From contig JAMCUS010000013.1 in assembly GCA_023379385.1 (NCBI GenBank), positions 36,635 to 100,634 of the forward strand: a stretch of DNA of 64,000 nucleotides, in the 5' to 3' direction. Position 1 is the stretch's first letter; each line of letters opens with the position of its first letter. A model generated the notes under the pieces. The model was not told the origin of the DNA. It saw nothing but the letters and a program-made list of their open reading frames with translations, and did not search any database. Made by a program: the position numbers and the translations under genes. The stretch comes from Thermoplasmatota archaeon. GTDB taxonomy: Archaea > Thermoplasmatota > Thermoplasmata > Lutacidiplasmatales > JAMCUS01. Of this stretch, positions 1 to 64,000 are shown piece after piece.

Positions 1-518
1 TCCCTCATAAATTCCATTGGTCTCGAAAGAACATAAAATATGTCTTTTCCATTTTTTACAAAAATCTCTTTTACATCATCAAGTATTATGAACATCGATT
101 TTTCTTTTTTGGATAAAATATTTAGAATATCTTTGAGATATACAGAACCACTATAACCGGTAGATTTCAAATCTGGTGAGAATGCAATATTTTCTACAAA
201 TCGTTCATCTTTAACAATGTATTTCATAACGTTGCGGTACATTTCGAGTATTGTATCATAAGGTGAAATTCTTGCACAGTTATAATATGAAACGTACAGA
301 TTATCATATTTTTTTGAGAAATGGGTTTCTATTTTTTTAGTTACCATTGTTTTTCCTGTACCTGTAGAGCCACTTATATAAAAGAAGAATTTCTCTTTTC
401 TTTCTATTGCATTTTCAAATTTAGATATGATCTTTTCATACGCCTCTTTTCTTACAGATATGTCATCCGGTATATATTCAAATGTTAATGCCTCAGAATC
501 TTTTATATTCATTAACAT
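1..518 (-). CDS. Orc1/Cdc6-family AAA+ replication initiator (partial, runs off the window start)
   Basis: Minus-strand reading begins MLMNIKDSEALTFEYIPDDISVRKEA and continues into a FFYISGSTGTGKT Walker A; not listed in the ORF track because it is truncated. Confidence 0.8.
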   Translation of the reverse strand, partial: MLMNIKDSEALTFEYIPDDISVRKEAYEKIISKFENAIERKEKFFFYISGSTGTGKTMVTKKIETHFSKKYDNLYVSYYNCARISPYDTILEMYRNVMKYIVKDERFVENIAFSPDLKSTGYSGSVYLKDILNILSKKEKSMFIILDDVKEIFVKNGKDIFYVLSRPMEFMR

Positions 519-522
519 ACCT

Positions 523-1890
523 CTAGGAATGTCCTGTATCCATGATAAAAGCATCTATTTTTTTAACATATTCTTCAGCTATGGCCATAGCACTTTTTTC
601 GTTTGTGGATTCAACATAAACTCTGATAATTGGTTCCGTACCTGATGCCCTCACCAGCACCCATCCAGTATCTATAAATAACTTCAAACCATCCGTTTTA
701 TCAATTTTCAATCCATTTGACTCAATCTCCATTCGTTTCATTACTTCGCTTTTTTTACTGTTATCACAATGTACTTTCATTTTTGAAAATCCAACAGAAG
801 GTACGCGATCAAAAAGCTCCTTTGAACTTATATCACCTTCCGAAAGTATTTTCAACATATAGGCAAGAGTCATGCCACCATCTCTGGCATATAAATGTTC
901 AGGGTATATCATGCCACCATTCTCTTCTCCACCGAATAATGCATTGAGTTCTATCATTAGTGATGAAACAGCAGGTGCACCTATTTTGGAATATCTGGTA
1001 ACGCCACCTGCTGAAGAAATGTATCTTTCTACAATCGATGACGTAGATACAGGCGTTACGAAAATTCCAGAGCCCCTTCTTTTTATTATATCATACGCAA
1101 TAGTTGCAAGTGCAACTTCTCCGGCAATAAAATTGCCCTCGTTATCTATGAATATTGCTCTATCTGCATCTCCATCATGTGCCACACCCAGATCTGCATT
1201 TATTGATTTCACCATCTTTATTAAATTTGATAAATTTTCTTTGACTGGTTCTGGATTTCTTCCAGGAAATGATCCCTGAATATTGCTATTTATCGTAACA
1301 GGTATATGTCCCAGTCGTTCCACAATATGAGGAGATGTTACACTGCCTACACTATTGGCAGAATCTATGACAACCAAAAGCTTTCTTTTTTTATGTTCTG
1401 ATTCAGTATGTTTAACTATTGAAGCTATATACTCCTGTGCCGCCGTGTCGGTATTCCTTACCAGCCCCGTTTCGTTCCATTCAACAGGCACAGATTTTCC
1501 ATCAAAATAGATTGATTCAATGGCTTCTTCATCTGTCTCACTCAATTCCATTCCGGTTGAAGAGATGCATTTTATTCCATTAAATTCTGGTGGATTGTGC
1601 GAGGCTGTTATTATAACACCTCCAGCTAATTTATGATTTTTTATAAATAATTGAATGGCAGGCGTTGGCACCATTCCTAAATCTATTACATTAATACCTG
1701 TAAGACAAAGTGATCCGGTAACTATTCTCTTTACAGCATCTGAACTCGTTCTAGCGTCTGTTCCTATAGCAAGCCAGCTATTCTTTCCATACCATGTACC
1801 TATTGCTTCTGCAATTTTTGAAATGAACTCTACATTCAGTTCTTTATTAACTATGCCTCTAATCCCATTCGTACCAAATAGCTTTTTCAT
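523..1890 (-). CDS. glmM: Phosphoglucosamine mutase / phosphomannomutase family
   Basis: 455 aa; MKKLFGTNGIRGIVN start, TASHNPPEFNGIK active-site serine loop, DGDADR metal loop, RASGTEPIIRVYVE. Confidence 0.9.
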   Translation of the reverse strand: MKKLFGTNGIRGIVNKELNVEFISKIAEAIGTWYGKNSWLAIGTDARTSSDAVKRIVTGSLCLTGINVIDLGMVPTPAIQLFIKNHKLAGGVIITASHNPPEFNGIKCISSTGMELSETDEEAIESIYFDGKSVPVEWNETGLVRNTDTAAQEYIASIVKHTESEHKKRKLLVVIDSANSVGSVTSPHIVERLGHIPVTINSNIQGSFPGRNPEPVKENLSNLIKMVKSINADLGVAHDGDADRAIFIDNEGNFIAGEVALATIAYDIIKRRGSGIFVTPVSTSSIVERYISSAGGVTRYSKIGAPAVSSLMIELNALFGGEENGGMIYPEHLYARDGGMTLAYMLKILSEGDISSKELFDRVPSVGFSKMKVHCDNSKKSEVMKRMEIESNGLKIDKTDGLKLFIDTGWVLVRASGTEPIIRVYVESTNEKSAMAIAEEYVKKIDAFIMDTGHS

Positions 1891-1993
1891 GTTCTGTTAA
1901 ACCCGTTTCATCTATAAAAAATATTACTAAATATTACTATATATAATATAATATCTTTATTTAATAGCGATAACACGTACTGTTCTGTTATGG

Positions 1994-2731
1994 TCATCCT
2001 TTATTCGTAATAAAATTTTTTAATGAAATACAATCAGGTTTGCTATGTATAGCCACATTATCGTATCTTTCAAAATCCATGCTCAGTCGGAGGTTATTGA
2101 ATACCTCCCCTTTAAATATGCTCTGATTATATGGCAGTTCCAGTATAATCCTTTTTGCCTCGTTCATAAAATTCTCTGAATCTATAATAAAATCTGCAAT
2201 ATTCTGCTCCTCTATTTTAAATATTTTTTTTGATAAAAAGCCATAATATCTTTTTTTGCCATATATTGCGGATAGCAATGAAGGCGTAGCTATAAAATGT
2301 GGCATGCCATACCACAATCCTGGAAAACCAGCTAGTGCATTGTTTTTAGAGATTATTATATCTCCTAAAAGAGCTAACTCAAACCCTGCATCTACGCTGT
2401 TTCCGTTTATTAAGGAGACAACAATCTTTGGCATAGATAGAACTGTTGTAGCTATCGTATGGCCAAGACTTAATAATCTTTTTATATCATCTGGATTCTC
2501 AAACCGTTTTTCGCAAATATCCAGTCCTGTAGAATATGTCCTTTTTGTTCCTGTTATTACAACTGCATTAATACTGTTATCCGTCATGGCAATACTCAAT
2601 GCACCCAGCATTTCAGATAACATTTCTGCATCCATAACGTTGCTGTTACCGTTGTCCATTGCAATTATACCCAGTTTATTTTCTGCCCAAAATGATACTT
2701 TTTTAAAATTTTTATACATTATACAATCCAC
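1994..2731 (-). CDS. Enoyl-CoA hydratase/isomerase (crotonase) family protein
   Basis: 245 aa; crotonase-fold pattern (AVVITGTKRTYSTGLDI, INGNSVDAGFELALLGDIIIS). Confidence 0.75.
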   Translation of the reverse strand: MDCIMYKNFKKVSFWAENKLGIIAMDNGNSNVMDAEMLSEMLGALSIAMTDNSINAVVITGTKRTYSTGLDICEKRFENPDDIKRLLSLGHTIATTVLSMPKIVVSLINGNSVDAGFELALLGDIIISKNNALAGFPGLWYGMPHFIATPSLLSAIYGKKRYYGFLSKKIFKIEEQNIADFIIDSENFMNEAKRIILELPYNQSIFKGEVFNNLRLSMDFERYDNVAIHSKPDCISLKNFITNKG

Positions 2732-2918
2732 CTGTATAATACGAATAAATCATTATAATCTCTCCTACAAGAATGAACTCTATTCCAAGTCCAAACCCAA
2801 ACAGTTCATATACAGCATTTATGTACGCATATGATATTATCGGTATGACTGCAATCTGAAGTAACAGAATGAAAAGTGACAACCTTTTAATTCCTTCAAA
2901 AATCTCCTTATTATTCAT
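2712..2918 (-). CDS. Small membrane protein in Rieske/cyt b cluster
   Basis: 68 aa, two predicted TM helices; overlaps upstream gene by 4 nt. Confidence 0.6.
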   Translation of the reverse strand: MNNKEIFEGIKRLSLFILLLQIAVIPIISYAYINAVYELFGFGLGIEFILVGEIIMIYSYYTGGLYNV

Positions 2919-3151
2919 GCAACCACCTTTCTGGATGTTTTTAAGGAATCTACTTTTTTTATAAATTCAATGAGCATGTATGTTGTAAAAATAATCGCAC
3001 CAGATAACACAAATGCGTATACAGCATGCAGATAACTGAAGTTTGAAACAAGGGCGTATGACTGGCTATAAAGCAATACGACCTCAGCCGTATCAGCAAA
3101 TACCAGGACGGTATATATTGAAAATAGAATTAAAAAGGGATGCAGCTTCAT
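2915..3151 (-). CDS. Small membrane protein in Rieske/cyt b cluster
   Basis: 78 aa, two predicted TM helices; 4-nt overlaps with both neighbours. Confidence 0.6.
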   Translation of the reverse strand: MKLHPFLILFSIYTVLVFADTAEVVLLYSQSYALVSNFSYLHAVYAFVLSGAIIFTTYMLIEFIKKVDSLKTSRKVVA

Positions 3152-4395
3152 TTATCAACACCCTCCTTTTTGTCATTGCAATCTGATGCATCACTGAAAT
3201 GTTGCTTTTTATTTTTTGTATTGCTGTGTGTAAAAGAGTTTCTCTCAGAACCGGTTGGTGTTACCTTCCTGTATTTATAGTATAAACCATATGTCAGACC
3301 AAAGTTAAATGCAATTATACCCAGCATTATTGGAATCCATACTACAGGCTGAACCTGAACAGCCGGCTGTAAATATCCCCATATTGTAAAAAGTATAAAA
3401 TAGTCTAAATTAACAGTTACGATAGAGACAAAAAAAGGTCTGTCTTTAGGGTCTCTGCTTTCGCTTCTATCAAAAAATGGCACCAGCATATAGAAAATAA
3501 CGATCACAAGTAAAATATATATTATATTGCTGCTGATAGGTACAAAATCAATTACCTTATATGGAGCTACGAGATACCATTCAGGCATAGCCTGCACAAT
3601 TACAGACGATCCCGCTTCCGGAGCAAGTGGTACTGGAAATACAGAAGCGATAACAATTACAAAACCCCATAAAATCAATGTTATACCGGCTGTATAGGAT
3701 AGGAAGGTAGGTACCCATGATAACGTAGATCCCTTTTGTTCTGTCTTCATTGATACCGGCGGTGTAGCCTCATTTTTCTCATAAAGATACATGTGTATAC
3801 CGAATAAAAGCATCAGAATTGCCGGCAATATCAAGATATGTAAGTCAAGCATTCTACCGAATTCCGATGAAATTGTGCCGTTGCCAGTTATCAATGATGC
3901 CAGGAAATTACCTATCAACGGGAATTTTGATGCTAGTCCAACACCTACATCCGTAGCATCTACAGATACCTCTGTATACGGCAGAAAGTATCCTGTAAAA
4001 CCAGATCCAACAACCACAAGAGCCATAAGTATACCTATGATCCATGCGAGCTCTCTTGGCTTTTTATACGCACCTATATAGTAATTTCTGAAAAAATGTA
4101 TAAAAATCAGCAAAATCATAACATAAGCCATATAAAGATGCGCGTTTAACAAAATAATACCGAAAGGAACCTTATTTATTATATACTGGGTACTTGAATA
4201 TGCTGTAGACGCTCCGGGTGTATAGTACAGCATTAAAAGAACCCCTGTTATGGCCTGAAATATAAAGGCTGCCGCAAGCAAACCACCGGTCCAATATGAT
4301 ATATCCATTGTATATTCAGGCATGGCCTTTAATGGTATATCCGATATGTGCGCCCTGCTATCAATCCAGTTCCAAATTATATCAAAAAAGCTCAT
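3148..4395 (-). CDS. Cytochrome b (bc1/b6f-type)
   Basis: 415 aa multi-TM; paired His motifs (LNAHLYMAYVMILLIFIHFFRNYYIGAYKKPRE; DLHILILPAILMLLFGIHMYLYEKN), next to Rieske gene. Confidence 0.88.
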   Translation of the reverse strand: MSFFDIIWNWIDSRAHISDIPLKAMPEYTMDISYWTGGLLAAAFIFQAITGVLLMLYYTPGASTAYSSTQYIINKVPFGIILLNAHLYMAYVMILLIFIHFFRNYYIGAYKKPRELAWIIGILMALVVVGSGFTGYFLPYTEVSVDATDVGVGLASKFPLIGNFLASLITGNGTISSEFGRMLDLHILILPAILMLLFGIHMYLYEKNEATPPVSMKTEQKGSTLSWVPTFLSYTAGITLILWGFVIVIASVFPVPLAPEAGSSVIVQAMPEWYLVAPYKVIDFVPISSNIIYILLVIVIFYMLVPFFDRSESRDPKDRPFFVSIVTVNLDYFILFTIWGYLQPAVQVQPVVWIPIMLGIIAFNFGLTYGLYYKYRKVTPTGSERNSFTHSNTKNKKQHFSDASDCNDKKEGVDK

Positions 4396-4404
4396 TTTAA
4401 TTCC

Positions 4405-5049
4405 TCATTGATTATTTAAAGTGGTTACGGGAGCTGTATTTCCTTTGGGTGGACTTCCACCGGTAAGATCATCTGTATGGCCATATATTACAGGACCATT
4501 CATTTTGACCGCCTGAAGCGTATCTGTGCTAGAGTCATATGTTAGAACAACCATGGGCTGGGGTTTTGTGGTTGGACTTGTGATTATACTGCATCTATTG
4601 AAGGGATCAAAAGTACTTCCGTGACATGAGCAGTGTATATACGATGTATAACCATCAATGGGTGGCGACCCAGGTGGATAAAACTTTATACTAGGTGGTA
4701 AACACCCGAGATGCTCACATATGGCACTGTAAGCAACTATGCTGTTCTGTGGTCCAACACCACCTGGCACACTTTTACCGAGGTTCAGAAGAAAGTTTGG
4801 TTCGTTAAGAAGTGGATAATCAAACAGTACGATCTGTGGATTGTTAACAGCAATTGTACTGGCTTTTATAGGGTTTCCGGAGCTATCCACAAGTGTTAAC
4901 GCAGGAAATTCACTGACGCCTATTGTGGGAGCTACAATGTAAGATAGTGAAGGAGCAAAAGCACCCAGAGCCACCACAGCAGATCCAATGGATACCATCT
5001 TCAAAAATTTTCTTCTGGATAAATCAATTTCATTCTCTTTCTTACTCAT
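4405..5049 (-). CDS. Rieske [2Fe-2S] iron-sulfur protein with Tat-like signal
   Basis: 214 aa; CEHLGC...CSCHGS cluster-binding motifs; N-terminal SRRKFLK followed by TM. Confidence 0.92.
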   Translation of the reverse strand: MSKKENEIDLSRRKFLKMVSIGSAVVALGAFAPSLSYIVAPTIGVSEFPALTLVDSSGNPIKASTIAVNNPQIVLFDYPLLNEPNFLLNLGKSVPGGVGPQNSIVAYSAICEHLGCLPPSIKFYPPGSPPIDGYTSYIHCSCHGSTFDPFNRCSIITSPTTKPQPMVVLTYDSSTDTLQAVKMNGPVIYGHTDDLTGGSPPKGNTAPVTTLNNQ

Positions 5050-5363
5050 TACAGATACACCTGCTACTGCAAGGCATATATACGTTATATCTTTATTAAA
5101 TAGTTTATGAATATAAAATAAATAGTACGTATAGTAATCAACATACTATTTATTTTAATAATAAAAATGTATAAAGTAAATACCAAAAATGATGGTTGAG
5201 TTAATATGGATGAGGTGAAAAAATAATTCATAAATCTTTATATAGCATAAATTGTTTTGGTATTCTATTACATTGATTCACTCTCCCTCCTTTTATTTTT
5301 TTAGGAGGAGGGTGGTGATTGGCGTGACCGAAGGTAGCTGTTTATTGGTGGATGGTTGGGCGT

Positions 5364-5960
5364 TTACTCCTTTATGATCTGTTTTAAAAACAGTTCGTGT
5401 ATTTCTGTATTATCTGTAAGTTCTGGATGGAATGTAGATGCCATGTTTTTTCCCGATCTAACCAACACTGGAAGGCTATTATAGGTTGATAGAATCTCTA
5501 CATTCTTGCCAGTACCTCTAATTACAGGTGCTCTGATAAATATTGCTCTAAATGGCTTATCAAGCCCATCTATTTTTATATCGGTTTCAAAGGAATCTTT
5601 CTGTCTACCATAACTGTTTCTCTCTATTTCTATATCTATAATTGATAAAGGAACGATATCACTATTTATGATTTTAGTTGATAACAGTATAGCACCTGCA
5701 CATGTACCAAAAAATATTGTACCTTTTTCAGATAACATTTTCATACGTTTCAAAAGATTTTCATTTTTCATCAATTTCAATATTACTGTACTTTCACCAC
5801 CTGGTATGATCACCGCAGATATTGTTTCATGCTTATCAAAATCTGTTAAAGATGATACGGCAACTGCATGTTCATTAATATTTAACTTTTTTAACGTTTT
5901 TTCTGTTATATATATATGCTCACTTACGTCACCCTGAATTGATAAAATTGCAACAGTCAT
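5364..5960 (-). CDS. pdxT: Pyridoxal 5'-phosphate synthase glutaminase subunit
   Basis: Internal start MTVAILSIQGDVSEH; GGESTVILKLM, FGTCAGAILLS, ...TSTFHPEL; the ORF track start (6038) is likely too long. Confidence 0.88.
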   Translation of the reverse strand: MTVAILSIQGDVSEHIYITEKTLKKLNINEHAVAVSSLTDFDKHETISAVIIPGGESTVILKLMKNENLLKRMKMLSEKGTIFFGTCAGAILLSTKIINSDIVPLSIIDIEIERNSYGRQKDSFETDIKIDGLDKPFRAIFIRAPVIRGTGKNVEILSTYNSLPVLVRSGKNMASTFHPELTDNTEIHELFLKQIIKE

Positions 5961-6210
5961 GCCAAATTCACAATGATTTAAATAAATTGTTATATTTAAC
6001 ATTATCCAGTTACATATATAGTGTGCTGTCAGGCACATATAAATTAATATGTTGTTATAAATAAATAATTCAGTAGTTTATCACTACAATTCCATAAAAA
6101 TGTTCACATTGCTGACATATATTTTGGTGTATTCAAAATTGATTAAGATAGGTTTAATAAATATTACATATTTATCTATAAGTAAAGCCTATTTCCTTAA
6201 AAATCACAAT

Positions 6211-6308
6211 GCGGGAGTACTCAAGCATGGCCAAAGGGGCAAGGCTTAGGACCTTGTTGCGCAGGCATTCGCCGGTTCAAAATAATATTGAAAATCCGGC
6301 CTCCCGCA
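6211..6308 (+). tRNA. tRNA-Leu (anticodon TAG) with 13-nt T-loop insertion
   Basis: Acceptor GCGGGAG/CTCCCGC, anticodon arm CAAGG-CTTAGGA-CCTTG, long variable arm, T-stem GCCGG/CCGGC enclosing TTCAAAATAATATTGAAAAT instead of a 7-nt loop. Confidence 0.9.
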
Positions 6309-6352
6309 TAAATAAAAGGTTTAAAAGCTATATGTCACACAGGTGATGTCTT

Positions 6353-9034
6353 ATGAAGATGGATAATAGCAATGCTAACACAGATAATAATTTACACGAA
6401 AAAACAGATAAAGGCCCATACGATAGCAAAGAGGTAGAAACAAAATGGCAAGATTACTGGGCATCTGAATCAATATTTAAATTTATTCCGGATAGTCCAT
6501 TACCCGTGTTTTCCATAGACAACCCTCCAAGATATACGTCAGGTCCATTACATATGGGCCATGCAATAGGCTATTCCTTAATTGATTTTGTGGCTAGGTT
6601 TAAAAAAATGATAGGCTTTAATGTATTCTTTCCGTTATGCTTTGATGCCAATGGAATGCCAATAGAGATCAAAGTAGAAAAGAAATATGGAGTAAACAAA
6701 AAAAATACAGATAGAGCTAAACTTATAGAATTATGTACAGAATATTCCAATTCCAATATTGCAGAAATGGTGAGACAGTTTAGGTCTCTTGGTATAACAA
6801 TGGATAATTCTATCTATTACCAAACAGATTCACCAGAATACAGAAAATTGACCCAGATAACCTTTTTAAAATTGTATGAAAATAATATGGTGTATAGAAA
6901 AGAACATCCTGTAATATGGTGTCCACACTGTGAAACCTCACTCGCAGCTGCGGATGTTGAATACGACGAAGAATCCAAAAATTTAATTTTTATCAATTTT
7001 AAGAACGAAAAAAATAGTATACCTATAGCAACTACCAGACCTGAACTTCTTCCTACATGCCAGATGGTATTGATAAATCCGGAAGACAATAGATACAATA
7101 ACTTTGTTGGACAAAAGGTAAACGTACCCATATTTAATCAATCGGTTCCTGTTATGACTGATAGCAAGGTAGACCCATCATTTGGTACTGGAGCTGTTAT
7201 GGTCTGCACTATTGGAGATAAAGATGATCTGTTTTGGACTTATAAGTATAATTTAACATTATTGAAAGGTATTGATGAAAGCGGGAGGTTGACAGATCTA
7301 GCAGGTGTATTTTCAGGACTGACAATAATAGATGGAAGAAAAGCAATAACAAACGAATTACAAAAAACAGGCAGTGTTATAAAAATAGAAAGCATAAAAC
7401 AGAATGTTGGAAAATGCTGGAGATGCCATACACCGGTAGAGTTTGTAAACAAACTGAACTGGTTTCTAAAAACCTTGGATTATAAAGAAGAGATTAAAAA
7501 AATTAGTGATTCAATTATCTGGCACCCAGAATATATGAAAAAAAGGCTGGATTCCTGGATTGACTCTCTTCTATGGGACTGGTGCATATCGAGGCAGAGA
7601 TATTTTGCTACAGCAATTCCTGTATGGATATGTGAAAAATGTGGATACATCCTTCCCGCAAAAGTAGAGGATTGCTATATAGATACATTGATAAAAGAGC
7701 CGTACATTGAAAAATGTCCTGAATGTAATGGTAAACTGAAAGGTTCTGACGAAGTTTTTGATACGTGGATGGATTCAAGTATAACTCCCCTATACAATAG
7801 CTCCTGGAATAGGGATGGTCAGTTGTTCAAAAAACTGTATCCAATGTCTTTAAGACCTCAAGCACATGAAATAATTCGTACATGGATTTTTTATACGATA
7901 TTGAGATGCAAGCAGATGACAGATATAAAGCCATGGAACGAAGTGATGATACATGGCTTTATAATGGCACCAGATGGACGACCCATGCATGCTTCAGCTG
8001 GAAATGCTATAGACCCACTGCCAATTATTGAAAAGTACGGCGCAGATGCTTGGCGATATTACACAGCTAAATGTAAGTTGGGAGAAGACACTGCATTTCA
8101 GATAAAAGAGGTAATTCATGGAAGAAAATTTATGATAAAAATGTATAATGTATCCAAATACATAAAAATGAATGTACAAGGCATTGAAGATATTGGCAGA
8201 ATAGATCGGACAAAAGAGCTCGCCGATATTGATAAATGGATTTTAACAAAATTTAAAATTGTATTTGATACAGTGGTATCCTACTATAACAATTATGAGT
8301 TTGATAAGGCAATATCTGTTATAGAAGAATTTGCATGGCATGATTTTGCCGATTTTTATATAGAAATGAGTAAGGAACGGGCAAAAGCACATGACGCTTC
8401 GGTAGCCTATACCCTGTCCACGGTTGGTATCGGAATAATAATGTTATTAACACCCATTACCCCTCATCTAGCAGAGGAGATCTATCAGGATATTTACAGA
8501 AAAGAATATCTCGTTAAAAGTGTGAATATGCTTCCAATGTCTTTTGAATATTTGTACGATGAACAATCATATAAAATTGGTGAACTATTAAAAAACATAA
8601 TATCCAAAATATGGACATATTCTGCCACGGCACATGTTAATTCATTCAGAGTCATATTTATCGTGGGTGTTTTGAATGATTCACTTATAGAAGCATTAAA
8701 ACATATGAAAAAATTGTTAAAAACCGATGATATAAGATTTTTGAACAACACAGATATTACAACTAAACCTGTAGATGTCAGGTTATTGAAAGAAAAGGTA
8801 GGATCAATATTCCGTAATGAAATGGCTAAAGTCATAGAGATTGTAAATAAACAGGGAATATCTGTTCTATACAGGGAGCTCATGAACAACGGTTATATCG
8901 ATATTGAATTAAATGGAAGAGTTGAAAGACTGTCCAAAGATTATTTTAAAATAGAAACTACAGAAATCGTTGAGGAAATGAATGTTAAACAGATTGAAAC
9001 ATCGGGAATGGATATACACATGTATGTATCATGA
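6353..9034 (+). CDS. valS: Valyl-tRNA synthetase
   Basis: 893 aa; PPRYTSGPLHMGHAIGYS, VIWCPHCETSLAAADVEY, WDWCISRQRYFATAIPVW, VFDTWMDSSITP, RPQAHEIIRTWIFYTI. Confidence 0.9.
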   Translation: MKMDNSNANTDNNLHEKTDKGPYDSKEVETKWQDYWASESIFKFIPDSPLPVFSIDNPPRYTSGPLHMGHAIGYSLIDFVARFKKMIGFNVFFPLCFDANGMPIEIKVEKKYGVNKKNTDRAKLIELCTEYSNSNIAEMVRQFRSLGITMDNSIYYQTDSPEYRKLTQITFLKLYENNMVYRKEHPVIWCPHCETSLAAADVEYDEESKNLIFINFKNEKNSIPIATTRPELLPTCQMVLINPEDNRYNNFVGQKVNVPIFNQSVPVMTDSKVDPSFGTGAVMVCTIGDKDDLFWTYKYNLTLLKGIDESGRLTDLAGVFSGLTIIDGRKAITNELQKTGSVIKIESIKQNVGKCWRCHTPVEFVNKLNWFLKTLDYKEEIKKISDSIIWHPEYMKKRLDSWIDSLLWDWCISRQRYFATAIPVWICEKCGYILPAKVEDCYIDTLIKEPYIEKCPECNGKLKGSDEVFDTWMDSSITPLYNSSWNRDGQLFKKLYPMSLRPQAHEIIRTWIFYTILRCKQMTDIKPWNEVMIHGFIMAPDGRPMHASAGNAIDPLPIIEKYGADAWRYYTAKCKLGEDTAFQIKEVIHGRKFMIKMYNVSKYIKMNVQGIEDIGRIDRTKELADIDKWILTKFKIVFDTVVSYYNNYEFDKAISVIEEFAWHDFADFYIEMSKERAKAHDASVAYTLSTVGIGIIMLLTPITPHLAEEIYQDIYRKEYLVKSVNMLPMSFEYLYDEQSYKIGELLKNIISKIWTYSATAHVNSFRVIFIVGVLNDSLIEALKHMKKLLKTDDIRFLNNTDITTKPVDVRLLKEKVGSIFRNEMAKVIEIVNKQGISVLYRELMNNGYIDIELNGRVERLSKDYFKIETTEIVEEMNVKQIETSGMDIHMYVS

Positions 9035-9486
9035 CATCCTCTCCTCCACTAAAGCATAGATATTTTACAGCTTTCTCCAACCTCTGACAATCAACAATCT
9101 ATTCATCGAATGTATAAAATAATATAAAGCTATATCTGGCTATTCTCTATGACGGACATAAGGAGGTTGGTTTGTCTGAGAACAAAATGAAATAGCCAGT
9201 ATAATCATAATTTGTATAAAATATATGCTACGTACGTGAATGATGTATCTGGCAACCAGTTACAATTTAACGGGTTGTGGTGACTACGGGCAATTCTAAC
9301 GGTATTATATACTAACTATTACATATTATTTTTAATGTGCGTTGGTATATCTATTTATATTCTATAGTATTTACTTTATTTATGATATACGCTGAAAACA
9401 ATGTAATTACTGCTATATAGTGTAAATAATCTTTAAATATTTAATCACAATATTGTGATGTGAACTTGGAAAAGAGGTAAAATAAG

Positions 9487-11079
9487 ATGGCGACTGGGAA
9501 TGTAGCAACAAAAATACCTGTGAAAGGTGTTCCATCTTCAGAGCATGAGATAATTACACCGGAAATTTCAAATTTTATTGCATCTCCTGGTGAAAAATAT
9601 TTAAGATACAGATCTGAGGTTCCACGATTTGACCTTGGTCAGATACCTTTTTTTGATTGGTTATTTCATCAGAGATGGTGGCAATTTGTAACAGCGTTTC
9701 CCAATGTGGTTATCTTTAATCTCGTCCTGGTTGCCGGCTTCATAGGAGTAACAGACCCAAACGTAAATTTTGCTACTGTAATTACATGGTATCTGTGGTT
9801 CACGGTTGTTTTTTTCCTGATGGTAGGGGTGGGTAGAGGATGGTGTCTTATATGTCCATTTTCTGCTCAATCTGAATGGATACAGCGATTAAGTATATGG
9901 GGCAAGAATAAGCATAATTTAACACTCAATAAAAAATGGCCAGCAATGTATTCAACAGTGTTGATATCCATTATATTTTTTGTAGTTCTTACTTTTTTTG
10001 AAGAGTATTTCAATATAGCTGGGCCCGGTTTACCATTTATGACTGCTACTCTCGTTCTGGGAATTATCACGTGGGATATCTTTTATGCGCTTGTATTTGA
10101 GAGAAGAAGTTTCTGCAGGTATGGATGTCCTCTAACAGGAATAATAGGTGTGGTTTCTTCCATGTCTCCTTTTGATGGGTACAGAACTAAAAATCCCGAT
10201 ATATGTAAAAGATGCAGAACGAAGGAATGTATGAGAGGTAGTGATGTTAGCTATGGGTGCCCATGGTATGAATATCCTGGTTCAATGAGTACCAATTTTA
10301 ATTGTGGAATCTGCACGGAATGTGTTAAGGGGTGCCCCCATAATAATATAGGACTTGCTGCGAGAGTTCCTGTTGCTGATACATGGGCTCCAAAAGTTAA
10401 GAAATTTGATATTGCACTCTCTGTTACCTTATTGCTAGGTTTAACATGGTTTCAGATGTTTAATGCACTTCCATTTTACACCACCATGAACAATTATCTT
10501 AACAATGTAACAGGATGGTATACTTTTTCAAGAAATTCAATGATGTTGCATGGATTGGGTAGCTATTATCCAAATCCACTTGATTTTGTTGCATTTGTGC
10601 TTTTGGGTCCGGCTATTATGCTACTCTTATCATATATGGGATACGTGATATCTAATAAAAAGTATGGCATAAAGAAGCTATTTACGCTCTATTCATACGC
10701 CCTTATACCTTTATTTGCAGGTACTATACTGGCAAGGCAGTTTCCAAAGTTCCTTACCAATTCTGATATTGTACCTAAATATGCATCGTCACCAATGGGA
10801 TTCAAGGGATGGAATCTTTTAGGTACCCTAACATTGCCTGCCATGTATAGCTCAACCACACCTGTTTATGTATGGCAGGTGCAGGTTATAACTGTTATTA
10901 TTTTTGGAATATTATCAATATATGCAGCATATAAATTGTTAAAGGTGGATTTTGATGGTTCTAAAGAATCAAAAAGAGTGTTTGCTATAATGGTAACATC
11001 ATTTATTCTGTTAATAATAATGAATGCGGTACTGTACTATTACATGGCTTTCTTCAATGGTATGTCTGCACCGTTTTGA
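9487..11079 (+). CDS. Membrane polyferredoxin (NapH/CcoG-like 4Fe-4S protein)
   Basis: 530 aa; TM segments plus GRGWCLICPF, RRSFCRYGCPLTGIIG, CKRCRTKECMRG...CPWYEYP and CGICTECVKGCPHN motifs. Confidence 0.85.
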   Translation: MATGNVATKIPVKGVPSSEHEIITPEISNFIASPGEKYLRYRSEVPRFDLGQIPFFDWLFHQRWWQFVTAFPNVVIFNLVLVAGFIGVTDPNVNFATVITWYLWFTVVFFLMVGVGRGWCLICPFSAQSEWIQRLSIWGKNKHNLTLNKKWPAMYSTVLISIIFFVVLTFFEEYFNIAGPGLPFMTATLVLGIITWDIFYALVFERRSFCRYGCPLTGIIGVVSSMSPFDGYRTKNPDICKRCRTKECMRGSDVSYGCPWYEYPGSMSTNFNCGICTECVKGCPHNNIGLAARVPVADTWAPKVKKFDIALSVTLLLGLTWFQMFNALPFYTTMNNYLNNVTGWYTFSRNSMMLHGLGSYYPNPLDFVAFVLLGPAIMLLLSYMGYVISNKKYGIKKLFTLYSYALIPLFAGTILARQFPKFLTNSDIVPKYASSPMGFKGWNLLGTLTLPAMYSSTTPVYVWQVQVITVIIFGILSIYAAYKLLKVDFDGSKESKRVFAIMVTSFILLIIMNAVLYYYMAFFNGMSAPF

Positions 11080-11091
11080 GGTGTTATTGGA

Positions 11092-11331
11092 ATGGTTGCG
11101 AAAATAAATTATGAAAGATGTGTAGGTTGCGAGGAATGTGTGGTTGCATGTGCAAGAGATCACTGCATTCATCTTGAAGAGTCTACCAATATCATTGTTG
11201 TTAACGAATCCACGTGCAACAATTGTGGTGCGTGTGTCAAGAGATGTCCATTCAGATGTATAGACCTTGTAGGAGATATAGGACCTTTAGCAAGAAAACC
11301 ATCTATGGTTGCTACAGCAGTAAAAAGCTGA
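11092..11331 (+). CDS. 2x[4Fe-4S] ferredoxin
   Basis: 79 aa; CVGCEECVVACARDHC and CNNCGACVKRCPFRC. Confidence 0.9.
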   Translation: MVAKINYERCVGCEECVVACARDHCIHLEESTNIIVVNESTCNNCGACVKRCPFRCIDLVGDIGPLARKPSMVATAVKS

Positions 11332-11348
11332 ATAATAAAGGTGTCAAA

Positions 11349-11636
11349 ATGAAAGAAATATCATTTAATACGGGTGCATTGATAGTTGGAGTGTTTGTAT
11401 GGATTGTCCTGGCCATAGGTATACTTTTACACAGTTTATTTATCATCATACTATCGTCACTTACCCTGGGGCTTGTATCAGCTGTATGGATTGTAATGAT
11501 TTCAGCAGCCATATCTGAACATCTTAAAAAAAGAAAGTATAAAGATGTTAAGGGTGCAGACATAACATATAACTATGTTTCCTTTATAGATCCGTCTATT
11601 ATGAAAAATAACGATAAAATAAAAAAGGGGGAATAA
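11349..11636 (+). CDS. Small membrane protein of the polyferredoxin cluster
   Basis: Start MKEISFNTGALIVG within ORF 11214..11636; two TM helices. Confidence 0.65.
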   Translation: MKEISFNTGALIVGVFVWIVLAIGILLHSLFIIILSSLTLGLVSAVWIVMISAAISEHLKKRKYKDVKGADITYNYVSFIDPSIMKNNDKIKKGE

Positions 11637-11637
11637 T

Positions 11638-12555
11638 ATGAAAGCTAACCAGATTTTTAATGCAGCAATCTCTCTCTATATAATTGCTTTATTATCAAAT
11701 ATATATGATGTATATCTTGCAGCCATTAACAGAAGCATGTTTACAACAGTACAGACTATAACACTTACGGGAATTACCCTGACAATCTATCCTGCTTTTG
11801 ATGATTTTTTATATGACTTAGCTGGTCTTGTACTCATATTCATACTGATTTTTGCGTTAGGTATGGCATGGAAACTTGATCCGATAAAGGGCAAAGGAAG
11901 AAAATATAGATGGGCAGCGATGATACTTGCATTTATAGCAATTATTCCGAATTTGACCGATGTTTTTCCAAGTATTTTATCTATATTCCCAAATCCATCT
12001 CTATTTTACTGGAAAGCAGATAGTGGCGCTGATTTAGTTGCCGTCATTACAATCCTGTTAGGATGGGTGCTAGCAGAGGTATGGTTTGCATCTGTTGGCG
12101 CAGGTGTTCCTAAAGGATACGGATATGCAGACATAATTGCTAGAAATCCAAGACTCAGACTGATCAACAGAATTATAAATGTTGTCGTGCCACTGGGAGT
12201 ATTTTCTACTTTCTGGCTCATAACATATATATTGACATGGAATCTCATTCACACACCAGGTTATGTATTATCCAGCACATCTTTTGCAGGAACCAGAGCA
12301 ATAACACTGTTTTATATAATCTGGTATCCATTCGTAATAGTATATAGCTCCATTGCCATCAGAGATGTGTACATGAGTATAAAAGGTAGCTGGGAAGATG
12401 TTAGAAAACTCAACGCACCCATCCTGGGTGAACCCAGTATAACAAAGGGAAGACCTCCCGTACCACCAAATGTAGACATATATAAAACATATAAAATAAA
12501 TGAAAAACTTTACGATAAACTGCTACCACCGTCAGAACCAGGCACCAACAAATAA
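11638..12555 (+). CDS. Multi-TM membrane protein of the polyferredoxin cluster
   Basis: 305 aa, about 7-8 hydrophobic segments, no Cys, one His; starts 2 nt after the previous ORF. Confidence 0.75.
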   Translation: MKANQIFNAAISLYIIALLSNIYDVYLAAINRSMFTTVQTITLTGITLTIYPAFDDFLYDLAGLVLIFILIFALGMAWKLDPIKGKGRKYRWAAMILAFIAIIPNLTDVFPSILSIFPNPSLFYWKADSGADLVAVITILLGWVLAEVWFASVGAGVPKGYGYADIIARNPRLRLINRIINVVVPLGVFSTFWLITYILTWNLIHTPGYVLSSTSFAGTRAITLFYIIWYPFVIVYSSIAIRDVYMSIKGSWEDVRKLNAPILGEPSITKGRPPVPPNVDIYKTYKINEKLYDKLLPPSEPGTNK

Positions 12556-12802
12556 AATATATGTGTATCTATATAATTTGTTTATAGGACAGTAAAGGTA
12601 TTAGGAAACCGCTAAAAACAGTCGCTTTAGTTGATGAAACTGATCACATATCGTGAACAATCATTCATAAAGGTGTCATCACCAATCCAATCATATTGTA
12701 TATACCAGCATGAATCATATATATGTAATTTACATATATTATATACTCTTATTTTTGTAATTAGAAAAGGAATATATATTTTATTAGAAGTAAAAGCTTC
12801 AG

Positions 12803-13666
12803 GTGTATGATATGTTTGACAAAAAAGTATCAAAGATGAAAGGGGCATTACCAATATTTATGTTGCTGGTTATGGCACTCTCCTTAGGGTTCCTGGGATT
12901 GGTTACCACTTTCGTATCTGTAGGGCATGTGGTTGCAAGTTCTTCCCAGAATATAAGTAACGGGGTGAGTTCTGGATTATCTGCAGGTGGCTCTGTATTT
13001 ACAGAGGCTACCATTGCATTAGTTGTAGGTATTCTTTTCATAGGGGCTTTTAGCTTACAAATCGCCAGAAACTATTTTCTCAGGATTCTAGATAAGTTTA
13101 CGTTAAGGCTTGGTGCGGATATCTGGTGGCTGGCGTATGTGCTTATAAGAGATGGATTGATGTTTGCTATTGTTCTTATGGGTTTTGAACTGTTTTATGT
13201 GGGTACGTATACCGATTATCCCATTGCCGTTCCATTTATGCCGTTGGCCATAGTATTTATTGCAGCAGCCCTGGCAACGAAGCTTATTTACGACACAGAT
13301 GAGAGTGAAAATGCGAATAGATTTGTATCTATCCTAATAGCGGCAGGTACTTTCCTTTATGTTATTGGTGTTGTGTTTGTAACGGAAAATATAATAGGAT
13401 ATGCGAATGCAAATTATACAACCACATCAACAGGTACGATAACAACCCCAGCAGGTGGATCCAACATATGGACCTACATGTATAATACCTTCAGTTCAAC
13501 GGTAAATACAACGTTAGCACTTGATAGTTTCTATGTATGTTTTGCACTGCTTTCATTGATTGCTTTGATAGTCTTTGTCTACGTAACATTCCCTGTAAAA
13601 ATAGGCAGAAATGCTAAGGCTACCGACGGGCCATCAACAAGAAAAAATGTGGTGGAGGAAGAATAG
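12803..13666 (+). CDS. Multi-TM membrane protein of the polyferredoxin cluster
   Basis: 287 aa, about 6-7 hydrophobic segments (likely ATG at 12812). Confidence 0.7.
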   Translation: MYDMFDKKVSKMKGALPIFMLLVMALSLGFLGLVTTFVSVGHVVASSSQNISNGVSSGLSAGGSVFTEATIALVVGILFIGAFSLQIARNYFLRILDKFTLRLGADIWWLAYVLIRDGLMFAIVLMGFELFYVGTYTDYPIAVPFMPLAIVFIAAALATKLIYDTDESENANRFVSILIAAGTFLYVIGVVFVTENIIGYANANYTTTSTGTITTPAGGSNIWTYMYNTFSSTVNTTLALDSFYVCFALLSLIALIVFVYVTFPVKIGRNAKATDGPSTRKNVVEEE

Positions 13667-13707
13667 AGATCCAATCAAACCCTTTATTATTATCTGTGGG
13701 TGATAAT

Positions 13708-14232
13708 ATGATAAAACATTACTTAGAGATATCCGGTCAATGTCATTCGTGTGGTGTATGCATGGATGTATGTCCTGTAAAGGCAATTGACATGACACCA
13801 CCCCCGAGAGCGAGTATTGAAGGTGGAATTGATAAAAAGATATGGATGACTGAGTTTCCAATATTGACTGGCAGGTGTATAGGTTGCAAGATATGCGTTG
13901 CAGAATGCCCTTTTGACGCCATAACACTTGTAAAGGATTCGGAGATAAAACAGGAAAAGATATTGAAAAAAGATGTAAGTGATATATTTGATAGAGCCAA
14001 AAAAATGAGAAAAAGTTCAACCACCTCTCTGTCAGAAGAAAAGGACTGGAGATCCTTCCATCCACTTTCAGAGCTTACAAGAGATATTCTTAAAAGACCT
14101 GTACGCAGTTCATTTCCCCAAAAAATCGTATTTAAGCCGTGGATATCTCCCATTGCAGTCAGTGCAAATAAAAAGAAATATACCTACAAAGAGCAGTGGA
14201 AGGTATGGAGAATCATGAAATCAGATAAGTAA
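13708..14232 (+). CDS. 4Fe-4S dicluster ferredoxin-like protein
   Basis: CHSCGVCMDVCPVKAI and CIGCKICVAECPFDAI; likely start MIKHYLEISG. Confidence 0.85.
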   Translation: MIKHYLEISGQCHSCGVCMDVCPVKAIDMTPPPRASIEGGIDKKIWMTEFPILTGRCIGCKICVAECPFDAITLVKDSEIKQEKILKKDVSDIFDRAKKMRKSSTTSLSEEKDWRSFHPLSELTRDILKRPVRSSFPQKIVFKPWISPIAVSANKKKYTYKEQWKVWRIMKSDK

Positions 14233-14432
14233 CATGCTCCTACCATCCACTGAAGGAGACAGAACATCCATACAACATCATTATTTTATATTCAATTTTT
14301 TATACTTTTGCGAATGTTCACAGAAATGTTTAATAATAAATATAAATATATATTATAAGAAATTAAGAACTTAAGAAATACATCATATACCTGTACTGTG
14401 TCTGTGAGGTGTGTTCAATATTTTAATTATCT

Positions 14433-15419
14433 GTGGAATGTGTTATTAATATGTTGTTGATATCTGTTATTATTACTGTTTTAAATGATAAAAGAATTGA
14501 ACGTGTTGTAGACAAGCTGGAAGAGATAATTGATTGCGATAAGGTTGAGGTTATAATAACTGATGGTGGTTCCATTGATGGCACATGGGAATTGGCATTG
14601 AAGTTATCCAGCAGATATAAAAATGTCAGAGTTATAAAAGCACCTGGAACTGTTGCATACAGCAGAAATAGAGCGATTGATATTGTTCAGGGCAGGTTTA
14701 TAGCATTTATAGACGCAGATGAATACCCTGATGATAAATGGTTAGATACTCTTTATTCTGCTATCAACAGAAATGAAAAAACTGGATTTGCAGGTGGTCC
14801 AACTCCTCCATACGAATATGAAAAATATACAATAACTGCAAAATATTATAGTTCATACATAGACTGGTTTTATGATTCAACAGCTTCAAGAAAACCCGAA
14901 GTGATACCCATGGGTAATTCTATATGGAGACGGGAGGTATTCGAAACCGTGGGTAGACTGGATGAAACCATATCAAGTGGCGAAGACCATGATTTTGCAA
15001 ATAGAGCAATTGCACATGGGTGGGAAGGCATATATGTAAAAGAGGCGATATTATATCATGACTACACTAACCTTACAATCAGAAAATTATGGAGAAAGCA
15101 GGCAAAATATGCGATGGAGGGTATGTTTATTTACAAAAGATACAGCTCTACATATGAGACAACAAAATTAAACGTGGTTCCTTACCTTTTATTGCCCGTT
15201 TCTCTATTTCTATCCTTAATAACGTTTTTTGTTTTACACCAAATAGCTGTTGTTTTATTTCTTTTAGGAATTGCAGATCTATTATTTCTTTTTATCTACC
15301 TGGAGATTAAAGGTATAATTCTATCCAAATACTATACTGGACTAAAATACGGGTGGATTGAGATCATCCGTAAATATGCCGTGTTATGGGGTGTCCTTAA
15401 GTGGTATCTCAAAATTTAA
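14433..15419 (+). CDS. Family 2 glycosyltransferase with C-terminal TM
   Basis: 328 aa; VIITDGGSIDGTWELA, GRFIAFIDADEYPDDKWL, C-terminal hydrophobic segments. Confidence 0.85.
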   Translation: MECVINMLLISVIITVLNDKRIERVVDKLEEIIDCDKVEVIITDGGSIDGTWELALKLSSRYKNVRVIKAPGTVAYSRNRAIDIVQGRFIAFIDADEYPDDKWLDTLYSAINRNEKTGFAGGPTPPYEYEKYTITAKYYSSYIDWFYDSTASRKPEVIPMGNSIWRREVFETVGRLDETISSGEDHDFANRAIAHGWEGIYVKEAILYHDYTNLTIRKLWRKQAKYAMEGMFIYKRYSSTYETTKLNVVPYLLLPVSLFLSLITFFVLHQIAVVLFLLGIADLLFLFIYLEIKGIILSKYYTGLKYGWIEIIRKYAVLWGVLKWYLKI

Positions 15420-15482
15420 AAATAAGAATAAAAATGAATTATACATAGGTTATATATGTAAAAAAGGTATCTGGTAATACAG

Positions 15483-17972
15483 GTGAAAAATGTGAATTCT
15501 ACTGATTATACTGTTGCAGGAAATGTATCTAACAAATCCATTGAAAAGGAGTTGAAACATTCATACATAGACTATGCAATGAGCGTAATTGTAGGAAGAG
15601 CACTACCACTTGTTCTTGATGGCTTAAAACCTGTTCACAGAAGGATTCTGTATTCAATGTATGAAAGTAACACGACACATGATAAACCATATAAAAAATC
15701 TGCAAGAACTGTCGGTGACGTACTGGGTAAATTTCATCCCCATGGTGATACAGCTGTATATGATGCCCTGGTCAGAATGGCACAACCTTTTTCCATGAGG
15801 TATCCGCTCATAGATGGTCAGGGTAATTTTGGATCCGTGGATGGAGATAATGCTGCGGCAATGCGTTATACTGAAGCAAGATTGACTGAATTTGCTGAAG
15901 AATTGCTGGAAGATATAGATAAAGGCACCGTAGGATGGATTGATAATTTTGATAACAGTCTGAAGGAACCGCTGTATCTTCCCTCCAAGGTACCGAATTT
16001 GCTGTTAAATGGTTCCTCCGGTATCGCCGTAGGTATGGCAACACAGATGGCACCCCATAATATTGTTGAAGTTATCAACGTTATATTGAAATATTTGGAT
16101 AATGAAAATCTTGGTATTGATGATATTTTACAAATTATGCCAGGCCCTGATTTTCCTACTGGAGGCATTATATACGGTAGAGCTGGCATAATAAGCTATT
16201 ACAGGACTGGCAAAGGCACATTAACAGTCAGATCAAAAATAGAGGTTACAAAGCGTAAGGATAGAACTATCCTTGTTATAAAGGAGATTCCATATTCTCT
16301 TAATAAATCCAATCTCATTGAGAGTATCGTTACCGCTATAAGAGAGGATAAGGTACTGGGTATACAGGATGTACGAGATGAATCTGACAGAGATGGTATA
16401 CACATTGTTATTGAGTTAAAGAGGAGCAGTAATCCTGATATTGTTATTAATCAATTATATAAGCATACAAGAATAGAATACAGTTTTGGTGTGAACAATG
16501 TTGTTCTTGTAGATGGTAAACCAGTAATGCTTACTATCCTTGATCTGGTAAAACTATACGTAAAGCACAGGACTGATGTCGTCGTAAAAAGATCTGAATA
16601 TACACTGAAAAAGGATAAAGAGAGGTTGAATATCCTTGATGGACTTACCATTGCAATAAATAATATTGACGAAGTTATATCAATCATAAAAAAATCAAGA
16701 GATACAGCCGAGGCAAGATTGAAATTAAAAGAAAAATATCTTATGAATGAAGAGCAGGTCAAGGCCATTATGGAGATGAGGTTGCAGCGGTTAACTGCTC
16801 TTGAAGTTGAATCCATAAAAAAAGAGGTATCTGATATTAAAAATGATATTGTTAAATTAGAAACAATTTTAGGCAGTGTTGGTGAGCAGCATAAAATTAT
16901 AAAAGAGGAACTTAACTATCTTTCCAGGAAATACGGAGATAAGCGGAGGACTGAGATAGCTGAAAGGGGTGAAGAGCTTCTTGAGGAGGACCTTATTCCC
17001 AATATAAAAAATTTTGTTATTTTGACTGAGAACAACTACATCAAAAGAATACCTCTCTCCCTTTATAAAGAACAGAACAGAGGTGGCCATGGCTCAAGAA
17101 CCATGGATATGAAAAAGGAGGACGCAATTCACAGAACCATAAATGCGTATAGCCATGACAACCTGCTGCTGTTTTCCAGTACAGGGAAGGTATACCACTT
17201 TAAATGTTATAATATTCCCGAAGGTTCCAAGCAATCCAGAGGCAAGCCAATCGTTCAGTTAATTCCATCCATAGCTGAAAATGAGAAAATTGAAGCCGTA
17301 ATCCCTGTTTCTGAGATGCATGATGATAAAATAGCACTTTTATTTTCAACAGCCAAAGGCGTTGTTAAAACCACTGTTCTCAATCAATTTAAAAATATAC
17401 GGGCATCCGGTATAAGAGCTATAAAGTTAGACCCTGATGATAGAATAATATCGATAAAATCTTTTAATACTGATAAAGAAGCAAATGTGTTTATAGCTAC
17501 AAGGTTGGGGTTAGCCATTCGATTCAATGTCAATAATTTAAGGCTTATGGGTAGAGCCACAAGAGGCGTAAGAGGTATACGATTGAATGCCGGTGATGAA
17601 GTGGTCCTTGCGGAGATTACAGAGGATTCAGACTATCTACTTGCTGTAACAACCAATGGATATGGTAAAAGAACAGCTGTATCCACCTATAGAAAGGTTC
17701 ATAGAGGTGGAAAGGGAGTTAAAACAATCAAATTAACAGATAAAAATGGCAAAATAGCAGGCATACAGATCGTTAATGACGTTCATGATGTTATTCTCTC
17801 TACCAAAAATGGAAAATCGTTGAGGAGTGCGGGGAAATCAATAAGAATAATGAGCAGAAATACAATTGGGGTACGGTTGATGAAAATAGATCCTGATGAC
17901 TATATTGTGAGCATCTCCATAGATCAACCAGATACAGAAAATAAAGATGATTTATTAAATAAATCATCTTAA
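15483..17972 (+). CDS. gyrA: DNA gyrase subunit A
   Basis: 829 aa; [33 protein letters not shown], active-site [12 protein letters not shown]-terminal pinwheel blades. Confidence 0.95.
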
Positions 17973-18089
17973 TTTATTATTTATATTTGATATATATATA
18001 TATATTTGTAGTTTTGTGGTAGCAATTTTGTGGTATATTAACCATAACGAATATATACAACAACATGAACTATATAATTATTGATAATT

Positions 18090-19367
18090 ATGAAGAGGCA
18101 TCATAAACGTTATAAGCGAAAGAGTGCCGTTTCTGATATTCTTGGCAATATTCTCATATTGGCTATAACTGTTACTCTGTTCAGCACGCTATTTTACTGG
18201 GTCAGCACTATACCATCTCCACCACCCTCTATAAAAGCAGATTTTTATACACAGCTGGGATTGAAGCAGTTGAATAATGGTAATGTAGAGCTTACCTATA
18301 TTCACATAATAGATATTGGAGGCAATGCACTGTACAACAGCGGTACGATCATATATATAAGCTATGAGAACACGCCACAGTATAATAATCACTACACCAT
18401 TACAGATGGTGGAATAACCAGCGGAACCTGGACGCCTGGAGAGACGTGGGTACTCACTCTACCTACCCCTATCACCAATCCCGGTTCGGTAACGACATCC
18501 ATTATAGATACTTCAAAAAACGTTCTTGTATGGAGTAACCAGGATCCAGCAACCGATGTAAATTTACCACCACAGATCCTTAGCATAGGCACAAGTCCAG
18601 GTGGTGCTATAGCAATCAATTCGCAGTTTTATGTATGGGCAAAAGTGATAAACCCCAATACCAACAGTGGTACCCTGACAGTCTCGGTTACCTTGCCTGT
18701 TCTGAGCAGTACGCCCTATACCATGACTTATTCAACCACCCTCCAGGAATATATAAGTTCCGCAATAAATGCACCCTCTACACCGGAAACCATATCCGGA
18801 TTTGTGAATGCAACAACCACCATAGGGTTGAGCACAACCGCAGTCATATCGATTAATTTTATACAGCCCTTCTACGGACAGCCAGATCTGGTTTTTGGGG
18901 GACAGAGTGAAGGTTGGTATTGGATTTATTACATTGGTCTTCCTTACAGTATTGATTATAGCTTCAGCCAACCTATTGGAGTTACAATCTCTATAGGTAG
19001 TATACTATCTAGTAGTACTACTGTGATTACTACCCTGACAGTTAATGGAGAGGTTGTTAATACAGGCAGTGCTCCTGCACAGGATGTTGCTGTATGGATA
19101 AATGGAACAGCTACGAATGATCATTATCATCCTCCAACTACTGGAACTGTCAATTACAACGATTCATCTGCCAACGTAGCACCCACGGGACGAACTACTT
19201 TTACGTTCTCGGTAGACGTTTATACAGTGGAGACCTCTAAAAATGCTTATTCTGGAACTGTAGCTATATCTATTTATATAACATATTGGGGCTACAATAC
19301 AGCTGGAAACTTTGTTGAATATCCTCCGTTAACAGGTTCTGTCACATTGACAGCTACTCCTGTGTAG
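18090..19367 (+). CDS. Large archaeal pilin-like surface protein
   Basis: N-terminus MKRHHKRYKRKSAVSDILGNILILAITVTLFSTLFYWV is a class III-signal/pilin-like segment; long Ser/Thr-rich ectodomain. Confidence 0.75.
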   Translation: MKRHHKRYKRKSAVSDILGNILILAITVTLFSTLFYWVSTIPSPPPSIKADFYTQLGLKQLNNGNVELTYIHIIDIGGNALYNSGTIIYISYENTPQYNNHYTITDGGITSGTWTPGETWVLTLPTPITNPGSVTTSIIDTSKNVLVWSNQDPATDVNLPPQILSIGTSPGGAIAINSQFYVWAKVINPNTNSGTLTVSVTLPVLSSTPYTMTYSTTLQEYISSAINAPSTPETISGFVNATTTIGLSTTAVISINFIQPFYGQPDLVFGGQSEGWYWIYYIGLPYSIDYSFSQPIGVTISIGSILSSSTTVITTLTVNGEVVNTGSAPAQDVAVWINGTATNDHYHPPTTGTVNYNDSSANVAPTGRTTFTFSVDVYTVETSKNAYSGTVAISIYITYWGYNTAGNFVEYPPLTGSVTLTATPV

Positions 19368-19417
19368 TGACGTGAGTGAGAATACATTGGAAAATATTTA
19401 TGTAGAAATATATTGAT

Positions 19418-22255
19418 ATGGTATTGGCAATGATAAGGTGGTATGCATTGGGTTTAAAAAATAAGCTATATCTTGTTATAACAATAATTACCTTGCTGAC
19501 TCTCTCTTTATCGGGGTTAAGTGTAAAGGGAGCTTCTTTGCAGGGTGCAAATGTTAAAACATTGTGGAGTGTTCCCGCAGGCAGTAACTCTCTGAACATA
19601 ACAGCCGCGGGAAATGTGCTGAATAACGGCTACATGTCTTTTGTGGTGGTAAATAACTCTCAATATGGAAGTGAGATCTCTCTTGTAAACGGGCATAACG
19701 GAGATGTTATGTGGAATGTGAGCAGTGCAATTATCACGGAATATATGGTGGTAAACATATCTGCTACCTTGAGAGGATTGTTAACGTTAACAGATACTGG
19801 ATATCTGACACTTTATAATCTTGTCAACGGAACGACGATATATCACAGATATTCAGTAAATACTGCTAAATATCAAAATGGAGATAATTTTATTATAGAG
19901 AAGAGTGAAAACGGATTATTGGTATATGTTCTGTCGGAGGAATCAATCAACTCAAGCGAATCCACAGGTGTAAATGAATATCTGATAAAGGCCAGTGCGT
20001 TAAATATATATAATGGAACATTTTTATGGAATATCTCGTACCCGTTCGCGGATGAATATCCCGTCTCGTTGTATAATATAATATATCCATTGCCATCAAT
20101 CCCTGGATTACCATCAGGTGGTGTATTGATCTTCCCTACCTACATGAAAAATGGAAGCATATCATCGTATATTAATCTGTACAACAGCAATGGAAACCTT
20201 GTCTGGAATGTGAGCAGTTATATTTCAGGTTCATTACAATCTGTATCAATTGGAAATTACTATTACAGCAATTCTTATAGCATTGCATATACCACCACAA
20301 ATGGAAGTGGTAGCCTTGCAGTGATTGGCATAACCAACGGGACACTTCAGTACAGTAAAAAAATTCCCTATATAACACCTATTCTCAATCAGCTTGTCAG
20401 TGTATACAACTTTGAGATAAATGAGCATACTCTACCGCTGAGTTATACAGGTATTACGTTACAAAGTTCAGAAGGATCCTCCTATTTGCTAGCAGAATAC
20501 ATTGGAATTGTTCCATCCTCAACAGGAAAATCTTTACCAAATTCGTTGGTAGCTCTGGATATAGCAAACAATACCGTTGCATGGAGGACTTTTTTACCGG
20601 GTACTGTATCCATCTACACCTTTAATTATGCAATAATACCTTCAACACTTACAGATGGGGTAACGGAGATCATAGCTGTAACGCCAGTCTTGAACTACGT
20701 ATATGGTATATCTGCTGGTACAAGTGGCAATGCTACATGGAGATTAAATTATAATTTTAAAGAATCCCTTAACTATTTCTATGCACTTTCATACGATCCG
20801 AGTTTGTACACAATAAACGGCAAACTTTCATTTATAACTGCAAGCTATATGGGCTTTAACCACTATAACCTATCTTTCTATAATGGTATTAACGGAACAT
20901 TAATGTTTAACAGAACGTTATCTGTTTCATTAATTTTTAGCTATATGGAGATCATGCCTCTATCCTATCTGTCAACCTCGGAATCCTATGCGTTCATGGG
21001 TATAGCAGAATCTCACGGTACATATAAAGATTTTATAGATGGCTTTGATGGTAATGGATCAACTATATTCTCATTAAATACAACCGGTAATTTAGAATTG
21101 ATAAACGGAACAAGTTACTATAGCTATTTTTACCCAGGCTTACATAATGGACAGTTGACTGATAATGGTAAAATAGACAATTTTATAATGTACAATTCAG
21201 AGAAAATTTACGCAATGGAGCTTAATGTAAGTAATGTCACTCCTTTGAAAATTTTAAATTTTACATCTGTTAATGAATCAGGCATTGCACCATTAAGCGA
21301 TGCATTTTATGTAAATGTGACCGGTGGCATTGCGCCTTATAACTACACATGGAGTGTTAATGGTGTGGTTTACAGTGTAACCACAGCACCCTATTACAAT
21401 CACAGTTTTACGGTGTCAGGCATATACAACGTATCTGTGATGGTAAAGGATACAGTTGGCAATGTTGCCAATAGCAACAATATAATGGTAATCGTAAAAT
21501 CATCCAATAGCAGTAGCAACAGCACATCAAGGTACTACCTTATAGAAGGTATGGTTAAGAATTCAGGTGGACTTCCTGTAAGTGGGGTAAGCATAGAGGC
21601 AAGTACTGGTAATGTAACCACTTCACTATCCGATGGAGAATTCTTAATATATCTGCCGAATGGTACATGGGTGTTAACCTTCATTAAGACTGGATATGAC
21701 ACAGTAACAACCAATATAACAGTCAAAGGTGGATATTCTGGTGGCATATACGTAGCAAAGATGAATAGCAGTAATGTAACATCTGTGACTACAGGGAGCA
21801 GTGTAAACAAACTCATGGATATGTACTATGTTATAATACCTGTGATAGTAATCGTAATGGTTATTCTGATCTATCTATTTGTAATCAGTAGAAAAGAGGA
21901 GAATAAAATAAATTTCGCAGATGGATCTGCTGGAAAAGTTGTTAGCAATAGAGATAAAACTGTAAAAAAGACTGAAGTAAAAAAAGTAAAAGATAACAGA
22001 CCAGTAAAAAGAAGCGTAAATGAACTCAATAAAAATAGTGACAGGCATGTAAAGGTGAATAATACAAAGGTTGTAAAAGGAGAAGTAAAAACCGAAAGTA
22101 GCAGAGGTGAAGAAAAGAGGGTGGTGAAGAATAAGGTGACTAAAAAAACAAAGGAATGCCCCACATGTGGTGAAGTACTACCATATGAATCTGAAAAATG
22201 TACTTCATGTGGGGAGCAGTTTACGGTTGTTGTACGAAAAGGAATTAATCCGTAG
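19418..22255 (+). CDS. Surface protein: PQQ/beta-propeller-like repeats, PKD-like and CarboxypepD_reg-like domains, TM, C-terminal zinc ribbon
   Basis: 945 aa; repeated GxVMWNVS-type blades, GIAPYNYTWSVNG PKD motif, VSGVSIEASTGN domain, TM, Lys-rich linker, CPTCGEVLPYESEKCTSCGEQF. Confidence 0.78.
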   Translation: MVLAMIRWYALGLKNKLYLVITIITLLTLSLSGLSVKGASLQGANVKTLWSVPAGSNSLNITAAGNVLNNGYMSFVVVNNSQYGSEISLVNGHNGDVMWNVSSAIITEYMVVNISATLRGLLTLTDTGYLTLYNLVNGTTIYHRYSVNTAKYQNGDNFIIEKSENGLLVYVLSEESINSSESTGVNEYLIKASALNIYNGTFLWNISYPFADEYPVSLYNIIYPLPSIPGLPSGGVLIFPTYMKNGSISSYINLYNSNGNLVWNVSSYISGSLQSVSIGNYYYSNSYSIAYTTTNGSGSLAVIGITNGTLQYSKKIPYITPILNQLVSVYNFEINEHTLPLSYTGITLQSSEGSSYLLAEYIGIVPSSTGKSLPNSLVALDIANNTVAWRTFLPGTVSIYTFNYAIIPSTLTDGVTEIIAVTPVLNYVYGISAGTSGNATWRLNYNFKESLNYFYALSYDPSLYTINGKLSFITASYMGFNHYNLSFYNGINGTLMFNRTLSVSLIFSYMEIMPLSYLSTSESYAFMGIAESHGTYKDFIDGFDGNGSTIFSLNTTGNLELINGTSYYSYFYPGLHNGQLTDNGKIDNFIMYNSEKIYAMELNVSNVTPLKILNFTSVNESGIAPLSDAFYVNVTGGIAPYNYTWSVNGVVYSVTTAPYYNHSFTVSGIYNVSVMVKDTVGNVANSNNIMVIVKSSNSSSNSTSRYYLIEGMVKNSGGLPVSGVSIEASTGNVTTSLSDGEFLIYLPNGTWVLTFIKTGYDTVTTNITVKGGYSGGIYVAKMNSSNVTSVTTGSSVNKLMDMYYVIIPVIVIVMVILIYLFVISRKEENKINFADGSAGKVVSNRDKTVKKTEVKKVKDNRPVKRSVNELNKNSDRHVKVNNTKVVKGEVKTESSRGEEKRVVKNKVTKKTKECPTCGEVLPYESEKCTSCGEQFTVVVRKGINP

Positions 22256-22404
22256 AGAATGGAGTGAACTCCCCCTCAGTTAAAGTTATGGTGCCTCCTA
22301 TATATCATTCCCACTTGCACATCTTTACGATGTGTAGAGGTCAGAGCCATCACAACCTTTTTATTCGCTATGATAAGAGACATCCATACGTTCCGTATGT
22401 ACAT

Positions 22405-22524
22405 CTATCTTATATTCAATACAGTGTTAAGGTTTCTATCCATTACCAATTCACAGTTACCACATCTATGAATTCTCGTGGATAAGTCTTTCCTTAGCAC
22501 CACGCCACAGGTTGAGCATAATTT
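22405..22524 (-). pseudogene. TnpB (IS605 OrfB) C-terminal relic
   Basis: Minus-strand reading KLCSTCGVVLRKDLSTRIHRCGNCELVMDRNLNTVLNIR* matches the TnpB zinc finger plus RuvC-III pattern; an upstream in-frame stop shows decay. Confidence 0.8.
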
Positions 22525-22657
22525 TTACAGTAACGAATAGGTTTGTTAATAACTTTCTATATTATGTCCTGTAAATTTTAATCAATATACATGTCTAAAA
22601 GAGTTTAAATATATGGACAATATATAAAGATTGTTAACAACTAGAGGTGTTATATAA

Positions 22658-23323
22658 TTGGTTGAAAATACTGAGGTAGATCGTATACTTCAGGTAGTAA
22701 GCAATCCCATAAGACGCAGGATTCTCATGAGGCTTGTGGAAAGCAGTGCATATCCATTACAGTTAGCAAAGGATCTCAGAGTTAGTCAGCAATCAATATC
22801 AAAACATCTTAAAATTCTTGAAAAAAACGAAGTTGTGAAGTCTCATATTGAAAAATCTAAAAGTGGAGGGCCAAAAAGAAAATATTACACGTTATCAAAA
22901 ACAATATCCATGTATATAGATATAACCCCAAAATCATTTTTTATGAAAAATCTTTCTGATAAAATTACAACCTCTGATGAGTTATATAAAACATTTATAA
23001 ATGAATTAAAGGAGATAGAAAAGATAAATACAAATGAGGAAAAGGTAAAAAAATTAAGTATGTTATCAGAGGTAATAAATAAAGAACTTAATGATCTAAG
23101 CTATAAACACAGAGATTTAACATCTATAAAAAATGAAATAAACAAATATACTGAAGAAATTATTAATGAGGTCTATGAAGCAGATAGCCTGGAACATCGC
23201 ATTATGTGGTATATGGTTGATGATTGTAGTGTTACCGTTGATGAATTGTCTGAAATGCTTGATTTAAGGGAAAAAGATATAAAAGATATTTGGAATATCC
23301 TTATGAATAAATTTTTTAGATAA
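22658..23323 (+). CDS. ArsR-type winged-helix regulator
   Basis: 221 aa; VSNPIRRRILMRLVESSAYPLQLAKDLRVSQQSISKHLKILEKNEVVKS; TTG start. Confidence 0.85.
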   Translation: MVENTEVDRILQVVSNPIRRRILMRLVESSAYPLQLAKDLRVSQQSISKHLKILEKNEVVKSHIEKSKSGGPKRKYYTLSKTISMYIDITPKSFFMKNLSDKITTSDELYKTFINELKEIEKINTNEEKVKKLSMLSEVINKELNDLSYKHRDLTSIKNEINKYTEEIINEVYEADSLEHRIMWYMVDDCSVTVDELSEMLDLREKDIKDIWNILMNKFFR

Positions 23324-23336
23324 GAGGTTGTTTTAA

Positions 23337-23522
23337 ATGAAAATATATACACGATTTGAAGAAGCTAGAATTATTGGTGCCAGAGCTCTGCAACTGGCCT
23401 TTGGTGCACCACCGTTGACCAAGATTGAGAATGAAATAGTAGATCCACTGGTTATTGCTGAAATTGAATTTGAAAGAGATGTATTGCCCATAACTGTAAA
23501 GAGAGTGATGCATGGAGTTTGA
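23337..23522 (+). CDS. rpoK: DNA-directed RNA polymerase subunit K
   Basis: 61 aa; [23 protein letters not shown]...[21 protein letters not shown]. Confidence 0.92.
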
Positions 23523-23994
23523 AGTCGTACCTATTAACAAAGAGGAAAATATCAATATTATACTGGGGCAATCCCATTTTATAAAAACAGTTGAAGATAT
23601 ATATACTGCTCTCAAGGTCCATTTACCTGGAAGTAATTTTTCAGTTTCTTTTTGTGAGGCATCTGGTGATAGAAAAATAAGATATGAAGGTAACGATAAT
23701 GAGCTGATAAAGTTCACAAATGAAATTGCCAGATCCATTGGTGCGGGTCATAGCTTTGTTATCGCAATAAAGAATGGTTATCCAATATCTGTGTTGACTG
23801 AATTAAAAATGTTACCTGAGGTATGTAGAATTTATGCAGCAGGTGGTAATCCCATGAAGGTTATTGTTGCAGAAGAAGGGGATCAAAGAGCAGTACTGGG
23901 TGTATTTGATGGATTTACACCCCTTGGAATTGAGACAGGAGATGAAATTGCTAAAAGAAGGGAGTTTCTTGTAAAGATAGGATACAAGCTATAG
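23512..23994 (+). CDS. Adenosine-specific kinase (DUF355/PF04008)
   Basis: 160 aa; [59 protein letters not shown]. Confidence 0.88.
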
Positions 23995-24057
23995 ATCTGT
24001 CAATCATAATCAATGAAAATGGATCTATTATTTTAAATTAAAGAATTATTCAATACA

Positions 24058-24597
24058 ATGATCTATTCAACTGAAATATTGATACCCGCTGTCATTACTA
24101 CGATTCTTGTAATATCGTGGGTTTACTTTGCTATTTATATAAAAAAAATAAAGGAGGTAGCTATTGAAAGAGCCTACCAGAAATTTGAACAATGGAAAGA
24201 GGAAGCGATGGAAAAAGACCTTGACCTGTATAAAAAAAAGATTGACGAAACCCTGAATGAAAAATATAATTCTATGCTTGAATCATGGAAATTTAAGGTT
24301 GAAAGGGATATTAGAGACGACGCCATAAAGCGTTCCAAAAGCAGCATGATGGGACACATAAGCGAGCAGTTTGCACCCTACATGGCTTTTGAAAAATATA
24401 ATCTTTCGCCGGCTGATGCCAGATTTCTTGGAAGTCCCATTGATTTCGTGGTGTTTAATGGAAGTTCTTTAGGAACCATTGATTCAATATTTTTTGTAGA
24501 AGTTAAAAGTGGTGATTCCATGCTTACAGGCAAAGAAAAAACACTGAAAGAGGCTGTGGATAAAGGAAAAGTGAAATGGATAAAAATCAATATTTAG
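24058..24597 (+). CDS. Holliday-junction-resolvase-like endonuclease-fold protein with N-terminal TM
   Basis: 179 aa; N-terminal TM then coiled coil, C-terminal GSPIDFVVFNG...IFFVEVKSGDSMLTGKEKTLKEAVDKGKVKW. Confidence 0.7.
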   Translation: MIYSTEILIPAVITTILVISWVYFAIYIKKIKEVAIERAYQKFEQWKEEAMEKDLDLYKKKIDETLNEKYNSMLESWKFKVERDIRDDAIKRSKSSMMGHISEQFAPYMAFEKYNLSPADARFLGSPIDFVVFNGSSLGTIDSIFFVEVKSGDSMLTGKEKTLKEAVDKGKVKWIKINI

Positions 24598-24700
24598 GAT
24601 CTGTTAAATAATAATGTCTTTGCCAATTTTTATAAAAATAGCAAACTGCATCTATTTATTAGCAAATTAGAAATATACAAATCATATAATCTTCATATAT

Positions 24701-24800
24701 GCTCCCGTAGTGTAGTGGTCAAACATCGAGGCCTCTCGAGGTTTCTGGAGACAGTCTCGGCCCCGGGTTCAAAGCTATGTTGAAAATCCCGGCGGGAGCA
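24701..24800 (+). tRNA. tRNA-Glu (anticodon CTC) with two insertions (37/38 and 59/60)
   Basis: Acceptor GCTCCCG/CGGGAGC; anticodon stem GAGGC/GTCTC around intron AGGTTTCTGGAGAC; T-stem CCGGG/CCCGG around TTCAAAGCTATGTTGAAAAT. Confidence 0.88.
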
Positions 24801-24898
24801 GTAGTTTATGTATTTAATTTAGAGCTGATGAAATTAGATATTTGAAAAAATGTGTAATGGGAAATGTTTATTATATAGAATGCAAATAAACATTACAT

Positions 24899-27559
24899 AT
24901 GTTTAATAGACATCACTACAAATTAATAGTAGTCATGGCCCTCTTTTTTATTCTTGCGAACCCTGTTTATAATATGAATACAATAAATACAGGTGGTAAA
25001 GAGAAATCTCTTGGCATCCCGCAACATGTAAATCAACGATACAATTTTACATACTCTAACGGAAATGTCTTGTGGTCCAGACCACTGAATGGTTCAATAA
25101 CCACATTCAATTTCTTGAATCCAAGATCATTTTCACTCAAAGGGCCCTCAATAATAGGAAACAATTTAACAGGCAGTGGAGCCATGGAGGATCTTTTTGT
25201 GTATGCTACAAATCATAATGCAACACTGTATACTGTAGATTCTATAAACGGTAGCGTAATATGGTCTCATAATTTTATAAATTTTGCTCAATATTATATG
25301 GTAGGAACTGACGGCAGGATTCCACTCATCATGGTAATGGAAAGCAATGCTATATTTCCTTATTACAACGGTCCATTATTTGGAACCGGATATGTCAATC
25401 TAACAATGGTGAATGGTATAACAGGATTTGCCATGTGGTATAGAAATGTGACCCTTGTCAAAAATGAGGCACTATTCTTTACAACAAATGAAACAATTTT
25501 TTCATTGACGAATCCTTTAGGCATAACCTTTGAAACCTTTTATTACAATTCAATAAGTATATCTACAAATGTTGATATATACAGTGTTAATATTTTTTGT
25601 ATAAACTCTTTGAATGGCAGTACATTATGGGATCATCCATTTACCACAATAGGACTAAACAGCAGTGTAGATGGAGAAGTCTATCCCTCTATATACCCTC
25701 TTTATTTATCTCTATCTGTAAATCCCACTCTGCGTTACGGTGGTGTTTTCTATACCTATGTATACATGAACAGTGCTGGCGCTATATATACAGACTCCAT
25801 ACTTCTGAACGGAAGTGATGGTAGTCTGTTGTGGAATGTTACATCACCGTCAGAAGGGTTCATTTTAACAGATGGTACGAATTTAGATGTAAGTGAGGCT
25901 ATTGGTAATTTTACCGGTGGCATATATTATGATCTGGCCTATACCACTGCTGGTATTGTTAAGAATGGAACTGGTTATGCAATTGTAACAGCCATAACTG
26001 CAGTGAATCTGACAGATGGTGCTGTTATACTTGACAGAATTTATAAGAGTAATGTATATCCAGGCGTATCTCAATTTGCACAGAGTACTCCATCCATGGA
26101 ATCCTCATTCAATATAGATAATGCAACCGGTGGTATAGGTCCACTTGTACGGTTCAATAATAATAGTATTCCTGGGTTAGTAATAATGCTTTATGATTTT
26201 GGTGGAGGTGAAAATATATCTCTTATTGATGTCTGGAATAACCGTACTGTATGGACAACACCTGTAAGCTCACCGGGTTTTTCATTTGCAGGGTTATCAC
26301 AGAGAGGTCCAGGCAATCTAAAAATACCTGTAGTTCTTGTAATACCTGAATTCGGTGGAAAGGTATATCTTCTTAACGGAAATACTGGTGCCATTATATG
26401 GAGCACTCCTGAAACGGCAATGACTTTTCCAGCCGTATGGTATGCATCTATATTTATGTCTACCTACAGCATTCTGCCGTATCTTTCGCAGTCTAATTTA
26501 CCATATGGTTTTGCAATCAATTTAACAATCATGAACACCATTAATGGCACTGTTATAAAAAACTATACTTTGTCAATAAATGAAATAGGGGGTACAATAA
26601 GCTATTTCGTTTCACCTATCTATATAAACAATCAGTTATATCTGGAGGCGGGAGCCTTTATAAATAGATCCAATAACTGGACCGATTATCTGTATATTAT
26701 ATCTCCGTTGACCCTGACAATTGTAGATAATTTAACCGCATCAATGCATGGCATAAATCCTTCACTTATGGTACCTCTATCATGGACTTCGTATATAGCA
26801 ATGTTTCACATATCTTATAAAAGTGGCAATACCACCTTTCCGTTAGAAACCGAAAAAAGATTTTATGAAATGGATTTAACGCAACCATCAAATATGAAAA
26901 TCAATCTTACAGAAACAACTACTAAAAGCAGAGTTCCATTCCATGATACCTTTAAAGTCAATGTTACCGGTGGAATTCCATCTTATAATTATACCTGGTA
27001 CGAAAACATGACTATACTGCCTTACTATAGTAATGTAACAACAATATCTTTCAATACAGAAGGTGTTTACAATATATCCGTTAAGGTAAGGGATCTGAAC
27101 GGTAAAATTGCATTTGCTAATGTTACAGTTAATGCAATTAGTAATAATATTACCTTAATAACAGAGTTATACAGTATAAGTGGAGTTGTTACTGATGTGA
27201 ATAACACACCTGTATATGGCGTGAATGTATCCATTAATAAAACAGAATATGCATATACCAATGATACCGGAAGTTTCAATTTAATTGTTGAAAACGGCTC
27301 TTACAGTTTATCCTTCTCAAAAACAGGGTATCAGAACGAAACCTATACAGTTTCGGTAGAAGGAAAAAATGTAACCTTACGCATTGAAATGAAAAGTTCT
27401 GCGTCATCGACCAATAAAACAGGTAACGTTACTAAAACCACAACCAGTGGACTTGCTGAATTAGATATTGGTATTATTGTATCATTGATTGTTGCTGTTT
27501 CACTCGTACTGATTTATTTATTCTATCCAAAAAGAAAAATAAAAAATAAAAATGTATAA
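24899..27559 (+). CDS. Surface protein paralogous to 19418..22255 (propeller-like repeats, PKD, CarboxypepD_reg, TM)
   Basis: 886 aa; same domain order, GGIPSYNYTWYENM, ISGVVTDVNNTPVYGVNVSINKTEYAYTND, C-terminal TM, no zinc ribbon. Confidence 0.78.
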   Translation: MFNRHHYKLIVVMALFFILANPVYNMNTINTGGKEKSLGIPQHVNQRYNFTYSNGNVLWSRPLNGSITTFNFLNPRSFSLKGPSIIGNNLTGSGAMEDLFVYATNHNATLYTVDSINGSVIWSHNFINFAQYYMVGTDGRIPLIMVMESNAIFPYYNGPLFGTGYVNLTMVNGITGFAMWYRNVTLVKNEALFFTTNETIFSLTNPLGITFETFYYNSISISTNVDIYSVNIFCINSLNGSTLWDHPFTTIGLNSSVDGEVYPSIYPLYLSLSVNPTLRYGGVFYTYVYMNSAGAIYTDSILLNGSDGSLLWNVTSPSEGFILTDGTNLDVSEAIGNFTGGIYYDLAYTTAGIVKNGTGYAIVTAITAVNLTDGAVILDRIYKSNVYPGVSQFAQSTPSMESSFNIDNATGGIGPLVRFNNNSIPGLVIMLYDFGGGENISLIDVWNNRTVWTTPVSSPGFSFAGLSQRGPGNLKIPVVLVIPEFGGKVYLLNGNTGAIIWSTPETAMTFPAVWYASIFMSTYSILPYLSQSNLPYGFAINLTIMNTINGTVIKNYTLSINEIGGTISYFVSPIYINNQLYLEAGAFINRSNNWTDYLYIISPLTLTIVDNLTASMHGINPSLMVPLSWTSYIAMFHISYKSGNTTFPLETEKRFYEMDLTQPSNMKINLTETTTKSRVPFHDTFKVNVTGGIPSYNYTWYENMTILPYYSNVTTISFNTEGVYNISVKVRDLNGKIAFANVTVNAISNNITLITELYSISGVVTDVNNTPVYGVNVSINKTEYAYTNDTGSFNLIVENGSYSLSFSKTGYQNETYTVSVEGKNVTLRIEMKSSASSTNKTGNVTKTTTSGLAELDIGIIVSLIVAVSLVLIYLFYPKRKIKNKNV

Positions 27560-27604
27560 ATCGGGGGAAAGTTTAAAAAGTAGAAAAGGTAATATTGAAT
27601 TATC

Positions 27605-28894
27605 ATGGGATGGGATGCAATGGATATACCTGATGGAGTGGATTTGACAAACAATTCTGTACCGGATTCCGACGGATACACACCTATTGCAAAGAATATG
27701 CAGGTATTTCTTGATTCATATATACCTGATAAATTACCGTACAGAGAGAAAGAGCTTGGTGCGATACTGCAGATTTTACAGCCAATTCTATACGGCAATC
27801 CTGTATCAAATATTTTTGTAATAGGTAAAACAGGAACAGGTAAGACCATCGTAGTAAAAAAAATAGGGCATAAGATTGAATCTATGAGTAAAGAAGGAAT
27901 GCAAAATGTGGTCTTTCAATATATAAATTGTTCTGAAGTAGATAATATTTATGGATTTTTTTGTGTTGTAGGAAATAAACTTGCTGAAGGTACGGAATTT
28001 CATATTCCATATACAGGATGGCCACTGGACAAGGTGATAGATACATTCAGGTCCATACTGAATAAAAGAAAAATTAAGGTTATACTGGTAATGGATGAAA
28101 TTGATAAGCTTATACATAAGGTGGGGGACAGTTATCTATATACACTGATCAATCTTTCAAATGAAAACGAAAATTTTAGAATAAATATAGTAGGTATAAC
28201 AAATGATGTCAATTTGCCATCCCAGATAACTGATGAACGGGTTAAAAGCAGACTGAATGATGAAAAAATAACCTTTGCCCCATACAACGCAGAACAGCTA
28301 GCCACAATACTTGATGAACGGGCCAAACTTGCATTTGATGAATCTGTACTTGATAACGGTGTAATATCTCTATGTGCAGCTATTGGTGCGCACGAACATG
28401 GAGATGCAAGAAGAGCAATAAATTTATTACGTATGGCAGCTCAGCTCGCTGAAAGAAAAAGATCAAAGAAGATAACTACAGAAGACGTATATGATGCCAA
28501 AAGAACCATTGACATTGACTATACTGAACAAATCTTATCCGATCTTCCCCTGCATCAAAAGATCATACTGTACGCAATTGTTAAATCTATGGAAAATAGT
28601 ACAAAAAGAATTCAGACTGCACCAGAAATAATAACAATGTATACAGGAATATGCATGAAAATGGAAGTTTCCCCCTTGTCTCCCAGAAGAATAAATGATC
28701 TTATAAATGATTTATCAACACTGGGTATTCTTAAATCAACAGTCCAGTATCATGGAAGAAAAGGACGTATAAAGATTGTTGAACTATGGGTTCCAATACC
28801 CAATATAACTAAAATGATAAAATCAGATTCCACATTAAATGTTTTTATGGAGGAACATCCTGAACTACATTTTAAACAGAAGACGTTATTTTGA
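27605..28894 (+). CDS. Orc1/Cdc6-family replication initiator
   Basis: 429 aa; VIGKTGTGKTIVVKKIG, VILVMDEIDKL, HGDARRAINLLRMAAQLAE, C-terminal winged helix. Confidence 0.93.
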   Translation: MGWDAMDIPDGVDLTNNSVPDSDGYTPIAKNMQVFLDSYIPDKLPYREKELGAILQILQPILYGNPVSNIFVIGKTGTGKTIVVKKIGHKIESMSKEGMQNVVFQYINCSEVDNIYGFFCVVGNKLAEGTEFHIPYTGWPLDKVIDTFRSILNKRKIKVILVMDEIDKLIHKVGDSYLYTLINLSNENENFRINIVGITNDVNLPSQITDERVKSRLNDEKITFAPYNAEQLATILDERAKLAFDESVLDNGVISLCAAIGAHEHGDARRAINLLRMAAQLAERKRSKKITTEDVYDAKRTIDIDYTEQILSDLPLHQKIILYAIVKSMENSTKRIQTAPEIITMYTGICMKMEVSPLSPRRINDLINDLSTLGILKSTVQYHGRKGRIKIVELWVPIPNITKMIKSDSTLNVFMEEHPELHFKQKTLF

Positions 28895-29758
28895 TTTTAT
28901 CTTCTTTTTTAATTTTTTATTTAAAACAGGCAATCCATAATCTATAAATGTTGTTATAATAAATATGCCTGCGATTATTCCGCCCAGATAATACCACGTA
29001 TTGTATGGTACATATTGATAATTTCCATCTACCAGAAGTTTTAATGAACCGAGCCATGGAATGTATCCTGTAGCTATACCAACTATCCATGAAATTTCCA
29101 CCTGCTGTACGAGCCTCCCGTAATAGTCTATTAAACCCTCCTGATCATATATTCCATTTCCATTCACATAGTTATTATCGCCCATGGTAATATATCCGTT
29201 ATGATGTCTCAGTCCGCTAAGAGAAATATTCACGGTAACATTTTTCCATCCAATGTTATACAGGGTTAACCATCTGGTTATATTATTATAATTATCTCCA
29301 CTGCTTGACCTCCACGACGATCCGTACGGTATATTCATAAGTGATGGTATATCAAAACCACCCTCGCTTCTGTTCCATATGAGGTATACGATAGCTCTGT
29401 GAATTATCGGGGTTGTAAAATTTTCATCATTTTTATGGTATATGATTACATTTCCAAACTCGCCATAACTCTTAAAGCCAGTATGTTCACCGTCAACATA
29501 CGTTTGGATTGACGAAGGTACTGTTACCTTTTTGACAAATACCATATCACCTGCATTTATAACACCATAAACGTAAGCATGAGACGAATGCTGCATACTT
29601 GAAGATTCAACAACAACAAGAGGTGGCCATACACCGCAATACGCATAAACCGCACCAAAAATGATAATAATGGATATTAATACTATAAGAATCTCCTTTA
29701 ACCAAACATATTTGTGAAAAATATATTTTACAGATTTCTTAAGGTCTTTTACCAACAT
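28886..29758 (-). CDS. Archaeal signal peptidase I (S26B)
   Basis: 290 aa; VVVESSSMQHSSHAYV, INAGDMVFVKKV, HRAIVYLIW, GDNNYVNG, TM segments. Confidence 0.85.
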   Translation of the reverse strand: MLVKDLKKSVKYIFHKYVWLKEILIVLISIIIIFGAVYAYCGVWPPLVVVESSSMQHSSHAYVYGVINAGDMVFVKKVTVPSSIQTYVDGEHTGFKSYGEFGNVIIYHKNDENFTTPIIHRAIVYLIWNRSEGGFDIPSLMNIPYGSSWRSSSGDNYNNITRWLTLYNIGWKNVTVNISLSGLRHHNGYITMGDNNYVNGNGIYDQEGLIDYYGRLVQQVEISWIVGIATGYIPWLGSLKLLVDGNYQYVPYNTWYYLGGIIAGIFIITTFIDYGLPVLNKKLKKKIKSK

Positions 29759-29784
29759 TTTTTTACCCTGAAAAAATATGGAGC

Positions 29785-30351
29785 TTATCTTAAAGTCGCC
29801 ATAGCGAATAATGCAAAAGCTATAATTACACCGGTAGCGATAACTATTCCTTCCTTAACATTTTCTGATAATTTATTATTAAAAAATAACAAAAATAAAA
29901 AAGAAATAACAACAATCAACCCTCCCAGAACAGCCAAAAACGTTGATACCGAACTGCCTATAAACAACGCAGCTGCACCTATCATAACAACAATTCCTAT
30001 AATAAATATAAAAAAAGATAATATATCCACATCTACCTTCCTTGAAATTATAAATATATTGTCTGTTCCGGGTTCTGTAGCTTTACCTTTCTGGGGTGCG
30101 GATACATCATTCATTCCATAAGGAAAAACAGATGGAGGGTTGTTATCGACAGGCATATTTGCTTTGAATGACTGACTATATGCCACATCCGGATTAACTA
30201 CAGGTGGAGAATACTGTTTAGATGCAACTGGTGGTGATGTAGGAGGTGATATTATTGGTGGTGGTGTATCCGGTAACGGTCCATTGCATCGCATACAGAA
30301 TCTATATTCATCTGGAGATCTGGTTCCACAAACTGTACAAATTTTAACCAT
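29785..30351 (-). CDS. N-terminal zinc ribbon plus membrane protein
   Basis: 188 aa; CTVCGTRSPDEYRFCMRCNG, Pro-rich linker, four TM segments. Confidence 0.7.
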   Translation of the reverse strand: MVKICTVCGTRSPDEYRFCMRCNGPLPDTPPPIISPPTSPPVASKQYSPPVVNPDVAYSQSFKANMPVDNNPPSVFPYGMNDVSAPQKGKATEPGTDNIFIISRKVDVDILSFFIFIIGIVVMIGAAALFIGSSVSTFLAVLGGLIVVISFLFLLFFNNKLSENVKEGIVIATGVIIAFALFAMATLR

Positions 30352-30893
30352 TAAAATACACCCTTTACCAATATATCAATAATCACTCCATTAGATATAA
30401 ATATATTGAATACTCTATACCGAAAACTGTAATTATATATGATTTAATAAATAATCTATTCTGTGTTGCGTTCTACCGTGTATGAAAATATACTGATGTG
30501 TTGAATAAATCTGGCTCAACAATTTTTTAATTTTATCAAAACCTTATTCTGTTTGGTCTGGATTGATCTTATATAAATATCTAATAACTAATATGATAGT
30601 TTATTAATTAAATCTGGCATTTGTTCAACAGAGCACAAATATACAAAACATCTAAATATTTCGTTATAGCAATGCATATATATATTAATTGCATAGTATA
30701 ATATGGGAATTAAATCCAATAAAAATACATTTAAATTTGGATAAAAATTAAAATTGTATCTATGGGCAATGCGAAGTAACCAGTATCTGCCAACAGAGGT
30801 GCCAATACATTAGATACTGCAAAAGAATGAACAATGCAGATACACTGGGTGATGCAGTAAAATTTTTAAATTTGGGTAAGGAGATGTGGTTGT

Positions 30894-31472
30894 ATGGGTT
30901 CAACGGATAAAAAAGAAGAAAAAAAAGAAGAAATTTCAGTTAAAAAAGATGTAGAATTAACAGAAAAGGATAAAGACGAAGTAAAAAAGGTTCTTGACAT
31001 GTATAAGCTAAATGATGATGAACTAACAATGGAAGCACAATTCAAGCTTAAAATGCCCAAAAATAAAATGGAATCTAAATTTATGATAGATGTTACTACT
31101 GAATATCTGAAAAACCTGCATGATACTAAGAATGAAAAATTTATCTCTGCAAATAAAGAGTTACTTATGGCAGAACAACTTTATAATGAAAATAAATTTA
31201 CTGAATCTCTTGCACATGCAATGAGGGCTAAAAGAATATGTGGATTCACAGACGAAACAATGAATGTTACTGGCGAAGGTCGCATAAATGAGAACAGTAC
31301 AAAAGTGGAACCGATTATAAAATGTTCGTCATGTGGAAATGCTGTTGCTATAAATGATAAATTCTGTAAAGAATGCGGAAAAAATTTGATGCCTTTAAAA
31401 TGTCCAGGTTGTGGCAAATCTATAGAATCTAGTGATAAATTCTGCAGTAACTGTGGATATAAATTAAAGTAA
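30894..31472 (+). CDS. Double zinc-ribbon protein with helical module
   Basis: 192 aa; CSSCGNAVAINDKFCKECGKN and CPGCGKSIESSDKFCSNCG; upstream of SRP54. Confidence 0.75.
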   Translation: MGSTDKKEEKKEEISVKKDVELTEKDKDEVKKVLDMYKLNDDELTMEAQFKLKMPKNKMESKFMIDVTTEYLKNLHDTKNEKFISANKELLMAEQLYNENKFTESLAHAMRAKRICGFTDETMNVTGEGRINENSTKVEPIIKCSSCGNAVAINDKFCKECGKNLMPLKCPGCGKSIESSDKFCSNCGYKLK

Positions 31473-31489
31473 ATCTTTTAGGGACGTAT

Positions 31490-32812
31490 ATGTTAGAAAA
31501 ATTAAGCGAATCCCTTAGAGAGGTTCTGAGAAAAGTTACCAATTTATCACATGTAGATAAAGAGGTTGTCAATCAAATTGTAAAGGATATTCAGAGAGCC
31601 TTACTCTTAGGGGATGTAAATGTATCGCTTACGCTTAAACTGAGTAAAGAAGTGGAGAGACGGGCGCTGGCAGAAACTCCACCTGCCGGTATGCCGTATA
31701 AAGAATATTTAATAAAAATAATATACGAAGAAATAACCAATGTGTTAGGTGACCTGCATACAATACCCGTCAAAAAGCAGAAGATAATGTCTGTAGGTTT
31801 ATTTGGTCAGGGTAAAACCACCACATGTGGTAAGATTGCATACTATTTTCAAAAAAAAAGATTTACGGTGGGGTTACTTGCACTTGATATTCATAGACCT
31901 GCAGCATATGACCAGCTGAAACAGATTGCAGAACAGTTACACACAGAATTTTATGGAGAAAAGGATGGTAAAGATGCTGTAAAAATCCTTATCCACGGAC
32001 TTGAAAAATTAAAAAATGTGGATATTATTGTCGTCGATACAGCTGGCAGGGATGCACTTGATGATAACCTCATAAAAGAACTTAAAAACATTGAAAATAT
32101 TTTAAAACCAGACGAAACCATTCTTGTTATTGATGCGGTCATAGGGCAGCAGGCTGGTAAACAGGCAAAAGCGTTTAGAGAGGCTGTTACCATAACAGGT
32201 GTTATAGTAACAAAGATGGATGGTACAGCAAAAGGTGGTGGCGCATTAAGTGCTGTAAACGAGGTGAATGCACCCATCTATTTTATAGGTACTGGTGAAC
32301 ACATTGAGGATTTAGAACTTTTTAATCCACCTCGCTTTGTATCAAAGTTGCTTGGAATGGGTGATATTGAAACGTTACTAGAAAAATTTGAATCCATAGC
32401 ATCAGAAAAAGATTTGGCAAAAAAAATGGAAAAAATTTCATCTGGAAAGTTTACATTGAAAGATATGTATGAACAGATGGAATCAATCAACAAATTAGGA
32501 CCATTAAATAAACTATTAGGCATGATTCCAGGTATATCTGGCAAGGTAAACGATTCAAAAATTGAGGAAACCCAGAAAAAATTAAAAAAATTCAGATATA
32601 TTATGGATTCAATGACCAAGGAAGAAATGGAGACGCCTGGAATAATCAAGGCAGAAAGGGTTAATAGAATTGCAAAAGGTAGCGGTACAACAGCCAGGGA
32701 TGTAAAGGAACTGTTGAATTATTATGAAATGTCAAAAAAAACTGCGAAGGGGCTTATGGGCAACAGAAAGCTCAGAATGCAGATGGAGAAACAGTTTAAG
32801 GGAGGTACCTAG
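31490..32812 (+). CDS. srp54: Signal recognition particle 54 kDa protein
   Basis: 440 aa; GLFGQGKTTTCGKIAYYF, DTAGRDALDDNL, TKMDGTAKGGGALS, Met-rich M domain. Confidence 0.96.
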   Translation: MLEKLSESLREVLRKVTNLSHVDKEVVNQIVKDIQRALLLGDVNVSLTLKLSKEVERRALAETPPAGMPYKEYLIKIIYEEITNVLGDLHTIPVKKQKIMSVGLFGQGKTTTCGKIAYYFQKKRFTVGLLALDIHRPAAYDQLKQIAEQLHTEFYGEKDGKDAVKILIHGLEKLKNVDIIVVDTAGRDALDDNLIKELKNIENILKPDETILVIDAVIGQQAGKQAKAFREAVTITGVIVTKMDGTAKGGGALSAVNEVNAPIYFIGTGEHIEDLELFNPPRFVSKLLGMGDIETLLEKFESIASEKDLAKKMEKISSGKFTLKDMYEQMESINKLGPLNKLLGMIPGISGKVNDSKIEETQKKLKKFRYIMDSMTKEEMETPGIIKAERVNRIAKGSGTTARDVKELLNYYEMSKKTAKGLMGNRKLRMQMEKQFKGGT

Positions 32813-32819
32813 TAATCAT

Positions 32820-33003
32820 CAATAGTTTTGCATTCATTTCATAATACAAGAATATTTACTGACATCCAGATTCAAGGGATAGCACAGAATTACAGAATAT
32901 TAAATAATCTTTAATATTTCATAACATTTAAAATCAACATCTGGTTATCAATAAATAAATAGAAATGGCATTTTTATTTTTACATGTGTATGCAAAACTA
33001 TTG
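32820..33003. mobile_element. MITE copy A (~184 bp)
   Basis: Perfect 14-bp TIR CAATAGTTTTGCAT...ATGCAAAACTATTG; no ORF; homologous over its full length to 39420..39603. Confidence 0.88.
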
Positions 33004-33260
33004 TAATAACCTGTAAAACTACCACGTCACTTGCACTTCTGTATTGCTTTTGTTGGCTATCGGCATGCTTCATAAAATACGTCATCAAAAGTGAGTATAA
33101 CCCATTTCATTTATGCAGGATATACGTCACTACAACATTTAAGTATATATATTGTATACAATAAAATGTGTATTTACAGGACTTTACAGGATTGAAAGTG
33201 CTGGTTTACACAAGACAATAAAAACATCAGGTACTCTAAAAGGGGAATATATATGAGGGG

Positions 33261-33830
33261 TTGGCTTATATGGTAGAAGGTACAGGGTCTGTTATAGCTT
33301 CAATTAATGAATTAATTACTAAAAATAATAATGGATCGTATGTAATATATGTTAAAAGGAATTATCAGTTATGGAGTTATATAAACAAAATTCTTGATGT
33401 GGTAGAAAATTACGGTTATCATACATTATTTATTACACGAATGAACCAGTCTAGGGTAGCAAGAAATGTTTTGCACTCAATCAATATCATGTACTGGCTG
33501 GCTATGGAAAACGGTGAAAATATAATCAAGCCCACCGAATATTCCATTATACAATTGACCATGGAGGATTTTATAGGCATTCACAAAGAAAAATCTATAA
33601 TCATTTGTGAAGGGTTGGAATATCTTATATTTTACAATGGATTTGAAAAAATATATAAAATGGTGTCCAGAATAAGTGATGTTGTTTACAATAATAACAG
33701 TATATTTTTTTTGTTAGTCGATTATAATGCATTTAATAATAAGGAACTCTCTCTACTTGAAACCTCCTTTCAACCTCTGACAACGGAGTTCGCTGATAAA
33801 GAAGCTACAGATACAACGGACTCAACATAA
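33261..33830 (+). CDS. DUF835 domain protein
   Basis: 189 aa; pattern around IIICEGLEYLIFYNGFEKIYKMVSRISDVVYNNNSIFFLLVDYNAFNNKELSLLE. Confidence 0.72.
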   Translation: MAYMVEGTGSVIASINELITKNNNGSYVIYVKRNYQLWSYINKILDVVENYGYHTLFITRMNQSRVARNVLHSINIMYWLAMENGENIIKPTEYSIIQLTMEDFIGIHKEKSIIICEGLEYLIFYNGFEKIYKMVSRISDVVYNNNSIFFLLVDYNAFNNKELSLLETSFQPLTTEFADKEATDTTDST

Positions 33831-33832
33831 AA

Positions 33833-36421
33833 TTAAATCTGTTGACGTAAAAATGATAAAACCTCTTTCACAACTTTTTCAAAAATAATAGAGAATTGAG
33901 AATCTGGTACATCTTTAAATGTATATTCCGTCAGAGAATTACTTCCACCTCCATTACCATATGGAATTGCCTGTTTAATCACTGGTAAAATTTTCCTGCA
34001 GTCAACATCTATATCGTCAGAACGTCCGCAATAGATATAATTGAGGTCTCCCTTTTTTAATCCAATAAAAGCAAATACATTTTTGGTGGTCAAAATTTTT
34101 AGAAATTGTTTAATATTTACATCAAACGTTATAATTGTATGTACATATTTCACATTCCCGATATTGTCTGAAAGCTCTATAAGGCTTTTTATATACCCGT
34201 TGATCCTATCCATTTCGGTATTATCAATAATTGATTTATATTTTTTATTATCGGATATGAGGTTTACTATTTTTTTTATAATGGTATCGTCATTCGCGTC
34301 TGTTATTTCATTAACACGATCTATCAACATTTCTCTGTCTTGAATTTTTTTCAATGCCAAGTCTCCGCACAGGTATTCCAATCTGACAACACCATCCTGA
34401 AGCCTTTTTACATCTGTAATCTTAAGTAATCCTACCTGTGAAGTGTTGGTACAATGAGTACCACCACAGGCTTCAACATCAAAATTTTCAATATCAATAA
34501 TTCTTAACATTTTTCCAGGAACTGCACCGCCTTGATATATTGTAAAACCGTATCTTTTTTCTGCTTCAGACCTTTCCATGAAATAACTGTCAATTTTTAC
34601 GGAAGCCAGAATCTCTGTATTTATAAGATTTTCAATCGCTTTTCTCTCATCAACTGTCACATGTTTATAGTGTGTAAGATCAATTCTGGCTGAGTCAATT
34701 CCCTTAAAAGCCCCTGCCTGCCATACATGTTTTCCAAGAATTTTTCTAGCAGCACCGTTTATAAGATGGGCGCCTGTATGATGTCTCATCAACCTCAATC
34801 TGCGTTCTCTATCAATTGAACATTTAACTGTTTTTCCAGCATAAAAATCATTTATAAATTGGTTATCTATGTGATGTAATATTATTTTACTAACTCGCTC
34901 CACATCTTTAACATATATTCCATCAATTGTACCCGTATCGGTTACCTGTCCTCCTCCAGTGGGGTAAAAATAAGTTTCGTTTAAAATTAAACTATCTTTG
35001 TATATGGCAACAACCTTTGCATTAAAGTCAAGTGTGAATGGATCGTTGTAATATTTTATAATGGTGTCCTCTACACCCAGATCCAGTGTTTTAACCCCTA
35101 TAGCTTCACGTTTTGAACCTCCTTTTTTGGAAATCTTTGCGTAAAAATCATCCGGAATATTTACAGGCAGTTTTGTGAAATCTTTAACAATTTCTGGGTT
35201 AAGGCCATGGCTTTCATACAATTTAATTAACAGATCTTCGTCAAATATCTTTTTCTCATCTATCAGATCTCTTTCAAATTTTTGTACAATGCTTTTTCCT
35301 TTTTTGAGTGTTTCAAAATACTTATTGTATTCAAATCTCACCATGTCAAGAAGTTCTTCTCTGAAATCAATTAATTTTACATTTTTTCTGGATTCTATTG
35401 TGATAATATGATCAACTATATCTATCAATGAATCTATTCTGCCAAGTTTATTCATTATATTTATCATTCTGCGTAATAAAACCCTTGCAAAGTATCCTTC
35501 TTTAACATTGGAAGGTACAACGCCATCGAATAACATGTATATTATTGATTTGCTATGATCCAGTAAAATATAATATAACGGCATTTCCTCGTTACTTAAT
35601 TTTCCTATGATGGGATCTATAACCTTTACATAATCTTTAAAAACAGCTTCATAAGCGGTTTTAGACCCTGTGGATAACCAGCATAATCTTTCCAATCCAT
35701 AACCAGTATCCACAACCTTAAGTGGCATATCTGTAAGGGTATTATCATTTTTAATATATTGCATAAATACCAGTGTAGCCACTTCTACACCCATCACACC
35801 AACAGAAAGGGATGGACCAGCATTTCCACCACCTTCCCATACCTCCTCCTTATATGTGACATTTTCGGAAGGAATCTTTAAAGTATCTACTAAAAATCTA
35901 TTACACAACTCTACTGTTTTATCTTTATAATAAATGTATTTATCCTTTTTATTAAAGGCATGGTGAGCCATCATCTCAAAGAATGTAAAATGCCTTCCTG
36001 AATATCCAACGTTGTCTATATCATTAAATCTAAGACAAGGTTGAGATATTACAAGTGGATTAGCAGGTGGATCTATTACTCCATTAGTTACCCATGGCTG
36101 AAAATCATAAATAGAAGCCTGTGTGAAAAACACATCGTCTCGCCATCTTGCTACAACTGGATACCTGTTAATTTCTGTATGCCCGTTTGATTTGAAAAAA
36201 TTTATGAAGCTATCTCTCATCTTATCCAATGAATATTCCATATCAGTAGGTGGATGATTTATAAATTCATAACTCCTGCAGGGCTCCTCTGCACATGTGT
36301 TCACATCTTCAGATGCCCAGAAATAACTTCCACAATGTGTACATTTATTTCTTTTGAACTTATTGTCTATAAAAAAATTTAGTCTATATTCGTTTTCATT
36401 CATTGTAGCAGTATATTCCAT
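33833..36421 (-). CDS. alaS: Alanyl-tRNA synthetase
   Basis: 862 aa; MRDSFINFFKSNGHTEINRYPVVARWRDDVFFTQASI, RHHTGAHLINGAARKILGKHVWQ, EACGGTHCTNTSQVG. Confidence 0.96.
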   Translation of the reverse strand: MEYTATMNENEYRLNFFIDNKFKRNKCTHCGSYFWASEDVNTCAEEPCRSYEFINHPPTDMEYSLDKMRDSFINFFKSNGHTEINRYPVVARWRDDVFFTQASIYDFQPWVTNGVIDPPANPLVISQPCLRFNDIDNVGYSGRHFTFFEMMAHHAFNKKDKYIYYKDKTVELCNRFLVDTLKIPSENVTYKEEVWEGGGNAGPSLSVGVMGVEVATLVFMQYIKNDNTLTDMPLKVVDTGYGLERLCWLSTGSKTAYEAVFKDYVKVIDPIIGKLSNEEMPLYYILLDHSKSIIYMLFDGVVPSNVKEGYFARVLLRRMINIMNKLGRIDSLIDIVDHIITIESRKNVKLIDFREELLDMVRFEYNKYFETLKKGKSIVQKFERDLIDEKKIFDEDLLIKLYESHGLNPEIVKDFTKLPVNIPDDFYAKISKKGGSKREAIGVKTLDLGVEDTIIKYYNDPFTLDFNAKVVAIYKDSLILNETYFYPTGGGQVTDTGTIDGIYVKDVERVSKIILHHIDNQFINDFYAGKTVKCSIDRERRLRLMRHHTGAHLINGAARKILGKHVWQAGAFKGIDSARIDLTHYKHVTVDERKAIENLINTEILASVKIDSYFMERSEAEKRYGFTIYQGGAVPGKMLRIIDIENFDVEACGGTHCTNTSQVGLLKITDVKRLQDGVVRLEYLCGDLALKKIQDREMLIDRVNEITDANDDTIIKKIVNLISDNKKYKSIIDNTEMDRINGYIKSLIELSDNIGNVKYVHTIITFDVNIKQFLKILTTKNVFAFIGLKKGDLNYIYCGRSDDIDVDCRKILPVIKQAIPYGNGGGSNSLTEYTFKDVPDSQFSIIFEKVVKEVLSFLRQQI

Positions 36422-36595
36422 TACATTATTTTAACATTTTTCATACCTACAAAAACAAAAAAGATATGAATAGTATTATTAACATCCTTTCTTTAATCTT
36501 TTTAACATCTCAATATATACATTTTTTCACGATAAAAATATATATAACACAAAACATCTCAAATTAGTTAGCAATATTAGCGAGGATAGAAAAAT

Positions 36596-37327
36596 ATGGT
36601 ATCAAAAGCAACCAAAACATCTGGTAGTGGAAAAGGCACAAGAAAGGTAAAGGATAAATGGAGAGCAAAAAACGCATACAAAATAATTGCGCCTCTTATA
36701 TTTAATTCTGCCCATATCGGAAATACTTTATCTGACGACCCCAGTAAGGTAATTGGTAGAGTTATAACGGTATCTGCACAAGATTTGAATGGTGATATAT
36801 CTAAGGCACATATAAAACTTAAATTTAAAATAACAGGTCAGAGTGGAAATGATTTTCATACGGTATTTTATGGACTGGATTTAACAAGTGATTATCTCAG
36901 ACGATTAACAAGAAGAAAAAGGTCTAAAATTGATCTATCTGTAAAAGCTACCACATCCGATAATGGTGTTTTCAAGATTAAACTTTTATCAATATCTGAA
37001 AGAAGATTACAATCCACTGTTAAAGCGGCTTTGAGAAATAAGTTATCTACAACAGTAAAAGAAATAATATCCAAAAAAAATTTTGAAGAAACAATAACAT
37101 ATGTAATGGGTAGCAATGTTATAAAGGATTTAGTTAGTGTGTGTAAAAACATCTACATTCTTAAGAAGCTAGATATTAGACGTGTAGAGGTAGTTTCTTT
37201 ACCAGCAGCAACTGCTAAAAATGAAACCAATGACGCTAAAGGGTTGGATACGAGCCATGCTGAGGAAAACATAGTAAAAGAAGATGATGTAGAGGTTGAA
37301 CCAAAAAATAATACTGAAGAAATTTAA
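36596..37327 (+). CDS. rps3ae: 30S ribosomal protein S3Ae
   Basis: 243 aa; KDKWRAKNAYKIIAPLIFNSAHIGNTLSDDPSKVIGRVITVSAQDL, FYGLDLTSDYLRRLTRRKRSKID. Confidence 0.93.
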   Translation: MVSKATKTSGSGKGTRKVKDKWRAKNAYKIIAPLIFNSAHIGNTLSDDPSKVIGRVITVSAQDLNGDISKAHIKLKFKITGQSGNDFHTVFYGLDLTSDYLRRLTRRKRSKIDLSVKATTSDNGVFKIKLLSISERRLQSTVKAALRNKLSTTVKEIISKKNFEETITYVMGSNVIKDLVSVCKNIYILKKLDIRRVEVVSLPAATAKNETNDAKGLDTSHAEENIVKEDDVEVEPKNNTEEI

Positions 37328-37340
37328 ACTAATAATTAAA

Positions 37341-37441
37341 GTCGGGGTGGCTCAGACTGGTAGAGTATCGGACTCATAGGGTTTATTTATGATACTACCG
37401 GAGATATCCGGGGGCCGCGAGTTCAAATCTCGCCCCCGACA
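37341..37441 (+). tRNA. tRNA-Met (CAT) with ~27-nt anticodon-loop intron
   Basis: Acceptor GTCGGGG/CCCCGAC, T-arm GCGAG-TTCAAAT-CTCGC, anticodon stem TCGGA/TCCGG around CTCATA + intron GGGTTTATTTATGATACTACCGGAGAT. Confidence 0.88.
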
Positions 37442-38275
37442 CTACATTTTTAGCTGGATCTTAATTTTACATACCATATAACCGCAAAGGGCAAAAAAAA
37501 TTCTTATTACACCTACCATTGACGAGATCTCTTTTATCATGTTTGCGGGTCTATAACCCCTCCACAAATTTCCATGCTTTACAGTAAGTTGCTTTCTACC
37601 ATATCCATTCCAGAATGCCTGTTTTATAAACAAAAAAATATTTTCACGCGCGTAATGTGTAACAATAACAGTATCTACATATTCTATTTTTCCTCCGATT
37701 TTAATGGCATTCATGTTAAGATCAATATCTTCTGCCGTTATAAATGAGACGTCAAAACAGTCTATTTTTCTAAAAAGGTCAGCAGGGTATGCAAGATTTG
37801 TTGATGGATATGTAACGTCATATCCATTTACATACAATTCCACCCTCTCTAATCCACGATATCTTTTTTTACCAGCGGAAATGGTTTTTCCAGCTATAAC
37901 TGTTGTTTTATCATAATGTTTTCTGATTTCTTTTACCCAGTTTCTGTCAGCAATACAATCACCATCTATAAATGCATAAATTTTTCCATGTCCCCTGCTA
38001 CATCCGTAATTTCTTCCCGTGGCTCTATTTCCAGGGTGTGTATATAAATTTATACAATCATATTTTTTTATATATTTTTCAATAATTTGTCTAGTATTGT
38101 CTGTGCTATTCGCGTCTACAATTATTATATTTACAGGTGGCTCCTGAATAACCAAACTATCGAGCAACTTTTCTATGTGTTTACTCTCATTCTTTACAGT
38201 TATTATAATATCTACCAGTAACTTTTCATCATCTTTGTTAAAAGTGTTCTGTTTAATATCTGTAGTTTCATTCAT
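37442..38275 (-). CDS. Family 2 glycosyltransferase
   Basis: 277 aa; VDIIITVKNESKHIEKLLDSL, IIVDANSTDNTRQI, GKIYAFIDGDCIADRNW. Confidence 0.85.
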   Translation of the reverse strand: MNETTDIKQNTFNKDDEKLLVDIIITVKNESKHIEKLLDSLVIQEPPVNIIIVDANSTDNTRQIIEKYIKKYDCINLYTHPGNRATGRNYGCSRGHGKIYAFIDGDCIADRNWVKEIRKHYDKTTVIAGKTISAGKKRYRGLERVELYVNGYDVTYPSTNLAYPADLFRKIDCFDVSFITAEDIDLNMNAIKIGGKIEYVDTVIVTHYARENIFLFIKQAFWNGYGRKQLTVKHGNLWRGYRPANMIKEISSMVGVIRIFFALCGYMVCKIKIQLKM

Positions 38276-38304
38276 TAAATATCACCAGAATGCATCTCAT
38301 TAAT

Positions 38305-38799
38305 TTATAATAGTTTATATTTTTCCAATAATTCTTTATTAATATCTATAAATGTGCTACCCCATTTAAATTTTGATAATATATATCCAGAATAATCTGT
38401 GTAATTTGATATATACAAAATTGCGGATAAAGCTTCTACAGTAGATAATCTTCCAGGTTTACCATAGCTTACAGGATTTGCAGCAATTAATGGCGGCAAT
38501 TTTAATCCGTATTCAAAAATGTATTTTTCTTTGAAAAATAAAATATTGTTTTCTATAAGTTTCCAGGATGTATCTATAGCTACTACGCCATATTTTTCAA
38601 GTCTATCTTTGTATTTACTCGTATATGTATTATTTGAAAATGGCCACAGTACTATTGCATTGTTGAGTATCGCTCTGTTTGTTAAAAAAATTTCTTTTGC
38701 TAGTTTAAAATGTTTTAATTTTTTAGCAGTACATTTTTTAGGATCATCATTTTTAAGGTCTATGAAAAAGAGTTTTGGAACTTTTGCATCTATAAACAT
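38305..38799 (-). CDS. Tsr3-like 16S rRNA aminocarboxypropyltransferase (DUF367)
   Basis: 164 aa; DPKKCTAKKLKHF, AIDTSWKLIEN, LPPLIAANPVSYGKPGRLSTVEALSAILYI. Confidence 0.85.
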   Translation of the reverse strand: MFIDAKVPKLFFIDLKNDDPKKCTAKKLKHFKLAKEIFLTNRAILNNAIVLWPFSNNTYTSKYKDRLEKYGVVAIDTSWKLIENNILFFKEKYIFEYGLKLPPLIAANPVSYGKPGRLSTVEALSAILYISNYTDYSGYILSKFKWGSTFIDINKELLEKYKLL

Positions 38800-38950
38800 A
38801 AATTATCATCTATTACTTAATATATGTATTTTTTTAATACATAGGATGTATATCAACCCTTAACTCCTGTTTTCACGAAATAGGTTGGTATTGAGTTTTT
38901 CGTCTAACATTCGTGTCCCCCTTAGTACTTACGTTACTATCACTTTCGTA

Positions 38951-39151
38951 TCTGTTTAGCTTTGTGCCAATATTATTTATTAAAATATATTGTTGCATCA
39001 TTTATTTTCCAATTATTGTCGGCTTTTGTAACTGTTTTTGCATAACTGGTTAATGGATTGTCCTTACTTTTAAACGCTTTTATCAGTTTATTATCAGGGT
39101 GTTCATCTTTAAGGTATTGCTTACAGTCTGACTTTAGGTCAAACAAATATC
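38951..39151. repeat. Decayed ~200-bp coding repeat, copy 1 (transposase-like relic)
   Basis: Homologous to 63028..63228; minus strand reads YLFDLKSDCKQYLKDEHPDNKLIKAFKSKDNPLTSYAKTVTKADNNWKINDATIYFNK*. Confidence 0.75.
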
Positions 39152-39419
39152 AAAAACAATTAAATTTTTACCTAATTTATAAGACGTATAAATTATAAAA
39201 GCACTGAAAGAGCAGTATTAAAAATGGATAAAGGAGTAAAGGGATGGGATGATCTATTTTCCCCTTTATCCAATATGATATTAACTACACATAGCTATAT
39301 ATATTTTGCTATTATAAATAATGTAAACTTCATAATTTTATCTCAAAGCACGTTTTATGGTCAATATCTGCTCAAAAATATATTTATACATGTGGAAGCA
39401 GTTGAATCATAATATATTA

Positions 39420-39603
39420 CAATAGTTTTGCATTCATTTCATTATATAAAAATATTTATTAACTTCTGGATTCAATAAATAACATAGAATTACAGAATAT
39501 TAAATAATCTTTAATATTTTATAATGTTTAAAATTGACATCTGGTTATTAATAGATAAATAGAAATAGCATTTTTATTTTTACATATATATGCAAAACTA
39601 TTG
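39420..39603. mobile_element. MITE copy B (~184 bp)
   Basis: Perfect 14-bp TIR CAATAGTTTTGCAT...ATGCAAAACTATTG flanked by direct repeat TATATTA; full-length match to 32820..33003. Confidence 0.9.
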
Positions 39604-39837
39604 TATATTACAACTCACAACATAATGACATCTACATCACTATAGTTAATTGCCCTATCTTTTATATCTTTTAATTGATAACAAGGCAGATTTTACGAAG
39701 GTTTTACAATATCATAAAGTATATTTTATGCGTTTTATAATATGTATAATCATCGTTAATGTTGACTATATCATACCTGTTAAGTTATATATAAATACAA
39801 AGATATCTTTATATAACATAATGAGGTGTTAGTTTAC

Positions 39838-41067
39838 ATGGCTGATTCTAAAGGAGTGTCTGGTAGCTCCAAATCCAATATATATGACAAAATTTTAATA
39901 TATATTATTAAAAAAGGAAAGGGTAACAAAGATATATCTAGAAATGACTTTATAAGAGATTTGAGAAAGGAGTTTAGCCAATTTTCATACAGTGATATTG
40001 AAAAAACCATACCAGAATTAACAAAAAATGGACATATTAGTATACAATGGGTTGGCGTTGGCGATTTCAATGTAAATATAACACAAAAGGGTATTGAATA
40101 TATTGAATCAAACAAAGAAAAGATGGAACAGATCGGAGCTTCTCTTTCTTTGAAAGATGTAAAAAATGAAATCAAAGGATCAAAAAAAGCACCTAATGTG
40201 TTAGAGATTGTTGAACAACCAACTAATACAGGTATGGATAACAATGTCAAAGAAATAAGCTATTCAGAATTAGATGAAAATAAAACAAAAAATAGCTTGC
40301 CTGATATAAAAGATGTAAAAAATGAAGGTTATATTCCTTCACCTATATCTGATAATATAAAAAATAATATGCTGGAAAGAGAAAAAAGGTTAATGGAATT
40401 GGAAAATGAATACAAAAAGAATAAAACGAATTTAGAAAATATGGAAGAAGAACTGAATAAGAGAAATAAAATATTGGATGAAAAAGAATCTAAAATAAAT
40501 GAAATGAAGATAAAATTTAATGAATTAATTGAGAATCTAAAGAATGATATAAATGAAAAGGATCGTATGATATCTACATTAAAAAATGAAAATGAAAATA
40601 TTAAAAAAATGTACAGTAATGTAGAAACAGTTAAAGAAAATGAAGAAATCAAAAATAAACAGAAAGAACTTTTAGACAAGGAAGCCGAGTTAAATAATAT
40701 TAAACTTGAAATATCTGGAGAAAAAGATATAATGATTCAGCATGAGCTAGATCTTTCTACAACGGAATATGAATTAGAGGAAAAAAAGAAACTGTTAGAA
40801 AAGGAATATGAACAATTGGCTATTGAAAGAAACAAAAGAAATGTTATTATCAAGGCAATTGAAGGCAGAGAAAAACAATTAGATGAGATGGAAAACAAAA
40901 TTAAAGAAAAGGAAAAGTCTATTAATATTGCAAAAGAAACTATCAAAAGAATTCTGTCTATGTGGTTAGAAAAAATAGAAAAGATGGATGTTACATTGCA
41001 TTCATATATGAATTCTGCTCAGGAACTTAAAATAACAATAGAAGATATTTATAAATACATGAAATAA
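39838..41067 (+). CDS. N-terminal winged-helix-like domain plus long coiled coil
   Basis: about 409 aa; ~100 aa HTH-like N-terminus then heptad-rich EK region. Confidence 0.6.
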   Translation: MADSKGVSGSSKSNIYDKILIYIIKKGKGNKDISRNDFIRDLRKEFSQFSYSDIEKTIPELTKNGHISIQWVGVGDFNVNITQKGIEYIESNKEKMEQIGASLSLKDVKNEIKGSKKAPNVLEIVEQPTNTGMDNNVKEISYSELDENKTKNSLPDIKDVKNEGYIPSPISDNIKNNMLEREKRLMELENEYKKNKTNLENMEEELNKRNKILDEKESKINEMKIKFNELIENLKNDINEKDRMISTLKNENENIKKMYSNVETVKENEEIKNKQKELLDKEAELNNIKLEISGEKDIMIQHELDLSTTEYELEEKKKLLEKEYEQLAIERNKRNVIIKAIEGREKQLDEMENKIKEKEKSINIAKETIKRILSMWLEKIEKMDVTLHSYMNSAQELKITIEDIYKYMK

Positions 41068-41481
41068 CCCCAAATTACATGTTTTGGGACAAAATTATGT
41101 ATGCGTAGCTCTACTTCATCGACGTACCTTGATATGTATTGATTGATTCACCTACAATCTTTTTTACAGAGTTCCGCGCTGTCTGTATGAATGCTATATG
41201 AGATCTAACCTATATCTATGAAAACGGATTATGATATGATGATCCTAGATGTGGGGAGGGGGAGTTGAGAAGTATTGTGAGCAGCGTTAAGATACCTATC
41301 TACTTCCAATCAACAGTTATTACACATGTGTATCCTATCAGACAGAGTCTTCTTTACCACCGACAGGTTGACTGAATATTAAAATCTCTGTTTTGCAGCC
41401 CTTCATTGAGGCTCTTAGTCAGTCATAAGAGCCGCATAGGAGGTGGATTAAATGTATAAACGAAAATGAACCCATCAATGA

Positions 41482-41649
41482 ATAGTACATTCAATCAAGA
41501 AAAGGAAGGGATCTTGGAAGTTTGCACATGTGTCCACAATGCGCAAACTCACGAGAATGATATACAAAATGCTAACAGAGAGAGAGGAGTGGAAATACCA
41601 AAGTCCTGTACTGACAGAGAAGAAGCTGCCAAAGCTTGAGGAGGAATGA
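41482..41649 (+). pseudogene. Transposase C-terminal relic, possibly IS110-like
   Basis: Open frame IVHSIKKRKGSWKFAHVSTMRKLTRMIYKMLTEREEWKYQSPVLTEKKLPKLEEE* with stops just upstream, inside a ~1.1 kb gene-poor block. Confidence 0.45.
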
Positions 41650-42168
41650 ACCAATCCGGATAAACAGGTCAACGAAACCTGCTGCATGGCTATGCCTTCC
41701 ATGAGTCAAATATTTGAACTCTTGGTGCTGAGTGCCAGTATCTGTCTTCGCTGTATTGTCAGATTGCATCTATGAATGCTTATGCGTGTTTGCGAAAAGG
41801 CAGAAAAAACAGGTTTCGCCCTGGTCCATAGGGTAGGATCATAAGGATGGAGATGTTAGCTATGTAGTAGTGAAGGGCTGACCTTAGATTTTACATGCGT
41901 GTAAGATAACAAAATATTTTGTCAAGACAATCAAAAATTCACATCCAAAAAATGTTTTTTAGGACTAAAATGGATCATTTTTGGTATTCTCTTACAGCCT
42001 GTGATCCACAATATGAGCGTAATTGACTTGTTCCATTCTGGGATCTATGGATCTTACATATTTACCAGCATTTGCAGAGTTGTAAATCAGATTCTATTAA
42101 CCTTGAGGTAAAGTGGTTGATAAAAACGTTTACAATCATATAGAAATTATGCTCTGTGGATGGCATTA

Positions 42169-43158
42169 TCAATGGTGTTGATAACTCCAATAACCTGATG
42201 TTAGATTAAATTTTGATATGTTTTTATCAACTTGCCACACAGGTCTACATGAACAATCTATGTCGTCGAATATTGAGATATCCTGATGTAACGAAAATTT
42301 ATCAATTGCATTTAACACAGTTTTATCACAATTAAAACAGTTATGTGCACCCCTTAATGATCCACCACCGGTAGGACTAGAAATGATTGGTATATTAACA
42401 AATGAATGTGTTGTTTTTATAACTTCAACCACACTCCACAACCATGGTGACCTATATCTTAAATGATGAAAGAGTTCTTCTACGATCGTATTTTTCTGAA
42501 TATTAACAGGATTTATTGATATTTCATCTGAATATTTAAAAGAGTCCAATACTGATTTGATTGTATCGGCAATTGCGTCGTACTCGGATAAAAATGGTGG
42601 TTTAAGGATAAGATATGTTTTGACATATCCTCCTAATTTGTGGATAAGGTCTGCTTTTATGCAAAATTGTTTGAAGGAGAACGATTTATTTATAAAAACC
42701 CTTCTTATGTAATCAGAGCTACTTTCCAATCCAATCGCTATATATATTTTCTGTTCTGGTTCCAGAAGTGGTAATATATTTTTTTCAGTTATAAATTCCG
42801 GTCTACTTTCAATAATTATCTTTTTTGCATTATGAAAATTAGATATTATCCATGATCTTATATCTGCTGGAATCTCATGTTCATCCAAAAAACTACCAGA
42901 AGTATATATTTTTACTATCTTTTCACCTTTATAGTGTTTTATTACATTTCTGATTTGCTTTATTAGATCCTCTTTATTTATTGGTGTCTTTGAAACATCG
43001 TTTACATATCCACACATAGTACATTTTTTATTCTCTCTGAATATGCAACCTACGGTATTTAATATAATTACAAAAGCATCTACCACAGTATTATTGTATA
43101 TTTCCTTTTCATACCAGTATGATATGACGTGTTCAGCATCGTTCATAATCCCCATCAA
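42169..43158 (-). CDS. Archaeosine biosynthesis radical SAM protein RaSEA
   Basis: 329 aa; GCIFRENKKCTMCGYVND (CxxxxxxxCxxC), YTSGSFLDEHEIP, ESRPEFI, IGLESSSDYIR. Confidence 0.85.
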   Translation of the reverse strand: MMGIMNDAEHVISYWYEKEIYNNTVVDAFVIILNTVGCIFRENKKCTMCGYVNDVSKTPINKEDLIKQIRNVIKHYKGEKIVKIYTSGSFLDEHEIPADIRSWIISNFHNAKKIIIESRPEFITEKNILPLLEPEQKIYIAIGLESSSDYIRRVFINKSFSFKQFCIKADLIHKLGGYVKTYLILKPPFLSEYDAIADTIKSVLDSFKYSDEISINPVNIQKNTIVEELFHHLRYRSPWLWSVVEVIKTTHSFVNIPIISSPTGGGSLRGAHNCFNCDKTVLNAIDKFSLHQDISIFDDIDCSCRPVWQVDKNISKFNLTSGYWSYQHH

Positions 43159-43825
43159 CCAATTTTATGTATACTTTGACTATATCATCATCTTTAAGAT
43201 TTAATCGACTTCTTAAATTAAATTCAGATATTATTTCAATAACATCTGGATGATGTCCTCTCTCGGGAATTATGACAAAGCAAACGGTTCCTGACAACGC
43301 AGCTTTATATAAGGTAACATCGCCATATGTCCTTCCGTCAGCAGAGAATCCATTTATAATTGTTCCATATTTGCATTTAAGAAGATCCAATTTATTAAAT
43401 TCTGAACTATCTAAACGTATATTGAGTGTTCCAAGAAATGGTGTTATACCTATAAGTTCTTTGAACTGTTTCATATATCCTCCTCTACCTATATAATATG
43501 AACCTTCTCCAAATCCTGACGTTACCGTACCTGTTATAAGAAGCTGCTTTGGATTCTCAAAAATGAATTTGTATTCATTATATTCCCTTTCAAGTATTTG
43601 CCATCCATATGAAGTTATAATAATTTTCTCTTTGTTAGCTATTCTATATCTTTTTATGTATGCTTTATTCTCTAGAATTGTCAACCATCTACTTGCAGAT
43701 TGTTGACTAAAATGTAACGCATTACCAATCTCTGCGGTAGTCATTATTGTATCACCACGATTGACATATTCATGTGCTATTAATTTTAATATCTGTACTA
43801 TATTTAATGATTCCATATCTACCAT
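43133..43825 (-). CDS. ribK: CTP-dependent riboflavin kinase with N-terminal wHTH
   Basis: 230 aa; GTVTSGFGEGSYYIGRGGYMKQFKELIGITPFLGTLNIRL; N-terminal HTH. Confidence 0.9.
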   Translation of the reverse strand: MVDMESLNIVQILKLIAHEYVNRGDTIMTTAEIGNALHFSQQSASRWLTILENKAYIKRYRIANKEKIIITSYGWQILEREYNEYKFIFENPKQLLITGTVTSGFGEGSYYIGRGGYMKQFKELIGITPFLGTLNIRLDSSEFNKLDLLKCKYGTIINGFSADGRTYGDVTLYKAALSGTVCFVIIPERGHHPDVIEIISEFNLRSRLNLKDDDIVKVYIKLVDGDYERC

Positions 43826-44199
43826 TCCAACAGATCATTTCCATGTAACTCCAAATGATTTTTTTTTCTCATAAATACTACCGATATTTTCATTTTAAGA
43901 GCTGTTCTCATTAAATTACGATCATTTGTAAATATAACACCATTAACAAAATTTGCTGCCTCTATTACACCTCTATCCCCTTTATTAATGGTATTGACTA
44001 TTTTATATTTATGTGATAATGCTATAGCTGATTTTCTTTCATTATCTGTTATATCAATTTTTTGAATCTCGTCTATAACTGATGAAGGTATGTATATAGT
44101 AGCTGAACCATATATTCTCTGAAGTTCTTTATCTACATTTATACCAAATCTAAATGGGATTAACAGTGCATTTGTATCTATCACAACATTAACAGTCAT
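43819..44199 (-). CDS. PIN-domain (Fcf1/VapC-like) RNase-fold protein
   Basis: Start MTVNVVIDTNALLIPFRFGIN; conserved acids and IFTNDRNLMRTA. Confidence 0.8.
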   Translation of the reverse strand: MTVNVVIDTNALLIPFRFGINVDKELQRIYGSATIYIPSSVIDEIQKIDITDNERKSAIALSHKYKIVNTINKGDRGVIEAANFVNGVIFTNDRNLMRTALKMKISVVFMRKKNHLELHGNDLLEW

Positions 44200-44308
44200 A
44201 ATTATCCACCATTGCATATATCAACATTTTTATTTTCAACAATTGAAGTTTACTATAAATATCAAACTATTAACGAATCATTGCAGGTTATGATATCTGT
44301 TAAACATG

Positions 44309-45559
44309 TTAACAACCACCTTTAGAAGTTATCATCTGCTTGATGCTTAAACTTCGTGGGTATAACCCTGTACCCTCTATCCCGTTCGCAAAAGCTTCAG
44401 GTATTGCCTTTTTTATTATATTGTATGCACCGTTAAGATCTGCATGAATTATCTTGCCTAATCCTGATTGAAACGCACCTCTTTTTACTCTTTTACCCAT
44501 GTAATTATCATGATGTTCTATGCTTTCGTTATCAAGGAAAGAGCATTTACTGGTATGGCTTTCATTCACTATTTTGACTTCTATTCCATGCTCTTCTGCC
44601 TTGTATTGTATTTGCTGTATCAGTTTATTGAAAGGAATCTGTACGAACTTCTGATTGTTTATCTTTCCAAGATTAGTATTTTGTTTCCAACCATCATTGT
44701 GTCCTATGACTGTTGTATCTACTTTTGATTTTATAGCGTAATTGATTATGGGTCTGGATGTTTTATGCATAAAGTTCTTTATCTTATGGTTCCTATTAAT
44801 GAAGAGTTTCCGTATGTGTTTCGTTGACTTTTTTTCATTACCTTGCAGATCGTTTATGCCTCTGAGTCTGGATAGTTCTTTATTAAAGAATTGATTGGTT
44901 GATTTGAGCAATCCTGCCCTTACAGCAATCCCCTGTTCAAAGAGGTTGTTACCAATAGTTACAAGATTTCTCACGCCAATATCTATTCCCATGACCCTCT
45001 GCGGCTTTAGTGCAAATTGTTTTATTCCTGCTGTTTCTTTCGTGTACACAATCTCTATTACATAGCCGACTATTTGAGGTATTATCCTCACTTCTCTTAG
45101 ATTTACATTTTCCAGTCCTGTTTTAACCTCCGATCCCATTATCTTCGGAAATTTTAATATGCCTTTATCAATTTTACATTGCTGATTTGTAAAAATCAGC
45201 ATGAACTCACCGTTTTTATTTTTATAATGCGGTGATCTCGGCATTTTTATAAATTTATCAGGATGTTTTTTCCATGTTTTCAAGGCTTTAAAGAACGGGT
45301 TCCATGATTGTATTGATATTTTAATAGTCCACTGTGCTGTCTGTGCAGGTAGTTTCTGATAATTATTATACTCCTCATTATCAGAAGGAATTGAGAGTTG
45401 TTTAGCAAGAACAGTATATTCGCTTAGTTTTTCATGCCTTAAGAACTGATTCAATAGAATGTAATTAACCTGATTGTAGAGATTTTTAGAAAGATGACAC
45501 ATATGTGAAATAGTTTCATCCTTTTTAATGTATATCTGTTCAGTCATTGTCACTTTCAT
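44309..45559 (-). CDS. tnpB: TnpB / IS605 OrfB RNA-guided nuclease-like protein (lone, no TnpA)
   Basis: 416 aa; GIDIGVRNLVTIG (RuvC-I), VIGHNDGWKQNTNLGKINNQKFVQIPF, VNESHTSKCSFLDNESIEHHDNYMGKRVKRG, IIHADLNGAYNI (RuvC-III). Confidence 0.9.
   Translation of the reverse strand: MKVTMTEQIYIKKDETISHMCHLSKNLYNQVNYILLNQFLRHEKLSEYTVLAKQLSIPSDNEEYNNYQKLPAQTAQWTIKISIQSWNPFFKALKTWKKHPDKFIKMPRSPHYKNKNGEFMLIFTNQQCKIDKGILKFPKIMGSEVKTGLENVNLREVRIIPQIVGYVIEIVYTKETAGIKQFALKPQRVMGIDIGVRNLVTIGNNLFEQGIAVRAGLLKSTNQFFNKELSRLRGINDLQGNEKKSTKHIRKLFINRNHKIKNFMHKTSRPIINYAIKSKVDTTVIGHNDGWKQNTNLGKINNQKFVQIPFNKLIQQIQYKAEEHGIEVKIVNESHTSKCSFLDNESIEHHDNYMGKRVKRGAFQSGLGKIIHADLNGAYNIIKKAIPEAFANGIEGTGLYPRSLSIKQMITSKGGC
44325..44355 (-). 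ncRNA. Hairpin at tnpB 3' end, candidate omegaRNA scaffold element
   Basis: GAAGTT..CATC-tgctt-GATG..AACTTC inverted repeat inside the last codons of tnpB. Confidence 0.35.
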
Positions 45560-45912
45560 AACCTACCTCTATTATTAACATATATATCATTAATGATTTA
45601 TATAGTTACCAGTTTTACTTAGGCACTGTAATTTAATCAGATGATTATTTATATCTAATTTTGATAAATAAGTTCTTATGTAAACACTTACGTTATTTAT
45701 TCACAATGCCTTACTATATCAATTTTTCTATTTTGTTGAATCATTCACTTCTTTTACAGCCTGTCGAATAGCATAGTTAAATGAAATTTTTAAAGTGAAA
45801 ATTGGGTAATAAAAGTTTTTGAAATACAATTAGCAAAATTAAATAGAAATATTTATATAGTGTAATTGTACATCTATTCCCAAAGATTAGTGAATTATAA
45901 AGGAGGAATAAA

Positions 45913-47292
45913 ATGTTGCATAAGAAAGATATGTTTGGATACGCAATAGTTGGATTGATTGTAGCGTTGTTTGTTGTTGGATTGTTAGGTGGTAGCAATG
46001 TATTGAACATTCTACCATCATCAAATTATGGATACCCGGCAGCAACTCCATCTGTTTTATTAACGGCTACGCCTACCAATGGTACAGCACCCCTGAATGT
46101 TTCATTTAGTGTAGCTGTTAGCGGGCTGTATAGCAGTGTTACGAGTGTGGAGTGGTTTTTCGGTAATAATGTAACAGGTAGTACAACCGGTGTAAATACT
46201 ACATATATATACAAAGTAGCTGGTACATATACAGCACATGCTGTTGTAACGACTACCAGTAGTCTATATGGTAATTCTACTTATCCGTCTAATAACGTCA
46301 CCATTAGTGTATTTACAGGATATGCAGTAACTTTTACAGAAAGCGGATTGGCAAGTGGAACAGGCTGGAATGTAACGCTGAACAATGTTACACATAGCTC
46401 AACAACGGGAACAATAACGTTTACAGAGGTAAACGGAACATACAGTTATACAGTAGCCAATGTAACAGGATATACAGTAACGCCATCCGTCGGTAACGTA
46501 ACGGTAAATGGTAAGGCAGTAGTTGTAAATGTGACATTCACACCTGTAGTAACACCATCTAAATATACAGTAACGTTTATGGAAAGTGGATTGGCAAGTG
46601 GAACAAGCTGGAGTGTAACGCTGAGCGGTAAGACACAGAGTTCAACAACAGGAACAATAACGTTTACAGAGGTAAACGGAACGTACAGCTATACAGTAGC
46701 CAATGTATCTGGATACACGGTATCACCATTATCCGGTAGTGTAACGGTAAATGGCAAAGCGGTTGCTGCGAATGTGACATTCACACCTGTAGTAACACCA
46801 TCTAAATATACAGTAACATTTACGGAAAGTGGATTGGCAAGTGGAACAAGCTGGAGTGTAACGCTGAGCGGTAAGACACAGAGTTCAACAACAGGAACAA
46901 TAACGTTTACAGAGGTAAACGGAACGTACAGCTATACAGTAGCCAATGTATCTGGATACACGGTATCACCATTATCTGGTAGTGTACCGGTAAATGGCAC
47001 GAATGCGTCTGTATCAGTAACCTTCAAATCCACAACAACAACCACTGCAACTTCATCTAGCACGATCATTCTTGCATTAACAGCAATAGTCATAATTGCA
47101 GCAATAATAATTGTAGTAGTAGCTATTACAAGAAAAAAGAAGACTTCAGAAGAAGGCGAAGAAGAAGAAACAGAGGAAACTGAAACAGAAGAAACACCAT
47201 CGGAAGAGGAAAAACCAGGCAATGGTGGTGAAGAAGAACAACCCTCAGAAACAAGTGAAACTGATACAACAACTACTGAACAAAAAGAATAG
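45913..47292 (+). CDS. Repeat-rich surface protein: PKD-like domain, three 81-aa repeats, TM, acidic tail
   Basis: 459 aa; YTVTFTESGLASGTSWSVTLSGKTQSSTTGTITFTEVNGTYSYTVANVSGYTVSP repeats; C-terminal TM, RKKK, Glu-rich tail. Confidence 0.8.
   Translation: MLHKKDMFGYAIVGLIVALFVVGLLGGSNVLNILPSSNYGYPAATPSVLLTATPTNGTAPLNVSFSVAVSGLYSSVTSVEWFFGNNVTGSTTGVNTTYIYKVAGTYTAHAVVTTTSSLYGNSTYPSNNVTISVFTGYAVTFTESGLASGTGWNVTLNNVTHSSTTGTITFTEVNGTYSYTVANVTGYTVTPSVGNVTVNGKAVVVNVTFTPVVTPSKYTVTFMESGLASGTSWSVTLSGKTQSSTTGTITFTEVNGTYSYTVANVSGYTVSPLSGSVTVNGKAVAANVTFTPVVTPSKYTVTFTESGLASGTSWSVTLSGKTQSSTTGTITFTEVNGTYSYTVANVSGYTVSPLSGSVPVNGTNASVSVTFKSTTTTTATSSSTIILALTAIVIIAAIIIVVVAITRKKKTSEEGEEEETEETETEETPSEEEKPGNGGEEEQPSETSETDTTTTEQKE
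46321..47031 (+). repeat. Tandem repeat, period exactly 243 bp (3 copies)
   Basis: Repeat starts (TAT codon of Y-[AT]-V-TF) at 46321, 46564 and 46807; copies 2 and 3 nearly identical in DNA. Confidence 0.92.
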
Positions 47293-47553
47293 ACAAAAGC
47301 TAGATATACGAACCAATTACTAAACCTTTTTTTTAACTTTTCTATTATTTATTTTATTTTTGATGCAGAATCCAGAGAATGGTGAATGAAAAACGAATTT
47401 TGTTTATTTTATTCGCTACGCTATCAATAATTCGCAAATAAAAGATGTTTTATTGGGTCTGGGTATATATGCTGTAATATGTATTAAGAATAAAAAAAAT
47501 AAAGATAATATTAAAAACTATAAAGCATATACATAAGTGAATTTGGTGTTGTA

Positions 47554-49104
47554 ATGGAAAATCTTCATCCATATGAAAAATTGGTTCTTGAAAATATAAA
47601 AAAAATCGTTATTAATAGTTCTGATCTGAAAATCTATTTTATGTTAGATGACGTCTTTAAAAACAGTACAGAATCTACTGGTAATCGGTTAGATAAACAG
47701 ATTATTAGAAGTTCTCTGGAACGATTAGTTACAAAAAATATACTGACTTATATCGATAAACTTACTTATTTTTACCAGTTGACAGAGCTTGGTGAATATA
47801 TATATAATAATGGAATGCCTGATAAGCAGATCATTGATATGGTTAAAGAACATGAAATGGGAATTGACAATATAATAATCAGTGGATTAACTCAACAGGA
47901 TATATCTGCCGCTATTGGACGACTAAAAAAAAATAAAATTATAAAGATAGTAAAAAAAGATGGAACATCAATTCTATCAGTTGTTGATAAAGAAGCATAT
48001 ATAGACAACATTGAAAAAATGGTAAAGGAAATAAAGGATGGTTTATTCATCAACAAAGATGTAAATAACAGCTGTTTAAATGATTTGATTTTGTATGGAT
48101 TCATAAAAAAAGTATCTAAAACAGAAAGAAGTTATTGTTTAACAGATGTTGGATGTGACATGATAGAAAAACTTCAATTCAAGGATAACTCAAAAATATC
48201 TGATGCTCCGGAGATTACTATTGTAAGAGAAAGGGTAACTCCTGATAATATTGTAACGTGGACTGGCAATACAAAAGTAAGACCGTATGATGTATCACTA
48301 AAAGGCGAAAAAATTTTACCAGGAATGCACCATCCATATATGCAATGGATTAATAAAGTACGCAATGCACTGGTATCTATTGGTTTTAAAGAATATCATA
48401 CCCCTATTATTGATAGTGAATTCTGGAACTGTGATGTATTATTTATGCCTCAACAACACCCGGCGAGAGATATACATGATATTTTCTATATTGATACAGA
48501 TAAAAAAGATGTTATTAATGAAGAATTGATTGAACGTGTCAAAAGTATACATCACAACGGAGTTGGCATTGATAGCATTGGGTGGGGTGATCTCTTCTCT
48601 AAAGATAAAAGCAAACAGCTTATTCTTAGATCCCAGACAACCGCTACGTCAGCACATTTTTTATCATTAAAACCAGAACCACCATTCAAAATATTTTCAA
48701 TAGATAAAAATTTTCGTCCAGATGCAATAGACAACAGACACAATATTGAATTTTATCAATGTGAAGGTATTATTGGTAGTTATGAACTGGGATTCAGGGA
48801 TCTTCTTGGCTTTATGAAAAAACTTGCAAAAATTATGGGTATTGATGATGTATGGTTTAAACCAAGCTACTTTCCATTTACAGAACCAAGTGTTGAAGGC
48901 TACATACATCATAAAAAATTAGGCTGGATTGAAGCATTACCTGGTGGTATTATAAGACCAGAAATACGTAAAGCGTTTGATATTGATTATCAGATACTAG
49001 CATGGGGTATTGGTATTGATAGACTGGCAATGACATCTATGAACATTGATGATATAAGGAACCTCCATTCCACCAATATTTATGATATATATAAGGTATG
49101 GTGA
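47554..49104 (+). CDS. pheS: Phenylalanyl-tRNA synthetase alpha subunit
   Basis: 516 aa; GMHHPYMQWINKVRNALVSIGFKEYHTPIIDSEFWNCDVLFMPQQHPARDIHD, class II motifs. Confidence 0.95.
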   Translation: MENLHPYEKLVLENIKKIVINSSDLKIYFMLDDVFKNSTESTGNRLDKQIIRSSLERLVTKNILTYIDKLTYFYQLTELGEYIYNNGMPDKQIIDMVKEHEMGIDNIIISGLTQQDISAAIGRLKKNKIIKIVKKDGTSILSVVDKEAYIDNIEKMVKEIKDGLFINKDVNNSCLNDLILYGFIKKVSKTERSYCLTDVGCDMIEKLQFKDNSKISDAPEITIVRERVTPDNIVTWTGNTKVRPYDVSLKGEKILPGMHHPYMQWINKVRNALVSIGFKEYHTPIIDSEFWNCDVLFMPQQHPARDIHDIFYIDTDKKDVINEELIERVKSIHHNGVGIDSIGWGDLFSKDKSKQLILRSQTTATSAHFLSLKPEPPFKIFSIDKNFRPDAIDNRHNIEFYQCEGIIGSYELGFRDLLGFMKKLAKIMGIDDVWFKPSYFPFTEPSVEGYIHHKKLGWIEALPGGIIRPEIRKAFDIDYQILAWGIGIDRLAMTSMNIDDIRNLHSTNIYDIYKVW

Positions 49105-49109
49105 TTATA

Positions 49110-50786
49110 ATGCCTAACGTCAAATTTAACATGGATCTACTGTCAATATATACAAAAATGGATATTGAATATGAGACAATAAGTGATATAATAATGAAGT
49201 CCAAGTTTGGAATTGAAGGTAAAGATAACAGGGAAATTGAGGTAGAAATAACACAGGATAGGTTGGATCTATCATCAATGGAAGGATTTTCAGTTTTTAT
49301 ACAACAGATGATGGGCAAAATGAATAATATTGAATTTTCAATAAAAAATGGAGATAAACATATTGCTGTAGAAAACGATAAGGTAGGCGGTAGACCCTTT
49401 ATAGCGTTATCAATTGTAAAAAATGTAGAACTTAAAAATGAGGAGATAAAATATTTAATGAATTATCAGGAGATTCTAACTACGTCACTTGGAAATAATA
49501 GAAAGATAGCTAGTATTGGGCTTTATCCGGTAAATGATGCCTCTTTTCCACTTATTTATACCTCTTTACCACTTGATGATATAAAATTTCAACCACTTGG
49601 TGAAGATACTGTAATGAGTGCATGCGATATTATCAAAAAACATCCAATGGGTATTAGATATGGAAATCTTATCAAGGAAGATCACGGACCTGTTATCCTT
49701 GATAATAATAAAAATATATTAAGTATGCCACCCATTGTAAATTCTATTGATTTTGGGAAAATTGATGAAATGACCAATACAATGCTTGTAGAAGTTACTG
49801 GAACCGATAAAAAACGTGTAAATGATACACTCATCCTTATGCTTCTTCCATTTATTATTCATGGCTTCAAAATTGAATCTGTGATCATTAAAGGAAATGA
49901 ACCTCCTTATTCTACACCAGTTATTAAAAAAAGAATAATTGCAATAGAGAAGAATGATATTGACCGTATATGGGGTTTAAAATTTGAAACAAACGATATA
50001 ATACAGTTACTTGAGAGATCTGGTTATTGCATAATCGAGCATAATAATCGTTTTATCAAAGTTGAGGTACCCGTATATAGAATAGATGTGTTGAGTGCAA
50101 TAGATATAATTGAAGATATAGGAATTATGTATGGATACAACAAAATTGAACCATCATTTCCAGTTCATTTATATACAGAAGGTGGATTGGATTTTCATGA
50201 CGTGTTTTATTCTAAATTTGAAGATTATCTGGTTGGATTCGGTTTTCTTCAAACGCATACGATGATATTGAATTCCGTAGACAGAATGGATTCTCTTGGT
50301 ATTAATTGCATAAAATTAAAAAATCCTACATCTAACTTATATAACGGAATAAGACCTAACCTGTTTTTTTCACTTTTAAATTTTTCGTCGTTTAGTACAG
50401 GATTAAAATATCCTCAAAGGATTTTTGAAAGAGGACTTGTTGTTAGGGTCGATGACTATATACAACAAAGTACTGGTGTTAATAGAAATGAATCTATAGG
50501 GTTTATGATTTTAAAAAATGATACAACATTTACAGATGGAAAAATTATACATGATTTCATACTTGAACAGGAAAAAATTGATGCAGAATTTATCCCATCC
50601 ACAAAATCATATTTATTAGATGGTCGTTCAGCAGATATCATCTATAAAAAAACAGAAATAGGATTTATTGGTGAGGTGTCTCCCCAATCTTTAAAATTAT
50701 TCAATATAAAAATGCCAGCAGTTGCAGGTGAGCTATATCTTGATAAAATAGCCATGGAGAAAATTAAAAAAGATGGCCTATTTTAA
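49110..50786 (+). CDS. pheT: Phenylalanyl-tRNA synthetase beta subunit
   Basis: Start MPNVKFNMDLL; archaeal PheT length and motifs, overlaps region downstream of pheS. Confidence 0.93.
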   Translation: MPNVKFNMDLLSIYTKMDIEYETISDIIMKSKFGIEGKDNREIEVEITQDRLDLSSMEGFSVFIQQMMGKMNNIEFSIKNGDKHIAVENDKVGGRPFIALSIVKNVELKNEEIKYLMNYQEILTTSLGNNRKIASIGLYPVNDASFPLIYTSLPLDDIKFQPLGEDTVMSACDIIKKHPMGIRYGNLIKEDHGPVILDNNKNILSMPPIVNSIDFGKIDEMTNTMLVEVTGTDKKRVNDTLILMLLPFIIHGFKIESVIIKGNEPPYSTPVIKKRIIAIEKNDIDRIWGLKFETNDIIQLLERSGYCIIEHNNRFIKVEVPVYRIDVLSAIDIIEDIGIMYGYNKIEPSFPVHLYTEGGLDFHDVFYSKFEDYLVGFGFLQTHTMILNSVDRMDSLGINCIKLKNPTSNLYNGIRPNLFFSLLNFSSFSTGLKYPQRIFERGLVVRVDDYIQQSTGVNRNESIGFMILKNDTTFTDGKIIHDFILEQEKIDAEFIPSTKSYLLDGRSADIIYKKTEIGFIGEVSPQSLKLFNIKMPAVAGELYLDKIAMEKIKKDGLF

Positions 50787-51251
50787 GTGTATGGCGTCGG
50801 TGCTTAACCTATCAGCTTCTTTATTCAGTTCACGTGGTATCCATGACCCCTCTACTTTTACTCCCTTTTTTATTAAATGCTCTATCAGGGTTTTTGCTTC
50901 ATTCCATAATTTGTAAATATGGTCGTTTTTGACATTCCACGTTCCAAATAATTGATTAATAACCAGTTTTGAATCACCATAAATAATAACCTTTTTAACA
51001 TTTAGTTTTAATACAAATTTTAAACTTTCTATAAGTGAGCTGTATTCCGCTATATTATTGGTACCCACTCCAATCATTTCAGAAATTTTTTTAATACCTT
51101 CATTATATCTTATTAAGGCTCCTATACCCATTTTTCCAGGATTACCTGAACATGCACCATCAAAATTTATGATTGCCATATCCTTTAAATTTTCTTTACT
51201 CTTATTATCAGACATTGATAAATCTAATTCCCAGTTCTGTTCATCATGCAT
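50778..51251 (-). CDS. rnhA: Ribonuclease HI
   Basis: 157 aa; AIINFDGACSGNPGKMGIGALI, NNIAEYSSLIESL, IYGDSKLVINQL, NKEADRLS; true start may be at ~51179. Confidence 0.9.
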   Translation of the reverse strand: MHDEQNWELDLSMSDNKSKENLKDMAIINFDGACSGNPGKMGIGALIRYNEGIKKISEMIGVGTNNIAEYSSLIESLKFVLKLNVKKVIIYGDSKLVINQLFGTWNVKNDHIYKLWNEAKTLIEHLIKKGVKVEGSWIPRELNKEADRLSTDAIHLK

Positions 51252-51282
51252 GAGTTATCCCTTTAGAGTTCTCAAAGCTAAA

Positions 51283-52356
51283 TTAATTTTCATTCTCTTC
51301 AACAGCATTGAAAGAGAACATACAGTGATTGAGAATTTTTTGAGCTTTGATAACATGTGCAATACTTTCGTTAAATGATCTCTTTTTAAGCAGGGTTAAA
51401 GATATTTCAATTTCTTTATGAATTGGCGTTATGTCAATTCCAAGATCTTTTGCTTTTTTCATTCCTTCTATAATTTCTGTAATTATCCTAGTTACATCTT
51501 TTTCCTCAATTTCTATATTTTCTTCATGTTGTTCAGAGATATTAACAGGTGGTGGCGGAATGTCCATAGTATTTTCAATAAAAGTTTCTACAGATGAATC
51601 TACTAAAATACCATTGTCCGATATTATATACGGTCTCATTTTAGAATCAAATCTATTTCCTCTATATTTTTCAATGGCAATTCCCATTTTTTGTTTGTTT
51701 TTATTGATCCATTTGTAAAGTTTTATCTCTCCTCTAGCTAGTAACATTTCTGGCACTGTAAAAAAATTATTAGGAAGTTCCACAAGAAGCAATGTAGTTA
51801 TTTTTGTTTCAGATATTAATTGCATAAAAGATTGTATACCGACATTTTCATTGTACCCTGCCATATAAAACATAGACAGAGCTGTTATGGAGTCTATAAC
51901 CAACCTGTCGTATAAGTTTTTCGATAATTCTAGTTTCAGAGCTGATTGAAAAGCAGAAAAACTAATATTTAGTTTGTTAAATTCAGGACTCTTTCTTATC
52001 TCATTTGGAATATATCCCAATTTTTCAGGGGATCTTGAAATAGCTATATCTTTTGCAGGTGTTTTTTCATATTGCATGATATCCGAAATTGCATCATATA
52101 TATCTATGTTATCTATTTCCGACGTTAATCTATAAAAATTGTATCTTAATTCATTTGGCGGTTCGTCAAGTGTTACGAAAAGCGTTTTTTCTGCTTTTTT
52201 AATGCCATCTAATAAAAATTGCATAGCTAGAGTGGTCTTTCCACTCCCTGGAACTCCACTGATAACGTAGGTTCTTCCAAAAATAAAACCACCGCCTAAC
52301 ATATAGTCCAGTCCTGATATTCCTGTAGGAACCAACTCGAAATTTTTAAACATCAA
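51283..52356 (-). CDS. KaiC/RadA-like RecA-superfamily ATPase
   Basis: 357 aa; GISGLDYMLGGGFIFGRTYVISGVPGSGKTTLAMQFL. Confidence 0.85.
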   Translation of the reverse strand: MMFKNFELVPTGISGLDYMLGGGFIFGRTYVISGVPGSGKTTLAMQFLLDGIKKAEKTLFVTLDEPPNELRYNFYRLTSEIDNIDIYDAISDIMQYEKTPAKDIAISRSPEKLGYIPNEIRKSPEFNKLNISFSAFQSALKLELSKNLYDRLVIDSITALSMFYMAGYNENVGIQSFMQLISETKITTLLLVELPNNFFTVPEMLLARGEIKLYKWINKNKQKMGIAIEKYRGNRFDSKMRPYIISDNGILVDSSVETFIENTMDIPPPPVNISEQHEENIEIEEKDVTRIITEIIEGMKKAKDLGIDITPIHKEIEISLTLLKKRSFNESIAHVIKAQKILNHCMFSFNAVEENEN

Positions 52357-52518
52357 TACACCATGTTATATCTATCTCTATATTGAATTATTATTTGAAT
52401 ATATTTGTATCCCTTCTCTTTTTATTTGAATATAATAATCATAATAAATTAAATTGCCCTGCAGGTTCTTTGTATAGCAATCTATTTGTAAAACAATAGT
52501 TATATTCTAATTGAAAAG

Positions 52519-54957
52519 ATGAAGCATTATCAAATAAATAATGATATAACTGATAGAAAAGAGATTCTGGAGAGTATATCAGCAAGAATATCCGATATTA
52601 AACATAACGGTGCCATTATTTTAATAAGTGGATTAATGGGTGTCGGAAAAACTACAATCATAAATGAAATTAATAGAATGGCCAAAATTTATGAATATAG
52701 AACTGTGAAAATAAATATACATACAAGTACGTCGTCCAGTCCACTTCATCCATTTATGTGGATACTTGAAAAAATTGATATGGATAATAAATCTATCCTT
52801 ATAAATAACAATGATAAAATACCACTTGGATTATTACCAATGACTGATATAGATATCACTGATTCAACCAATGATCCGCTTCCCATCATGTTGAGCCATT
52901 ATTCTGTAGATATAAATATGCGTAATTATAATGATAGTGAAAATACGATTGATGACGAGAATATTTATAGGATGGTTTTAGAAAAACTAAATGCCATTGC
53001 AAGCAAAGAACCTTTAATAATATTACTAGATGATTTTCATAATGCAGATATCGCATCATTTAAAATGTTATTAAAAGCATCAAAAACAATAAAAGAGAAA
53101 TCCATTGTAATATTTGCCAGTATTAGAGAAGATTTAATAACATCAGAAATTGAACCATACTATAAAAATATAGATGCAGTAGATGGTGCATGTAAAGTTT
53201 ATAAACTAGAGCCATTCACATATTCAGAAACATCCAGATACATTGAGAAATCTCTCAAAACAACCAACATATCTCCTTATTTTATAACATGGATGTTTCA
53301 GAAAAGTGGCGGTAATCCCTTAATACTATCTGAATACCTGAAGGAGGCTATAAAAAGAGGGTATGTTCAGAAAAGGGATGATGGAAAATATGTAGTACAA
53401 CCAAATATAAACATGTTATCTAATTTAGAAAACCTAAAAAACATTATGAATAGTCTACTCAGTACTCTTACAGTTGACGAACTCAACTTCCTGAATATCA
53501 TTGCAATAGTTGGAACTGTATTTTCCAAAAATATAGTAAAAAAGGTAATGGATATTGAAGAGAATAAATTCTCTAGCTTGATTGAACATTTACTAAAAAA
53601 GAGGCTCATAAAGAATGTAACCCCTGTTATATACTCTTTTACATACCCTGTAATGGTTGAGTACATTCTTGATAGCATGTCCAAAGCCAGAAAACGGTTA
53701 TACAACAGAAAAGTCGCAAAAGCAATAGAAAAATATGGTATTCTATCAAAACCTGATATATTGTATTCACTGGCATATCATTATTATGATTCAATGGATC
53801 TAGAAAATAGTTATAAATATTGCGTTATGGCTGCTGATACTGCTAAAAAAACAAATAAAATAGAACTTTCAATAGCTTTTTATAGAAAAGTCATTAATAT
53901 AATGAATGAGATTGGAGTTTCAGTGGAGAGTGAAATTGAAATATATAACGCATTAGGGGAGCTGTCGTATGCTATAGGTAAATGGGAAGATTCTCTGGCG
54001 TATTACACATATTTATATAATTTAGGAAGGGAACATAATAATAGCAACACTGTTGCAGTATCATCACTTAAAATGGGTTTAATCCATATTGGATTCAATA
54101 ACTTCGATATGGCTGAAGAGCATCTTCAAGATGCGATCTCAATTTTCAATAAAAATCACGACATACTGAGATTAAAGGAAGTGCAGAGAATTTTTGGATA
54201 CCTGTATTGGAGAAAAGGTGATCTTAAAAAGGCGGAAGATACTTTGCTGAAAGCATCCATGTTAAGTTATATAGAACCATCCATTGATGGTCCACTTTAT
54301 ATAGATCTGGGTAACATTGAAGTAGATAAAAATAATTTTGAAAATGCATTTAACTATTATAATAAAGCAATCAATATTTTAAATAAAAGTACCGATTTTT
54401 CCAGTATGTCCAGGGTTTATAATAATATGGGAGATACATACATCAAGCTAAATAATATTGAACAAGCTATACATTTTTTTGAAGTAGCAACTGATTATGC
54501 GAGACGAAGTGGAAATAGAGATATTTATGCATGGTCATTATTAAATCAATCCAATTCTAATATAAAATTAAATAAATTTAAAAAAGCGAAGGAATTAGGT
54601 GACGAGGCGATGAATATTATGGATGAAATAGAGGATACACGTGGTATTGTTGCAGCTTCATTGAATTTAGCTAATTTAAATGAAAGTATCGGTGAAAATG
54701 AATATGCAGATCTCTATTATCAAAAAGCAATAAAAAACAGTGAAAATATTGGTAATGCATATTTATATGCAGAATCTTTGGAAAGATATGGACTTTTTCT
54801 TATAAAGTTAGAAGGCGAAAAAAAAGAAAAAGGAATATCCAATCTTAAAAAAGCCAAAAATATTTTTGAGATGAATAACTTAGAAAATAAGGCAAATAAA
54901 ATAGATTCAATACTTAAGAATGAATTACCTATTAAAAACGTAAATATTGATGGATGA
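52519..54957 (+). CDS. STAND/AAA-type ATPase with C-terminal TPR array
   Basis: 812 aa; ILISGLMGVGKTTIINEI, PLIILLDDFHNADIASF, multiple TPR units in C-terminal half. Confidence 0.82.
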   Translation: MKHYQINNDITDRKEILESISARISDIKHNGAIILISGLMGVGKTTIINEINRMAKIYEYRTVKINIHTSTSSSPLHPFMWILEKIDMDNKSILINNNDKIPLGLLPMTDIDITDSTNDPLPIMLSHYSVDINMRNYNDSENTIDDENIYRMVLEKLNAIASKEPLIILLDDFHNADIASFKMLLKASKTIKEKSIVIFASIREDLITSEIEPYYKNIDAVDGACKVYKLEPFTYSETSRYIEKSLKTTNISPYFITWMFQKSGGNPLILSEYLKEAIKRGYVQKRDDGKYVVQPNINMLSNLENLKNIMNSLLSTLTVDELNFLNIIAIVGTVFSKNIVKKVMDIEENKFSSLIEHLLKKRLIKNVTPVIYSFTYPVMVEYILDSMSKARKRLYNRKVAKAIEKYGILSKPDILYSLAYHYYDSMDLENSYKYCVMAADTAKKTNKIELSIAFYRKVINIMNEIGVSVESEIEIYNALGELSYAIGKWEDSLAYYTYLYNLGREHNNSNTVAVSSLKMGLIHIGFNNFDMAEEHLQDAISIFNKNHDILRLKEVQRIFGYLYWRKGDLKKAEDTLLKASMLSYIEPSIDGPLYIDLGNIEVDKNNFENAFNYYNKAINILNKSTDFSSMSRVYNNMGDTYIKLNNIEQAIHFFEVATDYARRSGNRDIYAWSLLNQSNSNIKLNKFKKAKELGDEAMNIMDEIEDTRGIVAASLNLANLNESIGENEYADLYYQKAIKNSENIGNAYLYAESLERYGLFLIKLEGEKKEKGISNLKKAKNIFEMNNLENKANKIDSILKNELPIKNVNIDG

Positions 54958-54981
54958 TTTGTTTGTGCTCATATGTTAAAT

Positions 54982-56151
54982 TTATCTAGCAACTATTTTT
55001 TTAGCCATGTTTATAATATCTACTTCGTTTAAGGAGCGAGACTCGAGATATTCGTAATATTTACTCATAAAATCTGCACTAGTATATTTTGTTCTAACCT
55101 TTTGGTAATCTTTCATTTCATTTAGAAGCTTATTAAAATCATCCTCATTTATTTCAATATTATTCTGCTTTAAGATGTCCTGTATTAGATTTTTTCCACT
55201 GTGCTTTCCAAATCTAAAAGATCTATCTCTTTTTATCAATTCTATGGGTATTGCTTCGTAGGTAGAGGGGTCTTTTTTAATAATCTGTGTATGAATTCCA
55301 CTTTCATGGGAAAATACGTTGTTGCCAATAATTGGTTTGAGAGGTGATATTGGTATACCTGATATTTTTTCCACCTTTTTTGCGATTTCATATAGCAAAT
55401 CTAATTTTATACCGGTTTTTATTCCATACAAAACCTCCAGTGACATAACTACCTCTTCAGTAGCTACATTTCCAGCTCTTTCACCTAACCCACAAATTGT
55501 TGAAGATATTGCATGCGCCCCTGCAAAATATGCTGATAGGGTATTTCCAAGTGCTAGTCCAAAGTCGTTGTGGAAATGAACTGCAACAGGTACATTTAAC
55601 AACTTAATTAGCAATGCAATATTATCTCTTGCTGACTCTGGAGTAAGTACACCTACGGTATCCGGGTATGCAATAAGCGGTACGCCATGGTCTATCGCCA
55701 TTTTATATAAACGGTATAAAAAATCAAAATTGGTTCTAGTTGCATCTTCGGGAGCAAAAAACGGAACTATTCCATGATCTTTGCTGTAGTCTATAGCATC
55801 TCCAACCATCTCCATAACCTTTTCTTCGTTCAATCCTCTGGCAGCCATATGTTTTTCTGATGAACCAATAAATAGAATTATTCCTGAAAGATCACATTCT
55901 CTAGCAGCATCTATATCTGCTTTATTACATCTACATAATGCACTTACACTGCAATTTAAATTTTCTTTGGTAATTGCTTTAATGGCGTCACGTTCTTCAG
56001 GCCCTATAATGGGCATTCCTACGCTTATTGACTGAATCCTTGCATCATCTAACATTTTTGCTATTTCTATCTTTTCATCCTTTGAAAAAACAGTACCTGG
56101 ATTTTGCTCACCTTCTCTTAAAGTCGTGTCCATTATAAATACATCCAACAA
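54982..56151 (-). CDS. Homocitrate/isopropylmalate synthase family enzyme (DRE-TIM metallolyase)
   Basis: 389 aa; DTTLREGEQNPGTVFS, VHFHNDFGLALGNTLSA, GLGERAGNVATEE, SHESGIHTQII. Confidence 0.88.
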   Translation of the reverse strand: MLDVFIMDTTLREGEQNPGTVFSKDEKIEIAKMLDDARIQSISVGMPIIGPEERDAIKAITKENLNCSVSALCRCNKADIDAARECDLSGIILFIGSSEKHMAARGLNEEKVMEMVGDAIDYSKDHGIVPFFAPEDATRTNFDFLYRLYKMAIDHGVPLIAYPDTVGVLTPESARDNIALLIKLLNVPVAVHFHNDFGLALGNTLSAYFAGAHAISSTICGLGERAGNVATEEVVMSLEVLYGIKTGIKLDLLYEIAKKVEKISGIPISPLKPIIGNNVFSHESGIHTQIIKKDPSTYEAIPIELIKRDRSFRFGKHSGKNLIQDILKQNNIEINEDDFNKLLNEMKDYQKVRTKYTSADFMSKYYEYLESRSLNEVDIINMAKKIVAR

Positions 56152-56421
56152 ATGTTCACCTTTTTTCTTATATCACATTTAGGTATATCTAGTATTAAAT
56201 TATTTTTATATTATATAATGATTTACTGAAAGTATAGAGAATGAGGGAAGCTATAAAACCTCAATGCTTTAGCTGAGGAGAGGCTGCTGCATTTAACAGG
56301 TATTTACCAACGGTTTTGGCATAAAAAAGATATATTCAATAATTATAAAAAACAAATTATAAAAACAATATACAAATATTTCCATTTTTATATACTATAT
56401 TACGTATTGGTGATGTGAAAA

Positions 56422-56928
56422 TTGAACGAATTGAAAAATGAAAAATTCCTACTTGATTGTATGTTAGGAAAGCTTGCACGATGGTTAAGATTTGCAGGAT
56501 TTGATACATTATACTTTAAAAATATTGATGACGATGAATTGATAAACATAGCCATAAAAGAAAATAGAATATTAATAACCAGAGACAAGAATCTTTACAG
56601 AAAAATAATTGATAAATCCATATTTGTCAATGAAACAGATATAGATAGACAGTTATATCATATACTAAAATTATATACGGCAAATAAAAATTGCTATTTA
56701 ACGCGATGTGCTATATGCAACACGGTATTATCAACAATACTGGAGGATCCAGTAAAAAAATGTTCATCAATAAAACATCCAAAAACAATAAAAACATTTT
56801 ATTATTGTACATATTGTAATAAAATATATTGGAATGGATCACACAGTTCAAAAATTATAAACAAATTGAATAACATCCAGAATGATTTGTTAAAGAAGGA
56901 GGAGTTTGTGGAAACCGGTAAAAATTAA
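56422..56928 (+). CDS. Mut7-C RNase-domain protein
   Basis: 168 aa; FLLDCMLGKLARWLRFAGFDTLYF, RILITRDKNLY, Cys-rich C-terminal domain; TTG start. Confidence 0.85.
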   Translation: MNELKNEKFLLDCMLGKLARWLRFAGFDTLYFKNIDDDELINIAIKENRILITRDKNLYRKIIDKSIFVNETDIDRQLYHILKLYTANKNCYLTRCAICNTVLSTILEDPVKKCSSIKHPKTIKTFYYCTYCNKIYWNGSHSSKIINKLNNIQNDLLKKEEFVETGKN

Positions 56929-56946
56929 ATGTTTTGACTGCATTTC

Positions 56947-56982
56947 ACTTCGGTAATGAAGTTAACAAAAATCATTATATAT
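56947..56982 (+). promoter_or_regulatory. Candidate kdp promoter/operator: inverted repeat plus TATA box
   Basis: ACTTC-ggtaat-GAAGT at 56947-56962 just upstream of ATTATATATA (56973-56982), ~25 nt before kdpF ATG. Confidence 0.35.
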
Positions 56983-57004
56983 AGAAATGTGATATGTGTG
57001 GTTT

Positions 57005-57142
57005 ATGAGTTATAACATTATAAGCATAGCTCATTTAATATCATACCTCCTTTCTAATTTTGGGTTATTATCCTTCACATTAATATCTATTTTTATACTT
57101 ATATATTTATCATATGTTATATTGCATCCTGAACTGTTTTAG
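57005..57142 (+). CDS. kdpF: KdpF-like small subunit (45 aa; absent from ORF track)
   Basis: MSYNIISIAHLISYLLSNFGLLSFTLISIFILIYLSYVILHPELF*; TM helix ending in a LxPExF-like motif, directly upstream of kdpA. Confidence 0.75.
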   Translation: MSYNIISIAHLISYLLSNFGLLSFTLISIFILIYLSYVILHPELF

Positions 57143-57152
57143 GTGAGACGAA

Positions 57153-58844
57153 ATGATTTATTCGCAGTATATTTCAATTTTACTAACTTTTCTGGTTTTG
57201 GCAATTCTTATACCTATCATCGGCAGATATATTGCTGATGTATATCAGGAAAAAACAACAATACTGGATGTTCTATTCTATCCTGTAGAGGCATGGATTT
57301 ATAAATTGATTGGAACGGATTCTAAAAAAAGTATGGATTGGAAAGAATATACAGTTGCACTCGTATTAACCAATATTACGTTCGGTATATTTGCCTTTTT
57401 AATTCTTACTCAGCAAGGCGGATTACCCCTAAACTATTTCAATAGTCCTGATATGAGCTTTAGATTGGCATTCCATACATCAGCATCTTATTTAACAAAT
57501 ACAGACTTTCAGCATTTTAATCCTGTTACGCAGATTTCAATGTTTTCAGAGATGTTTGCCATAATGCTGCTGATGTTTGTTTCATCTGCAACAGGGCTGG
57601 TTGTAGCGGTTTCTTTGATAAGAGGTATAAAAAACAGCAATGGCAAAATTGGTAATTTCTATATTGATTTTGTGAGAAGCATAACCAGAATTTTATTACC
57701 ATTTTCCATTCTGACAACCTTTTTATTGGTTTTTATGGGTGTACCGGATACGTTAACACCATATATTATTCTACATCCAGTTACCGGTGGTAGTTCCATA
57801 ATGCCGCTGGGATTGAATGCAGCGCACACGTCCATTGAGTTATTAGGAACAAATGGAGGTTCATACATCAATGGTGGAAATTCTAATCCACTATCTGATC
57901 CATCAAATGCAACCATATTTCTGGAGACATTAATGATGTTATTATTTCCATTTTCCTTAATTTTTGCATACGGAGAAATGATAAAGAAAAAAAGCGAATC
58001 CTTTGTGCTTTTTATAGTTACTTTTGGATTACTATTATTCGCAGTTTTATCTGTTGTCAATATAGAGATGCAGGGTAACGTTATGCTGAGCACAATTCCA
58101 CATTTAAGCATGAGTTCCGGTAACTTTGTTGGAAAAGATACCAGATTTGGTGTGGTATATGGTTCATTCGCACAGACAGTATCTGTGTATACCAATACAG
58201 GTGCTCAATTCGTTAACATAGACACTATGTTGCCGGGTTCCCAAATATTTCTCCTGTTTGGAATGTTTATTCAGGCTGTACCGGGTGGGATAGGTACTGG
58301 CTTTACCTACCTTTTATTATACCTGCTGTTATCTGTTTTTCTGGGGGGACTCATGGTGGGAAGAACACCGGAATATATAGGGAAGAAGATAGGGGTAAAG
58401 GAAATTAAATACACGTCTCTGGCACTTATAGTTCACCCCATACTCATAATAACTCCCTTCGTGATCGCTTTGCTTTTTAATCCATTTGGTAGTGTAACCT
58501 ATTCTCCACATAATTTAACTGAGCTTCTATATGAATTTACATCTGAGGCAGCAAATAATGGTAGCTCTATGACCCTGAATGATAACAATGCTTTTTATAA
58601 CATAGCTGGTGGCATCATTATGCTGTTAAGCAGATTCATACCTATTGTTGCAACGCTGGCTATAGCTGGTAGTTTATCCAATAAAAAATCATTGCCTGAA
58701 AGAGGTGGCAGCATGAGGACCGATTCAATAACATTTGCACTTTATCTTATAGGAGTAATAATCATTCTGGGTGCACTGATGTTCTTACCCGTTATTGTGA
58801 TAGGGCCTCTACGGGATTATCTGAGGTTGAGTCATTATGGATAA
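57153..58844 (+). CDS. kdpA: Potassium-transporting ATPase subunit KdpA
   Basis: 563 aa; GLNAAHTSIELLGTNGGSYINGGNSNPLSDP and other selectivity-filter regions. Confidence 0.95.
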   Translation: MIYSQYISILLTFLVLAILIPIIGRYIADVYQEKTTILDVLFYPVEAWIYKLIGTDSKKSMDWKEYTVALVLTNITFGIFAFLILTQQGGLPLNYFNSPDMSFRLAFHTSASYLTNTDFQHFNPVTQISMFSEMFAIMLLMFVSSATGLVVAVSLIRGIKNSNGKIGNFYIDFVRSITRILLPFSILTTFLLVFMGVPDTLTPYIILHPVTGGSSIMPLGLNAAHTSIELLGTNGGSYINGGNSNPLSDPSNATIFLETLMMLLFPFSLIFAYGEMIKKKSESFVLFIVTFGLLLFAVLSVVNIEMQGNVMLSTIPHLSMSSGNFVGKDTRFGVVYGSFAQTVSVYTNTGAQFVNIDTMLPGSQIFLLFGMFIQAVPGGIGTGFTYLLLYLLLSVFLGGLMVGRTPEYIGKKIGVKEIKYTSLALIVHPILIITPFVIALLFNPFGSVTYSPHNLTELLYEFTSEAANNGSSMTLNDNNAFYNIAGGIIMLLSRFIPIVATLAIAGSLSNKKSLPERGGSMRTDSITFALYLIGVIIILGALMFLPVIVIGPLRDYLRLSHYG

Positions 58845-60957
58845 TAGAAAAAAAGGGTTATCACACTTACATGGTAATTTAAAGACAATAATAAAACTGG
58901 CATTCGTAGAGTCAGTGGTTAAATTTGATCCCAGAAAGTTATGGAAAAATCCAGTTATGTTTGTTATTTTTATATATACATTATATGTTTTTTTTGTTAC
59001 TTTGGATCCTTATTTATTCCGAGATGTGGTGAACATAAGCAATTTCAGCAGAATTTATTACATAGAGATAACCATAATTTTATTTGCCACTATATGGTTT
59101 GCAAATCTTGCTGAAGCTATAGCAGAAGCACAGGGTAGGGCACAGGCCGATTCCTTAAGAAGTATGAAAAGTGAAATTGTAGCTACATTGTACGATCCAA
59201 AGACCTCCACAGAAAAAAAAATTTTTTCGAAGGATCTGAAATACAACGATGTTATAATCGTTAGAGAAAATGAACCTATACCAAAAGACGGAGAGATAAT
59301 TGACGGTTCTGCACTTATTGATGAATCAATGATAACCGGTGAATCACAGGCAGTCATGAAGGAGTCTGGTGGGGATAAAACCTCTGTCACAGGTGCTACA
59401 ATTGTTAGGTCTGGAACCATAAAAGTAAGAGTAACAGAGAAACCAGGTGAATCTTTTCTGGATAGAATGATTGCTCTTGTAGAGAGTTCAAAAAGACAAA
59501 AAACCCCCAACGAAATTGCTCTCAATGTTGTTCTTGCAATTTTGACCTTTATAATGGTATTTGTAATTTTAACGCTGGTATACATTGAAATAGCACTGTC
59601 AATAGAGATTGATATAGCTACTATGGTAGCATTGCTTGTATGCCTGGCACCGACTACTATTGGAGGGTTGCTATCGGCCATAGGCATTGCCGGAATAACA
59701 AGGGTTGCAAAGGTCAATGTAATTGCTAAATCTGGGAAAGCCGTTGAAGCAGCAGGAGATGTAGATGTATTAATACTGGACAAAACAGGCACGATAACTG
59801 TTGGTAATAGAATCGCTACAGAATTTGTTCCAACTAAAAATTATAAAATGGAGGATCTATTATACAATGTTGTTATAGCATCAATTTATGATACCACTCC
59901 AGAAGGCAAATCTATAATTAAAATTGCATACAAAAGAGGTATAAAGGTAGATACCAAAAACATGGGTGAATTGCAGAAAATTCCGTTTTCACCACAAACT
60001 AGATACAGTGGCATTATCATGCCTGATGGTACTAGAATAATTAAGGGAAGTGTAGATGCTATAGAAAAGGAAACTGGGTATATACCTGCAGACCTTCACA
60101 TGAAGAGCAAAGAGGTTGCAGATCAGGGTGCTACACCGTTGCTAATTTCCAGAAATAAAGAGGTTATCGGGCTAATCGTTATGAAGGATGTTATAAAACC
60201 AGGTATACGCGAGAGGCTTAGAGAATTGAAGGTCATGGGTATTAAAACAGTTATGTGTACAGGAGATAACAGGCTCACAGCTAGATTTATCGCCAAGGAT
60301 TCCGGTGTAGATGAATATATTGCAGAGGCAAAACCGGAAGATAAGCTAACAGTAACAAAAAAATATCAGGCCAAAGGTATGCTAACGGCTATGACCGGTG
60401 ACGGTACCAATGATAGTCCTGCATTAAGTCAGGCAGATGTTGGACTTGCAATGAACAGTGGTACACCTGCCGCCAAAGAAGCTGCTAACATGGTTGATCT
60501 GGACTCTGATCCAACAAAACTTATTGAAGTGGTTGCCATAGGTAAACAGCTCCTAATAACGAGAGGTGCATTAACCACTTTCTCTATAACTAATGATGTA
60601 GCGAAGTATTTCGCCATTTTGCCAGCTATGTTTTTTATGATCGCAAATCTCACCTCTTTGAATGTTATGCATCTAGCGTCACCTCAATCAGCAATATTAT
60701 CTGCAGTAATTTTTAATGCGATCACAATACCCATTCTTATTCCATTTGCAATAAAAGGAATAAGTTATACTCCTGCATCGGCAACACAGTTATTAAGGCA
60801 AAACGTCATATTCTTCGGGTTTGGAGGTGTATTAACTGCATTTATAGGCATAAAGATCATAGATATTATAATAACAACTGGTAGCGTAGGACACGTCATT
60901 GCAATATCTTATTATATTTTAAAGGTAATGCTGGCATTAATTGGGGTGAAAATATGA
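58837..60957 (+). CDS. kdpB: Potassium-transporting P-type ATPase subunit KdpB
   Basis: 706 aa; DESMITGESQAVMKESGG, DVLILDKTGTITVGNR, AMTGDGTNDSPALSQADVG. Confidence 0.97.
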   Translation: MDNRKKGLSHLHGNLKTIIKLAFVESVVKFDPRKLWKNPVMFVIFIYTLYVFFVTLDPYLFRDVVNISNFSRIYYIEITIILFATIWFANLAEAIAEAQGRAQADSLRSMKSEIVATLYDPKTSTEKKIFSKDLKYNDVIIVRENEPIPKDGEIIDGSALIDESMITGESQAVMKESGGDKTSVTGATIVRSGTIKVRVTEKPGESFLDRMIALVESSKRQKTPNEIALNVVLAILTFIMVFVILTLVYIEIALSIEIDIATMVALLVCLAPTTIGGLLSAIGIAGITRVAKVNVIAKSGKAVEAAGDVDVLILDKTGTITVGNRIATEFVPTKNYKMEDLLYNVVIASIYDTTPEGKSIIKIAYKRGIKVDTKNMGELQKIPFSPQTRYSGIIMPDGTRIIKGSVDAIEKETGYIPADLHMKSKEVADQGATPLLISRNKEVIGLIVMKDVIKPGIRERLRELKVMGIKTVMCTGDNRLTARFIAKDSGVDEYIAEAKPEDKLTVTKKYQAKGMLTAMTGDGTNDSPALSQADVGLAMNSGTPAAKEAANMVDLDSDPTKLIEVVAIGKQLLITRGALTTFSITNDVAKYFAILPAMFFMIANLTSLNVMHLASPQSAILSAVIFNAITIPILIPFAIKGISYTPASATQLLRQNVIFFGFGGVLTAFIGIKIIDIIITTGSVGHVIAISYYILKVMLALIGVKI

Positions 60958-61550
60958 AATATATAAAACATGTTAGAGGCTCTATTACATTGCTGTTTTC
61001 AATGTTAATTATTGTATCTGTTATATACCCATTTGCTACAGCATACATATCCACGTATGTCTATCACTCACCTTATTCAAATGTACCTGTTATATATCAT
61101 AACGGGACAGCTATTGGATCACCTGATATGGTTGAAAACTTCACGCAACCATGGTTTTTTCATCCCAGGCCATCCATGACGGATTACTTCAGCCTAAGTT
61201 CCAACAGTTCTTCAAATTACGGGCCTGTCTCTCCTGTTCTTTACAACTTTACGCTTCAGCTGGTAAAAAAGTACTATGGTGGATATATTAGCTTTAATAA
61301 TACCACAACCACCATACCCATAAACATGGTTTCATATTCATCGTCTGGTGTTGATCCTGACATAACAATATTATCTGCATTAATTCAGATACCCAGAATT
61401 TCCCATTATTCAGGAATTCCGCAGAAAGACCTACTTTCAATGGTTACCAACAATACAGTAGCTCCCTTCCTAACGGTCGTGGGTATACCCTATGTAAATA
61501 TAGTAACATTAAATACATATATATATGATATAATGCAAAATGCACAGTGA
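60954..61550 (+). CDS. kdpC: Potassium-transporting ATPase subunit KdpC
   Basis: 198 aa; N-terminal TM, FFHPRPSM, SSSGVDPDITILSALIQIPRIS. Confidence 0.93.
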   Translation: MKYIKHVRGSITLLFSMLIIVSVIYPFATAYISTYVYHSPYSNVPVIYHNGTAIGSPDMVENFTQPWFFHPRPSMTDYFSLSSNSSSNYGPVSPVLYNFTLQLVKKYYGGYISFNNTTTTIPINMVSYSSSGVDPDITILSALIQIPRISHYSGIPQKDLLSMVTNNTVAPFLTVVGIPYVNIVTLNTYIYDIMQNAQ

Positions 61551-61558
61551 GGTTTACC

Positions 61559-62359
61559 ATGTATAAAAAAATTATTATACCGATTGAAAAGGAAAACGAT
61601 TCTGAATTGATGGTGTATTATGCAAGCAAATTTTTGAAAAAAGGGGGTACAATGGTGCCCATCCATATAATAGATACCAAAAAAGCACCTGAGGTAATGA
61701 GAAGGTGGAGAAACAGTGTGAACATCATATTGCCAACATATGAAACAGGCGCAGAACTTGGTATAACCGTAGAACCCCACGTAAGAAGTGCAAAAACAAT
61801 ACCTGATGGGATACTTGAACTTGTAGATGAGGTATCCGCAGACTCCATTTTCATGCTACTCAAAAATGTTAAATATACAAATAAGCTTTTTTTTACAACT
61901 GTTATTGATAGTGTTCTTAGATATTCAAAAGTTGATGTTTTGGTTACTAATAGATTGGCCTTAATATCAAAGAAATCCAACGAAAAATTACTTATTCCGT
62001 TCATAGGTAATAAACCACCTGAAAGATTGTTAAAATTTGCTAAAAATTTTACAGATAAAAACGGTGGCAGTATTATCCTCATAAATATAAATGTGAAAAA
62101 TTCAAAAAATGGTGGTGTAGGAAAAAATATTGTAAAGGGAATGAAATATTTTGTAAAGCAGATTATCCTGGCACCCTATAATATTGTGAATAGCAAAACC
62201 GTTGTAGATGCCATTATGAAGGAGGTTAAAAAAGAGAATTATGGTACCATCCTGATTTCGGAGGATATATTCGGTGGAAAATATATCATATCCCACGTTA
62301 AGGTTCTTGATTATCTTGCTAAGAAAGCACCATGTCCTGTCCTGTTTTTAAAGAGGTAA
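61559..62359 (+). CDS. Tandem universal-stress-protein-like protein in the kdp operon
   Basis: Start MYKKIIIPIEKENDSELMVYYASKFL; two USP-like halves (second: KLLIPFIGNKPPERLLKFAKNFTDKNGGSIILI...CPVLFLKR). Confidence 0.75.
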   Translation: MYKKIIIPIEKENDSELMVYYASKFLKKGGTMVPIHIIDTKKAPEVMRRWRNSVNIILPTYETGAELGITVEPHVRSAKTIPDGILELVDEVSADSIFMLLKNVKYTNKLFFTTVIDSVLRYSKVDVLVTNRLALISKKSNEKLLIPFIGNKPPERLLKFAKNFTDKNGGSIILININVKNSKNGGVGKNIVKGMKYFVKQIILAPYNIVNSKTVVDAIMKEVKKENYGTILISEDIFGGKYIISHVKVLDYLAKKAPCPVLFLKR

Positions 62360-62374
62360 CATCTGTTGTTAATT

Positions 62375-63025
62375 ATGAAAAAAAGCGATGTTAGTGTTAT
62401 ATGGAGTTCATCTACGGATTCAAATGCCTTTCATGATAACCAGGATTCAATAAAGGTTATAAAAAGTAAAAATATATGCGCTATTGCAGATGGAGTTACC
62501 GGTGGTATCAAAGGAAAGGAAGCGAGTGAAATTGCCGTAAATGTAATAGAACGGTATGACCAATCAGAAGAGATAGAAAAACAATTAGTATCGTTTTTTA
62601 AAAAATCTGATAACAGGGTGAAGTCATTATCAACAGATATGAATTATTCTGCGACAACACTGGTAATAGGTATTATCAGAGATAATATGGTTCATTTTGG
62701 GTCTGTAGGTGATAGTTCTGTTATTATCAAAAGTAAAAATAATATAACATGTCTTACAGATTCTGATAGAATTGGTATGGCAGGATTGTTACATACTATC
62801 GGAACTGGGTTTAGCACAATACATTATAAAGCTATTTCCGTTACTAGGCATGACGTAATTATTTTTTCTACGGATGGTCTTACAGACAACCTATCGCTTG
62901 AAGAAATAAATCATATCATTGAAAAGGGAACGCCAGAGTATTATGCATCTGAACTTGTGAATGTTGCTATTAAAAAAGAATATAAAAAAGATGACATATC
63001 TGTAATAACAGCGTTTATTCAATAG
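62375..63025 (+). CDS. PP2C-family Ser/Thr protein phosphatase in the kdp operon
   Basis: Start MKKSDVSVIW; IADGVTGGIKGKEAS, VHFGSVGDSSVII, IFSTDGLTDNLS, KDDISVITAFI. Confidence 0.85.
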   Translation: MKKSDVSVIWSSSTDSNAFHDNQDSIKVIKSKNICAIADGVTGGIKGKEASEIAVNVIERYDQSEEIEKQLVSFFKKSDNRVKSLSTDMNYSATTLVIGIIRDNMVHFGSVGDSSVIIKSKNNITCLTDSDRIGMAGLLHTIGTGFSTIHYKAISVTRHDVIIFSTDGLTDNLSLEEINHIIEKGTPEYYASELVNVAIKKEYKKDDISVITAFIQ

Positions 63026-63027
63026 TA

Positions 63028-63228
63028 CCTGTTTGGCTCTGTGCCAGCATCCTTTATTTAAAATATATTATTGCATCCTTTATTTTCCAATTATTGTCGG
63101 CTTTTGGAAATATTATTGCATAACTGGTTCAATGGGTTGTCCTTACTCTTAAACGGTTCTATCAGTTTATTATCAATGAGTCCCTCCTTAGGGTATTGCT
63201 TACAGTCTGACTCCAAGACAAATAGATA
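63028..63228. repeat. Decayed ~200-bp coding repeat, copy 2 (frameshifted)
   Basis: Same sequence as 38951..39151 with substitutions and a 1-nt insertion in CCATTGAACCAG vs CCATTAACCAG. Confidence 0.75.
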
Positions 63229-63392
63229 CGTTCAATAAATTCCATAAGAATAAAATTTATTAAGTTAACATCAATATTTATTTTAATAATTATATATTAA
63301 ACAATGGCATTTTACATTTGTAAAAGTGGTAATGACCACTTTATCTTATATATATGATGCTACAACTAATACTCGTTGTAAGAGGGTTTGAG

Positions 63393-64000
63393 ATGAGTAA
63401 AAATGATTCTAGAAGTAGATTGGTGAAGTTTGTAGCGATTGGGTTCGCAGTTGTGCTTGCATTGACTGCTTTTGTAACCTTCAGCAGTTACATGTATACA
63501 AGGAATAACACAACAGTTATGAATATAGCTGATAATATAGCAGGGGTATACAGTGGCAGGGCAACCAGGATCGGGCCTCTGAACAGCAATCAGCACCTCA
63601 ATGTATTGATAACACTTGGATACCAGAATGACCAGCAGTTACAGAGCTTTTTATCAGCATTGCAGAATCCGCAATCACCGTTATATCATAAATATCTTAC
63701 AGCACAGCAGTTTACCAACGACTATTCTCCATCAGCATCAGCGTACAGTACAATAGTTAATTACTTCAGTTCACAGGGATTTCAGATAACAACGTACAAC
63801 GACCGGGTTACAATAGCTTTAGATGGAACGGTATCGCAATACGACAGCACATTCCATACCTCCATATACAATATGAGAAGCACAACAGGAAGAAGTGAGT
63901 TTTATGCACCTATATCACAGGTATATCTACCATCCTCATTTGCAGGAGAGGTAGTGGGCATAGCAGGATTGAGCAATCAATACAGAGCACATTTCAATCT
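63393..64000 (+). CDS. S53 (sedolisin/kumamolisin-like) protease, prodomain (partial, runs off window end)
   Basis: MSKNDSRSRLVKFVAIGFAVVLALTAFVTF signal, then LNVLITLGYQNDQQLQSFLSALQNPQSPLYHKYLTAQQFTNDYSPSASAYSTIVNYFSSQGFQITTYNDRVTIALDGTVSQYDSTFHT. Confidence 0.85.
   Translation, partial: MSKNDSRSRLVKFVAIGFAVVLALTAFVTFSSYMYTRNNTTVMNIADNIAGVYSGRATRIGPLNSNQHLNVLITLGYQNDQQLQSFLSALQNPQSPLYHKYLTAQQFTNDYSPSASAYSTIVNYFSSQGFQITTYNDRVTIALDGTVSQYDSTFHTSIYNMRSTTGRSEFYAPISQVYLPSSFAGEVVGIAGLSNQYRAHFN

Follow-up and report, generated by a model that had tools for sequence, protein, structure and literature searches.

The window (the whole stretch analysed, 64,000 nucleotides) belongs to a draft assembly of 1.63 Mb in 45 contigs (G000), 93.8% complete. 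On its plus strand it carries a tRNA-Leu(UAG) gene, running from the acceptor stem to the discriminator A at positions 6211-6308. The gene was recognised by direct reading, with 7/7 acceptor pairs and 5/5 T-stem pairs, and by ARAGORN on the form with the T-loop spliced. Its acceptor stem pairs GCGGGAG (6211-6217) with CTCCCGC (6301-6307), its anticodon loop CTTAGGA gives the anticodon UAG, and it has a long variable arm. The T-stem consists of GCCGG (6271-6275) and CCGGC (6296-6300), and between the two strands lies a T-loop of 20 nt instead of 7, TTCAAAATAATATTGAAAAT (6276-6295). The first six letters, TTCAAA (6276-6281), would form the 5′ part of the mature loop (positions 54-59), and T at 6295 would be T60, the first nucleotide of the 3′ exon, according to the bulge-helix-bulge (BHB) rule (PMC6379350). 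The 13 nt between them, ATAATATTGAAAA (6282-6294), are the predicted intron. TTCA (6276-6279), the exon strand of the central helix, can pair with TGAA (6289-6292), leaving AAT (6293-6295) as a 3′ bulge and a remaining loop of 6 nt; by the BHB rule the 5′ bulge is AAA (6280-6282). The minimum free-energy RNA fold gives the same arm, with TTCAA:TTGAA and a 3-nt bulge, and 13 tRNAs of the genome share the arrangement. When 6282-6294 are removed, the T-loop TTCAAAT is restored and ARAGORN reads tRNA-Leu(tag). An earlier note on this DNA had described this insertion: its coordinates and cut sites proved right on direct reading, folding and ARAGORN, and the T-stem, the TTCA/TGAA pairing and the AAT bulge were likewise borne out by reading and RNA folding.

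In its unspliced form the gene escapes standard detection. ARAGORN detects no tRNA in the gene alone and none in the whole window, and the Rfam search does not report this tRNA even under permissive settings. The sole Rfam tRNA in the window is a CAU-anticodon tRNA (Met type) with an anticodon-loop intron at 37341-37441. Elsewhere in the assembly, two CAU-anticodon tRNAs that are nearly identical to each other, one at a contig end (G000:C39:1-72) and one in contig C20, are probably an assembly duplicate. In the window, 44 bp separate the end of the tRNA-Leu(UAG) gene from the gene for valyl-tRNA synthetase (6353-9034), whose translation reads PMHASAGN where the KMSKS motif belongs. An intact second tRNA-Leu(UAG) gene, named in the earlier note as the refuting case, was not found in the 93.8% complete assembly.

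The same insertion was read in the Leu(UAA), Asn, Asp, Ser(UGA) and two Arg tRNAs of this assembly. Those of Asn, Ser(UGA) and the two Arg tRNAs had already come up with the Rfam tRNA model, ahead of any use of an intron pattern. Searching the genome with the pattern GTTCAN{6,22}GAAAATC gave 17 matches, versus 2 in the reversed control. In 11 of them the T-stem pairs at 5/5, and all 11 also have a 7/7 acceptor stem; the other six were dropped because the T-stem pairs at only 2-4 of 5 positions. Two further candidates were rejected: a match of the class-wide pattern search in this genome at C14:23298, which has no surrounding tRNA, and an Rfam-list candidate at C24:75344, which is not a tRNA. 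A T-arm covariance model scores 13 T-arms at E values between 2e-9 and 7.5e-6, the next match in this genome being at E=0.06; the model was built from the same 13 sequences that it scores at E<1e-5, so these values measure the gap to background and are not an independent discovery. By this model there is no further copy of the short-form shape in the genome. Both pattern and model require GAA near the 3′ end, which puts the number of differently shaped T-loop introns outside their reach.

In all, 14 tRNA genes carry an insertion at 59/60. The intron reading of the earlier note stands, with the qualification that the gene is no lone oddity: it is one of 14 cases in the genome and belongs to a pattern that recurs class-wide. 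The short form is found in 13 of them: Leu(UAG), Leu(UAA), Gly(CCC), Gly(UCC), Glu(CUC), Ser(GCU), Ser(UGA), Asp(GUC), Asn(GUU), Arg(UCU), Arg(UCG), Arg(CCG) and Gln(CUG). The 14th, Lys(UUU), has a T-loop intron of 26 nt in a BHB form, with G57 paired to C. All four central-helix pairs are present in 12 of the 14 introns and three of four in the other two; in Ser(UGA) and Gln(CUG) one pair is A·G or G·A. The Glu(CUC) gene lies in the window as well (24701-24800, plus strand), recognised by direct reading, an acceptor inverted repeat and the T-arm model (E=2.8e-8; G000:C13:61397-61426). It appears to hold two introns, a predicted canonical one at 37/38 read directly, AGGTTTCTGGAGAC (24739-24752), with a CTCT/GGAG central helix, and a predicted 13-nt T-loop intron at 59/60, GCTATGTTGAAAA (24774-24786), found by the pattern, the T-stem check and the covariance model. 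The possibility that one intron transposed between tRNAs was considered. However, the similarity of the T-loop introns is no sign of common descent, because pairing with TTCA largely dictates their shared TGAAAA end.

T-loop introns are part of a larger load. By hand count, with an uncertainty of a few, introns interrupt 23 of the 39 different tRNA genes found in the genome and number about 36, of which about 14 are in the T-loop, 8 in the D-loop and 14 in the anticodon loop. Two genes, Leu(UAA) and Arg(CCG), contain three introns each: the former, on the minus strand at about 39892-40000 (G000:C19:37500-42500), has D-loop, anticodon-loop and T-loop introns, and the latter is located at G000:C22:61900-62200. 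For the D-loop introns, 7 of 8 tRNAs can be cut in at least one way that preserves a 4-bp helix and yields a tRNA with the expected anticodon; most of these cut sites are not unique, and the cuts tried for the Lys(UUU) D-loop did not settle its site. The tRNA-Trp(CCA) gene (G000:C22:68519-68664) is interrupted by a long intron in the anticodon loop; in archaea, a box C/D RNA can lie nested in the tRNA-Trp intron (PMC4090602). Seven expected tRNAs were not found in the assembly: His, Tyr, Gln(UUG), Val(UAC), Pro(GGG), Pro(CGG) and Thr(GGU). There is a practical side as well: the standard tRNA model reports only 29-36 tRNAs per genome in this order, including 31 in a genome of 100% estimated completeness (G001), versus 44-45 in two 99% complete genomes from families with few such introns.

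Similar predicted T-loop introns are present throughout the order and in a large part of the class. Within the order, a T-loop intron with an inner hairpin follows TTCAAA in the tRNA-Leu(UAG) of genera g2, g5 and g9. This intron is absent from the inspected members of genera g3, g4, g6, g7 and g8, and the Leu(UAG) of g6, g7 and g8 has a D-loop insertion. The class-wide pattern search covered 221 genomes and was guarded by a control column, its single matches being taken without a check of the tRNA body. Family f2 has 5.55 matches per genome versus 0.15 in the control, and families such as f5, f10, f13, f16, f17, f19, f20 and f25 have 3-6. Family f15 shows no excess (1.18 versus 1.58 in the control). 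Our guess from EndA length is that f15 corresponds to the Thermoplasmatales: it is 289-292 aa in three of five members, and the T. acidophilum EndA has 289.

The matches printed in the class-wide search also bear on the exon-intron helix. The pattern left the base facing position 57 free, so the counts at this position are a fair test of that helix. G57 is opposite C in 46 of 51 hairpin-bearing candidates, and A57 (35 hairpin-bearing candidates) is opposite G in 24, U in 8 and C in 1. Position 57 and its intron partner thus covary (Fisher p=1.8e-17, with the genomes treated as unrelated). The frequent A57·G shows that the predicted helix commonly has three pairs and one purine opposition.

Taken together, the 13-nt insertion is very likely a tRNA intron of the archaeal kind at a non-canonical site, 59/60, in the bulge-helix-loop (BHL) form, and would be spliced by EndA. 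The earlier note had proposed such an intron, and it is still the best reading in view of the geometry, the restored cloverleaf, the 14 tRNAs, the relatives and the position-57 covariation. In the precursor, exon positions 54-57 (UUCA) would form a helix with the UGAA close to the intron's 3′ end, and the resulting arm would be a BHL version of the BHB motif. A dimeric EndA would cleave each 3-nt bulge behind its second nucleotide, and RtcB would ligate the exons into UUCAAAU, with the spliced junction GCCGGTTCAAATCCGGC. The normal T-loop fold would be possible only after splicing. Against this proposal, the central helix has only 4 bp, with A·G or G·A at one pair in Ser(UGA) and Gln(CUG), and G instead of U faces A57 in most A57 introns of the class-wide sample. 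The EndA of this genome is of a single-chain kind reported as narrow (PMC6379350), and according to the same source the M. kandleri enzyme is unable to process BHL substrates in mini-helix form. The BHL cleavage reported for the A. fulgidus enzyme took place at 37/38 in full-length pre-tRNA, a precursor whose elbow a T-loop intron would disturb.

The insertion might be a real intron removed by another nuclease or in another register, for example 58/59. In tRNA-Leu(UAG) the register is ambiguous from sequence because several neighbouring cuts yield the identical mature TTCAAAT, and in Asn(GUU) a cut at 58/59 would give this commoner loop whereas 59/60 gives TTCAAGT. However, TTCAAGT occurs natively in this genome, in a tRNA-Phe that has no intron, 59/60 agrees with the 3-nt bulge rule, and the position-57 covariation fits the 4-bp helix of 59/60. 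The predicted register 59/60 is thus the one chosen by the BHB rule, and another nuclease or register is very improbable. We give just as little weight to the idea that the insertion is retained and that the tRNAs function with a larger hairpin in place of the usual T-loop. The hairpin does fold in isolation, but retention would have to apply to 14 tRNAs of many amino-acid classes, and each insertion sits between TTC and T60 and leaves a standard T-loop once removed. Moreover, the insert length varies from 13 to 26 nt here and is longer in relatives with the exon-intron pairing kept, and both EndA and RtcB are present. A pseudogene or an assembly error, suggested by the draft state of the assembly, is next to impossible given that all stems are intact in the sole Leu(UAG) found and that the same structure recurs at 14 loci spread over many contigs, as well as in numerous independent genomes. 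Ordinary splicing-endonuclease introns at a non-canonical site best explain the insertions.

The kind of intron is already known from Thermoproteota, ARMAN and Asgard archaea, and T-loop and other non-canonical introns are reported from several phyla (PMC6379350, PMC3293823). The tRNAs of Thermoproteales have short BHB or BHL introns at several positions (Sugahara 2008 and Fujishima 2010, as cited in PMC8450103 and PMC4033280). They resemble the present case in having up to three introns per tRNA and a density close to one intron per tRNA, 0.84 compared with about 36 introns in 39 genes here. However, their EndA is of the (αβ)2 type with the crenarchaeal loop, whereas the one here is single-chain without this insertion. 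The permuted tRNAs of Thermofilum pendens likewise have a joint at 59/60 with a BHB motif (PMC3218864), but these are permuted halves, while here an intron interrupts a gene in normal order. ARMAN share BHL introns at various positions and a single-chain EndA (PMC6379350, PMC12397907), and the βC unit of their enzyme has an RGG-containing stretch related to the N half of the EndA studied here. The ARMAN ε2 enzyme differs in having three units, a catalytic middle unit and the ASL, as opposed to two units with a C-terminal catalytic one here. Finally, the Asgard Atabeyarchaeia and Freyarchaeia have non-canonical and multiple introns in many tRNAs (PMC11291895). They belong to another phylum and have introns in 92-95% of tRNA genes, versus about 23 of 39 here. 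Thermoplasmata are not among the groups with multiple-intron tRNAs listed in PMC4033280. The open-licence literature that we searched contains no report of tRNA introns in Thermoplasmata; an earlier mention or a tRNA-database entry is possible. As far as searched, T-loop introns in this class are new to the literature.

The point of interest shifts from the intron to the splicing endonuclease. The genome has a single RtcB gene and one EndA ORF of about 360 aa on contig C19, with two PF01974 and two PF02778 stretches. The catalytic Tyr-His-Lys lies in its C-terminal half, and the columns Y298, H306 and K337 are invariant. By its domain layout, EndA is a predicted single-chain enzyme of the α′2 kind, with two fused domains and C-terminal catalytic residues. 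Relatives with about 37-44% identity to it come from MAGs named as Thermoplasmata, Candidatus Thermoplasmatota, Euryarchaeota and Methanomassiliicoccales, and the EndAs of some order-mates are identical to EndAs in MAGs labelled Thermoplasmata archaeon. These relatives in named Thermoplasmata MAGs support the probable placement in Thermoplasmata. Reviews state that euryarchaeal α4 and α′2 endonucleases take canonical BHB introns only and that archaea with these enzymes carry single introns at 37/38 (PMC4090602, PMC4033280); the α′2 enzymes are also rated narrow in a table of PMC6379350 and in reviews. About 36 introns in 39 tRNA genes together with a single-chain EndA do not fit this rule.

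Other EndA types and other explanations of a broad specificity were considered. An (αβ)2 EndA with separate genes was rejected, as the convincing PF01974 matches are all in one ORF. An ε2 enzyme (αN-α-βC, with a catalytic middle unit) was rejected as well, since 4fz2 matches only as three rearranged stretches. The crenarchaeal specificity loop was dismissed as the cause of the introns because the 10-residue insertion of the A. pernix α subunit is absent; its absence before the SLIE/SLLE helix was seen by alignment in the N half and from a same-length M. jannaschii match in the catalytic half. The YGK motif, with its ASL-like lysine, was also set aside: it is present in many Thermoplasmata EndAs, but the sampled members of the intron-rich family f2 read YGS or FGS.

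There is another candidate in the N-terminal half of EndA. The stretch PRGGxxxKTPxRxW, with the consensus also written PRGG-x(n)-(K)TP-x-[RK]-[FYW]-W, is shared by the EndAs of Thermoplasmata families with T-loop introns. In alignments it is absent from the EndAs of families f12, f15, f21 and f26 and from that of A. fulgidus. Families with the stretch have 4.38 pattern matches per genome versus 0.40 in the control; those without it have 1.27 versus 1.40. Two families fit less well. Family f18 has the stretch and few introns, and f26, without it, is a poor fit (2.6 versus 0.8) driven by one genome. The f26 genome G207 has nine pattern matches, which are candidate tRNAs, and a short EndA without PRGG; other f26 members have few matches. 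The apparent association between PRGG and introns is a lead, that is, a correlation over few lineages and not a mechanism.

The sequences show the anatomy of the intron, its recurrence in 14 tRNAs, the Leu(UAG) T-loop intron in relatives, the covariation and the single EndA and RtcB genes, whereas cleavage, ligation and a relaxed specificity of this EndA are inferred. We tentatively suggest, as an idea with somewhat less than an even chance, that Thermoplasmata outside the Thermoplasmatales have a broad single-chain EndA that works by a non-CSL/ASL route, possibly through the PRGG stretch. These archaea offer natural substrates and enzyme sequences for testing the basis of relaxed specificity. 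If the suggestion is true, relaxed tRNA splicing would have arisen in one more way, and this would be coupled to the spread of T-loop and D-loop introns through the class.
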